64,000 bases of DNA, taken from contig JAXDDX010000006.1 of NCBI GenBank assembly GCA_034670405.1, forward strand, positions 9,995,501 to 10,059,500. Direction: 5' to 3'. The notes beneath the pieces are model-generated. The model was not told the DNA's origin, ran no database searches, and saw nothing but the letters and a program-made list of their open reading frames with translations. This stretch comes from Hoplostethus atlanticus. Lineage: Eukaryota > Chordata > Actinopteri > Trachichthyiformes > Trachichthyidae. Position 1 is the stretch's first letter, and each line of letters begins with the position of its first letter. The translations under genes and the position numbers were made by a program. Positions 1-64,000 of the stretch are shown here, one piece after another.

Positions 1-38
1 TCTCTGCGCCCAGCGTTTCCCCTCCGGCGTGAAGGAAC
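1..38 (-). CDS. Candidate partial exon at window edge, unidentified
   Basis: On the minus strand a splice-acceptor-like sequence ends at 39 (gacctggcag) and an open stretch follows to the window edge. If the exon at 698-791 is spliced to it, the phases agree: one base plus two bases make a Gly codon, then SFTPEGKRWAQR. I do not recognise the peptide. It is only 12 codons long, so the support is the acceptor and the phase match alone. It could be chance. Confidence 0.25.
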
Positions 39-284
39 CTGCCAGGTCAGTGATGAAGAGAAAGCAGACCAGGCGAAAACAGGACTCCCCTGTGTTTTAC
101 TGATACCACAGGTCTCCCATCACTCAACCTCCATGAAGACCACAGCTCAGCATTCCTGATCAAGAGGCCTTTTTCCATCTCAGGCCCGATGTCTTCACTG
201 TAAACTGTTGCCGTCAGAGTGTACTTTTATTTTGAAGGATCAGCTGACACCACTGTGCATCTCTCTCTCCCTGGGTTCCACATG

Positions 285-286
<2 letters not shown>

Positions 287-347
<61 letters not shown>
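287..347. repeat. (CT)n microsatellite
   Basis: About 30 uninterrupted CT dinucleotides. A plus-strand frame reading Ser-Leu repeats through it is an artefact of the repeat. Confidence 0.95.
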
Positions 348-351
<4 letters not shown>

Positions 352-587
352 ACAATGTCTGTCTCATGTCACTGCTGACTCCACTGAGTCAAAACACAAC
401 GGTCTGATATGGAAGTTCGCGACGCCTCTCCAACAACAACAGAACAAACGGTGCCACAACAACTTTTCATCTCTGTAGCAAGAAATATTATACTTCCTGT
501 TTCCCCATCTCACTTCGTGGTCCTCTTGAAATAAATCTGTGTGATCAATGTGGAACCAATTTATACCCGCAGGTCAGCCAGGTTTAC

Positions 588-629
<42 letters not shown>
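588..629. repeat. (AC)n microsatellite
   Basis: About 20 AC units. Shorter AC/CA runs follow near 1060-1080, 1163-1182 and 1218-1230. Confidence 0.95.
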
Positions 630-633
<4 letters not shown>

Positions 634-697
634 AGCATGCACACACACACACCTCCCATGTAGCCATGCTCTCTCACACAGCACCGGTCACTGTTAC

Positions 698-791
698 CTT
701 TATACTTCTCCCTGACGTTCTCGTACGCCTGCACATAGTCCTGCTCCTCTGGCAGCCGCTGGCCCGGGTCAAACATGGGCATGGACATGAC
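698..791 (-). CDS. Candidate internal exon, unidentified protein
   Basis: A minus-strand open stretch is bounded by an acceptor (ccggccag before 791) and a donor (AAAG|GTAACA at 698/697). It starts in phase 0 and ends in phase 1. It gives 31 codons containing VMSMPMFDPGQRLPEEQDYV and then QAYENVREKYK. The peptide is charged and soluble-looking, and unlike the low-complexity translations around it. I do not recognise the family. The plakin exon ending at 8567 leaves phase 1 while this exon starts in phase 0, so it cannot be the next exon of that gene without an undetected exon between them. It may belong to another gene. Confidence 0.4.
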
Positions 792-2009
792 CTGGCCGGT
801 ACCGGGTCAGGGTTAGGGTTAGGACGCCCCTCTTCTCTCTTCAAAGTCTCGGGATCCTTTCAACTTCCCCACGGGCGTTGTTTTTTAGCACCTTCTCTCT
901 TTGACTGCCGTCCACTCAGCTTGGGTAATAACCAGTGCCGACCACCTATCTGTCCCCTCCTTCTTCCTCACCCACACTCACTCAGAGTACTCCTTCCAAA
1001 GCAGTGGATTTCATTCCAGACCACCACCACCACCACTCCCCTCCTTTGCTTGAGAAATACCCACACACACACACACACACTCACACATCAGACCCTCCTC
1101 TTAAAGGCACAGAGGCTGACACACCACATGGATAGATACCAGAAGAGGCAGGGCAGTGCATCCCACACACACACACACACACTCACAGAGCGCAGGCCAG
1201 CTCCACCCCAGGCAGAGACACACACACATGGCTATCTCGACAAAAAAACAAATGACTGAGCTGCATGGGGTTATTTGAGTTCCTCTCTTCCTATTCACAG
1301 CTTTGGTGCTTCTCTTCAAAGTCACGTCATATTCCCAAAACTGAATGACGGCAGATTGTGAAGTCCGATGCCAGAGGAACCACACCTCTTCGACACAGGG
1401 AAATGGACCAGCAGTGGATCACAGTCTGCAAGTTTCATCACCTTACATTTAAGACTTTTTAAGACCTTCTTAACGCCAGTTAGAGTTAAATATAAGACCA
1501 TTTAAGGCCTTGAGTTTAGATCATGTAATTTAAGATGTTTTAAGGCTTTTTCAGGACCTGCAGAGTGTGAGAGGTAACGTCTATACATGAGTGTATTCTG
1601 CCAATATTGAAACATCAATTCACATAATACTGATTGTAAAGCAAAAGATGGCAAACGATTTACAATTTTGAAGAAAATCTACTTCCTGAATTGATTACAC
1701 ATGAAGCAAAAACTGACCCCCACAACCTGTGCACATAAAAGTGAATGAACTTCAGCGATCCTTCTTCTTCTAATCTCACGATATCCATCAAGTTTCACTT
1801 CCCTGCTCTCATTTCCCAACTGTGGGAACATTGAAGTGCAAAGAGAATCTGATTCAAACCATTTACCTTCAGACATTTAGCCGTTATCCAAAACAAGTGC
1901 AACAGTTAAATAAGCTTCAGTTCCTAGACTATCCATAAGGATCAGACCCATCGTGTCAAGACCAGTAAACAGACGCAGTATACTCATGGAAACCACCGAG
2001 CATCAAGGA
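792..2009. other. Non-coding stretch with short CA runs
   Basis: No exon is recognised. It holds several short CA/CAC tracts and AT-rich sequence with repeated 'taagac/ttttaaga' words near 1440-1550. Open frames here are short or run through CA repeats. Confidence 0.6.
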
Positions 2010-2190
2010 AGAAAGAAAGCACTTCATTGATCCCAGAGGGGGAATTCTTTCTTTCACACACCTCTGACTACATACAAACATATCACCCCACACACATGCA
2101 CATGCTGTGACTGTACACCCTCGAACCAGCACCCCTCCGGTGACGGGTCGGTCTCTCTAACCACTAGCCCAACCTGCCGCCCCGGTCACA
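2010..2190 (+). mobile_element. SINE/LINE-tail-like dispersed repeat
   Basis: It begins with the word cacttcattgatccc, which also occurs at about 40786. The 3' part, gaaccagcacccctccgg to ctaaccactagcccaacc, resembles the reverse complement of a tRNA-derived repeat of the form 'gggctagtggttagagagac'. That pattern is common in teleost short retroelements. Exact family and borders are not determined. Confidence 0.45.
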
Positions 2191-3146
2191 GCCGAAGCAG
2201 TGAGAGCGGAGAGCCAAGACATATTGCGACAACACTTGGATCTTCCCTGCAAGGAAACGGTGCTTGGAAGGGCCATCTGGAGTTATCTCCGACAGGAACG
2301 TTGAAAAAGATCAGAGGAAATGGTTTAGTGATGTCAACCGCTCAGAAGAGGAAACGATGGGATTTCGTTCCAAAACTAAATCCGCTTTGGAGTATTACTG
2401 GAGTATTACTTGCTGTTCTGCGTGTAAAGGGATTGACTGAGCTCAACTCTGACAGAGTAGGTATCGTTTTTCAACTTCATATGGAGTCTGCTGACTTGGA
2501 GAACAAATGGCAAAGACAGAAGACGTTAATCTTACTCAAGAGTGTGTGTGTGTGGACAGTATGGCGGTGGGCATGGGGTACATGTGTGGATATGTGCACG
2601 TGTGTTACCACTTAGTGAGGGGAATGTAAACATGCACATAATCAGTATCCTGACAGGCTTCATTCAGCCGACGACGATTTATTTTTTGCTCTCCTAAGAC
2701 ACTGAACTATTCAATTCTATTCTATTCTATTATAAACTCCTCAAACATGAAAAAATAGAAGGAAGGAAATTCAGTTTGTAACATCAACAATTGTTTACAG
2801 CATCATGCACAAGAGTGGGCAACAACACGTTCACGTTAACAGCATTCAGTTGGACTATCAGTGCAGTCTGGTGATGCCTCTGCACTCTCACTGTTACGAG
2901 CAACAGACTTTGGCAAATATCCTCACAACATTCTGCACACACATGTGTGTGTGTTATCGCTTTCTCATACCGCAGGGACGTTGTGTTTACACAGCTATCG
3001 GGAGAATGAGGAGAAATTCACCAGCATGAAACTGCAGTCAGGAAACTAATTGCAAAACTCCCATAAATAAATCCTTCGTCTCTGGAATGTAAAAAAATAT
3101 TTCAACACTGTGAGTCACTTGGAGCTCGGAGGCCCTGTGACCTAGT
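2191..3146. other. Stretch with no recognised gene
   Basis: AT-rich sequence with a TTCTA pentamer run near 2710-2735. The longest open frames (about 100 and 80 codons) show no recognisable domain and no splice-supported structure. Confidence 0.5.
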
Positions 3147-3740
3147 GCAGGGTTTCTCAACCGGTTACGACCTAGAAGTGGGTCGCAGGGCCTGAGGTAA
3201 TAGGAGTCAGCATCCATACCGTAGAATCTGATTAACACCAACGGTATCAAAGAGGTGGAGGTGACCCTGTCCACAATAATCCTCAAATATTTTCATATAA
3301 AAATCTTCTGGGCTTATCGTAACTGTCAGGACAGGAAAATATTTGAACAGCAAGGATACGATAAAAGGGTACGATAAAACCCCAATGTTTCACAGAGTAA
3401 GACCATTACATTCTAGTTTCAGGATATTACCAGACTAGACTATAAGATCTATAGAAAAAGAAGTTCATTAAATCTTTTTCTTTGCTATATTTGCTGTTCC
3501 AAGCACCCGGTAGTAGGTGGCTCTGTCTCAGGGGAAAAATCCTCTGGCACACAGGAAGTGATGCGTGTTACATTTCCGGCGGCGGCAGCAGCTTATTTGG
3601 AATAAACAGAAGAAGAACTGGGTAGTTAGCATGAGCAGCGATAGCCACCAGTGGCTGAACAGACAAAGAGAAGAGCGCCACCTACAGGAACTCAAACTCC
3701 ATCAACAGAAAATCCAAGGAGAAAGACGTCACAGTACTGG
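3147..3740 (+). mobile_element. Dispersed element, copy A (inverted relative to 15660-15985)
   Basis: The left edge reads gcagggtttctcaaccgg, like the 'cagtggttctcaa' ends of hAT-type teleost elements. The interior at 3490-3720 is clearly similar to the reverse complement of 15680-15860. Shared blocks include gttagcatgagcagcgatag and agagcgccacctacag, and both copies carry 'tttgctgttc..a.cacccgg' before them. No transposase frame is visible, so it looks non-autonomous. The family name is uncertain. Confidence 0.55.
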
Positions 3741-3777
3741 ACACGCTGTTTGATTGACAGGTGATCTCTGGGAAGAG

Positions 3778-4547
3778 CAGTGAGGAACACCACAGTGAGG
3801 AACACCACAGTGAGGAACACCACAGTGAAGAACACCACAGTGAGGAACACCACAGTGAGGAACACCACAGTAAAGAACACCACAGTGAGGAACACCACAG
3901 TGAAGAACACCACAGTGAGGAACACCACAGTGAGGAACACCACAGTGAAGAACACCACAGTGAAGAACACTACAGTGAGGAACACCACAGTGAGGAACAC
4001 CACAGTGAAGAACACCACAGTGAAGAACACTACAGTGAGGAACACCACAGTGAGGAACACCACAGTGAAGAACACCACAGTGAAGAACACTACAGTGAGG
4101 AACACCACAGTGAGGAACACCACAGTGAAGAACACCACAGTAAAGAACACCACAGTGAGGAACACCACAGTGAGGAACACCACAGTGAAGAACACCACAG
4201 TGAGGAACACTACAGTGAGGAACACTACAGTGAGGAACACCACAGTGAAGAACACCACAGTGAGGAACACCACAGTGAGGAACACCACAGTGAGGAACAC
4301 CACAGTGAAGAACACCACAGTGAGGAACACTACAGTGAAGAACACCACAGTGAGGAACACCACAGTGAGGAACACCACAGTGAAGAACACCACAGTGAAG
4401 AACACCACAGTGAGGAACACCACAGTGAGGAACACCACAGTGAAGAACACCACAGTGAGGAACACTACAGTGAAGAACACCACAGTGAAGAACACCACAG
4501 TGAGGAACACCACAGTGAAGAACACCACAGTGAGGAACACTACAGTA
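3778..4547. repeat. 15-bp minisatellite, about 51 copies
   Basis: Tandem units of AACACCACAGTGAGG with only a few variable positions: GAGG/GAAG, CAC/TAC, and GTGA/GTAA in two units. The unit length is a multiple of three and has no stop in several frames. Long spurious frames therefore run through it on both strands: EEHHS and RNTTV repeats on plus, FLTVV and VPHCG repeats on minus. None has splice or start context suggesting a gene. The array begins about 40 bp after the end of the dispersed element at 3147-3740. Confidence 0.95.
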
Positions 4548-7500
4548 ACGAGCGCTGAGCACCAGAGATGTCGGCGAGGTCAAATAAATGTTGTTTCTCA
4601 TGATGAAAAAATTGTTTAGTATCTTGCTTTACTATGTATTACAATGTGTTGCAGCTTCATGGACAAGCTCTCTCTCTCTCTCTCTCCCCCCTCCATCCCT
4701 CCCTCCCTGTATGGGTGTGAAAACCGGCCCCCGGATGGTGTCACTCAGAGAGAAAGTCTCACTTTTGTGTCTCTTTGTTCACCCGTCTGGCCCGTCTCCC
4801 CCGTGGCTGACTGACTGCCAGCCAGGCCTCCCATGGTTCAGTCGCTCATCTGGGTTCTCTTTTAAAACGACACAACAAGGAAGGAGGATCAAACAACACG
4901 TTTAAGGAAGGATACGACCTCCCCCTCACTATTCACTGATTGTTCCTGTGTATCCTCTCACTTGTGTTTTATAACACCTTTCTTGGGTTAGCGGGTTAGC
5001 AGGTTAGCAGTCTGAGTACTAGTTAGAAGACACATGCTGGCATATCATCGTTTCTGCTCTGACCATAGAATTAGCTCAGCATGTTAAAACTATGCACACA
5101 TATAGAATGTAGTTCTATATCAAACTTAAATCTGTATATTTTTCCGGAATATGAAATCAAATCAATAATGCTTCATGACTGCAAACTGAGTATAGGATCA
5201 GGAACCTAACTAACTTCCTCTGAAAGCTGAACTGAAAAAGGTGCACATGCAAGCTCCAATTACACTTTATCTTTGGATGCTGACCTCTAGTGTACAGTAT
5301 GGGTATTGCACAAACTCGTCTGTCGGTTGATGGTTGATTGAGTTGCATTATAAAGGTGAAAAGTATTCCAAAGTCTGTAAGCCACTTCTCATTTTACTTC
5401 TCATTTTACTGCACTGCTAACACTGAGACATTCACTGGAAACACAGAGGCAATCATGACTCTGACACAACTCCTGGGAAATGACAGGAATAAAAGCTTTG
5501 GGGGGCAGGGAGGGAATATCTCAGGTCACCGCAGAGCTTCTGTGCCCAGCAGCACGTCTGCACTCTGCTACGTTCCTCCTAGGAAATATTTCAAACTTTA
5601 AATCAATAACTGAGCAGACTTCAGAACAGTCTGACAAAAAGTCCCATGATGAAGAAGTCCTAAATAATTTATCTGACTTTCTAACATGCAAAGCAATGTT
5701 AACACAACTAAAAACTTATTCCACCATATATTATATATGAAAATAACGTTTGACACGTCAGCACAGTTACATTCATGTTTTAAGCATATAGCTTTTAGCA
5801 ATAAGTGCAGCAGTAAAATACGTTTCAATTCCTAAATCACAACATTACAAACAACATTAGTGAGTACAAGGTCCAAAACCACAGCAGCATGACAATTTCA
5901 AACAAATGTTCTTATCAGGTATGACAGCAAAGTGCTACGACATGCAAGCCGGGGAGAACAGCTAGAAACACCTCTTAAAAAATAGCAATAGTATTAAGAA
6001 GACGAGAGCATTTAAGAGTAAAGCAGTTTTCTGATCTCATCCTGCTTGATGAAGTAAAACACCCCTCAGCAACGTCTCTGGCTGCCACAGTAACACTGCA
6101 CAGCAACAGTAATTTCATATCTCTCACTAGGAGCAAGAGAGTAACAATATAATATTAGAAAATAAATCACAGAAACCCCAACAAATAGAACGAAGCTTCA
6201 CTTTCAGTTGGATCAGACCAAAACCAACTTCTATATTTATGACAGAATGGAACAGAAAGTCTGGTTTAGAAGTGTCACAGTCATATTAACTATACCGGCA
6301 CTCTGCCAACAGACTTCACCATGAGACAGGTGATAACCTGCACAGCTGCATCTGAGTTGTTACCCAATCGTAACCTACGGAGGAAAGTGGGCCGCTGAAG
6401 ACATATCCATTTCTCCGAGAGCGTACGCCTCAAATGCCAGGCATAAGAAGAACGGGCAAGATGGAGGACAGCGCAGAGCCCCGCAGGCTTATGTAACAAG
6501 ACGGAGTGCAGCCCTTAAAACGCCTGGCAGGCCAAGATGGTGAAGGGTAAGACTCCCGACTTGAGGATGCAAGGTGGGGACGCAAGTTAGGCCTGCACAA
6601 TATTATCATGGTCTGCATGGGGAGGGCTGTGCCAGACCGTCTGTCCAGTCCGTAGTCAGTCAACAAGATAATAGAGATGCATCAGATGGATGAGGACAAT
6701 CAGAAATATCCCTTAGAGAGTACGTACCCTCTTTGGCCTAGACTACCGGAGGGCAAGAGGAACCATGGGAGTGTCGGAGGTGAGGGGGGAGACTAGCTAC
6801 GTTCACATGTGAGGAGAATCCTATTCTGAACCTGGTTCCTGAAGTATCCTGGGTTGGGTCAGTGCATGTAAATGTTATACTGTAACAGAACAACCCGGTT
6901 AAGATGCCTGGCTCACCCCCACGTTCAACAGATGACTGTATCATATAGACGTCTTACTCCTCTCAATTTTGGTTTTTCACCGTGTGCAAACTCAGACTCG
7001 CACAGCATTATGGGTACATTTTGATGTCTACAAAATAAATAAATGGTGGCGAGCAGTAACTACTATAGCTTTTACTACAGGGATCGCCGTTTCTCTCCGC
7101 TGGGTGAGAAGTAACCTCAGTCAAACAGCTTTTCATCCCGTCTTGCTGGAGAACAGTGGACAGGAATATTCTGTTACCAGGTTTCTTTCCGACAATGGGG
7201 ATACGGGTTCATGAAAGGTTCATGTAAACAGCTTAACCTGAATAAGACTCCATGCATGCCACTGTGGAAGAGGACTGTGAGGACCCGCCTACCCAGAACT
7301 GACGAACCAATGAGGTGACTAGATTTGGTTTGGTCTCTTTACACAGAGATGCAATTTTCAGGTTTTCTGGACATAAAAATCCCACTAATTTCTAATGGGA
7401 GTTTTCTTGTTTTGCTCTGTGTCAACATGTATTACAGTTAGTGGATGAACTACTCAGAATCACAGTTATCTGGTGTGTTAACAAACAACACTGTCATGTT

Positions 7501-8430
7501 TTTGAGTGTCAGCCAACACTGCCCAACGTGTCTGCAGCCTGATAACAAATAGTCCCGTCTCCATTTGAGTTCAAGCTGCAGCTCCGCCCTTGGTCTGTCT
7601 GTCACAGGGCTCATGAATCAGACCAGGGCTGTTATGGCAGCAGTCCAAGGAGACACTATTAAAGCAGCCGTCCTTATCTAGAGGACTGGTTCTGACTCTG
7701 ACCCTGGCATGCTACTCATGTTTAGACGCGCTAGTCATGACAATAGCTACAGTCAGGAGAAATCAGAGGGTGAAACCAGCAGTAATCCATACCCACATAA
7801 AGCCATCAAGCGATCAAAGCCGGCTGTACTGCATCCGAATGGGTTTCCACTACTTCTATCAAACTGCAGCCCCGTGAACCATCTCTACTCCAGTGCTGGG
7901 AGACACACAATCCTGGGGGTTATAGTGTGTGAGCAGAGACAATACCCGGTCACACAACCCTGCTGCAGTCTCAGCACCCCACCCCACCGGATCAATATCC
8001 CTGAAGAACAAGGGAGCGGGGAGGAAAAAAGGTTGTTGTTGCCGCCCGTGGTCCGAAGAGACGGTCTGAACTGTACTCGGCAGGAAGTGCTGAGGCAGCG
8101 AGTCATGTCACCGGCAGTCAGACGGGTTACCATGGGAGGAGATGGAGGCAAGGATAGAGACACACTGCCAGGCTCCATTGTAATGAGACTTGTTAGTGAC
8201 TTAGTGACCTAATGCACAATTACTGTATACATTGGCCATTTTGAATGCCACAATATGAAGGCATAGCATCTCATGATGTGCCGTTAGTAGAAAGTCTTCA
8301 GTGATCAGCCAATCATACTGTTAATAAATCGGCAGTAGGAATCGGCCCCAGGAAACCTGATTGGTGCATCCCTACCAGTGACTCACACGTTCAACCCTGT
8401 AACATTTAGATAGTCACTAAGACGTCTGAG
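4548..8430. other. Non-coding region, probable intergenic or plakin intron
   Basis: No exon recognised. It contains a short CT run near 4669-4686, AT-rich sequence at 5000-6250, and a unique-looking GC-moderate block at 6290-7250 with short paired words such as 'catgtaaatg' (6866) and 'catgtaaacagc' (7221). Those words suggest a decayed transposon, but I cannot define its ends. Frames up to 167 codons at 7709-8212 have no recognisable motif. Confidence 0.5.
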
Positions 8431-8431
8431 C

Positions 8432-8469
8432 TGGGCTTCTGCATGAATGCTCACTCTGGATTTTGGCAC
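8432..8469 (+). repeat. 38-bp dispersed repeat, copy 1
   Basis: Matches 29558-29595 at 34 of 38 positions in the same orientation, beginning tgggcttctg and ending tggcac. It lies about 100 bp downstream, in gene sense, of a plakin exon. Too short to assign to a family. Confidence 0.7.
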
Positions 8470-8566
8470 GAAGGACTGCAACATCAAATCCTGTGTTTTG
8501 GTGAAATGCTTCCGTTCTGAGCCGAGCCCTTCATCCACCTAAACACTTCCACCTCCACCTTCCTAC

Positions 8567-11500
8567 CTGCAATGCGGATGACGGCCCTCTCCGCCGGGTC
8601 CAGCACGTCTCCGGAGGCCGACTTGGAGCGTTTGATGCGATGGTGTTTGGGCAGGTTCCAGGGCAGCGTGTCTCCCAGGCATGGAGGGCAGCTCATCGAA
8701 CTCAGGTCGCTGGAGCTCTCCTCCGACGCAGCCCGGACCAGAGGCCTCCTCTTGGGCTTCAGCTCCTCCATAGTCTGGATGGACCCAGGGAACAGGAAAG
8801 GACAAACATGGAGTTATAGAACCACTCAACCACAGGACGGGAAAGGAAGGACAGGACAGGACAGGACAGGACAGGACAGGACAAAACAGAACAGGACAGG
8901 ACAGGACAGGACAGGACAGGACAGGACAGGACAAAACAGGACAGGACAGGACAGGACAGGACAGGACAGGACAGGACAGGACAGGACAGGAAAAAACAGG
9001 ACAGGACAGGACAGGACAGGACAGGAAAGAACAGGACAGGACAGGACAGGACAGGACAGGACAGGACAGGAAAGAACAGGACAGGACAGGACAGGACAGG
9101 AAAGAACAGGACAGGACAGGACAGGACAGGACAGGACAGGGCAGGACAGGACAGGAAAGAACAGGACAGGACAGGGCAGGACAGGACAGGACAGGACAGG
9201 AAAAAACAGGACAGGACAGGACAGGACAGGAAAGAACAGGACAGGACAGGACAGGACAGGACAGGAAAAAACAGGACAGGACAGGACAGGACAGGACAGG
9301 AAAAAACAGGACAGGACAGGACAGGTGTCTCTGCTACAGATGTAATGCTGCTGCCATATATTAGTAAGGCAGACAGATCAAATATAGGTATTTCATTTGG
9401 AAGAGTATCATTCTAAAACGCTATATTGTCCATTTGTATGAAAAATGATCGTCACTTTTTGGCTGAAAAATCTTCTCTGCAGCAGCTGATTTTCTCACCT
9501 TCACCAGACTATCTATATTTAGATGGCTGTGCAGTAGCCGGGGTAGGGAGGGTAAAAGCCCGGCGCTGCAGCACAGTGCTCAAGCCGTTTGAAGGATTAT
9601 TATTTTTCTCCAAAAGCCTGGAGCGCCGTCTCTTTCAGAGAGCTGCCGTGAGGTTCAGGACAGGTGTTGCTGATGTTCTACGTCACCGTGCCACTGTGTA
9701 CGCTCCGAGCCTCCCTTTTCAGCTGAGTCACCATCCAGCACACAGGCTGCTCTCCACAGGGGCGCTGGCTGCACCGCTACAGCCTCTCTGATTGGCCGAG
9801 AGCAGACAGGACCGTGGACCCAGGGGTATCGATGCGTACAGTGCATTAGCTAGAGTTCCCACGCTGGCTATGATATCACCAGAGCTTATATCTGGCTCTT
9901 TCGCTTGTTACTGCCACGACTGCAGTGCTGCATCGCGTGGTGCAATGAGATACAAGCTACTGTAATGTAAATAGTGGCCTGCTTCTTTTTTTTTATTAAA
10001 GCTTTATTGAATTGGGCGGATCAATTCAGGACAAATTCATGTTTAGAGTGACAGCGTCTATTCACTCAAGTGTCTCCAACTTTTCTTCAGTTATCAGTTT
10101 GATATCAGTTCATCATCCCATGCATTACCACACTAACAATATGACCCATCTCAATGAAAACACCGATCACCACTCCACTGGACTCTAGGATTCAGTGCTC
10201 CTTATACTATAAACAAAGGGAATAATACAACGCTAAATGAATATTTTTTTAGAGCTACATCACTGTAAGGGAATCACATTCAAAATAAAAAGGCCAAGCC
10301 ACAGTGGGAGCAGAGAGAGACGACAACATTCCCTCAAGGTACAGTTGTTACTGAACGTTATCACTGGCCTATGACTCCTTGTTGTCCCTTGTTCCTGTAG
10401 TCGGCGTTTTGTGAATCAATCCTGTACATGCACTGGTTATAGCAGTGATCAGCAGTTACATGCACCTACGGCGTCCAAGGCAACCACTGCCTTTGACAAA
10501 TCACCTCTGTCGTCACAGGTCTAAATCAGGCCCATTACTATTCAGAGTGGCATTGCTTTCTTGTATGGCCTGCATCCAAACAAGCTGAAAGCATCAGGGT
10601 AGGCTGTAGAGTTACCAAGCAACCCCGAGGAGCATTGGAGAGCATGCTGCTGAGACTCTCAGGACTTCAAACACATGGAGAAAAAAAAAAAAAAAAAAAA
10701 AGTAAGTAAGTAGTGTGCTGGTATGAATCACACAGACAGCTGAGAGATGGAGGCTGGTCTCTGGTGACAAGTGATGGACTTCCTTAGGACTGGATCTGTT
10801 GTTCCACAGCTGTTTTCAGATCAGCTGTCAAGACAAGTCGTTTTGGGTCTTTAAAACACACACATCCAAACAAAACATATTTTAAAGCTGTCATCAGCAG
10901 AAATCACCTCGGCCCCTTTAACCTCGAGCTAAGCTGATAGGTGCACCTGCTGTTTGACAGGTGCGTTCATAGTACATGATGAGTGTAATGTAAGGTGATA
11001 ATAATAACGCAATCATCCTCACTGCGCTGTCACGCCACATTATTTCTAACCCGCCGGTCTGAAGAGCAACAACATCCGCCTCGTTGATGCGGCAAAACTG
11101 ACACATAAAATAATTGTGCACCCCGGTTTTACTCACGTCAAAAAAAAAGGAAAATCCCGGGACTAACGTTTTTGAATCCCCGGTAAACAGTCGTAAAATC
11201 CCGTCTTCTGTCACCGACAATGTCCGCGGACTCGTCCCACTCAGATCCCGTTGAAACTTAGCGAGGCATCCGCCGCAGCGTCCCGCAGTACGTCGGGCTG
11301 ACCTGGACCGAGGCGGGCTCGAGCGCAAGCCGTGATGGGAGAGGAATCTGCTCTCTCTGCGACTGTCCGCACGCACACCTTCCCGTTACAATCCGGTGGT
11401 AAACGGCAGGCGGGCGGGCAGGCACGCATCGGGATGAAGATGAGAGGAGAGATCTGATTGCGAGGTTGCATGTGAAAGCTGAGCTCGGATCAGATTTGCT

Positions 11501-13840
11501 GCAGGGGGTTTCGTTACAACACGAGACCACGGGCGAACCTTTTGGTGAAATGTTGTCCCACCTGAGAAGATTTATTCTTGTTCGATTTTAATTTAGAGCT
11601 GCAACACTGTTTCTGGAGACAGACAAACTATGACCCTAATAGTCAATATGTCCTTATTCCTTTAATATTTCTCAAATTAAAGTACAACTCATGTTTTTGG
11701 GACCCCCTCAAACCCTCTCAAGGCCCCCTATCACAGCAAGAGTGTAAAAATCATCACTAAGCCAGTCCTCATCCTTCAGAGTGAATTTAACACTTTCACA
11801 TAGTGAATTTAACACTTTTACTCACTCCAGAGCAGTATCAGCTCTATGAGTGAACAAACTGATGATTGTCACTGAGAGAGCAACTTTTGTTAACACTGGA
11901 AAACTTTGCCGTGTGGGAATTCAGTTTGGGGAGCGGCGCTGTAACGTACACTAGCCTGGCCTTGCACTTCACACCTTGAGGACACAAGAGAGGGGAGGCC
12001 TACACACTTCTCGCTGACTTCAGCATCTGGTGGACATGTGTAAACAGATGCTCTGCTGTGGCACAGAAAGTTCTCAGTCCTTCATTTCTGTACATGTAGA
12101 TGGCCCTTAAAATGACCTATGACCCTTAAAATGTTATCAATACCTATAGAGGCATGCAAGGACAATAAAATAAAGGAGAACGAGTTGGGTGCAACATGTC
12201 TCTCCCCTATGAGTATTTGGCATGCTGAGACATTACATAATGAAGAGCCTAGTATGATAGACTGCTTGTGTTTGTGGCCCCACTAAATTAGTCCCCCACT
12301 TGTAGAGCGAACCAGTGGGCAAGGAGAGGAGGGGGGGGGGCTGCAGTTCTCTGCCCACCCTTGTATTCATGAACCATGCGTGCCATCAGTCCTGAATGCC
12401 AGTGTCTGTGCCAGCTTTGTACCCATTGTGCTGAGGCTCATTCTGACCAACCAACTGCATCATCTACCCAAGAGAGCAGCAGAGAGAAGAGAGAGGTGAA
12501 AGATGCTCCGGGCTAACGCAAAGGATCACAAGATCTGAAACAGATGTGAAAGCTCAGGACCTGCTCATCCTGCTTGTGCTCCATCCACTTGGAGACCCAT
12601 CATAAGGAAGTGCCAGTTCACACGTTATCACCTAGTTACGAATGTGGAAAAATATTCTTGATATATACATAGATATAGGCTATAAGACTGTATAAGTCCA
12701 TACCATCAGAGTCAGAGCCATAACAGACACACAACTCTCCAATCAACACTGTCAACTCCAAATAATCACCACTGATTAACACCGGGGGTAACAGAATAGG
12801 GGGCAGCAGCAGGGAAGCGCTGCGACCGGACACTCACCGGTTCAAACTTCTATCACAGCAAAATTGTCGGTTGTGTTGCAGAAAAAATAAACTTTCAAAC
12901 CCTGAAAGAATCCAAACAACCGGCTTGAGCGATGAAATCAAAGTGGGTAAATGGCCCTCTAATGTCAGGAAGCAAGGCCTTCCATGACACATAGTGGAGA
13001 AATATTTCTCACCTTTTGTGTGGTTTCTGCAGTCACAGTTTCCATCCCAGCTTTAAGTGGCCGTCTTTTCCTTTTCCTCACTGCTGGACATGGTGGATCC
13101 TGTCCGAAGGGCACAGACTGCTCTGCCTCCGGCTGAAGAGGAGCAACTTGTTTCTCTTTGGGCTTTTTCTTTCTCTGAAAGGACATGATTCACCTAAAGC
13201 TTTATTCATACAATCACAACAGTGTTTTATCTGCCATTGAAGAGATGGGGTGGGTCAAACTGCTCTCAAAGACCTGACAGTCCACCTAAACCAACTTCAT
13301 CAATATGAGTTTCAGTGGATAGCTTGTAATACTGTTTCATCCTGTGGGAAACACTGAATCACAGTAATATAGTTTACACATAATCCAAAAATCCAGTGTT
13401 GATCAAGGCTCTGTTTTCAAGGCTGCTCTCTAATTGTAGACCTCACCAGCGGAAAACACTCTTTTGATATGTGGCGTGCTCTGGCTGGGCCGGACAAAGG
13501 CATCCTTATTCAGAGGGCATTGATTGAGATTAGTGCTGTCAGGTAAACAAATGGGGTTTTGTTTTTTCCCACTGTTTCCCTGGATTGAAATTCCCTGAAG
13601 AAGAGCACAGCCGCAACTTCAGAGTTTGGCTCCAAAGTGAGCTAGCCGCTATTTGAAACACCTACTCTCAGAAATGAGCAATAACAAAAAATGATGGTGG
13701 CACTTTTCAAAGGAGGTAACCTGAGTTCCTAGCTGACAAAGTATAAGGTCTACTTTTATAATATTGATCCTCTCTATTTTAGAGATGTTAAATGATAAAC
13801 TTCAGGTAATGATTTAATTCCAAAACAACACAAAGCAGGT

Positions 13841-13872
<32 letters not shown>

Positions 13873-16800
13873 TATTATTCCTTTGGACTGGAACTCTTCA
13901 TATATATTTATAATGGTTGATTTTGTTAGTCCACGTGGGCGGGTATCATGACCTGTCAATCATACAGTCATACAATCAGACCCAATGGGACCTGAGGCAT
14001 ACAACATATTGAAATGAATGATTGTATAGTCCATCATGTGACATTTTCATTGTCAAAAAAAGAACAAGCCTCTCATTCACCGAGTTGTGGAAAAACACAT
14101 GCAACCATAATGAAATCCTTCACATCTGAAGCCACGCTGTGACGGGTGGGGATGGGAGGTCAGTCGGTGGCAGAAACTCATTCCTCGCTCCGCTGTAACC
14201 TCCGACCCACACAGACAGAGCTCGGTCACGACGGGCACGGTGGCAGGAACCCCACCCCCCACACCCCCTCCACCCCCCACCAAGGGTCCCGGGTGCAGTT
14301 GCATTACATTGATCCAGCTCTCAACCCTAATGGACCTGCCGACCCCCTTCAGCTCCAGAAGCACTTTCTCTCTGCTGGTGATCGTCCTCACTGGTTGTAA
14401 ACAGTTGCAATATTCACATAGTCACTATTGGTTGTCATAATTTCAATACAAAATCCTGAACAACAAATGAGTAAGACAATGCAATAAGAACAATTATCTA
14501 TATAGTAATTTATTTTCCTATGTATTTCTTTCTGTATTCTCCCTCTATGATGACGAGGCTGTGTCAATCAAACACACGTGGGTGGAGTTTAACACACTAT
14601 TGCTTGGTCATTGTTCGATGTCTTACTTGGCTGAAAGAAAATAAAGAAAACATAACTTCCCAGTCAGGCTACGAGTTGGCCACTGCCAAGACGACAACTT
14701 GTGATATCAGATGCTTCTCCTGATGCTTTTCCCTGCTGAGATATAATAATCAATAACTTCAGTCTGCTGCTAGCTGTTCCCGACACAGACGTCGATCCCT
14801 TGGCTCTTGGGAATTTGGACACAACTGTGTCTGATTTCATACAAAGAAATACAGCACAGGAAGAAATACAGAAATAAAAAAATAATGAAATAAATGAGTA
14901 GGGAAAGAAAATTATTATTATTGTTTTGCTCATTTATTTTTTGAATTATGTTAACTTTTATTTTTCATTCATTGACAGATTTCTCTTTTTATTTTTTTAT
15001 TTCTTAATTGATTTATTTTTTAAATTATTTATTTATTCTATCCTCCATACATTAGGGTGGTGGATGTGTGCAGCTCTGTTCTCCAGAGAGACTGAGACAA
15101 CCAGCTTGTCTCTTCTCTCTGTCCATCCACTTGGTGCAGTCAAGGGAAATGACCCGTTGTTGGCCTGTAACTGGCACAGGGACAAAGGCTCCGGCTCACA
15201 CTGCACTGCAGCCATCTCAGAGAGCCTCTCAACCTTATCACACACAATGGCTGCACAGTGCCTCTCCACTGTATATCAACACTCACTAGCGGTGCCAAAA
15301 CACATTCTGCATGATCTCACTTGTAGAATACTTGGTCATGGCATTGAGGCCAGATGATGCTGCTGAGAGGTTGCTCTGCACAGACGGTATGGGAATGATA
15401 TGAACAACTTCCTCTGCAGGTGGTGGTGGTGGAAATAGAGGGGTGCACTATTCAGGAGACCCATCTTGCATCTTGTCAGGGAGCCCAAAACTCCTAGTAG
15501 CACCCCTGTTCATCTGACAATGTGTATACTTGTAAATCACATACATCCAAGGTTTAAAGGGGTGATAACTTTCCATTCCAGTACTTCTTCAACCAAATAA
15601 TTAAGGTGGTAATCTGCAAGATGCTCATTTTTTAAATTTATTTTGGCAACATGTGTGGTCACTACTGACTTTTTTTCTTGGACTTTCTCTTGATGAAGTT
15701 TGCATTTCTGTAGGTGGCGCTCTTTTCTTTGTCTGTGCAGCCATGGCGGCTATCGCTGCTCATGCTAACTTCAGTTTATTCCAAACAAACCGGAAAACGT
15801 AAAATGCATCGCTTCCACAAAGACCTACCGGACCCGGGTGTTTAGAACAGCAAATGTTAAAGCTTTCATGGGTACAGGTTGAATCACTACTGTGTTCTCT
15901 CAACTGGCAATACTGAGTAGCAAAATTGACATTTATTCATATGAAAATGCTGGTGATTAGACAGACAGTCTGAGAACCACCAATCTAAATGCTGCTAGCC
16001 AGCTTAAAGAAGTCATTGCCAGGGGGTTGTCAATTTAAAAGCTGTAACCCCAGTTTACAGGAGGCACTCCAGAGGGGAAATCCAAATGCTGCAAAGCCAG
16101 TTTACTGAAAGCTGACGGATTGAGCCCTGGTTCTGTAAGAGGTGCCAATCAAGACCAGATCCAGTAGTGATCAGAATCTGCCTCTAAAAACTGGTGGATA
16201 ATATGTTAAGTTTAGATTAAGATGCTGAAAGAAATTCAGTGTTGACAACGACTTCATTAATTGATTGATTAATTAATTATTGATATAGGAAAGTGTTAAT
16301 TCCCACAATGTGGCCCCCTTAAGGTAGAAGACATTATGTCAGAGGAGCATGAATGACAAAAATGGCATCAAACCCACTTCTGCATACAGTTGGAGTGACA
16401 ATGTCATCGGTTTTTAATTTGTGCCAGAAGTCTTCAGAGAGATCCGTGTGAGTTTCTGGAATTGATAATGTCTTAATTCTAATACCTATCAATCATATTC
16501 AGTGCTTAGCTCATGATTAGCTCAATATCATTAGTGGGCAGAACCAGAACCAGAGCCTGCAGGATCATGAAGGATCCTCACCACCCTAACAACGGACTGT
16601 TTCAGCTGCTGCGGTCAGGCAAGCGCCTCCGTAGTCACGCTGCCAAAACAGAGAGACTGAGACGGAGTTTCTTTCCTCAGGCCATCAGGACTGTGAACTC
16701 CGACCTCACCAGGGCCCCCACCAAGACACACACACTGCCCCTCTTATGCACACTCACACACACACACACACACACACTAAGGTAAAGACTACACATAATT

Positions 16801-18863
16801 TATAATTTATATTATATTATACATACAATTTCCCTTTTTTACTATATTTTTATAAAGTGCTCTTATTGTAAATATTGTGTTGTTTTTTATATAGAGCTCT
16901 TACTGTGACATTGTAAATATTGTGTTGGTTTTTTTATTGTAAACAGTGTGAACCTGTTATTTGCCCTTTGCACATTTCTGCTGAGCATTGCCACTTTACA
17001 TTTCACTGCACACCTCGTGTGTGTATGTGACAAATAAACTTCTTGAATCTTGAATCTTGAATCACTGGATGGGAACTTGAAATGTGCGTGAACAGCGACC
17101 CCTGAAGTCTACAAGAGGCATTGCAAGCTGTTACAAAGAGAATTAGCGTTATGTTATTATGATATTAAAAGCAGATTTCATCCTCACGCTCAGAAGACAC
17201 CACCTATGGCTACCCAGGGGGAGGATAACATAACATCATCATCATCAGTGTCTACCTGTGATTGATTTGCTCACCTGACTTGGAGCTTTTGATTTGGAGT
17301 GCTTCACCATAACTGTTGGAAAGAAAAAAAACAAACAAATATTATTTCAGCAGCCAGGAGCCAACCGCCTCTTCTCCCAAATACAAAACGTGACTCAAAG
17401 GTATGATAAGCACAGAATGTTACATCATCAATACAATGATATGTAATCAATTTGACAGTAAGGTGAACAGTGCAGCAGGTGACAGCACGGGCGATTTTAG
17501 ACCCATTTTGGCGGGGCGGGGCCTTCAGCGCGCGCGCCTGTGTGCCAGTCTGAGAGGCAGACAGCAGCACTACACAACTGACCTCGGATCAGATCAGCTA
17601 ATCCCAGAGAGTAGGTGAGTGGGACAGAGGTAGTAAACTTGAGAAATGCACACTCAATAGTGTATTACTGTAATAGATATTAAAAGGCATGTTACTCCCC
17701 TCTGTTATAGTTAGCTAACATTAGCTAGCTAGCTATAACACACACTAGCTTTGTAACTTGCTAGGTATAATGTTAAAAAAAATTAAAAAATTGCAGCTTA
17801 AATGTCAGCTTCTCTCATGATAGCCAAAAAGTACATACAACAAAGATAGCCTACAAATAAACCTGTTGCTCCATAGATGGATAGAAGAAAGTACCTGATG
17901 AAAAGCAGCAGAACCACAGAACATGTACAATCAGGCAAGACAGATGAGAGAGGAAATACATGTTCTGGTAGCTGTTGGCCTGCTAGTTTTACTCTACTTC
18001 AGTAAATTCAGTAAATAAAATGTAATTCATTCATTTAAAAATTCGGCACACGCTTTACACCCAACAAAATCACCCTCGTCTGAAACCTCGTGCTAAAGTC
18101 GCCCCTGGGTGACAGGTGGGTCCTGAGTCACTGTGAGCCACATGCTGCGAGTATTGACATGTTACCATGACTCTGTAAAACCACTGGAGCAAGGAAGGAG
18201 TCGATGAACCATGACACATCACATCATGTCAAATTTAAAACATGTCATTAAGCTCACAGGTTGGACCGCGGTGCAGCAGTCGGTAAAATGTAGTTTTACG
18301 TACTTGAGACGGGAAAGTACGCCTACGAAGGTTTGGAGCAACGTGCTAAAAATATCAGTTTTATTGTATGAGTATGAAAGACGCATTGTTTCCATTCAGA
18401 TAGTTAAAAGTACATTTAAACAGCAATCAGACCAGCGGCCAACCACAAACTGTAGTCAGAGCCAGCAGGACTTGGCCGTTTCTGGGAGAATGTGGAAAAA
18501 GGCAGTCTTGGAAAGCAAACCCTAACAATTTACAATTACCGGACTTGGGGGGAGAAAAAAAAAATGCATTTCCACTCAACGTTCCTCCAAAAGTGAGAGC
18601 AACTTCAAGTTAAACCTTCACAGTTAGCTGCACCACAGTCCAGTTCTTAGCCGTCGTCACGGGCCTCCAGAGACCTACGGGGAGGGATCGAGGGCCCACC
18701 TACCTGCCAGGTACCGGTCCATGGAGGGTGAGGAGCTTTGGTTCTGAGCATAACAGCAGAAGAAGAAGGTCCAGACCAGGAGGGTGGCCAGGACCAGGAG
18801 TAAGACCCAGAGGAGCCGGGCCACAGCTGGGTTGGTGAGGGCCCAGGCTGTCAGGGTATCCAT
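8567..18863 (-). CDS. Plakin-family N-terminus (plectin/dystonin type), partial
   Basis: Four minus-strand exons join in phase: 18704-18863, 17275-17312, 13013-13174 and 8567-8774. They give 189 codons, all with GT-AG borders. Exon 1 starts at an ATG and encodes a hydrophobic anchor at about residues 17-39, with a VWTFFFCCYA end, as in the membrane-type N-terminus of dystonin isoforms. Exons 2-3 are very basic (KHSKSK, RKKKPKEK, RKRKRRPLK). Exon 4 carries SEESSSDLSS, then GDTLPWNLPKH and VLDPAERAVIRIA, the segment that precedes the actin-binding domain in plectin and dystonin. IRIA is nearer plectin and LPKH nearer dystonin. The last exon ends in phase 1, as expected before DERD, but no exon with VQKKTFTKW was found down to base 1. 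The gene therefore either continues beyond the window or encodes a short form. Likely role: a membrane-tethered cytolinker. Plakin membership is confident; the exact orthologue is not. Confidence 0.75.
8842..9324. repeat. (ACAGG)n pentanucleotide array, about 480 bp
   Basis: Nearly continuous AGGAC pentamers with scattered variants (AAAACAGG, AAAGAACAGG, GGGCAGG). It lies in the plakin intron. On the gene's sense strand it reads CCTGT repeats and ends about 70 nt before the acceptor of the exon at 8567-8774. The Gly-Gln-Asp-Arg-Thr frame through it is spurious. Confidence 0.95.
9325..13012. other. Plakin intron between exons 4 and 3
   Basis: Mostly unique non-coding sequence, with poly(A) at about 10680-10700, a GC-rich block at 11000-11530 and a G-run near 12331-12340. 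The GC-rich block has CpGs and overlapping short minus frames and could be a CpG island or alternative first-exon region; this is inference only. No further plakin exon was recognised. Confidence 0.5.
13838..13878. repeat. (ATT)n microsatellite
   Basis: About 12 ATT units with one interruption (atatatt). It lies inside the plakin intron. Confidence 0.9.
15660..15985 (-). mobile_element. Dispersed element, copy B (inverted relative to 3147-3740)
   Basis: The reverse complement aligns with copy A: tttgctgttctaaacacccg, then gttagcatgagcagcgatag, then agagcgccacctacag. The outer edge on the minus strand reads ggtggttctcagactg, the likely terminal sequence. Copy B lacks part of copy A's interior. 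No coding capacity is visible. Confidence 0.55.
16513..17065 (+). mobile_element. LINE (L2/CR1/Rex-like) 3' end fragment
   Basis: The plus frame encodes a C-terminal reverse-transcriptase-type tail: KDPHHPNNGLFQLLRSGKR, then RLRRSFFPQAI and RTVNS. This resembles the 'DPSHP..LF.LLPSGRRYR...FFPQAI' end of L2-like non-LTR retrotransposons. A CA run interrupts it at about 16747-16777. The tail ends tgacaaataaacttcttgaa followed by three TTGAATC units, the usual 3' terminus of such LINEs. It is 5'-truncated and dead. It lies in the plakin gene, antisense to it. Confidence 0.75.
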
Positions 18864-19120
18864 GCTGAAGCCGGGTGACCAGACTACTTGTCACCAGTAG
18901 AGCCTAACTATCTGTCAGCCTGCTTCCCTGGGTCGGGCTGCAGCAGAGCTCATGAACGGGTTCCTGTGGGCCGGTTCTGTCCTCTCAGGCCCGCCAGAGC
19001 CTGCAGCAGCAGCAGGAAGAAGCAGCAGCAGCAGCAGCAACGACAACGGCAACCACAGATGGGTACCAGCTGTTCCAGAAGGAGCCTTCAGACCTCAGCC
19101 CACGTCAGCCTGGTGAGTAC

Positions 19121-19121
19121 G

Positions 19122-19153
<32 letters not shown>
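19121..19153. repeat. (GT)n microsatellite
   Basis: About 16 GT units in the spacer upstream of the plakin first exon. Confidence 0.9.
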
Positions 19154-19155
<2 letters not shown>

Positions 19156-19291
19156 GTTGCAATTTACTGAGTCCTGGAAAAGTGTGTGAGTGTGTGTGAG
19201 CCTAAGGAAAACAGTTCGGAGGAGTGGCTAGGAGCTGCAGCGCTTGAAATAACCGGCCGGCCACTCCCAAGATGAAGGAATCCTCATACAA

Positions 19292-19331
19292 TCACACACA
19301 CACACACGCACACACACACACACACACACAC
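19292..19331. repeat. (AC)n microsatellite
   Basis: About 19 AC units with one G interruption, in the same spacer. Confidence 0.9.
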
Positions 19332-20226
19332 TGCTGTAACACAAGAGGTACGGGGTGACTCAGAAATGCACCTGGGGTACTTTCCCCTCCCTACTTGAAC
19401 ACTTGCAAGCAGTAATTTGGGCATCAACTAACAGACAACCGCCAATCATTTTAAAGGTACGCTGGTATACGAGCTGCCTGTCATTCCTTTGAAGATGAAG
19501 GATCAAGGAGATCAAGGATCTCATGTTGACCTGGTTAAACCAGCAAACACATTTAGCTGTAGACAAAAAGACAGTAGACACATTTCAGACAGACAAAGGT
19601 GAGAAAGAGGAGATTGAAAGAGAGCTTGCTTTATTGGACCCAACTGGTATGAAGTACATCCTGATCCTGGTTGCATGTTATCATGTAACACAAGGGGAGT
19701 ATTGACATTCATGCTCTGTGGTGCAAGTCAGTATTTAGGAAGCAGGTGTGGTCGACAAAGCATTGACTCCTAAAACAGCAGACACACTTGAATGGACGTG
19801 GGTATATAAATAAATAATGGCCCAAGTGTGTGACTGATGCTGGTCCTGTCTCTTCCCAGTCACTGTCCCAATGCTTTCCATCATTTTTGGTTTCCATACC
19901 AACACCAGTATGACGTTTCCAAATTCTCCCCAAAACGACCTGCCTCTCCAAACCACGTCGAGGCGGGCTGCAGCCCAGGAGAACCAAATTAAGTTTGTTG
20001 GGTTTTATTTATCTACTTGCATCTTCATGCCTTCGCTTTAACGACAGATAATACAAAGAATAAACTCCAAGCTTGAGCTCAGTAGTGCAAACTGCAGCGT
20101 GGTAGAACTGGCAGGAATGTTCTGCAGGGTGGAAACATAAAAAATACAACAGTGCCATCTAGTGATGAGTTGTGAAATAGCAATAGCAAAGAAGTTAAAA
20201 TCGCATACAGGATGATATAAAGATGC

Positions 20227-20232
20227 TTTATT
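20227..20232 (-). terminator. Candidate polyadenylation signal of eif3e
   Basis: AATAAA on the minus strand (tttatt on plus), about 345 nt downstream of the eif3e stop codon. This is a plausible 3'-UTR length. No transcript evidence. Confidence 0.4.
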
Positions 20233-20575
20233 TTACCCTTTATGTGACATTTGTGATTAAAGGTCAGGACTGGGTCAGTCACCAGGAACTCAGAACTAAA
20301 ACAATGTGTTAAATGATGTCAAAACTGTAATACCAGACATCAATGTCCACTTAATGTAAAAATAAAAGTCCTACTGAATCTGCAGAAAACGTCACCCATG
20401 TACATGAGTAACAGCAACCTCATCAAAATCAACAAACCGAGCTGTTTCTTACTGGTAGGATTGTGTTTCTCAGACGGTAAAGATAAGATAGATAAATAAA
20501 TAAATCCAATATAAAGCCGTAATAATCTCCCGATAATATCCCGCCATCTTCATCCTCTTCTTCCTGATTCAGAGT

Positions 20576-23500
20576 TTAGGAGAAGCCATTGTCCTGAGCT
20601 GCCCAGTTTGGTGTCTGAGGGGAATAGAAAAAAAAAAAGCACCTGTTAGATCGTCTGGGCTCAAAATACACTACATGGCCAAAAGTACTGACAGGTGTAT
20701 AAAACCAAGCACACAGCCATGCAATCTCCATAGGACGGGCCGTACTGAAGAGCTCTGTGACTTTCCACGTGGCACTGTCATTTCCAACAGTTCGTCAAAT
20801 TCCTTGGTTTCTTCGATCGGTGTGGAAGAACTTGACTGGCCTGCACAGAGCCCCCGACCTCAACCCCATCCAACACCCTTTGGGATGAACTGGAGCGCTG
20901 ACTGCGAGCCAGGCCTCATCGCCCAACATCAGTACCCGACCCCACTAAAGCTCTTGTGGCTGAAAGGAGGCAAATCCCTGCAGCAATGTTCCAACATCGA
21001 GTGGAAAGACCTCCCAGAGACGAGTGGAGGCCGTTGGACCAACTCCACAATAATGCCCATGATTTTGGAATGAGACGTTGGACGAGCGGGTGTCCACATA
21101 CCTTTGGCCATGTAGTGAACATTATAAAGCAACAAATGAAATTAGATATCCACCAGTTAACAATAAATAAATAAATAAATAAATAAATAAAAACAAATTC
21201 AAAAATGGTACTTCATGGAGGACAGTAGGTAACGTAAGTCCTCTGCAGACAAAACACCTCAACAGACTACATGCTGTATTTCAGGGACGTTGAATGAGTC
21301 GACTTCAGGTGATGGGTTTTCCTCTGAACGGCATGTTGTGTTTTGGAAATTAACTCGAAATTAAATTAAAGTTGTCCACAGTGAAATTCATAATGGAATT
21401 ATTCATTGCAATCAGACATGCAAACACATCAGGGGTAGAAAGGTGACGAAAACCCAAACATGCATTATAGGGGAGAGGAAATCTTCACATTCATGCTTGA
21501 AAGTATTTCTAATCCAAGTATACTTTACATTTAGCATACACTACAATAAAACAAATCAATCAGTAGTCACAAGACGGGGGTGGGGGGGGGTTTCACATGT
21601 CCACCAGAGGGCAGCATCACTAAGGATAGTGGTTAAACACCTATGTAAACATGATGGGTGACGTGACATACCAGTTTTAACAAAAAGACCTTTTGATATT
21701 TGTATAAATTGATGCAATGCCAGAAAAATGCCTAGACTCTTTGATGAATTTGCACTGAAAACGAATCATCAACTAAAACCATCTTGGTCAACGAAGACCC
21801 TGCCGATTCACCTAATTCACTATTAGGTACAACCTTAAACTGGTAGTTATGGCTGCCAGCCGACCGTCTATCAGCCGATCATGACAGGCTTGATGAAGAT
21901 GATGGTTCTGATTCTGATGAGATGACGATGCTGCACTCCATCAGGTGAACGACGTTTTGGCTCTGAGCCTTCATCAGACCATCATCTTTTTCGACTCAAT
22001 CGGTTGAATGGTAACTAGGCAGATAACGTTATGGCATTTCCTCACAAGACCCTCTCAAACAGCAGATATTGTAGAAAGGTGATATGTTTGCATCCCTGTG
22101 GAGTACACGGGCGTCGGCGTACCTCGTTCCTGTTGCTGTGGGCCAGCTTCTTCTCAATGTTCATCGCCAACATCTGGCTGCGGAAGGACAGGCTCTTGGT
22201 CTTCTCGATCACCTGCTGGTATGGCGACACTGCGTTGTTGCCCATTACCACGTGACCCTGAGAGACAACGTCAAAGATTTGTGAAAACTGACTTTGAAGT
22301 ACCACAACAAAACCCGTTACATGGCGTTTAAGAAGCTTCACAACGATAGGACCCGCTAAAAACAATACACAAGGATCGCTAAGAAAATAACATTTCTAAG
22401 ATTCCTGAAAAACATTTTGGAGGTGATTTTCATCTGCCGACGGGAAAACAAACCAATTAAATAACATTACTACCATCCTGTAGTAGTCAAAGTGAAAGCA
22501 GCTCGGCTGAGAGATTTGAAGCTCATCCCGCTGGAGGTGGATCTCAGCGAATGCAGAGTCTCACCAGTTTAGAGTCGATCTTGGCGTCAAGTCTGGCGTT
22601 ACGGATGAGGTTGACGATCCACCTCTCCGCCTCTCAGGGCGTCATGTTGAGCTTGTCTGCCAGCATGCTGAGAGTAGAAAGGGAAGGAGGGGGAGGTGGT
22701 GGTGTGACTTCAGCTGAGTAAATAAAAGAGGAATTCATCACTTTCATTCACCCTCTTGAGGCAACTTTCACAGAGGCAGTACCTGATGCTGATACACTGG
22801 TGAATACGACAAAAGGTCTCGAAGATGAAGAGACGGGCGTTCTCAATGAAGTCCTCAAGACAGGCAACCAGAAAGAAGTCATTCACAAGAACCTGGAGGG
22901 GGAAAGAAAACTCAATGGTTATATTCACCAAGCATTCACACAGGGTATGGAGGAAATCAAGGAAATGCCAACAATGTTTTCCCACAGTTCTGGTTCATTA
23001 TTTTAAAACACTTTGTACTTTTTAACTAGCGTTTCTGTTACGAATGCTTTATGAAAGTTTTTGCTTTCATTTTGATTTGCTTTTATTTGGATTGTTTGAT
23101 CTTCAGCTTGCTTTTATTTATTTTAACTCTTTTATGCTACTGTTCTTTTATCTGTGGAGCACCTGCGTATAAAAACATGAAGTTATTACTATACGTTTTT
23201 GATACAGCCACTTCAATAATAATAATAATAATAAAATCAGAGTTGAGTGTGTGGCCACGCTGTAAAATTGAATGAATCAGAACGGCTTTATTGGCACGAC
23301 GAGTCTACTTGTGTTGCCAAAGCACTCATGGATATTAATACTTGGGCTTGGGTGTTTTCCCTCGCCTGTCTGGCTGCATGGTTTTCAGTCCAGCCTCACG
23401 TTAGAGGTCAAGGTCAACACTATCCAACCTCACAATCTACAGTGATCACCTCCATGCAGCCTTGTGTTCGTTTCCTAATGGGGGTTTTGTCATCCAGGTT

Positions 23501-26500
23501 GACGATTTACAAAAATACAAGATATGGTCACTAATAAAAACAGCTACAGCACGTTCAATGTACACATGTAGTGATATTTATATTCCCTATAGTATGTTCT
23601 GCACCATCTCTGTGCTGTTGTCTTGCACCATGTGTGTCAATAAGTACTGTAATACTAACAGATGTGAACATATGTCACAAATGTATCCTGTACATTTATT
23701 GGACTTTATGGGACTTGGTGATTCATCACATTCTGCTGATGTTAAAGAAGAACATGGGATCATCAGACTACCCGACACGACGCCACGGTAGCTATCACAA
23801 CACACAAGCTCAATTGTGGGAGATTATGGATGATGTGTGTGACAGCGTTTTCCACACAAACATCAAATAGGGTGTTTGGCCACCTCAAATCTCCAGAACA
23901 GCTTAAATCCGTGAATAAATCAGTGTCTGGAATTTCAAAACGCGACGAGAAGCTACTATTGTATAAGAAATCCAACCATTCAGTGCTTTCCAGTGGTAAA
24001 CACGGGGGGGGGGCGCCATCGTTAAAATCCCCCATAAATACGCCATAAATACCCAATTAGTTTCATATCTTGTGATCAAGACAACACAGGCACACTGCTA
24101 ATATTTACTATGCTTTTTTAACAGTTTTCCTCATAAATTAAGGATTTTTATTCCAAGAAACACTTCCAAACGGGAAATAATGTGATAAAGGTTATCTTTA
24201 AATGTTTTTATGTTTATTTCAATTAGAGTTATGTTGATCTCTAGGGGGAAAATGAACAAAAAACCCTGTAAAAAAAGCACCCCTGACCATTAAGAGCCAA
24301 TAGGGCCCTTGACTATGGAAGGACTTAATGAACTTTTCATGCTCTCATTATTTTGCCCACTGAGACCTGAGAAAAGCATCATTTAAACAAGAAGGGTTAA
24401 AAACCAATTGATGAGAGTGCTTCGAGTATGCACTAAGTGGCCCCAGAGCACCAACTACAAAACTGCAGTCAAGGGTTTCTAAAGAGAAGGCAACCGAGCC
24501 CCAAATCTGACAGCTGTTCCGCTTTGAAAATCAAACTGAATAAAAGTAAGAGCCAGCAAATCAGGGCAGACATGGATTTGCTGAGGCTGAATAGCTGCTA
24601 AGTTAAATGCCTAGGACTCAGGAGATCAGAGCACCATAGCTAAGGGAAGCTTCATATTACCCCTCAGTCCCAGGAGACTGCTAACCTTTATGGGGTGATT
24701 TAGGCCTATGCGCCATGACAAACACACACTGTCAGGCAGGCACACTGAAGTAGAAAACCTCTGGAAGTTCTTCTTACCGATTCACACTCCCTCAGTTTCT
24801 TTTGGGCGCTGTCAAAGTCAAAGTTCACATAGAGACATTCCACAAACTCTGTGATTGGGTCCTTGTATGTGTAGGACTCCTAGGGAAGAGAGAGAACAGC
24901 CATTATTCAGGGGTTGACTAATTCTTTAAGTCATATAAGGTGAAGGTTATTTTGCTAACATTTAGCTGGCTTACCTGTTGAATGACTTTCACCAAGTCCT
25001 TGAGCACTTGCCTCCGTTTGCGCACATCTTTGTTGGTGATGACTGCAGTGGTAATGTAGCGCAGAATGTGTGGGCACATTGTCTGAATGGCATTCAGGTA
25101 CCTGGAAAAAACACAAAAGGCAGCATACAGTAGCATGATCACTAGGTTGTGCTGAAAATACAGAAAATACAGTTACAATACTGTACAATGCTGTTCAGGA
25201 ATTTGACAATTTGCCACAAATTCTAAATAAGATACTTTGAGGAGAAAAATAAAAACAAAATCAAACTAACAATACAGCAGGGTGGCCTTGTGGTTACACA
25301 GACAGAGTCTAAACTAAAAGTCACAGGTCTGATCCTCCACACAGCCAGTGTGTCCTTGAGCAAGACACTGAACACCTGCTCACTGTAAGAGGCTCTGGAT
25401 GAGAGAATCTTCTACATAATAAAATCCAATAAAATGTGCATTGAAAACACAGAGACTAGAATCTAAGTCACTCACTGAGGCTGGTAGAGGAAGAGGTCGA
25501 TTATATTGTCCCTGCCTTTGGGATGGTTGAAGAACACGAAGAGGGACCAGTGGATGAGCCAGGTCCTCTGCTGGAGAGACTGGAGAGGGGAGCTCACGGA
25601 CTGAGAGGGGGGAAGCACAGAAAGGGTAAACGTTATGAAACGGAGAATTACAAAGACAAATGTTCAAGAAGTGCTTTCATGCAAAATCATAGACATGTTC
25701 GAGGAGTAGGTTCATCCAGAACTGGTGCTCTTTGGCGATCATACTTAGAATTTAATTGTGAAACAAGGAGAACAAGGCATTGGTTTCATTTATTGAGGCA
25801 AACACACATTTCTCCTTAATTGTTTTTTTCCCCTCCTTGCTGTTGGTATTGACCTTCCCTCAAATGAGTTTTAATCTCCTTGTCATGTGATTTCCTACCT
25901 CCAACTAAAATGAATGTTAAAGCATATTTCCTGGTGACTACGTATATTAACTGTACCAGAAAACAAATCAAATCACATTTTATTTGTATAGCCCTTAATC
26001 ACCATTACAGTCTGAAAGGGCTTCACAGTGCCCAACATGTAAAACAATATATGGTTAGTACACGACATCCCCCAGCCTTGGATCCTCAGAGGACAAGGAA
26101 CTCCCAAAAAACTTTTAGGGAAAAATTGGAAGAAACCTCAGGAGGGGGCTACTCAGAGAGGGATCCCCCTACCAGGACGGTTGGGCGTGCAATAGATGCC
26201 GAGTTTGGACAACCAGCGTATACACTATCCATAAAGGTTTACTGTGGGTTTCAATACCATCTTGTTATGTCCTGTTGGATCCACCTTCTCATTTTTCTAT
26301 ACATCCCTACTCTACTACCTGATGAAGCTAGCCAAATGTTGATTACATCTATCAAGACAGCTAACAAAACAACAAATACAAGCTTATTGGGTTTTCTAAG
26401 TATTTATCAGGAGAGTCTCTTACATTGTTGTCAATCGTCTCCCTTAGTCGCGTGAGGTCCTCCATAGCTGCCTCCCAGTTCTGCATCAGGATCTCAGAGG

Positions 26501-28722
26501 CCAGCTTCCCCCACAAAGAGCTCAAGGCATTCCTGTCGGTTGAGGGAACCTGAGACAAGACCAACAAACTGAGTCTATACTGATCAAAAGACAATGAGTA
26601 AAAGTGAAAATAAAAAGAATGGGCTATTCAATCCAATGTGGCTTGTGTAGATCAAATGCGAGCGGTGGTTATTCTTACCAGCACGCGGAAGAAGTAGAGG
26701 TACTCTGCAGCCCCGGAGTAGTTACCACACTCATACTGGAACTTGGCATACCTGTACAGAGTGTCCAGGTACTCTTGGCGAAACTGAGAAACGAGGACAC
26801 AAGGAACTTTATTAACCAAGAAAAACATACAGCAAGGGTAGAAAATGAACAGCAACCAGATAGATGCTGGTAAATTTGGCTGGGAGGTTTTCCTATTCTA
26901 CTGGCAATTTGGCTGGTAAAGGGTTTGTTATTAAAGGCTAGGTTAGATATAAAGGGCTATAATGCAAGTGCACTACTCCACCTTTTTTACAAACTGCCAG
27001 CTCCTTTTTTACATGAGAGTCAATGGGAAGCAGCTGCAAGGCTGTTTGAAAGTGGCTGCTTTGGAAAGGCGCTGCGCCTGGCATCTTTTTTCGGCAGAGC
27101 ACAGCACATTCTCAAGTTGAAAACACATGATGTCCCTTTTTTGTAAACTGACTAATCACAAGGAAAAAGTGGGGTTTCACTGTACAAAGTACTGGTAGAA
27201 GAGTTGGTAGTAGTTATTACTACATTTACTATACTATATTTATTATAAAGAGGAATAAACTAGAACAGTACCTGTTACTGTTTGCTTATCATTTTGGAAA
27301 CAAAATGCACATCTCATAACTCGCTCTCTCAAGTGGAATAGTGTGCACATACTGTAATATTGCAACCTTACATTGTGTTTCTCCGACAGGTAGTCAAAGA
27401 GCATCCTCCCATCTCTGAGGAGAAACAAAACAAATGGATCAACTGATGTAAAAGCAGTCAGATGAGCTTTTTACACTCTAACACCTACTTTCACAACTGT
27501 CACTGAATTCTGAATGTCAGTGCTGTATGCACTGCACTTGAGAAGATGCATTTCTGACCTCGTGGACTGCATCTGCCGGGTGGTCTCTGGGTCTTCAAAC
27601 ATCTTAACAATCGGCTCTGTCTCTGACTGTAGCTGCTTCAGTTGGGCCACCACAGTTGTCCTCTTCTCCCTCAAAGCTGAAAGAGGAAATGTTCTCCCAT
27701 TAATACACTGCTGTTACATTAGTGGCAGTAAAGTCTATGTGAAGGGGGAAACACCTTATCCCAATGGTTAACAACAGGAAATAATCTGGCAGCGTGGCAC
27801 GATACATTTAGTGACATTTTTAAAGTAGAACCTTCATACTTACTAAGGCAGGTGGAAAATCAAAAGCGGCTAACACCAAATGCTGATGAATTGTCCATCA
27901 ACCTTTGTCTGGCAGGAAACAAGCCACTGTCCAGATGGAAGCCCTACTCTGTTTAGGCTGATAAAATAGCTCAAGTGGCTGGTTAATGTTGGGATTTCAC
28001 AGGCACTGTGGCTACATGATGGAAAGGCTAGTGACTGTTCTCCACGTCTATCCCCAATAATTTGACTGGATAGTGTAAGGATTATTTGATCTTGTAACTA
28101 ATAAGTGTACTGGTTATGTCATATATGTGGAATACAAACAAATTGTTATCGGGTGCTTTCTTACTGTGAGGGATTTCCTTGTCTGGGTACAGGTTTTTGT
28201 ACACATCCATGGCGAAATCCACCATGTTGGTTTCGCTGAGGAGATCCAACTTCCCCTGAAGGAGTTCCTTTTCATTGTAGATCTGTTAGAGTTAAAGAAG
28301 AACTTAGGATTTAGATGTTTAGTTGCCTTTTGTACATAGACTACATCTGAGCCAGTTAAGAGGATAACGTTGGACGACTAAATTAACTAGGAAAATAGCC
28401 CTGAAAATACACCAAATTATCAGGAATCTGTCAGTCATAATTATAATTAAGATACACCATAATGTATAGATTGTTTACACGGTCAGCAGCAGCTAATTAC
28501 TAGCAGGTTAGCTAACGTTACTGCTAGCTAGCTATCCCGGCCATGGCGGATCGAGGTGTTCTCAGGTATAAAAGTCCAGTGATAAATAGCTACATTATAT
28601 TTTGTCGTTACACAATAGTAAAAACGTTGTACCTCTTTCACAGACAGAAACTCCAAGAGAGGAAAAACCAAATGCCGGTCCAGAAAATGCGCTATTCTAG
28701 TTGTCAAATCGTAGTCCGCCAT
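20576..28722 (-). CDS. eif3e: Eukaryotic translation initiation factor 3 subunit E
   Basis: eIF3e is a core subunit of the cytoplasmic eIF3 complex that brings mRNA to the 43S ribosome; it has a C-terminal PCI/winged-helix region. Thirteen minus-strand exons, all GT-AG and in phase: 28633-28722, 28165-28282, 27559-27676, 27372-27414, 26679-26783, 26424-26549, 25476-25600, 24975-25101, 24778-24879, 22783-22892, 22565-22667, 22123-22257 and 20576-20614. They total 1341 nt, 446 codons plus stop, against about 445 in human. The protein starts [20 protein letters not shown] and ends [10 protein letters not shown]. Family landmarks include [55 protein letters not shown] and [20 protein letters not shown]. 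The one defect is an in-frame TGA at codon 366 (22634-22636), in MTP*EAERW where the family has two Glu. This is a sequence error, a null allele or an early pseudogene; everything else is intact. Intron 12 holds a Tc1 remnant. Confidence 0.95.
20669..21118 (+). mobile_element. Decayed Tc1/mariner transposon, internally deleted
   Basis: About 450 bp bounded by inverted ends CACTACATGGCCAAAAGTA (20669-20687) and, in reverse complement, CACTACATGGCCAAAGGTA (21099-21117). The interior keeps a degraded Tc1 transposase segment: gacctcaaccccatccaaca gives DLNPIQ, and a one-base shift then gives LWDELER, the conserved DLNPIEHLWDELE motif around the last catalytic region. Frameshifts and the small size make it non-functional. 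It sits in intron 12 of eif3e, antisense to the gene. Confidence 0.8.
22634..22636 (-). other. eif3e: In-frame TGA inside eif3e exon 11
   Basis: Exon 11 reads ATG ACG CCC TGA GAG GCG GAG AGG on the minus strand. The family sequence is MTPEEAER, so TGA stands where the first Glu codon belongs. The frame is correct on both sides. The same 15 bases could arise from ACG CCT GAG GAG GCG by gaining one C and losing one G, which suggests paired indels or sequencing slips rather than one point mutation. As written it removes the last 81 residues, including the end of the PCI/winged-helix region. Confidence 0.9.
25283..25420 (+). mobile_element. tRNA-derived SINE
   Basis: It starts gggtggccttgtggttacac and includes a B-box-like 'aggtctgatcctc'. 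It continues gtccttgagcaagacactga and ends ctctggatgagag. This order (tRNA-like head, then an L2-type tail with 'cttgagcaaggcac' and 'gctctggataagag') is typical of teleost SINEs. It lies in eif3e intron 7, antisense to the gene. Confidence 0.65.
25960..26235 (+). mobile_element. Teleost dispersed repeat in eif3e intron 6
   Basis: Carries the ordered words attttatttgtatagccctt, aagggcttcacagtgccc, cctcagaggacaaggaactc, gaagaaacctcaggaggggg and ccaggacgg. I recall this order from an abundant fish interspersed repeat of uncertain class. A 191-codon plus frame overlapping it is spurious. Confidence 0.5.
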
Positions 28723-28727
28723 CTTGG
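28714..28727 (-). promoter_or_regulatory. eif3e: YY1-type motif over the eif3e start codon
   Basis: The minus strand reads CCAAGATGGCGGAC across the initiator ATG. AAGATGGCGG is the known YY1 core, which often overlaps the first codons of housekeeping genes near their transcription starts. The A at -3 and G at +4 also make a good initiation context. Binding is inferred, not shown. Confidence 0.5.
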
Positions 28728-28992
28728 CCGGATTCAAAAATAACTTTATTAACACATTAAGCTCAGACAAAACAGAGTCTCGCTCGCTTGTCTCGCTGCA
28801 GGGATGGTTAGCTTGTAGCCCTACATGATTTCTGACTGAGCCCCCGCAAGCTGCTTAGTGATGTAACTTTAACTTTTGTAACTTTTGGTAAATAGAAAAA
28901 CTTATAGAAAAACAAACATAACCAGGTAACTAAATAAGTAGGTTAGTTAATTCCATATGAATAAATACATAAATTGAGAAATAGAAAATAAA

Positions 28993-29021
28993 GAGATAGA
29001 TAGATAGATAGATAGATAGAG
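28993..29021. repeat. (GATA)n microsatellite
   Basis: About six GATA units upstream of eif3e. Confidence 0.9.
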
Positions 29022-29557
29022 AGACAAATAATTTTTAGGTGAAACATATGGACGCAAGGATACTCTTGACACGTTTGACATTTAAACAGACCTGGGTGAG
29101 TGTCTGCTGTTTTCTTATGCTCTTTCGGGTCTGAAGAGGCATTGGTCTGGCAGGTAACAGCTGTCGCCTCAGCAGGGACGGAGGTCAGAGGTCAGAGGTG
29201 CAGCATCACTGAGAAGGAAGAAGCACCCGGTGATATCACCAGTTGAATTCAGCATATTATCACTGATCACAGTCTCAGTGGTCGTGGAGGAAGATCCATT
29301 CTGTTGAAGAGTACCAGCAGGTGAGGTGTCATCGGTCGTATCCAGACCCAGGCTCTTGATTTCAACAACAATTTCTTTGTTGTTCTGCCGAAATCAACCA
29401 AACATCTGTGATGGGAGGAGAGCGCTTGATCACCCCGGTGACATACAACACTCAGCCACTCACACAGATTAAGTGGCTAGTGAATGGTGCTGCCTGTCTG
29501 ACGGTGCTGTAGATTTATGACGGCGTAGCCTGATGGCCTCTATAGTCACATCTGAAA

Positions 29558-29595
29558 TGGGCTTCTGTATGGATGCTCACCCTGGATTATGGCAC
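29558..29595 (+). repeat. 38-bp dispersed repeat, copy 2
   Basis: Matches 8432-8469 at 34 of 38 positions, and lies directly before the 42-bp tandem array. Confidence 0.7.
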
Positions 29596-29616
29596 ATATG
29601 AAAGCTACATAAAAAG

Positions 29617-29848
29617 TCCAAGGCCTTGTTTAAACCTGAGGACCTGGAGCCGACAGAGTCCAGGGCCTTGTTTAAACCTGAGGACCTGGAGCCGGCAGAG
29701 TCCAAGGCCTTGTTTAAACCTGAGGACCTGGAGCCAACAGAGTCCAAGGCCTTGTTTAAACCTGAGGACCTGGAGCCGACAGAGTCCAGGGCCTTGTTTA
29801 AACCTGAAGACCTGGAGCCGACAGAGTCCAAGGCCTTGTTTAGACCTC
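29617..29848. repeat. 42-bp tandem repeat, about 5.5 copies
   Basis: The unit begins tccaaggccttgtttaaacc and continues tgaggacctggagccgacagag. Copies differ by single bases. Because 42 is a multiple of three, 14-residue repeats (FKPEDLEPTESKAL) stay open in more than one frame on each strand. The context offers no start, splice or codon evidence for a protein. Confidence 0.9.
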
Positions 29849-30632
29849 ATAGATGCAGGCATCTCCAGGTCAGCCAACCAGGACAGTCCCAGACCACTTT
29901 CTCAGATTGGAGTTTTAGTTAGACAAACATTTCACTGGTTGAATGAAACCTCAGTGGGCGGAGCCAAAGAACCACATTGTTTGGAGCACAAGTTAGCTAA
30001 CTGGCAAACATGAATGGCAAAGAAGGATATAAAATATAAGGAAAAAGTATGACTAGTTTGAACTTGTAAGCTACGCTAACTAGCTAACCTAGATAACTTA
30101 GTATGGCTGGACACAGAGCTAGGCTACATAATACTAGCTAGCTTGTCTCTTAGCCCTTGCCTTTTTCACGGGGCTTCAGTCTAACTTTACTTTGCAAGAA
30201 AAACTGTAGTTGTTTGGCTCCACCCACTGAGGTTTACCTCAATCAGTTAGATCATTTATGGCTCAGAAAAAATCTGGACCGGCTGCGATAATCTAGACAG
30301 GAAACTGAATGAGGCCCATCCTCCCCTCCCCCAGCAGCTATCATCGACGAGCCCTAGAGGAAGTACCTAATCCCCATCCACTCCAGCAGAGCCGCTCGAT
30401 GGCCATCAAAGACTGTGCTTGTGCTGGACGGCTCACAGGTGTGAATGTATGTATGATGAGTTAAATAAAGGTACGTCAAGAAACTGATAATAGGTTTGTC
30501 TTGTATGACTCAAAAACTGCTTGTAGGAGCCGTTTTCTTTATTTGATACTGTAACACTGAAAACCTAGCCTGGAATAAATGTCTTCCTCTCTTGCACACA
30601 TCTCCATCTTTCTGTTCCCCCTCCTTCTTGTG

Positions 30633-30636
<4 letters not shown>

Positions 30637-30721
<85 letters not shown>
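30637..30721. repeat. (CT)n microsatellite, about 85 bp
   Basis: Uninterrupted CT run. Confidence 0.95.
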
Positions 30722-30726
<5 letters not shown>

Positions 30727-33700
30727 TTCCAGGCGGTTAGTGACATCACAGGACACTTCCAGGCCTCAGTCTCAGCGGCTGGCTGCCTTCCACAACTTCT
30801 TTTATAGGAACAGGAGCCAGCTGGATGTGAAGAGCCTCGGATGACAAGCCAGGGACATAATACAACCACAAGAGTAAGGACGAAAATGAAACAGTACACC
30901 AACTGATATAGAACAGTTATCTATTGGGGGGAGGAAAGTAATATTGCGCAATAATACCCTTCTTGGATGATCACTAAAATTCAGTGTCCTGTTGTATGAT
31001 CAATCTTTTACCTCGTTATATAACATGAGGGAAGCACAACCAATGAGGATCACAAGTGTCTCAGCAGATGAGACGCGATGAATCTTCATGCTGTGCCGAT
31101 AAACCTGTGGCAGTAACGTCTACCGGGGGGAGGAGTCAGAGGAGCTAGTCAGAAGCCCTACTTCAAATTCAGTTTTCAAAGCAGTCACTGTTGCATGATT
31201 TTCTTTTTCTACTTTGTGTGTGTCCGTACAAACAAGACGAGCTATGACTGTAACTCTGTGGCTTGTTAGGCGTGCTGGTGCTGCTGCGGTCGCCAGGCAA
31301 CAGTGGCAAGATGTTTCCTCCACAGTGTCCAGTCCTATATATATGAGGCTGCCCATAACCTGCAGTAATCTGGTATACTAATCTGGTGGCTGCTGTCTGG
31401 TCAGCACCTTTTGATTGGGTGCGAGCGCCTTACTTACCAGGGTGTGGTTGGAGTGGAGAAGCTGCATTTCATTTCATTTCTGCATTTAAACTTTATAATA
31501 AAGACTATTTGATTTTACCTGCCAGCAAATGCATCACGGAAGGATTTGATACGCCATACTCCAAGGTGAAATAAGACAGAAAATAATTCTAGATGCTCTA
31601 GATTAGGTGCTGTCTGCCATCTAATCTACAGGTCAATACTTACATGGTTTTCCAGACGCGTACAGCAGTGGGTGGCTGCTTTGTTTTTTTATTTGTGTGT
31701 TTGTTTGTTTCTTAATTTAACAGTGACACTGGGCAATTACTGAATTGTTAGTCTTCATCTGTAGTGCAAAGTGACACAGATTACAGGAAAACAGCAACAT
31801 TCACATTAATGTACAAGTTCATTCACAAAAATGAACACGGTGAAATAGGACTGCAACATACAAAACACTACAAACTGTGAGTGTGAACATATGTGTGAAT
31901 GTGTGGATGTGAGGGTGGAAAACGACGGCGTTGCAGGGGAATGAGGAAAATGCATTAAAAAGGTGTGATATTTGTAACGGCAAAGCCTTCAAATCACATA
32001 TAGAGTTCACATGTAGACTCAGCAGATCTGTCTTCCCCAGAGAGGCTCACGTGGAAAGGACAGATGAGGCAGTTGAACTTAAAGAGAGGGAAGCCACAGC
32101 TGACATGCTCTTCTCTGCCTCGGGGAAAGGCATTTTGCCCTCCCTCATTACAAGCAGCGTAAATTAACTGAGCTCCTTGAGCGAGTCTGCGTATCCAGTC
32201 CATGCGTCCATGCACTTATTTGCACTTCAGAGTTGAGGCGTGTGAGGGAATCGTGTGTTTCGGGAGTTGGAAAAGGAGTTCTCAGCTCACAACGTGCCTC
32301 CTTCACAAACACTGTGTCTATAAAGTGTGCAATTATTTTCTTGAAGACAATTAAGTACTTACATAAGTTTGAAATGACCATTGCCGTATCCCTAATGCCT
32401 ATCCATGCCTCTCAAAACGATGCTGTCAAACCTGCTGCAAGACCTGAACGTGGTGTATGTGTGCAGAGCATTTCATACTCAACATGAAAATGGAAGTTAG
32501 TCCTATGTGAGGTCTTGAATGCATGCACGCGATATCAACACAGTGTTTTCCTCTATACATATAATAGGTGTGCTCAAATTATTGCAGGGTTTCAATACGT
32601 CAGGTTGACACTGGCATTCTGTATTGTGTTGGCTCCACCGTCATTCAGATCTGTGCATTCTAGCTCAAGGCTCCTTTTCCTGTGTGTACTATGTATACTT
32701 CAAGGTTGCAATGCTGAGATAAGGACGTATGTGGTAAGACCCACATCAACCGGAGCTTAATGAAGGTCTGAATGGTGCTCTTAGTGAATTTGGGCCTCGT
32801 TATCTTTACGTAATGGCTTACTCATCGTGTTTTAAGCTCTCAGCGTCTCTCTGAAATGACCCTCAGGTTTTCCGACGTCTCATGCTCCTCTGAGATTTTA
32901 TTTTACAGCATAAATACAACAAATCTAATCCGCAGAAACCGGTTCAGAGGCATTATTGATGACATTAGAAGCAATATGACGGTATTAAATATCCCTTGTT
33001 TTTCATTTTCCAAGTACGTGAAAGAAACAGGCACCACTGTCTCACCATTTAGAGTGACTTTGTAAACAATGCGATGAAAAGACCAAAATAACTAACGACA
33101 GAGTAAGCCGTCACAAGGACTTTTTATTTCTGTCTCCAGGTGGAGGAGGGGTTAACCCGTCAAAATAAAGCTTTCTGACATCTCTGCTATAAACACTCGG
33201 CTAATTATCCCAATAAACCTGACAGAGATCATCCTACACGGAAAATGCTTAGGAGACAAATGTGTTTTGACTGGGCTGATGATATAGACGTGCAGTATAT
33301 AAGGATATGTAATATGCATTTTGCAATTACTCTGCCAGAGGAAGCACGTCGGAGGAAAGAGCAACGGGATCATCTGCATCACAAGGGATTCAAAGGCAGC
33401 AACCTGCGACTGAATGAGGTCTGTGAAGTTTCCTGCTCGTTATTTTCTGTGTACGGGAGGAGAGGGAGTGTTGTCAAGCACATACATGTCACATACATCA
33501 GTTGCCATCTGTCTGTTTGACTCACTTTGGTTTGATCTGGTTTGAGTGACAACTGGCGTAATTCACCTAAAGATCATGTCGGGGTTTGGGCATACAAACT
33601 GGAACAGCAACAAAGAGCCTGGAGCACGAGGCACAACTCTTCATTAAATGAGACCCTATAGCTATAATAAGGAACTGTAATGATTAAAAATAAGATGCAA

Positions 33701-36700
33701 TTTGTTTCAAGATACTTTTAGAAGCAGTATTTTTCTATTTCAAATGACTCAAATTACAGTATATTACTGTACATTACAAATTAAAATATTGTCAAGCTGT
33801 TTGATGAACTTATTGCCTGTCTACAGCTAAGAAGAGAAAAACAATTAACAGGTGTGCCTGCTGCTACCTGGAGGCATGGAGCCAGCTAGTTAGCACCTTG
33901 GTGAGTTCATACAGTCATACAACATTACAAGCTTCTCCAGCAAAGATTACATCCCAACAAAAATCAATCACACACAGACAAGTAGCCAATTTGTTCAAAA
34001 TATCCAACTTTGGCGGTGCTAATCTGTAGCACCATCACCAGTATTGGTTTGTTCCTCACTGATACACTTCCTGTGCTTTGCCTACGGTAATTAGTGGCCA
34101 CAGGAAGCCCCACAGACTGTTTGGAGCTGTTGAGGTGTCTACTGAGAGAAAGCCATTAAAGTCATGTTTGAACTGTACATAGTCTTTCAGTGGACAAATT
34201 TCTCCTAAAAAAAAGTTGCTTCAAGTCAAAAGAATGACAGATTTTAAGTTTTTTGATTGCATTTTTTGCATTTTTGTAAATATAAATTCTAGATATTTTA
34301 TTTATTTTTTTAAATTAAATTGATTTCTTGACACTATATTTTTTTATACTTTTAATGTGCAAATATTTGTAATTTGTAACCAGATACATTTTACTGTATT
34401 TCTGCCCAGTAATACATGTTTAGCTTTCTCTCTGCTAGGGATGAGAGGACAGCTGCAGTCAATGTTTAATTGCAGACACCAAAGCAACAAGTGTCGACTT
34501 CCCGGCAACTGTACTCGGGAGCAGCACATGAAAAGAAAAGACCTTGTAGCGTCCAGGAATCAGGAATATAAGGATATCGATCGTGGTAGACGGGCACAGA
34601 CAGAATAAGAGCAATCAATGCTTATGAAAAAGCCTCTTATAGTGGTTGATAAGAAAAGATTGCACTCAATTGATTCCCTCCAAATAAAGACTGTGACTGC
34701 AAGCCCCTCCAAGGCTTTTTGTCTTCGTCTGCTGCTGAACTACCAGGGGAATGTAGTCGAACCCTCCTGAAGATTTGGCTTCAGTCTTAAAAAACAACTT
34801 ACATGGAATTAGTATTCTGTACGAACCTTTTATGTTCTTGCCCAGGTATCGGCGCAGATATGGAAACCTGGCATGCAGGATAAACTGCGGCATAAATCAG
34901 AAACAAGGGAAGCAAACCTGTCCTGCTGTGAGATTAATTCTCCCCCCACTTCACCCCCAAAGTGCTAGAATCACACAGTGAGTGGTTATATGAGTCTTTC
35001 CTCAGATAGAGGCTTGCATGCTCAAGTGTCTCGGTGGCATTCTGCATTTTGTGTGTTTGCGACTAAAAGAAACTGAAGAAATTGGAACGGCATCGGTATA
35101 AACATGACATACTGTACCTATAAACCTCCCTCTTCTTGTTTCCGGAGCCCTATCAACCTGATTCATGCTTTAATCATTTATTTACAGTGATATTTTGGTG
35201 CTTTTTTACACTTTGTATTACGCGTGCCTCCATTTTCATGAACTGCCCCCCACTGACAGCAGCATCCCCCGAGGATCCGTGGCCATTTCCAGCATTCCAG
35301 CGTTGCTCTCTCTTTCTTTACGACTCTCCAAAATCAATGCTCTAATATGCATGATACAAGCTCAACACGAGCACAACACCTACAAGTAGTCACAGTTTGC
35401 CTACGTGCTGCGAATGCACAAGTCTGACCAAGTCTGATTGCTCGTTCACAGCAAGTTATCATCGTCTACGTCTGTGGTTTCTGTGTGTAGAAGAATGATT
35501 TTTACACTTCAGGTGCAGGTGAACTAGCCTGAACAGCCTGAACACAGCTCCCTACGACGGCTAATGTCGGTCATCGACTTTTCAAATATTTCTTGACATC
35601 AACGTCGATCAACCAGGTAGTTCTGCTGAGATTTTTCCGAGAGAAGCCCGGCCAAGGTCTACATCTGCAGTATGCATAAAAGAGCTAAAGCTGGAAATTG
35701 CTGTGCTACAGTGAAAACCTGCTGCAAGTAGTTGGTTCAGCATTTCAGAAGAAATGATGTTTGATCTAAACAGAGGGGAAGTCTGCAGAGAAAGTATTTT
35801 TCTGCAAAAGAGAATATTCTACAGCAGGGCGTATTGTCACAGCACCTGACACACTTGCTCACTGTGTGCAGCTCAAAGCCATTTTTTTTTCCCATGTATA
35901 ATACGGTGAGCGTGTAAAAGTCACTCACACACACCATGAAAGAAGAAGAAAAGCATCCTATAACTCCCTTGCAAGAGAGCCTCACCATAGGCACACAGGC
36001 GTTTCTCCGTAGCAACAGGCTGACCCTGTTTCTATGGTTATGGTGTCCTTTCTGTTTTCCTCCCAGGACAGCGATGGCAAAAAAAAAGGGACATGTGGGG
36101 GCGCCGTTCAACCTACAGCAGCCGGTTCACTTCGGCACTGCGAACAGGGGGGGGAAGCTGTTAAACATGATCAGTGAGCGCCTGACACCTAGCTGGCTCT
36201 TCCTCCCGGGATGTTAAAGGGTTATGTCGAGTTCAACGGGGATGATTCAGCCCTTAAACTGATCGGTGAATACCTCCGCGTAGTCGACTTTTCTCCACCC
36301 TAGTGCACCATGTCAACACGCAGCCTACAGGTATAAGCACCTCTGCAAATACCTTTAAGCTCCCAAACCCTTCTCCTCTTTTTTTTTTTTAAAGTTTACA
36401 CAAAAAGTCAGTTTGTGCCGGATTTCATTCAAAACCTCTGGATGGTGATTCGGTTTCCAAGTTGTTTATGCACTTGTTTCCTTTGTCTCAGCTGAGGTTG
36501 TCTTCAGTCACTCCTTCCTGGGAGCTGTGGCTGAGTCGGCCTGCTGTTGCTATGCAACAATCTGAGTAACGAGGATCATTATTGAGTAAGCCATTAACTT
36601 AAGGCTATAGTTCAAGAGAGGCATTTTAAACCGGGAGACAAGATCCTACTTCTAATTTACCAAGCCAACAGAATCTTCAGGAGTGTACGATATGAGATTA

Positions 36701-36981
36701 TACTGGGAGAGCGTTTTGTTTCTTCTCCAGGTTATGTCACTCAGACTGTGGTTATGACAGCTGATGATGAGTGGCTGTCAGGCGTTGATGTAAAGCGTCG
36801 CCACCGTGCGTTTCTACTTCCTGGTCCCCCGTGTCCACGGCCACACCCCAGCTCTTGACCCCGAGTGACCCCTGCAGCAATCCAATTCCATTTCCTGCTG
36901 CCAGCTGCCCTGAATGATTACTCTGACTAACTCCATTCATGGGAGGGGGGGGGGAAGCGGTGGGGGCTGTAGGCTGAGTGT

Positions 36982-37001
36982 GTGTGTGTGTGTGTGTGTG
37001 T
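36982..37001. repeat. Short (GT)n run
   Basis: About ten GT units just after a G-rich tract (36942-36966). Confidence 0.85.
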
Positions 37002-38256
37002 GCGAGCCAAGCGAGTGACGGTGTGTTTGTGTGCGTGGGACTTTGTTTGGTGCTTTGGCGGTCTGTGTGGGTTTGAGCGTGTCATTTTTTATTACAAGTT
37101 TGATTTTGTGTCTGGGAGAGTCCCCTGGCAAAACAAACACAGACACCAATTAAGCCGCTGCAGTATCCCAGCCCCTTCTCATGACTAATAATCCCCTCTA
37201 GAAAAACAACCCTCTTTAACCCTGCTCACCCTTTCCTCACCTTGGCTTCCACTAAAGACAAAACCCAGCCTGAGACATCTCAGCGCCGCTAGAAAACAGT
37301 TAGCGGCGATGTGCCTTGCATTCCCCGGGCCTCTTTTCATGTCCGGTGGCGTATTTCCTCTTATAATAACCGAATGTAGACGACATGACGTCACGCTGAG
37401 ATATTTGCAGTGCAGAAAATAATTCAGCGATCTGAAACGGGGAAAGGCGACCAGGTTTTTTATTCCAGCCGAGGTTATTTCACTGATAAGCTTCAACCAG
37501 AGAGGAGGGGACGACTCTTGGCCCTTTGGCCCTCCATGGAAAACGGTTGCCCAACCCTGCTTTAAAACATCAACGGCAAACATCAGGATTTGGTGTCAGT
37601 CCCTCAGCGTCAAACAGAGAGGGGCCTTCTTTCTAGACCCATTTTGCACCAACGTTCAACAATCACACAGGGAGAAAGAAATCCATTGCAGACTAGGAAG
37701 AGACACCAATTTCTCCCGCCGGCAGTAGCCCCAATAGACCAGAATGCAATGCAGCAGAAAAACTCTCTCTCTCTCTTGCTCTTACTATGCTACCGCTATA
37801 ATTACAGCTATTGCTCTCTTCGCCTACACAAAAAATAAGTTCACACCCGGTCCGTTCAGGTTTGTTGAAAGTCATTCTGGCAAATGTGGGAAATCACCAA
37901 CTGACGTAGAAGTAAACGAGGCAGATTGAGGGAAACAAACAACAACAAAAACAGTAAATTACAACACTTCATCATAAAACGCACCGAGCATCACAGATTG
38001 ATGGGATGAGAGTATCTAGGGTGGAATTTTCCTTCAAGACAAGCCAATAAAAAGCCACGCGACGCCTAGTATGTCTCAACCATTATCCCATAACATTAGT
38101 AACCCATTAAACGAGGACAGGATTATTTCTTTATTTCATACGGGGGTCAGATAATTCAACATGTTTAATTACACTGACGAGGTGAGAGTGAGCGAAGGTC
38201 GCGCGGAGGATAATGTGATCCCGCTGGCAGTGAGCACTTCCAATTAGAGTGGCGTT

Positions 38257-38258
<2 letters not shown>

Positions 38259-38290
<32 letters not shown>
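38259..38290. repeat. (AC)n microsatellite
   Basis: About 16 AC units. Confidence 0.9.
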
Positions 38291-38292
<2 letters not shown>

Positions 38293-38536
38293 TGAGCCAG
38301 GGGGATGCTACTGTTCATTCACGGCGTCTCCTGTGTGGCGAGGCAAGCCACAAGCCGCCGCTTCCCTCTCTCTTGAATCCGATGTATATATTTGTAAATG
38401 GAGTGGGGTGTTTTTTTTTAATAAGCAACTGAAACGGTCTTGAAACAGTTTGGGTTTTTTTCACTGATTAGTATGATGTGTAGGCCTCCCATGAGCAATT
38501 AAGTCACAGCAATTACCAGGAGAGCCTCCCCCAGGG

Positions 38537-38540
<4 letters not shown>

Positions 38541-38587
<47 letters not shown>
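38541..38587. repeat. (TC)n microsatellite
   Basis: About 23 TC units followed by a T-run. Confidence 0.95.
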
Positions 38588-38594
<7 letters not shown>

Positions 38595-39269
38595 CTTTCC
38601 CCCTCCTCATTTGTGTATGCCTGTGCTTTTGAACATCTGCTGTCAAACCTCAAGTGCATTTGGTGTAAACCGAGCTTCCGAGGCGTTGGAAGCTCAGCCG
38701 CAAAATCGAATTACTCCTCCTTTATGTTATTACTATTTGCGCAAGACACATTTCAACAAATGTCAAGCAAACGCAAGTATTTCTTCAGCATGTCACAGTT
38801 ATATTAAACAGGATTTCTTTGGAAATGCGACACTGATCATGCAAGGTCCTCACAGCTTCATGATTTACTCGTCATAACAATTCCAAGTTGTTGTTTTGAC
38901 AAGGTGGAAAATGTTCTTTACCGTGATGCCACCCCCGTTTCATTTTTTTCCACCTCAGCTATAAAGGCCCTTCAACACACACTTGGCATGTAAACAGATG
39001 CAGGCAAATAAAAATTAAAAAAACTCCAGTCAATCATCATAAGGCAAGCAGCTACCAATGTAAACAAAATTCAGAAAATGTCTCCTTCTCCTTAAAAGAC
39101 TCTTATCTTCATATCATGTACACAAAGATCTCACAAAGATTTATGTCAAACTAAAAAGGTTGGTGGCAAATAAAAGGGCGGGTTACCCTCCACTACAGCC
39201 CTGATTTTAAGACAACACTGGTAGGATTTTAGGGGGAATGTCAGAGTCTTTCTTGCCCTGTCCATAAAT

Positions 39270-40031
39270 TCAACTGAGCACCTCTAAATCTTCATCGGCC
39301 ACTGACACGCGCGAGGAGGACTCCGCTCTCAGATTGATTGAGCCATATAACTTTGCTGCGTGTTTGGAGTAGGCAAAGGCTCTCCTCCTGATCATCTCCC
39401 CTTTCCACATGGAGATCATGAGCAGGGTGGAGAGCAACACCCCCCCGAGGGTGAGGAGACACAGCCCCGCTATAACGCACAGGTCCAAATGGGCCCCCAG
39501 CCTCGCTTTCTCCCGCTCCAGCCTCTCCATCTCCCGGGCCGAGACGCTGTCCGGGTCCACTTTGACGTCCCTCGGGACCGTGTAGGATATGGCAACCAAA
39601 GAAATGCCAGTCACCAGGCAAGTGACGGCGATTATGAAGCCGTAGTCCACCGACTTCCCCGGCGCGTCGGCGGTGAGGTCGTCGTCGGACAGCATGTACA
39701 GTCCCGGGATGTCCTCCTCCTCGTACAGCTCGCTGGAGGAGCTGTGACTCAAGCTCCAGTTGTCGCTCCTGGCTGACCGGTGCGGACTAGTCTGAGTTAA
39801 ATGCACGTCGTCTTCGTGTTTGCGGGTGAAAGACGTTTCCGTTTCTTCCCCCGGTCCCCAGGCTCGCCGGGTCTCTGTCCGCGGTGCTGAATCCTCGCTC
39901 GCACAGCAAAGTGACCTTTCGCCGGAATAACCAATCTCGTTGGTACTTTGGTTATTTGAAAACAGGGAGGTGTTATTCGGGTCGGGTCGGTTGCCCAACT
40001 GATCAAAGTAAAACAGTTCAAGATCAGCCAT
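39270..40031 (-). CDS. tmem74: Transmembrane protein 74
   Basis: A two-pass membrane protein of 253 aa. The human protein is linked to lysosomes/autophagosomes and promotes autophagy (known of the family). The chosen start is MADLELFYFDQLGN at 40031. A longer frame reaches 40265, but an acceptor (gtttctctgacag) ends at 40081 and falls inside it, so the upstream codons are probably intron. Residues 1-125 are acidic, Ser-rich and poorly conserved, with SELYEEEDIPG. The core is well conserved: KSVDYGFI, membrane segment 1 at about 131-153, VPRDVKVDPDSVSAREMERL, ARLGAHLDLCVIAGLCLLTL, membrane segment 2 at about 184-208, then MWKGEM and KLYGSINLR. Human TMEM74 is longer (about 305 aa) because of its N-terminal region. 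The position between eif3e and trhr supports orthology to TMEM74 rather than TMEM74B. Confidence 0.93.
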   Translation of the reverse strand: MADLELFYFDQLGNRPDPNNTSLFSNNQSTNEIGYSGERSLCCASEDSAPRTETRRAWGPGEETETSFTRKHEDDVHLTQTSPHRSARSDNWSLSHSSSSELYEEEDIPGLYMLSDDDLTADAPGKSVDYGFIIAVTCLVTGISLVAISYTVPRDVKVDPDSVSAREMERLEREKARLGAHLDLCVIAGLCLLTLGGVLLSTLLMISMWKGEMIRRRAFAYSKHAAKLYGSINLRAESSSRVSVADEDLEVLS

Positions 40032-40458
40032 TTGGACATGGGCTGGGTTTCCCCCTTTTACCGAGCCCACGCGCCCGTCTCTGTCAGAGAAACACACCAA
40101 ATCAGAGAAAACAACCAATGTTACTGACGCTTCAACTTCCCGACAGCCTGCGGTATGCAATGGCAACTTTAATGGTTTTAACCTGAAAGGTGCTTGCCAT
40201 CTTTGACCACATTTGACAAACCTACGCGTCCGTCTCTTGGGGTTTAAAGTAGAGCTGCTATTCATTTAACTCCCGTGATATTTACGACACAGGAAACATC
40301 AAGACAAGTAAATCTTCCGACTGCTCAGTTGCTTCCCTAAAGCTTTCAGAAATGCACTTTATCCGTTTAAAGTGGTCGCTCGACAGGCTAACAAATCTAA
40401 TTACACTGAATATGTTTCGGTCATTGTCATTAAAGGAGAAAGGAGGATCGTTGCATAC

Positions 40459-40600
40459 CTCTTTCCCGGTTTGCGGCTGCTCGCGCCCCGGCTGCTTCTG
40501 CTCCCTGGTCAATTAGAGGGGAAGGTCTGGCAGACCCCTCCCACGGACCGGACTCCGGCAGACCGCCCTGTGCTTCTTACTGAATCAAGTTCTGTGTTCC
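40459..40600 (-). promoter_or_regulatory. tmem74: Likely tmem74 non-coding first exon and promoter region
   Basis: On the minus strand GGGAAAGAG|GTATGC at 40459/40458 is a good donor. The matching acceptor ends at 40081, giving a 378-nt intron before the coding exon. The sequence above the donor is GC-rich with several CpGs (gccggggcgcgagcagccgc). The transcription start is not fixed, so the upper boundary is approximate. Confidence 0.45.
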
Positions 40601-40785
40601 TCAGCACATTCACAATAATCAGATGAGAGGAAGGAGACGGGAGACGGAGCATTGTGGGAAACTGAGTACTCAGGCAAAGATATTTCAGACCTAATAACAT
40701 GTTGTTGTTTTGATGTGATGAAGAAGAACATCGGCATATCTTTGGTGAAATATCCGAAAGGCACATAATAATAATGATAATGATA

Positions 40786-40970
40786 ATGAAACACTTCATT
40801 GATCCCTATAGGGAAATTAGATTTTTTTGACCCCCCCCCCTCTCCCTCTCCAGAGGTCAGAGGTCAGCTACAGGGATTCAGTGACTTGCTCAAGGGCACT
40901 TCAGCAGGGTTTGAACCCTGGTCCTCCAGTTGAAGTTCAGTCTCTCATCCTACCAAGCAGCATATTGAAC
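40786..40970 (+). mobile_element. SINE/L2-tail-like dispersed repeat
   Basis: It starts cacttcattgatccctata gggaaatt (the first word is shared with about 2020). It continues agtgacttgctcaagggcac and then gtttgaaccctggtcctcc, a pattern typical of teleost L2-derived short repeats. A C-run (40832-40840) interrupts it. Confidence 0.55.
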
Positions 40971-43143
40971 AATATAGCTGCAAGAGAGAAACGTGACTAA
41001 CAGCAGAAGGGGGGGGACTCTTTATTGGATACGAGCAGTTTTGCAAAACAATTTCCTAAATGGCTCATTTCCAGAGCAGCATGGAGCCAGAAGAAAACTC
41101 TACTCAAATATTGTCGCTGTCAGGTGAAAAGCTTGTAACTCCAGCTTTTCAGGAATTACCAAAAACAGTTTTCATCTTGACCGCCATGCATTTTAGAGTT
41201 TATTCAATGGGGTTTTGAAAGGTTTCATAAGCACCAAGGATTGCGTAATTGTCTCAACCTATAGAGGAGCATGTAATCCTTCAACTGAAGTTAAACTCAC
41301 TTAAATCAGAGTTACGAGGTTTTCACAAGACAGCAGCAATATGCAGCAGAAAGGATGCTGTTCCAGAGCCCCTCTCAGAAATCCCCCCATGGTTTGCTCT
41401 TTCTATGCACAACCGAGAGCATTGGAGCATGTATGTTCGCTATAGGTAGCCAAAGGTCATAACAAAACGCTTCAGTGCTTCTTCCCACTGTTCAACTGCA
41501 TAGCTACTGAAGTGCCCAGATGCTTGTGGGTGTATGCACGCTCTGCTAGCTGTACATTTGGTGGTCAAGAACTTTCTGAGGATGGAAAAAAAAGAGCAGA
41601 GGCGACATGCTTGAGGCTGTTTTAACATTTGTGACACAGAGGATGAGGAGGGAGGACGTTAGCGCAACAGATTGCAGCATAGAGACCTGTCGCCTGCAGC
41701 GCCGCTTCACAAGCACTGACTGACAGGCTGCGAATGAAACATGTCTTACTTTCCTTTAGGTTTGGTGTTTAGTGGGTTAGTTGTTTCATTGATTGATTGA
41801 TTAATTGATTGATTGACTGATCATTAAATATACCATGAACTAAGAGGATGCATCGGTTTTGGAGTACCGATCTAAAAATGATTAGGATGACACAAAGCTA
41901 GAAAATAGATGTCGGTTGGTGATAAAGAGACCGTTTGATACAACCATACCTTATCATGATATATATAGTCACACAATTCAACCTTCACCCACTGTAGAAA
42001 TTCTGTCATCATTTTCTGTCCCAATAAAGAGAATGTGTTTTGGTGAAATTCTGCTCCATAGTGAAAACAATCCTGCCATGCTAACACTCCCATGTATGGG
42101 CAGGCCAGCTTTCATAGCACCCTACTATGTACAAATGACAGTGCCATGCCAGAAAGACTCAAGCACACACACACACACACACACACACACAGCACAGCAG
42201 GGCCCGAGGGGGCCTCTGGCATCAGCCCAGTATTATGGCAGATAACATGTTCCACATGACATTATTCAGCTGGCAGTTGAAGAGACTTTGGTTTATCAGT
42301 CTAATGTAAAATGAAATCTTAACAGGGACAGGATTATTTATAGTATAATATAATATAAGACTTTAAACCACTGAAATGAAAAGTTAATAACAAATACTTT
42401 GTTGCACTGGACAGGAAAGCTAAACAACAGAGGAATGAACATCTTTCTATAGTAGTATAGTAGTATAGTAGAATAGTATAGTATAGTATAGTATAGTATA
42501 GTCTCTTGTTACAGTATGGAACATGAAACAGTAGCTCTCTCCTCCTGCAGTAACTACTATCAGTGCCCTTGAGCAAAGCACTGAACCGGTTGATCCACTG
42601 GAGCTTCTCGGTGGTCAACAGTACTGTGGTGGTAATGGACACTCCCTGGGTGTGAGTGTGTGCAGCCATCCCCTCCCCCTGCATCCACGTTCCCAGGCCA
42701 CTGCAGTAAATAAGAAAGTGTTCTTGCCAGTTTAAATGAGGGTTTAAGAAAACAGCTGCAGTGAAATTAAAAGTAGCTGAGAGACGTACTGGCTTTCTCT
42801 CAGACAAACCCTGCGCTCCGTCAGTATTTCCTAAGATATTTGTCGAACAACACCGTTTTGTTATTGTGCTGTTGTTTATGATCTGAGGTGATTTGTCATT
42901 CCCCGTAGTGGCGCTCCCAACCAGCAGGCCCAGCATTTTATTTACCCTACTGGGTGAAGTGTGGCATTTTACACTGATGGATCTGCTGTGAAATAAGAGC
43001 GCGGCTAAGGCTAAGAATAGCTAATGGCAAGGCAAGCAAGCGGCAGCACAGGCAAAGACGGCCAGCCCAAGGTTAGCCGAGGACACGGGGATGGCTACAC
43101 ACAGAGGACAGACAGAACTGAGTCAGACGGCTTCAGCAGGATG
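40971..43143. other. Spacer with short repeats
   Basis: No gene recognised. It contains (attg)n near 41789-41818, an AC run at 42163-42190 and a TAGTA-rich low-complexity run at 42448-42502. The last produces the Tyr-rich minus frame near 42334-42600, which is spurious. Confidence 0.6.
42562..42690 (+). mobile_element. L2/SINE-like tail fragment
   Basis: Contains cagtgcccttgagcaaagca then ctgaacc, and later tcaacagtactgtggtggt and ctccctgggtgtgag. This resembles the 3' part of the SINE at 25283-25420. Borders are uncertain. Confidence 0.4.
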
Positions 43144-43601
43144 TCTTTGACTGGACTCAGCGGTGGTGGTGGATCTTTGACTGGACTCAGCGGTGGTGGT
43201 GGATCTTTGACTGGACTCAGTGGTGGTGGTGGTGGATCTTTGACTGGACTCAGTGGTGGTGGTGGGATCTTTGACTGGACTCAGCGGTGGTGGTGGTGGA
43301 TCTTTGACTGGACTCAGTGGTGGTGGTGGATCTTTGACTGGACTCAGTGGTGGTGGTGATGGATCTTTGACTGGACTCAGCTGGTGGTGGTGGTGGATCT
43401 TTGACTGGACTCAGCAGTGGTGGTGGTGGATCTTTGACTGGACTCAGCAGTGGTGGTGGTGGATCTTTGACTGGACTCAGCTGGTGGTGGTGGTGGATCT
43501 TTGACTGGACTCAGCAGCGGTGGTGGTGGATCTTTGACTGGACTCAGTGGTGGTGGTGGTGGATCTTTGACTGGACTCAGCGGCGGTGGTGGTGGTGGAT
43601 G
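43144..43601. repeat. 30-33-bp minisatellite, 14 copies
   Basis: Each unit reads tctttgactggactcag followed by a variable number of GGT triplets and GGA. Length differences between units come from the GGT count. Frames reading GSLTGLSGGG or WIFDWTQ repeats are by-products. Confidence 0.95.
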
Positions 43602-43719
43602 CTGGGTGCTGGGTCGTCCTGGTGGCGTGGGGCCGCGGTGGCTAACCAGAGGCAGGCTGCAGAACAGATGACTCCAGTTTCAATGCAAAGCTGAGCTGAG
43701 TCCTGGTTGCTCTATCGCA

Positions 43720-43935
43720 GTCTCTGACTCTCTCTCTCTCTCTCCCTCTCTCTCTTTCTCTCCCTCTCTCTCTCAGACTCTCTCTCTCTCTCTTTCTCTC
43801 TCTCAGACTCCCTCTCTCTCTCAGACTCTCTCTCTCTCTTTCTCTCTCTCAGACTCCCTCCCTCTCTCCTCTCTCTCTTCGCTCTCTCAGACTCCGCTCC
43901 CTCTCTCTCTTTCTCTCACCTCTCTCTCAGACTCA

Positions 43936-43967
<32 letters not shown>

Positions 43968-44275
43968 AGACTCCCTCTCTCTCTCTCTGACACTCTCTCT
44001 CTTCGCTCTCAGACTCTCTCTCTCTCTGTCTCTCTCTCTGACTCTCTCTTTTTCTCCCTCTCTCTCTTTTTCTCTCTCTCTCTCTGACTCTCTCTCTCAG
44101 TTTCTCTCTCGCTCTCTCTCTCCCTCTCTCCCTCTCTCTCTCTTTCTCTCTCTCTCTCTCTGACTCTCTCTGACTCTCTCTCAGTTTCTCTCTCGCTCTC
44201 TCTCTCCCTCTCCCTCTCTCCCTCTCTCTCTCTTTCTCTCACTCTCTCTCTCTCTCTCAGACTCTCTTGCTCAGC
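43720..44275. repeat. Imperfect CT-rich polypyrimidine tract, about 550 bp
   Basis: Almost pure C/T on the plus strand, with repeating sub-blocks such as tctctcagactccctctct and tctctctgactctctc. It is an expanded, diverged CT microsatellite directly after the minisatellite. Confidence 0.95.
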
Positions 44276-44485
44276 ACAACTGCAAACTTCAAACTAATTC
44301 TGGAAGAGGTTCAATGTAAATCATAAAATACCAAACAAACACATGAATGCATCCTGACAGTGTTTTTTCTCCCATTCTTTCTTTCTTCTCTCTTCTTCAG
44401 CAACACCCCGCTTCACATCCATTCAGTTACACACCGTCACAACCTCAGTCATCTCAGTCGATCACACGTCTCCTGCCGCCCACCA

Positions 44486-44523
<38 letters not shown>

Positions 44524-47500
44524 GTGCTGTAAAACAGGTAGTGAGTGGGTGACAAAGATGGAGGGCTGTCTCATAACTAGGATCGATGCTTTCTGTCCCT
44601 GGAGGTTATGGACTGCACCCACGGTGTATTTACCATTAATTGGTAGGGTCACGGTCAGGAAACACCGGGCAGCTTCTTTACGGCTGACCTTGAGTCATGG
44701 CTCTGTGGTGTGTGTGTGTGTGTGTGTGAGAGATTGACAGCCACATGGGTCTCAGTTGGCTTGTTAAAATGACCTGCCACCACATCAGTAAATCCCAACA
44801 GTCAAGGGTCATTTTACATTTCAGAGTACTGTCATGTCTTTGCTGAGTTATTACGCGTGTGACTGAGAAGATTCATTGCTTTCTTTGGCAAATAAAGCAA
44901 TATATATCTAGTTTTTTTTTGCCAGCAAATACTTATTTTGATCTACTATACAGTAGAGCAGTAAGCTTGCGTGTACAATCGTCGTGCACACCGTATAATG
45001 GCAGTAGTAACTCAAAGGAACGGCCATGTTGTATATTGTTTGTGGCTCTTCTGGAACAGATACAGACGCATCCATATATCACAGACATACATGGAGCAAC
45101 ACACCGTCAACCTGAGTCCGTCTATCAATATCTTCCCCCTGTTATTTTATTATTTTACTCAAAGCTGTTTCAGCCGTCCACCCCGGAGTAGAAGTCTGCG
45201 ATCCTTATGTTGTGCCCAGACATGGTTGGGTGGCTCTGCGACCACACATGTCCAGGATCAAAGCCAGCCAGAGCTTTCTCTCTGCTGCGTTTCCATGACG
45301 CTCCGTCTCCCTCGCTTCTCTCCCATTGTCTAAAAAAAGAATAGATGGAGGTGCAGGAGCAGACCGCACGCTCTCCTTTTAAAAAAAAGGTTATACGCTG
45401 TGGGTGTGCTCCTGTTTCCCACATGATCTACTTGCAGCATTTTAAAGATTTTTTTATTTGCTAGTTTTACAGTAAAGAGGATGGGAGGACATGATGAGTC
45501 TTGATAGTTTACTCTTTGTGTCTCTTGAAGCTAAAAAAGAGGACCAAGTCTGTCATCCCTCTGCTCTATTGGTAATGAACAGGTCACTGACATCCTGCCT
45601 GTACTCAACAGGATTACCAAGGGATATCGGTAAGTTTCCTGATACTGAATCATTTACACTGCTATGAAATAAAACTCATTTTGATGGTAAAGTTCACAAT
45701 GACATTAACATGAGCCCACAAAGTCTTCCACTGTTGATACAGCAACTCCATAAAGTGTCTCTTGGTGGCAGAGAGAGAGAGGCTGGTGTAAATTCTGATT
45801 TGGGGTTTCCCTTAAAAAGTTTCTCAGCTTTGGTACCGGTACGGTTTGTCCTTAGGGTGGCAGTAAAACTCTTTCAGTGATTTCCTCGTCATGCCTGCTC
45901 GTGCTTTCTGCCTCCGCTGCTGGGATGTGAACCGTCACCACGTAATCCATCACGCACACTAAAACAGAAGTAGGACATCAAGATAGAGAAACGCCAATCA
46001 TCATCCTCGTGGAAACGGCATGGATACTGCAACGCCAGCAATTTGCAAAGAATGTGCTTTCTGCTTTCACTACAAGAGCTTTTCACACTGTACATCTGCA
46101 GCCCAGGGACAGCTCTGACCCTGGGCCGACAGCTGGCCTTATTGGTCTTATTTAGCCCCATTTCACCGGTTCAAATCTGTATTGTTAACCTGTCAGAGAT
46201 GGATCCCTCTCCAACGTGAGGAGAGTTAAGCCTGAACTAGTATCAGGCTTAACTCAGAAAGGTCATATAGCACGTGCTTGCAGTACGAGATAGTTGGGTT
46301 CACCACGTAGTGCAAGACAGAAAGGCGCGAGAAAGAACAAGAAAGCAATCACAGGACTTGTAACCCAACTTAATATACTTTCTTTTGTGATTGACAACTC
46401 AACTAACACCCTCTGAGTTGCCCGCCACGATGCGGTAAACCAGCTCGGTGGACACTCTCAGCGGGGGAAAAATAAATGCTGTTATTTGCAAAACCATGTG
46501 ACCCGGGCCCACTGTGTGAAATTCTAGGTAGCCCTGAGATGAGAGCCCACTTAGCCCAGGGTTAAAAAGCCTCGGGGCTGAGTGCAGTTGAAAAAGGGAT
46601 AAAGGCACTCGAGCTAAAGCCGACTCTTTCTTCGTACGCTCTCCATTGTTACGAGTCGAGCCGGGAGGCAGGGGAGGAAGGAGGCGTTGTTATGTAATTC
46701 CCTGCAGTCCCGGTCCACCTGTTGCTCAGAATGGACTGCTGGCATCTTGAAAGCTCATAGCACAATCGCATGAATAAAGTCAAGCGTGCTGGCGTGATTG
46801 TCACCATTCTCAGCACATTTCCCTTTGAATGCACAGTTGGTGTGTAGGAGAGAGATTTCCCACCTCCACAGCGTTGTGCAGAGAACAAGCAACTGTAAAT
46901 TCCCATATGGGACGCACAAAGGACAGCATGACGGGTGAAATACAGATATACGTCTCTGTGCCTTTACTCAAGATACCCTGAACAGTTGGTTTGTATTCCA
47001 CTGCCAAATCATATGACACATCACCTCATGTATTACAACCTATCGGCTTAGCATGCAGTGAGAAACAGCAGCCAATGGTAGCACATCACCCAGCAACACT
47101 AATGTCAGACGCTGGAACGCTATCTTTTACAAGTACTTACTTTAGTAAATAAGTACTCAAACAAATCTAAGTTTTGTTGTTTACTTGTGTAACTGTATTA
47201 TGTTTTAGTGAGACTTTCATTAATACGTACACAGTATTATGGTGTACTCACAATACTGTTTCATAGACCAACACAGGTTAATACACTGGAATGAAGCCAC
47301 TGTAAAGTAAAACGTTACCAAGATGCATCAGATGTGAGAGTATAACATCGACTCCATGTAGTATCTTGTATTATCTGAAGTTGAAAACGAGGAAACCACA
47401 AAAAGCAAAACAAATGACTCATTGACAACCAATCTTAACTGGTTTTGTCTTGGATTTCTTACAAAGTTGGTAAAAAATAATCCATTTTCCCACCATGCCT

Positions 47501-48441
47501 TTCTCTATGTAGTGACCACATGGGCACTTGGCTGACAAGATTTGCTGCATCAGTAAATACAGAAATGAAGTAATACAAATTAAAGATTGCATAATGACAT
47601 TTCCAAATGTATTGCAGAAGAAAAAACTGCCTTTAGGTGACTGTAGTCTTCCAAGAGCATCCTCCTGTTTAGTTAGTTTGCATTTGAAAAACTGATGTGT
47701 CAGCATTAAGCTGTTCAATGCAACAAAAAATAAAACATCAATCGGCTTCATTTTATAGATCAGAGACTGCAGTTCTTCCTACAGACCAATGCAAGTAGAA
47801 CTCCGTATGAAGCAGGTCACCCTATGAAATCACCCTGTAAAAACACACATCTCAAAATCAAATCTGATAAAATCTCCTGGAACATTCAGATTAACAATTT
47901 AGTGAGTAACACCTGAACGAATTAACAGATAACAGAGACCAGTTGAACTGAATAGTCTTCGTGACCAGTACTACTACAGTAGTACATTTATTCCCCATTT
48001 GTAATTAACATGAAGGTTATATCACTAAGAACTGGTAGACAAAACTGAAACAGGCAATGACGTCCGGGCTCATCATCCCCGCATGCGTAATGGGCGCTCG
48101 TGCCGTTAGAGAAGGCTCAAAACCAACACGGTTTCCTCTGACGGGAGCACAGCGACGCCTCACTTTTACGCACAACATGACAATGAATTACCAGGGTATT
48201 ACGCCCGTGTGCGACCAGCGCTTTGGTGTTTGGTGTCGGTTTAATGCGTAGGGGCACGCCTGGACGCAGCTTCGAGGTCTTGGAGAGCGACGGACACTTT
48301 CCCACACCTGTAGATTTGGTAGAGCCCCAGCTTCTGTCGTGCGTAAAACCCGGATAACGCGTCGGGAAGCTTTGATAAGCACACTGTAAAGTCGCTCTTC
48401 TCCTCTGAAGCAGCGTTTTTTTCCCCGGTCGGCCGACCAAG
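44276..48441. other. Region upstream of trhr, no gene recognised
   Basis: Includes GT runs at about 44490-44522 and 44707-44729 and otherwise mostly unique sequence. An inverted pair 'taagcctgaac / gatcaggcttaact'-like palindrome lies at about 46227-46256. The 110-codon minus frame at 47419-47751 has no recognisable motif. The trhr promoter should lie in the last part, but no core element is clear. Confidence 0.5.
44490..44522. repeat. (GT)n microsatellite
   Basis: About 16 GT units. Confidence 0.9.
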
Positions 48442-50293
48442 ATGGAAAACTTTACTACAGCTCAAGACGTGAACAGCACCTTGGGGACTTGGGTGGACCA
48501 CAGCGTCCAATACAAAGTGATAAGTAGCCTATTGGTTTTCGTGATATGTGCCTTAGGACTCGTTGGCAACGTCATGGTCATTTTGGTGGTGCTCACTACC
48601 AAACACATGAGGACACCGACCAATTGCTACCTAGTGAGTCTGGCTGTGGCGGATCTGATGGTGCTGACAGCGGCTGGCTTGCCGAGCATCACGGACAGTA
48701 TCTTTGGCTCCTGGGTGTTTGGCCACTACGGGTGCCTTTGCATCACATACTTTCAGTACCTCGGAATCAACGCCTCGTCTTGCTCCATAACCGCGTTCAC
48801 CATAGAAAGATACATCGCCATTTGCCATCCTATAAAAGCCCAGTTTCTGTGCACGCTCTCCAGGGCCAAGAAAATCATTTTCTTCGTTTGGGTTTTCACC
48901 TCGCTTTACTGCGTAATGTGGTTCTACCTGTCCGACGTCCAAGAGCTGCTGTACGACAACATCACCATCATCACCTGCGGCTATAAAGTGCCAAGGCGCT
49001 TTTATTTGCCGATTTACTTTTTTGATTTCGGTATCTTTTTTGTTTTGCCACTCGTGCTCTCCGCAATCCTGTACGGGCTGATCGCGAGGATTCTCTTCCT
49101 GAACCCGCTGCCCTCTGACGCGAAGGAGAAGAAGAAAAACGGACACGGCAACGCCACGACCAATAAGACAAGTTGTAAAAACTCTCGCCACTGCAGCTCC
49201 ACCGCGACCTCCCGCAGACAGGTGGGTTGTGGGTGTCTGAGACTGGCACCTCCACAGTCAGCTCTTAGGGCAATTACTCTGAGGGTGATACCAATCTAAA
49301 TTTATTTGGTCTCATATTCTGTCTTAAAATGTCTTTAAAAAATGTCTTAAAATATTTTTCTTAAAACAAGCAAAAGAAAAATCATCATTGGCATGGAAAC
49401 AAGTGACACCATCTTTATGAACTGACAGATTTTTTCATTTGTTTGAAAAAAAAACTCGTAATATTTTAAGACTTAATACTACATTAATAGACCTGTTAAG
49501 AAGTACATTTCACCCTTGGTTATTACCAGCACATATTGTTAAACTCTTGAGTACCCCTTCATTTTGCAGTTCCTCTTTTGGGCATTTGTCAGGGAAAAAC
49601 ATGACAAGATTACAAATGACCAACACTGCCTCACTGTCCTTCTGAATTACTAGCCTATATGAAATCAAAATCATAGAGAGTAAGAACTGAAATCCTCATA
49701 TCATGATTCCCCACTATGCCAGGTTTTGCCCTTTATCTCCAATTATTGTTATTATTTATTTGTTCAATTCTGTTTCTGCTCAGATTGTTGATCTGGCTGG
49801 TTTTATTGCTTCCATGAGAGCTTTTCTGCAGTGATATGTATTCCCATATTTCCCCTTGGGCCTGCAGGTGACCAAGATGCTGGCGGTGGTGGTGATCCTA
49901 TTTGCCATGCTTTGGATGCCCTACCGCACCTTAGTGGTGGTCAACTCCTGCCGGGACCAGGCCTACCTGGACACCTGGTTCCTGCTTTTCTGCCGGAGCT
50001 GCATCTACCTCAACAGCGCCATCAACCCGGTCATCTACAACGCCATGTCTCAGAAGTTTCGCGCCGCTTTCCGCAAGATCTGCCGCTGCGGGCGGAAGAG
50101 CTCGGACAAGCCCGCCGCCTACAGCGTGGCGCTCACCTACAGCGCGGTCAAGGACACGTCTGTGGTGGAGAGCACTGACCACTTCACCACAGAACTGGAG
50201 GAGCTCACTGTCACAGATGAGCTGCTGCCGGATAAGGAAATGATGTTCCAAGATGGCCGCGTCTATGGGAAGGTGACCTTCAGCAACGACTGA
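48442..50293 (+). CDS. trhr: Thyrotropin-releasing hormone receptor
   Basis: A Gq/11-coupled class A GPCR for TRH at the plasma membrane, acting in the pituitary and brain. Two coding exons, 48442-49221 and 49868-50293, join CAG|GTG with consensus borders and encode 401 aa (human about 398). The intron lies just before membrane segment 6 (SRRQ|VTKML), its usual place in this gene. The start has a strong context (accaagATGG). Visible features: N-glycosylation sites N3-F-T and N11-S-T; D71 in segment 2 ([10 protein letters not shown]); C98 and C179 for the extracellular disulfide; Y106 and N110, the TRH-binding positions of the mammalian receptor; ERY at 122-124; Y279 and R303, equivalent to human Y282 and R306; NPVIY at 313-317; and C332/C334 as possible palmitoylation sites. 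The third intracellular loop and the tail vary most. Teleosts keep several trhr paralogues; this is the TRHR1 type by sequence and synteny, but a versus b is not resolved. Confidence 0.97.
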
Positions 50294-50777
50294 GTGACAG
50301 AGCGAGGGCCACAGGCGTGGAAGGAGCCGACTTTAAAGGCCAGAGGGACAGACGTGGGACCCGCCGCAGTACCCAGGGTGAACTGAAGACTTTGGAACTG
50401 ATGCTTAATGGACTCTGTCAGGTGGAATATTGTTTCCTGAGTGTCTGCTGGCTGACCTTTCCCCAGCCGGGCTCTCGTCCTTGAGATGTAAACACAGAGC
50501 TTACTGCCACTGATGCATAATGATAGTATTTGAGTCACAAAGCCAAACACGCTCTTGGTGAACAAGACATAAACATATAAACCATAATGACAGTAAGCGT
50601 CGTCTCAACACAAAGCTGTTATCTTGCCCGTGGCCCTTAAGTGCATGAGATACTGTGTATGAGTCAACAGAATGTGTGTGTTCCCACATTTTCATCGCTA
50701 ATTCCGGGTACACAACTTTGGAGTATCTGCTGATGCTGAATTTAAGTCCAATGAACTCAATTTTTTTTTCTCTGTAG

Positions 50778-51105
50778 AGCTGCACTAGGCAACGTCACAC
50801 ATTGGCGGCTCCAAATGGCAGCGAGAAATACGCAGAAATCACGTCGTCAGTAAACTGCTCACGACACGCCGCTCACGTTTACCAGCCCGGCCAGTCGTGT
50901 GATTGCTTCAACCAAACGGCAAAAGATCTAACGTTGGCGAGTCCAGCTTCCTCTGGACGGAGCGCTCACTTTCTGGGGGGGGGGGGGGGGGTGGGGGGGG
51001 GGGGGGTGGGGGTGGGAGGCTCTTCTCTGTTGCAACCCCACTTTGAGATCCAGACTGGTGAGCTGGGTGCATTTTCACACAAGGATCCCGCCTATAGTGC
51101 AGCTT
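50778..51105 (+). mobile_element. Dispersed repeat X, copy 1
   Basis: Starts agctgcactaggcaac and shares ordered words with 59986-60343: 'ctccaaat', 'gtttac', 'ggcaaaagatc', 'aacg.tgg.gag', 'ctctggacgga', 'ttctct.ttgca.ccccacttt'. A long G-run (50975-51015) interrupts it. No coding capacity. It lies in the probable trhr 3' UTR. Confidence 0.65.
50975..51015 (+). repeat. Poly-G tract with potential G-quadruplex
   Basis: Runs of 17, 14, 5 and 3 G separated by single T. Confidence 0.9.
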
Positions 51106-52156
51106 GAGTAACCGTGTGTTGCCGTCAGCTCAGGCGGCTATGGCGGGTGAACATGGGAGTCTTTGTCTGTGAAGGACACGCATGGCCTCGAGCACATTGT
51201 GAATGTTGTACTGCGTGTGCTCTGGAGGCAGGGGTTACACTCTATACGGTGTTGTGGCGAAACCACTTGTGGAGATTTTCCACTGTGAATAAGAGGTTTT
51301 CTTCACCGGCAGATAGGGCCGGCGATGCTTAGACTAGTCCTGTCTGTAAATCATTTGATTTTGGAAAGTGCCACACAAATGAACTTTATGATATTTATTG
51401 TTATAGCTGCCACTACCATCAACCATGACTCTTTGTAACCCTCGATATTCTACAATAGACTGTGTATGGTGTTACAGAGGTTTAAGTGTAACCTCTGAGA
51501 TGTGTTCAGACATTTCAGGTTCAGTATTTACCCACATGCTGCGAGGCGAAGTGAAATTGTCATTCTCGGTCAGTGTATTGCTCCGTGTGTACCGTGGATT
51601 TGTCAAAGCCGCTGCTCTGTTTGCCTGCTTTTAGTCGCGCGCAATTTAGCATGCCTTCAAATGAGCCGGTGAACACGGCCGGTCGGGCATGCTACGTTTA
51701 TGATAATGATGATGATGTGTGGCTTTTACCGCACACAGATCAATGAGTTCAGCCTGCTGCGCCACGGAGCGTAATTGGGTAGGAGCCACAGTGGAGGAAG
51801 ATAACGCCCTCGCTCTGTCATAGTTGGAGGCAAACGATGCTCTGCCGGGGTTTCATTGAATATGTGGAGTATGTGGAATAATCGCTACAGTTCTTATTTA
51901 TTGATTGTACCAACGTGTACCGTGAGTATCAGTAGTAATGGTATTTACTGTTCTATGTCAAAGAGGATAATTGTATATTTTATGGAACTGTTGCTTTCAT
52001 GATCGCCCACCAACAATATAGAGCCACTATTATTTTGTGATGTACTATTTTGGAAACCGTTGCCTTGGTCTTGCTTTTTAAATGAATGTGATTCTGTGAA
52101 TGCATTTGATGGTTATCTAAGAATTGTGACTTTGTGCACTTCAGCATTATAATCCA

Positions 52157-52162
52157 AATAAA
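52157..52162 (+). terminator. trhr: Candidate polyadenylation signal of trhr
   Basis: AATAAA, followed within 25 nt by GT-rich sequence (gttggttctg), about 1.9 kb after the stop codon. It is the first AATAAA I see downstream of the gene. Confidence 0.45.
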
Positions 52163-52327
52163 GTTGGTTCTGAAACTGCAGTGCCGGTGAAATCTTGTAT
52201 TTTTTTTTAGCACAGCAATGCACATTTAGGGAAGGCAATGATATTAATGGAGCTTAATGAAAATAAATCTTTCTTTTCTATATTAAATATTCCCTCAATT
52301 CAACAATTCATCTCTTTAATTTGTATT

Positions 52328-54111
52328 AAAGGTCCCATATTATGGAAAACGGTTTATTCCTGGCGCTTATACATGTTCCACAGGAAATTACTTCCCTAAG
52401 CAGCTGAGAAATTTGAAATCTGGAAGTCAACCCGTTTTTCTGTATTTTCCTTTTTCCAAAAACGGTGCCAAAGATAGGAGAAAAAACAGCCCAGTTTCAG
52501 AAAGTGGTTCCTTTGGACGTCATAAGGGGCTAATCCAGCCCCTCTCAGAGCATGCCCACGCCCAGGTGAACAACCAATCCCATTTACGTCGTCGCAAAAT
52601 GCAGCTCACGGCAGTGCCGCAAGCCGTTGCTTATGGTGCATTCCCTTGTACTCGGAAATCGATAATTCCGAGTCGGTATTCCTAACTTCCAATCTAAATG
52701 TGTTCCAGTGCATCTGCTCGGGAAAACATAATCGCCCGCAGCAAACTCATGTTTGTATGGTAAGTCTCAGAATGTTACAAGCATCTAAACTCAACATCAA
52801 CTACTACAGCGCCATTAGTGAAGAGAATCGGCGCATATCACATTCGGACACCGTTTTTTTCCGACTACAATGGAATGCACCATTACTTTGCGACGAGTGA
52901 AGCTAAAACAACAACATATCTACGGAGATATATCAACTCTCCAGTTATTATTTTGTAGGATGCAGGCAGCAACATAGATCCCTGCACAGTCTCCCAACAC
53001 GCGAAAATGCAGGACAGAGTGGATTCATTTTATTTTTAACGGCAACAGGCTACAGTTTTTTCTGTGTGTGATGATCAGTCCTCAGACTGCTTGAGCAACG
53101 GCAGGATTAGCATCTAAATTGAAGCTTAAAGATGGAGCAATTCATAAGGTACGTGACCCATCTGCAAAATTGGAATCTGTAAGTGTCACCATGTTTTGAT
53201 TTAATTTACCAAATTAGTCTGGTTAGTATATTCACTGCTGGTTAGCTAACGAGCTAGCGGGGCTAGCCACGGGCTTGTTAGGCGTGGAAGAAGTAAGAAA
53301 ACTAAAGCTGGAGTCATTAAAAGTAAAGTAAAGTAAAAGTAAAGTTATTGGTTGGAGTCAGGACTCATCTTAAAGTTATTTGTTGGGACCAGTGTCTGTT
53401 TTATAAGTCTGTCGAACGTGTCAGGCTCGGTAAACTTTAGCCACCATTAGTAGCAATCGCGTTTGGTTGTTTGGCTGCGCTGTTTGGATGCAAATAGATT
53501 GCATCCAATAATATATTGGCTAACTAGCTCAACAAAATTGTCAATCCTAGCTTGTCTGCAAGTTGTATTCAATAAGCTTATGGACATGAGCCATAAACAG
53601 ACCGGCTACAGCAGAGAGTGTCGCTCACACACCCACATACACAAACACAAGGCACGAAAGTACAATATTACACAGAATTGTTATCATTGAGAAACTAAGT
53701 GGAACCGCCTCAGCTGCCTCTTCCCATTCTGGGTCAGACTCCGGCTCAAACATGTCCGGTCTCAGTGTTGGTTCTGGAGCGGCCGCCATGGTTATGGTAG
53801 ATTTCTGCATCAAGCTTATTTGTTTACCTTGAGCAGCATGAGCGCTCTGCTCTCCGCCTCCGCCAGGCGATTGCCTGTAGGTTGTATGTAATGAGCACTG
53901 CTCTGATTGGCCGCCTCACGCAGTGAGGCGTGAGGCAACCTCCACGCCCTCAAAACAGCCTGTTCTTTACAATGGAGAAAATGAGAGACTGAAACACACA
54001 CCACAGAAGCTGGTTTTAGGATTTTTTTTTATATAGACTTCACAAACGTCTTGTAAAGACCCCCAGGAACAGTTTAAATAGCCCAAAATGAGTACAATAC
54101 CCCCCCTTTAA
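52328..54111. mobile_element. Large non-autonomous transposon-like unit
   Basis: The left end reads ttaaaggtcccatattatgg and the right end, in reverse complement, ttaaagggggggtattgt. Both are edges I recall from abundant fish repeats. Near-edge blocks are also of that type: 'ctaagcagctgagaaatttg', 'cagcccctctcagagcatgc', and on the right 'ctgattggccgcctca' and 'cagcctgttctttacaatgg'. Inside are 1.2 kb of other sequence without a transposase. It could be one element or two half-copies with filler. Confidence 0.5.
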
Positions 54112-54214
54112 CATCTCCCCATCAACCACCAAACAGGAATCTAAAGACAGAGGGGGAGTGTCTAAAGACAGAGGGGAGGGGTCTCTCTCTCGTCTCTCGG
54201 TCTCTCGGTCTCTC

Positions 54215-54466
<252 letters not shown>

Positions 54467-55138
54467 TGCCTATAATTCATTGTTTCTATATGTAAGATGC
54501 CATGACAAGTAGTTTTTTTTAGTTGTCAAATTAATAAATTCTCACTGAGATGAAGTTTAAAAGGCTTAACAGCTCAATATCATACTCTTTGAGAGCATCA
54601 ATAAATTCATTCTGTACCAATAAATAAAGTTCTGTCATCGTGTATCACCTGGTGAACTCTGTGCTAATTTAATTTTAATTTTTTTGGGCCTACTTGACAA
54701 ATATAATAAAGATCACTCAGAGATTAAAGCAAACAGATCCAGATCACAGGGAAGCCATCGACGTGTGCAGACGCCCTTTGCCCTTTGACAACAGGAATAG
54801 AGATTGAGATCATGCTGCAGGGATTATCCCTTTTTCTAATTTAGCTCTAACTAAATGCCTCACACCCTACCAGTGTGTGTGTGTGATATCAATCAATGCC
54901 AATGTGTTTTCCAAGGCCATGTAACACCACTTCCAATGACCCGGTGTGTTCTACGGTGCTGCTCATCCTCCTCTGCTTCATCCTTTACCTGATGACTTTG
55001 AGTAGAGGATCTGATTCATGTGCACAAGGAAGGCCAGGGCTCAACAACCTAATAGATTCTCTCCCCTGAGGCACCAGGGTCTTCCTCCTCCTCCACTGGG
55101 GTCCCTTTTCCTCCTCCACTCTCCTCCTCCACTGGGGT

Positions 55139-55325
55139 CTCTTCTTCTTCTTCTTCTTCTTCTTCTTCTTCTTCTTCTTCTTCTTCTTCTTCTTCTTCTT
55201 CTTCTTCTTCTTCTTCTTCTTCTTCTTCTTCTTCTTCTTCTTCTTCTTCTTCTTCTTCTTCTTCTTCTTCTTCTTCTTCTTCTTCTTCTTCTTCTTCTTC
55301 TTCTTCTTCTTCTTCTTCTTCTTCA
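55139..55325. repeat. (CTT)n trinucleotide repeat, about 62 units
   Basis: Perfect CTT/TTC run. It is flanked by related 'cctcctccactggggtc' sub-repeats at 55085-55138. Minus-strand Glu and Lys homopolymer frames are artefacts. Confidence 0.95.
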
Positions 55326-58300
55326 CACTCTTTACTAATGATTCTGCCATTTCTTCTCAAAACTAAGTTGGAAGCCATTTATCATATTACTTCCCTCATG
55401 GGAAGTAAAATCGCGATGCATCCTCTCTTTAATGATAGATCAACTTATGAAATTAGCTTCATCAAATGTCAAAACAGACAAGGTGCAAAGGCCTATACTG
55501 ATGAATGAAGAGATGGTAGAGAGAGAGAGAAAGAGAGGGCATGAAAGAGTGGGAGAGGAGGATGAGTGAAACGTTGAGGTGACGACGGTGACAGCGGCGG
55601 GGATGAGAAAGTGATTTTCTGGCTCATTAACCTGAGAGCCGACGTGTTTCGGCACAATAAAAAGCTCCTTGTTCTGTGATAATGGGAAAGTAATGCTCAT
55701 TACGGCAACAGCAAAAGACAAGCGCGGTGTAATTACAGCTTCCCTGCAACAAGGGATCGGCCTCAGCGTTTAGGAGTAATCACTCATGGAAGAATATGGA
55801 GTGTGGAGTCGCCGTCGATCCGGCAGCCACCTTGTCATCCCCGTGAACCTTCATTTATCAACTCCAGCAACATGATGCTCTTTCTTTCTGTCGGAGAAAG
55901 CCTCTTTTCTACAACATACAGCTTCAAAACCATAAATGCTCACATATATTCTGGGAGGTTGAATAGTAGATGGATGCATCGCCTGCAATACATTTGAGTT
56001 TAGCTGTCAAATCCTGTCAGCATCAAGTTCAGTCCAAAGCACAGCAACTCAAACCATAATGGATCGTTTCTGAGACGTATTTGCACACCTTGCATAGATG
56101 CTTTTGCAGAGGACTGTAAATCTATAGACTGAAAACATCAATAAACCTGTCACTGAAAATCAACTTGTGATTCAAGCGTCATTTTCTTGACAATAATGGA
56201 CCGATCTGCCTCGTCTCAAGATATTGACTGAAAAAAAATGAAACTGCATTGGAAACAAGTGGCGTTTCTGGCAGACATCTGCAGTGTAGAATATAGCTTC
56301 TATTTTATTGCCCAGTAATATCTGTTCTTCAAAAAAAAGAGGTTTCAGATCCCAGGAATGAATACTGCCAACTGAAGTCTCTTGAGTGACAGCCCTTCTT
56401 GGCCTGGTCCGATACGCCTCAGTAACAACTCCCAGTTATCTCCATTGAAGTCTGTGGGTCGTTGTATGTGGCTGTCTGGGTTTAGCCACGGTACGAGAGC
56501 AGTTGACAAGACACAAGAGAAGAGGGTGGGTGTAGGGGGGTTGGAGGAGGGCGACAACGTTCGCCACCCGTGGTGAGAGATAAAGACCATGCTGTAAAAG
56601 AACACACACTCGGAAAGCAGGTATCGCAGACATAGTGTCTAATTACCTGCCCCCCACCTCGCGACCCCGTGAGGAAGCTGTATTCATCAGAAGAATGGGC
56701 AATCAACCAAATAACGGTTAATTGAACTCTCTGCATGATTCTTTTACCAGACAAAGTTGTTGTGGGTATTTTTACTTTAGTAAATGGTTTTGATGCTGCA
56801 GAAAAATAAGACGAGGCGTCCCCGGTGGCGGCTGTTCTGGTGTTTGAGCTAGGCCTCGAAGCATACGTACTTCAGAATGACGTCGTATGGCGCTGGACCT
56901 GTGGCCCAGACTCTCGTCACATGCAGTCCAATTGTTTATCCAAGGCAAAAAGCAGCCGCTCGGTTCTCACCAGCATTAAGACAATACAAATATTGGTTGT
57001 GAAACACGAGGCGGCTACGTACCGTCTCAGAAAAAAACTGGTGATTTTGAAAAATGCTTGTCAATCAATCTGGAAAACACCCCCTTTTTTATTTTTATTA
57101 AAGTCCTGAAAAGCTTTTGAAGACTTTTTGAAGGTATGAGGTGTTCACCCTGACAGCTGCGATATGAAGGTTTGGGGACTGTGGAACCCAAGCAATAACG
57201 TTCTTCCATTACCCAATCCTCCACGTTCAGACGGCTTGACAACCTGCTGTGTCTTTGTGTCTGAGTAAACAAAGCCAATCCTCGGAGACATTAGCGCGTC
57301 TGACGGACCTCCTTCAAGTCATCTGGGGAAGCTGGTACCGCTAATAAAAACGAGCAGCGCCGTCTAATTCAATTGCGCAGCCACAATTAAATAACAACCG
57401 AGAGTAAAACTGGATTTTCCTCAACAGTGACAGCCGAGAGAAAAGGGTGATTACCGATCACCAATAGCACGGCTCAGAGCGGGAAAGCAAATTGCCTCTG
57501 AAATGGTTAGGACTGAGCGGAGAACGTGGAGTGCAGATAGAAACCCTCACAAAATTGCCCAGCCGAGACTGGATGGTCAACTCAACCAGACACACAGATC
57601 GCTAGGACCATTAACCATGAGGTAGTTATGCACTTATACTGCAAAAGGAATAGCAAAGACACCGTGCACTGTACCCGTACCAACCGGATGGTAGAAACAA
57701 TTCACCTTTCATATCATTCGCTGCTTTTACCAGACAGCAAAACAGACAGAGTTCCATTTATCATTGCATTTAGTGAAAGGGGAACAGAGACTGATTGAAG
57801 AGTCCATTTCTAACATGGTAGGGGCCAGAGATGACGAAGACCCCTGCTAGGATCTCGTCCAGCTCGAGTCTCCCAGCTCTCTTTATGTTGTAATGAAAGA
57901 AAAATACTCAGAGAAGCGAGCGGCCTGGCCATTCTTCACACAGAAGAGACTCCATTAGTGTCTCCCTTCAATGCACCTACGGGACAATAGTATTTAGGCT
58001 CTGAGTGGGTTTCCTAAGAGGGGGAAAAAGGAAATGCCACCGCTAAGCACGGCATTTACTACTTCAGATTTTGGCTCCAGCGTAATTGCATACGATGAGA
58101 TCAATATACACAATAGTATAACCTAGCTTGCTGCTCTCATGTGTGATGGTAGAAGAACAAAATACCAGCTGGGAGGCCTTATTTTAAAAATGTCTCTACC
58201 TTCAAACCACATCAAAACACGGGTGACGCGACTTGATGTTTCTGAACACGTTCAGGTGAAACATAGTCATTTTATTATTCCTACAGGCCTATTTCTCCTG

Positions 58301-59236
58301 TAGGGTAGCAATATGATGGGAGAAAAGATTGATACAGCACAGAATCGCAATATTTTGGGTGAACAAAAGGTATTGATATACGGACGCCAAGTTGTTATTA
58401 TTAATAATTGTTTTCTTTTAGAATTTTTTTTACTCTCGTCTGTTCATCTCTTAGTTATCCAACGTCAAAGCCAGGCGTTCACAGCTCGCCCCAATACGAA
58501 CAGATTGATCTGTGCTGCGGTGATTGGGGGAAAAAAAGATGGGAAATAACGAATTACTTGATCCGCCCCTCAACGCAACCTTTTTAGCTTTTATGGGAAT
58601 GCCAAGCACCCCCGTATTTCGAACCGTGCAGAAGTTTAAAACGTAAAAAACCTTCCTCATATCCAACCCAGGTTTCCTCCTCGGTGTTCACCCTAGTTCA
58701 AGTTAAGTGCCATATCTTTGACTCCCTCCTCAGCGTGTACAAGCTGTTTAGTATTTCCATTTCAACCTTCTTTCATCCGGCAAAGCTAAATAGGAAAGGT
58801 GCAAGTAAAAAAAAAAAAAAAACAGGTGGCAAAAGTGAATTACAGACGTGATTGAATTTCTTGCCTTCGAGTCGAACCAATCAGTCCAAGGCTGAGGCCA
58901 AATGAGAGCAGACTTTGGGGATACGTGGAAGGTCCTCTCGCAAATTTATGGAAATAAATGTCCTGTTTTTTCACGCTCCTGCTGCGACGATGGAAAAACG
59001 AGCCGAGGAAAGGAATTGCCTCAGCGGGCTCTCTCACTCCCCACCGACTACCTGACACAATACTACAATCAACCATCAATCCAACATAACCAAACGCCAC
59101 TATAATAAAATCTTTCTGTAACAATTATGAACTAAACTAATGATTGATGAGAAAGCTGCCTGGCTTAATGGGCTGAATTCAATTATGAACGCACAGCGAT
59201 CTGTTGGACTGGTTTTAATTGAGCGTTTACATCACA

Positions 59237-59242
59237 TTTATT
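59237..59242 (-). terminator. nudcd1: Candidate polyadenylation signal of nudcd1
   Basis: AATAAA on the minus strand, about 310 nt downstream of the nudcd1 stop codon. Confidence 0.4.
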
Positions 59243-59551
59243 TCTTTTTAACCGGATTTCCTGGGGAAATTAAGCACAAACAAACAATCATCATCATCTG
59301 TCACAGTCAGAATGTTTTGGGGTTTTTTTACTTCTTAGTCTCACCACAAATCTGTGCACTTACATATGTACTGGAATACATGGAAGACTAGTGGAAGAAG
59401 TGAAAACATCTCAGCAACACACCAGTCAATGCAGACTGATGCAGCACAATAACTACATCGGTGGAGGAGCGTTATCACTCAGTTCTTCGTTTTGGAATGG
59501 TCCAGCTCTCGGGGGGGTAGAGGAGATGAAAACCTAAACAGAAAACTAAAT

Positions 59552-61661
59552 CTAATTATTGTTGATCTTTAGAACAAAGAGGTTGCTGGAGGTCAGGACG
59601 AACAGTCTCTCGTTGGTCGCCCGGAAGCCCAGGATTGGTTCGTTGGAGTCCAGGCTGGCCACCTGTTGCTTGGCAACCTGTCCCACCTGACGGCCCTGCT
59701 TCCTGTTGAAGAGCACGGTGTCAACAGGCGACGGCTGTCTGTAGATGAACGCCCGGCGGAGACACTCTCCCAGGGTCGCGTAGGAAAAGTTTGGAGCGCA
59801 GGTCGCAAACTTCTTATCACGTTTGGATGCCTGGACATAGCCTAGCCAAGACAGGCGGGTTAAGAGAAGAAGAAAAAAGAGAAATGAGTTGAGGTTTCAC
59901 AATTACCAACACAAATCAGAGGCCTGTGGTGAGGCCTTACGGCCGTGCCATGCTGGCTACCTTTTCATTTTCTGGTCCACATTAAAGCTGCATTAAGCAA
60001 CTTGGAACATTGATGACTCCAAATCATGTAACACACCATGCTCATGTTTACTAACCCGAACAGTCTGATCACTGAGTACCAAAGGATATGAAACGGATGA
60101 GAGAGGCAAAAGATCCAACGCTGGTGAGTGCAGCGTACTCTGGACGGACTGCTTGCTTGCTGCTGTTTATAAGAGGTTTTGTATTTCTCTCATACGTTTC
60201 AATTTGTCACTTCCTGTGAGCAGAGAAGATTTCCTGCCAGGCATTTCAATCAGGGGGGATAGGACACTTTTCTCTATTGCAGCCCCACTTTGTGAGTTAG
60301 GCTGATGAGTATATTTTTACCAAAAACCTTTGCCTGCTTAGCAACCGCCTCTCTGCTGCCCAAAATTGAATAGATGAATGCTGGTGGCGTGCTCGCCTCA
60401 CAAAAGTCGGAATAAACTTTAAAAGTAGGCCTTGTAAATCTAAAGTCAGTCAAGAATCAGCCACTGCAATGACTATTTCACATTTACAGGTGTACCAGAG
60501 CAGATGCAGCTCACTCAGAAGGAGGCAAGAAGAAGAAGACAATATCATAGTGTCATAAAATAATTTCTACGGGAAGGAAAAAGGCCATATGCATGAAAAC
60601 AAACAGAAAAAGGTCTAGGACTCCCAGACAGAACTGTACAGCATAGCCAGCAGTGGGCTCACATAGCCAAACTAATAACTGATAGGACATATTGATCAAG
60701 TTTTTTTAATTGGCAAAACAAAATATGATTGACTGTAAATTGAGAAACAGATTTCAACTGCAAATTTTCAACAATCTTGGGATAATTAACAGACTGACTG
60801 CTATGGGCGTCACAGCCGAGCGGTTATCTGAAATGAATCCCAACAGCCAATCAGAATAGAGTACTCTCCCGGCCCCTGTAGGGTTCACCAATGTTCAAGC
60901 ATGACTGTATTTCCCTTCACGCCACAGTCGACTCAACAAGGTAATTTTCGTAAATATCACCAGAGATCCCATCTATGGTCTCATATTGGATGATGTATTA
61001 ATTGGAGGGAGGCTCTAGAGATCGGCATGCTTTACACCTAAGCTCACATGCACAAGATCAATTATTATGAGACTGACTTGATTGCATCCATAGCAGAAGA
61101 AGGTTAGGCTGTAAATGTTTCAATGTTTTTTTATGCTGTGATTACTTTCCCTCTATAGGCTACAAACAATGTCAGCAATAACCCTCCTGTCATACACTGC
61201 AGCTGTATCACTCCCACGGGGTTTCTGTTGCCCCCACTTTAACGTGTCCATAATTCATCCAGTGCCAAGACTTGAGGCGTGACAGCTGGATGTAAACACA
61301 TTGAATAGTTCAGGGTATGTTGGGTGTCAAACACAACAGAATTCGCAGACCAAACCATTATAATGTGACTGATATGGCGATGCTCCACATATCTTAATGG
61401 TTCTTAATCTTAATCTTGATCGTGTTGAGTCATAGAGAGAGTAGCAAAATGGGAAAATGGACATTTACTGTATTTATGTAGTTATGGCGTTCAGCTCTTA
61501 CCAAGGGCGTTGAACGTGGCGATGTGCTCCCACATGTTGCTGGGCTGGTTGGGCCGCGGCTGCCACACCAGGGCGTCGACGTCGTGGCGGAGGCAGAGGC
61601 ACGGCATCTCAGACGGGTCCACGTCCACCGTGAACAGGTACTGGTGGCTCCCCAGATTCAC
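59552..61661 (-). CDS. nudcd1: NudC domain-containing protein 1, C-terminal exons (partial)
   Basis: NUDCD1 (CML66) is a cytosolic/nuclear protein with a central CS (p23-like) domain, regarded as a client-binding HSP90 co-factor of the NudC type. Two minus-strand exons are present, 61502-61661 and 59552-59841. They splice CTT G|GC, making the Leu-Gly of [15 protein letters not shown], and end NNN-stop at 59552-59554. They encode the last 148 residues: [46 protein letters not shown], then [34 protein letters not shown] and [20 protein letters not shown]. These match the human C-terminus closely. The CS domain and upstream exons lie beyond 64 kb. The opposite orientation to trhr is as in human. 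Confidence 0.95.
59986..60343 (+). mobile_element. Dispersed repeat X, copy 2, in nudcd1 intron
   Basis: Second copy of the element at 50778-51105, same orientation, starting agctgcattaagcaac. It lacks the poly-G and has an extra segment around 60160-60230. It is antisense to nudcd1. Confidence 0.65.
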
Positions 61662-64000
61662 CTGGAGAGAGAGACACCATATTTCATAGAGTATTTACAA
61701 ATTTGTTTCTCTCACTTTTATACACATCCATGTCTGCTTTTCACCTGAGGGATCATAAGGAGGGTTCGGGTTCAGTGCCTTGCTCAAGGACATGTAGGCT
61801 ATTGCAGGGATGGAAGCTGTGACTTTCCAGTTAGGGGGCGGTCTGTCATCACCGAGCCACCCTGTCACACGTCTTTCCTCTTCAAATCTTCTTATTATTG
61901 CCTTTGCGCAATAATAAGTAAAATGCAACACTGAAAATGACTTGTGCAACGGGAGAAGTATCATTCCCAGAGTACATCAGGTTGATAGATACATAAAACG
62001 CCCAACAACACCCTGAAAAATGAATTACCTTTTAAATTCAATGGGCTTTTTAAAAAAAACATCAACTGGGACAGAAAATCAAATCAAACAGTGATGTGTG
62101 TGCAATTTCCCACAATGCCATTTCGTCTCCAATTTACTTCCCACGTAGTGATTGCCAACGATAAACAGAGAGATATACACCTCTGTGTGCGGCACTTTAT
62201 TGACTTGTAATTACAAACAGTCACGTCCGTGTTTTTGTTGCTCAGTGGCTCATTCATTGTCATGCGCTGATGTCACCGTACGCGTGTTGTCTTGCCGTTA
62301 TCGTCTAAAACTGACCGCGGTGACGTCTTCGCTCCTCAACATCTGACTATTCACACCAGTCAGCCCACATCCTGTGAATCCAACTGCCAACATTCTTCAT
62401 AGGTTGTCAGGCAGCGCTGTCCTCCCCGTCTCAATACGCGCCTGACAGGCATTGAAAATTCAGCGTAAATCAGCCCGTACGGCGCCGGCTGAAGGTTCTG
62501 CAAAATGACAAGCCTGTTAGCGAAGCCATCACTCCTCCTCTAAAACACAATCCAGACATCCGCTTTTGTACAGTTTATATGTGCAGGCACGCTGACAATG
62601 ATGCCAGTGATTGCTACGGGGTTGTGACGCGCAACAAGCAACCAAGGACACGACACAAAGGAGTCAATATTTATATATTGCAATGGTTGCAAAGTATTAC
62701 AATCTGCAATTTGCCATCAACCGAAAGGCAGTTTGAGAGATTTCCTGCAGGTTTGAGGAAACATTTGGCGGCCTGTTGGTTTCAGATAATCAAGCTTTTC
62801 ATTAACATTAACATTTTTAATTGGACTCACTCACAAGGGACTCACAAGTACCTGATTTATTGATAGGGTATTGGTAAATTGTCATGAGTGAGGTTAGAGA
62901 TGATGGCAGTGGGTGGGGGGTGACTTTATCGAAGCATGATTGTGCTCTTTGCTGTAATTTCCCTTCTCTGGTGTTCATACCAGTTCGGATCACATGAAGA
63001 AACAGCTGAATATGAGGTTTGCCCTCTTTAATTTTGTTATGCCAGGCTTTCCAAGCATGAGGAACTGCTGGCTATCACTATCACTATGAAACCACATATT
63101 TTGCGTTCATTTCCTGCAGTAGGTTCAGATTACTCTATTATTCTCACTCAAAAGCTCAAAAAAACACCACAGTTCGTTCAGAGGAGCACCGAGACCCACG
63201 TTTTCAGGCGCCTCTGTGTCGATATTTGGTGCCACCCAAGTTCAAATGGCATCCTCACCTGCTCAAATGAACCAAACCAAAAAAGGAAAAACATCTGAAA
63301 GCACCAAACATCAGCAAATATAGAGAAACAAAGAGACACTGCTAGCTGCACGTTAAGCTGATGAGTGGTAGGAACAATACAAAAAACCTTTTGCTGCAAG
63401 AACCTGGTAAAGAAAAATAAAATACATTTAAAAATATCAATTATCACTACTTGTTGATGAGAGGAAATATTTAACCAAGGAATTTAAAGAAATAAAAGTC
63501 AGAGCTGTGAGCGTTAATTGCGTTAATTGTTAATTGTCTGCAGCACAACTTGTATTGTAGTTTGTATTGTGGTTGAGGTTCAAACAGGTTCTACTCAACA
63601 GACTAGGATCTGTATAACAGCCTACATTATATTATATTATATTACACTGTAACAAATCACAATTAACAATCTTTACAATTTCAAAGCCGTGCAGCAGTGA
63701 AATCACCTGCTGTCACACTCTTGACCCTCCATGGCCTCCATGATCGAAGGGCCCTGTTGTAAAGTAGAGCTCATTTTTCTTGTCAGAGTCACGACGTAAT
63801 TAAGAATTTCACATCCTATGACTAATGCGCTGACCTGAGTCGTGAAAAATGAAACCATGTCCTCTTGAAATTCAGTGGCTTGAAAATGAAACACCTTTCT
63901 GATTGGGTGGCGGGGGGGAAGAAAAGGAGACTATGAGGCTTTTATCAGATTATTTCCCAGTGCACCTTTTTCTCCTGCGTACTTATTGTGACGTAAATGC
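61662..64000. other. nudcd1 intron, to window end
   Basis: The preceding nudcd1 exon was not found, so this is probably intron. It holds the SINE-like fragment at 61738-61862 and otherwise AT-rich unique sequence, with a short TATAT run near 63626-63643. Frames of 60-94 codons show no family motif. Confidence 0.6.
61738..61862 (+). mobile_element. L2/SINE-like fragment
   Basis: Contains gttcagtgccttgctcaagg acatg and ends catcaccgagccaccctgtcac, the pattern of the tails at 25283 and 40786 families. Confidence 0.5.

Follow-up and report, generated by a model that had tools for sequence, protein, structure and literature searches.

An in-frame TGA was found at codon 366 (positions 22634..22636, minus strand) of the eif3e gene in the window, by which we mean the whole stretch of 64,000 nucleotides of Hoplostethus atlanticus DNA that was analyzed. 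The assembled sequence truly contains this stop codon, whereas the animal most likely does not. By judgement and not by computation, we put the probability at roughly 0.58 that eif3e is a normal functional gene and that the TGA arose as a local assembly or base-calling error. The gene is like those for vertebrate eIF3 subunit E (INT6) over nearly the whole protein, including the eIF3_N, PCI, and EIF3E_C domains, and differs from them by this one codon.

Gene model and position of the stop codon

When the human eIF3E sequence was used as a tblastn query against the window, matches spanning 28722 to 20582 were obtained on the minus strand. A splice model, for which AG acceptors and GT or GC donors were obligatory, placed the gene from the start codon to the final stop at 20576..28722 (minus strand), with 13 exons and 12 introns; its coding sequence, final stop included, is 1341 nt long. 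Exons 1 to 4 lie at 28722-28633, 28282-28165, 27676-27559, and 27414-27372; exons 5 to 8 at 26783-26679, 26549-26424, 25600-25476, and 25101-24975; and exons 9 and 10 at 24879-24778 and 22892-22783. Exon 11 (22565..22667, 103 nt) bears the in-frame stop, exon 12 (22123..22257) follows it in frame and is mostly unchanged relative to human, and exon 13 occupies 20614-20576. GT was the best donor in 12 of the 12 introns, all of which are GT-AG.

The identity of the gene was also supported by sequences in the PDB, independently of the human query. Residues 1-201, in a query with one surplus junction residue, matched four PDB eIF3e sequences with E values of 1.6e-121 or lower, and the part encoded by exons 10-12 matched five (E 4.2e-68 to 3e-13). 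The latter part also had two weak PDB matches to proteins other than eIF3e, namely a COP9 subunit (E 0.013) and DegP (E 0.32). Furthermore, eIF3_N, PCI, and EIF3E_C were all detected by Pfam in one protein when codon 366 was read as X. Since the joined exons can be aligned with human eIF3e over their full length and match the PDB sequences, eif3e in the window is a real gene rather than a chance frame.

Translation of the splice model contained two stops, one at codon 366 and the final one at codon 447. The TGA sits in exon 11 between a Pro codon and GAG, the reading frame is correct on both sides of it, and truncation there would remove 81 residues (366 to 446). The other 445 codons are open, and no second stop, frameshift, or damaged splice site was found in the coding frame or among the 24 sites checked; as assembled, the gene lacks an uninterrupted frame from start to final stop because of the TGA at codon 366. 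These results agree with the initial annotation, which had placed the TGA at 22634-22636 in a correct frame and had described an eif3e gene of 13 exons with 24 intact splice sites and a loss of 81 residues. It had also stated that the family has Glu at this place, which held for four of the five PDB eIF3e sequences; the fifth, 7ase, has Ala.

Conservation and the nature of the base change

The translation was compared with the human eIF3E sequence, residues 1-66 and 446 being left uncounted. Residues 67-365 were identical at 288 of 299 positions. After the stop, residues 367-427, encoded by the remainder of exon 11 together with the larger part of exon 12, showed no difference from human-type eIF3e (61 of 61 identical), and the same 61 identities were obtained against the PDB sequence 28zx. 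Over residues 367-445 the identity was 71/79, all 8 differences from human falling in residues 428-445. Because all 61 residues after the stop match human-type eIF3e, this copy was under selection until recently. With zero amino-acid changes relative to human in about 137 nonsynonymous sites 3' of the stop, the time without selection is roughly bounded at less than about 2 million years if a rate of 1e-8 per site per year is assumed, about 7 million at 3e-9, and about 22 million at 1e-9. No relatives of the exon 10-12 protein were found by tblastn among 48 genome-contig and 7 viral-contig pattern matches.

We then considered how the TGA could have been formed. A Glu codon cannot be converted into TGA by any single substitution, the single-step neighbours of TGA encoding Arg, Gly, Ser, Leu, Cys, Trp, or another stop. 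Hence, one ordinary point mutation would be insufficient if the ancestor had Glu, whereas one substitution would suffice if the lineage carried one of these neighbouring residues at codon 366. When 16 family-like codings of the three codons for Pro-Glu-Glu were compared with the observed bases, four were two edits away and none was closer. For one of these four, two adjacent substitutions are enough; the other three require an insertion paired with a deletion, or else a larger number of substitutions. The change had been explained initially as one gained C plus one lost G, and this is indeed among the four equally short paths, but it is not the sole one. The excess of GAG over GAA in the window eif3e (25 to 7) mildly favours the slip paths.

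A templated origin of the change from a quasi-palindrome was also considered. The TGA site has a 7-base inverted match less than 60 nt away, located at the exon 11 acceptor, and a 9-base one less than 400 nt away. Such matches are common at exon positions, being found at 88 of 1302 positions for 7 bases within 60 nt and at 41 of 1302 for 9 bases within 400 nt, and this origin was dropped.

Origin and consequence of the stop codon

We infer that the change is technical rather than in the animal. A run of roughly three exon 11 bases would have been miscalled with the frame left unchanged, possibly through two compensating one-base slips or through a bad local consensus. In support of an error, the gene is intact and conserved on either side of the TGA, and the change is compound and frame-preserving. 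Moreover, eIF3e is essential in mouse, no homozygotes being reported among 50 offspring of heterozygous crosses (PMC6070656), and zebrafish with reduced or disrupted Int6 are described as having developmental defects (PMC1978538); these requirements count toward an error. False premature stops are reported to occur in vertebrate assemblies (PMC9516821), and those cases resemble ours in that a premature stop lies in an otherwise intact gene. The candidates in that survey were filtered with reads, whereas the present case was judged from the assembled sequence. The survey as cited also places premature stops among the rarest kinds of false gene loss, and this rarity counts against an error.

Several features of the window likewise count against an error. 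Apart from the TGA, nothing in the window points to poor base quality: it contains no N, and 8 of 25 tandem-repeat rows are perfect, including 61.7 copies of TCT, the others being imperfect. Three neighbouring genes were found by tblastn: tmem74 (39273-40265, minus strand), trhr in two exons (48442-49224 and 49865-50284, plus strand), and an apparent last exon of nudcd1 (59561-59845, minus strand). Their aligned coding parts, 561 nt for tmem74, 783 and 420 nt for trhr, and 285 nt for the nudcd1 exon (2,049 nt in total), were free of stops and frameshifts; a second nudcd1 match extends into intron-like sequence and has one stop there. The perfect repeats, the absence of N, and the clean neighbouring genes together speak against an error, and two compensating errors a few bases apart are not typical of random error. 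The sequencing slips proposed in the initial annotation are still, by our judgement, the likeliest cause, but they are unproven, and three other paths are as short as the one with two slips. As an artefact, the TGA would matter for annotation only: eif3e would be split or cut short by gene predictors, and screens for gene loss would wrongly count an essential gene as lost.

If the TGA were real, nonsense-mediated decay of the transcript would be expected, since this usually acts on a stop that lies more than about 50-55 nt 5' of the last exon junction. The codon-366 TGA precedes the exon 11-12 junction by 69 nt and the last junction, that of exons 12-13, by 204 nt, and the 204 nt place it within the reach of this rule. 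From these distances, mRNA decay would be likelier than a shorter protein. The initial annotation gave the length of the loss correctly in proposing a null allele or a truncated protein, but the expected nonsense-mediated decay was absent from that reading. When residues 1-365 alone were searched against Pfam, eIF3_N and 52 of 84 PCI positions were kept and EIF3E_C was lost; an mRNA that escaped decay would thus yield a protein without the remaining PCI and EIF3E_C. C-terminal loss of eIF3e is shared with the truncated Int6 forms due to MMTV in introns 5, 9, and 12, as reported in PMC2206715. There, however, the truncation is due to virus insertion and chimeric mRNAs, whereas the window gene has a nonsense codon where decay is expected.

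A genuine recent nonsense allele on the sequenced haplotype, arising in a single complex event (for instance, a tandem substitution), is in our judgement possible but clearly less probable than an error. Its mRNA would be a target of decay and the allele would be null, persisting in heterozygotes or through a second eif3e gene. The distances of 69 and 204 nt, both beyond the usual limit, fit such an allele, as do the clean remainder of the window and the one coding among 16 that lies two adjacent substitutions away; a second copy is plausible from the gene names used in fish (see below). Against it, the protein is almost identical to that of human, indicating a copy under strong selection, and the short inverted matches, as candidate templates for the change, are nothing unusual. 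In addition, heterozygous mouse embryos and cells are described as impaired, translation speed in the cells being reduced to about half (PMC6070656). A real allele would mean that the species can live with one eif3e copy being null, in spite of the strong conservation of this eIF3 subunit, and would point to a second copy that works. We consider it quite improbable that the TGA is fixed in the species, with this copy newly null or regulated by decay and a second eif3e doing the essential work; if true, the gene for a duplicated core eIF3 subunit would have been caught at the very start of its loss. Similarly doubtful is the proposal, made in the initial annotation, that this eif3e is a duplicate from whole-genome duplication that is now decaying; the stop would be its first lesion. 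In its favour, emc2, which lies beside EIF3E in human, was not credibly matched in the window (E 0.24 at best), although tmem74, trhr, and part of nudcd1, which follow eif3e in the human gene order, did match. The missing emc2 fits differential loss between duplicated regions, and rearrangement fits too. However, neither the coding frame nor any of the 24 splice sites showed a further lesion, and the 61 unchanged residues of 61 limit the relaxed period to at most about 2 to 22 million years at the assumed rates. The teleost duplication is far older than this. The single lesion and the 61/61 residues as in human also speak against an unprocessed pseudogene, and the 12 introns rule out a processed one.

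The least credible alternative, to which we give hardly any weight, is that the TGA is real but bypassed by readthrough, selenocysteine, or splicing, so that a full-length or nearly full-length protein is made. The full conservation of the 61 residues beyond the stop would be consistent with this, the joint skip of exons 10 and 11 preserves the frame, and two AG sites within exon 11 would allow in-frame removal of 45 or 75 nt. However, skipping exon 11 alone (103 nt) destroys the frame, and twelve skips containing exon 11 keep the frame, the smallest of which (exons 10-11) costs 71 codons in the PCI region. The first cryptic AG is without a pyrimidine tract and the second has only a weak one, as read by eye and unscored. 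The PDB relatives have a sense codon at this place (Glu in 4/5, Ala in 1/5). As for selenocysteine, a selenoprotein gene carries a SECIS element in its 3' UTR, and none was present among the seven Rfam matches up to E 10 in 18500-22800, all of which were below the gathering score; no Rfam family reached the gathering score anywhere in the window.

The question of a second eif3e copy bears on the nonsense allele. Both names, eif3ea and eif3eb, are used in the literature, in several papers on fish and in some that are not. In zebrafish, eif3eb has been used as a reference gene for qPCR (PMC8001686), and in a sea bass study eif3ea and eif3e each had a probe of their own (PMC5323488). Since the copies are named and probed separately in fish, a second eif3e copy is plausible. 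Of the genes next to EIF3E in human, neither emc2 nor rspo2 was matched credibly in the window. The sea bass eif3ea primers given in PMC5323488 matched the window gene at 13/20 and 18/20 bases at the homologous places, the 13/20 being tied by an unrelated place. The forward primer for sea bass eif3e matched at 17/20 across the exon 12-13 boundary of the joined exons, and the reverse primer had no good match in the window gene. These primer matches hint at two fish eif3e genes, and they are too little to assign the window copy to either. A second exon 11 was not detected elsewhere in the window by tblastn, the only other match to that part being at chance level (E 3.0). Among the papers listed by a literature search, none was to the point on genomic stop codons as noted in NCBI style.

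Repeats and other observations in the window

Long tandem arrays free of N were observed at 3778-4546, 8832-9325, 43144-43595, and 55140-55324, with units of 15, 5, and 33 bases and the 61.7 perfect TCT copies. That the arrays are resolved without N suggests a long-read assembly. Near the 3' end, the best Rfam match was mir-466 (19124-19326); it was below the gathering score, overlies TG and CA repeats, and was rejected.

Within intron 12 of eif3e, a stretch at 20669-21117 has near-identical inverted ends (cactacatggccaaa...) and, as read by eye, is probably a small DNA transposon. An exon-like open frame (MEELKPKRRPLVRAASEESSSDLSSM...) at 8487-8813 on the minus strand adjoins the ACAGG array and had no Pfam match up to E 0.01. 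Finally, a short frame at 18640-18873 on the minus strand starts with MDTLTAWALTNPAVARLLWVLLLVLATLLVWTFFFCC and, by eye, resembles the first exon of a small membrane protein.
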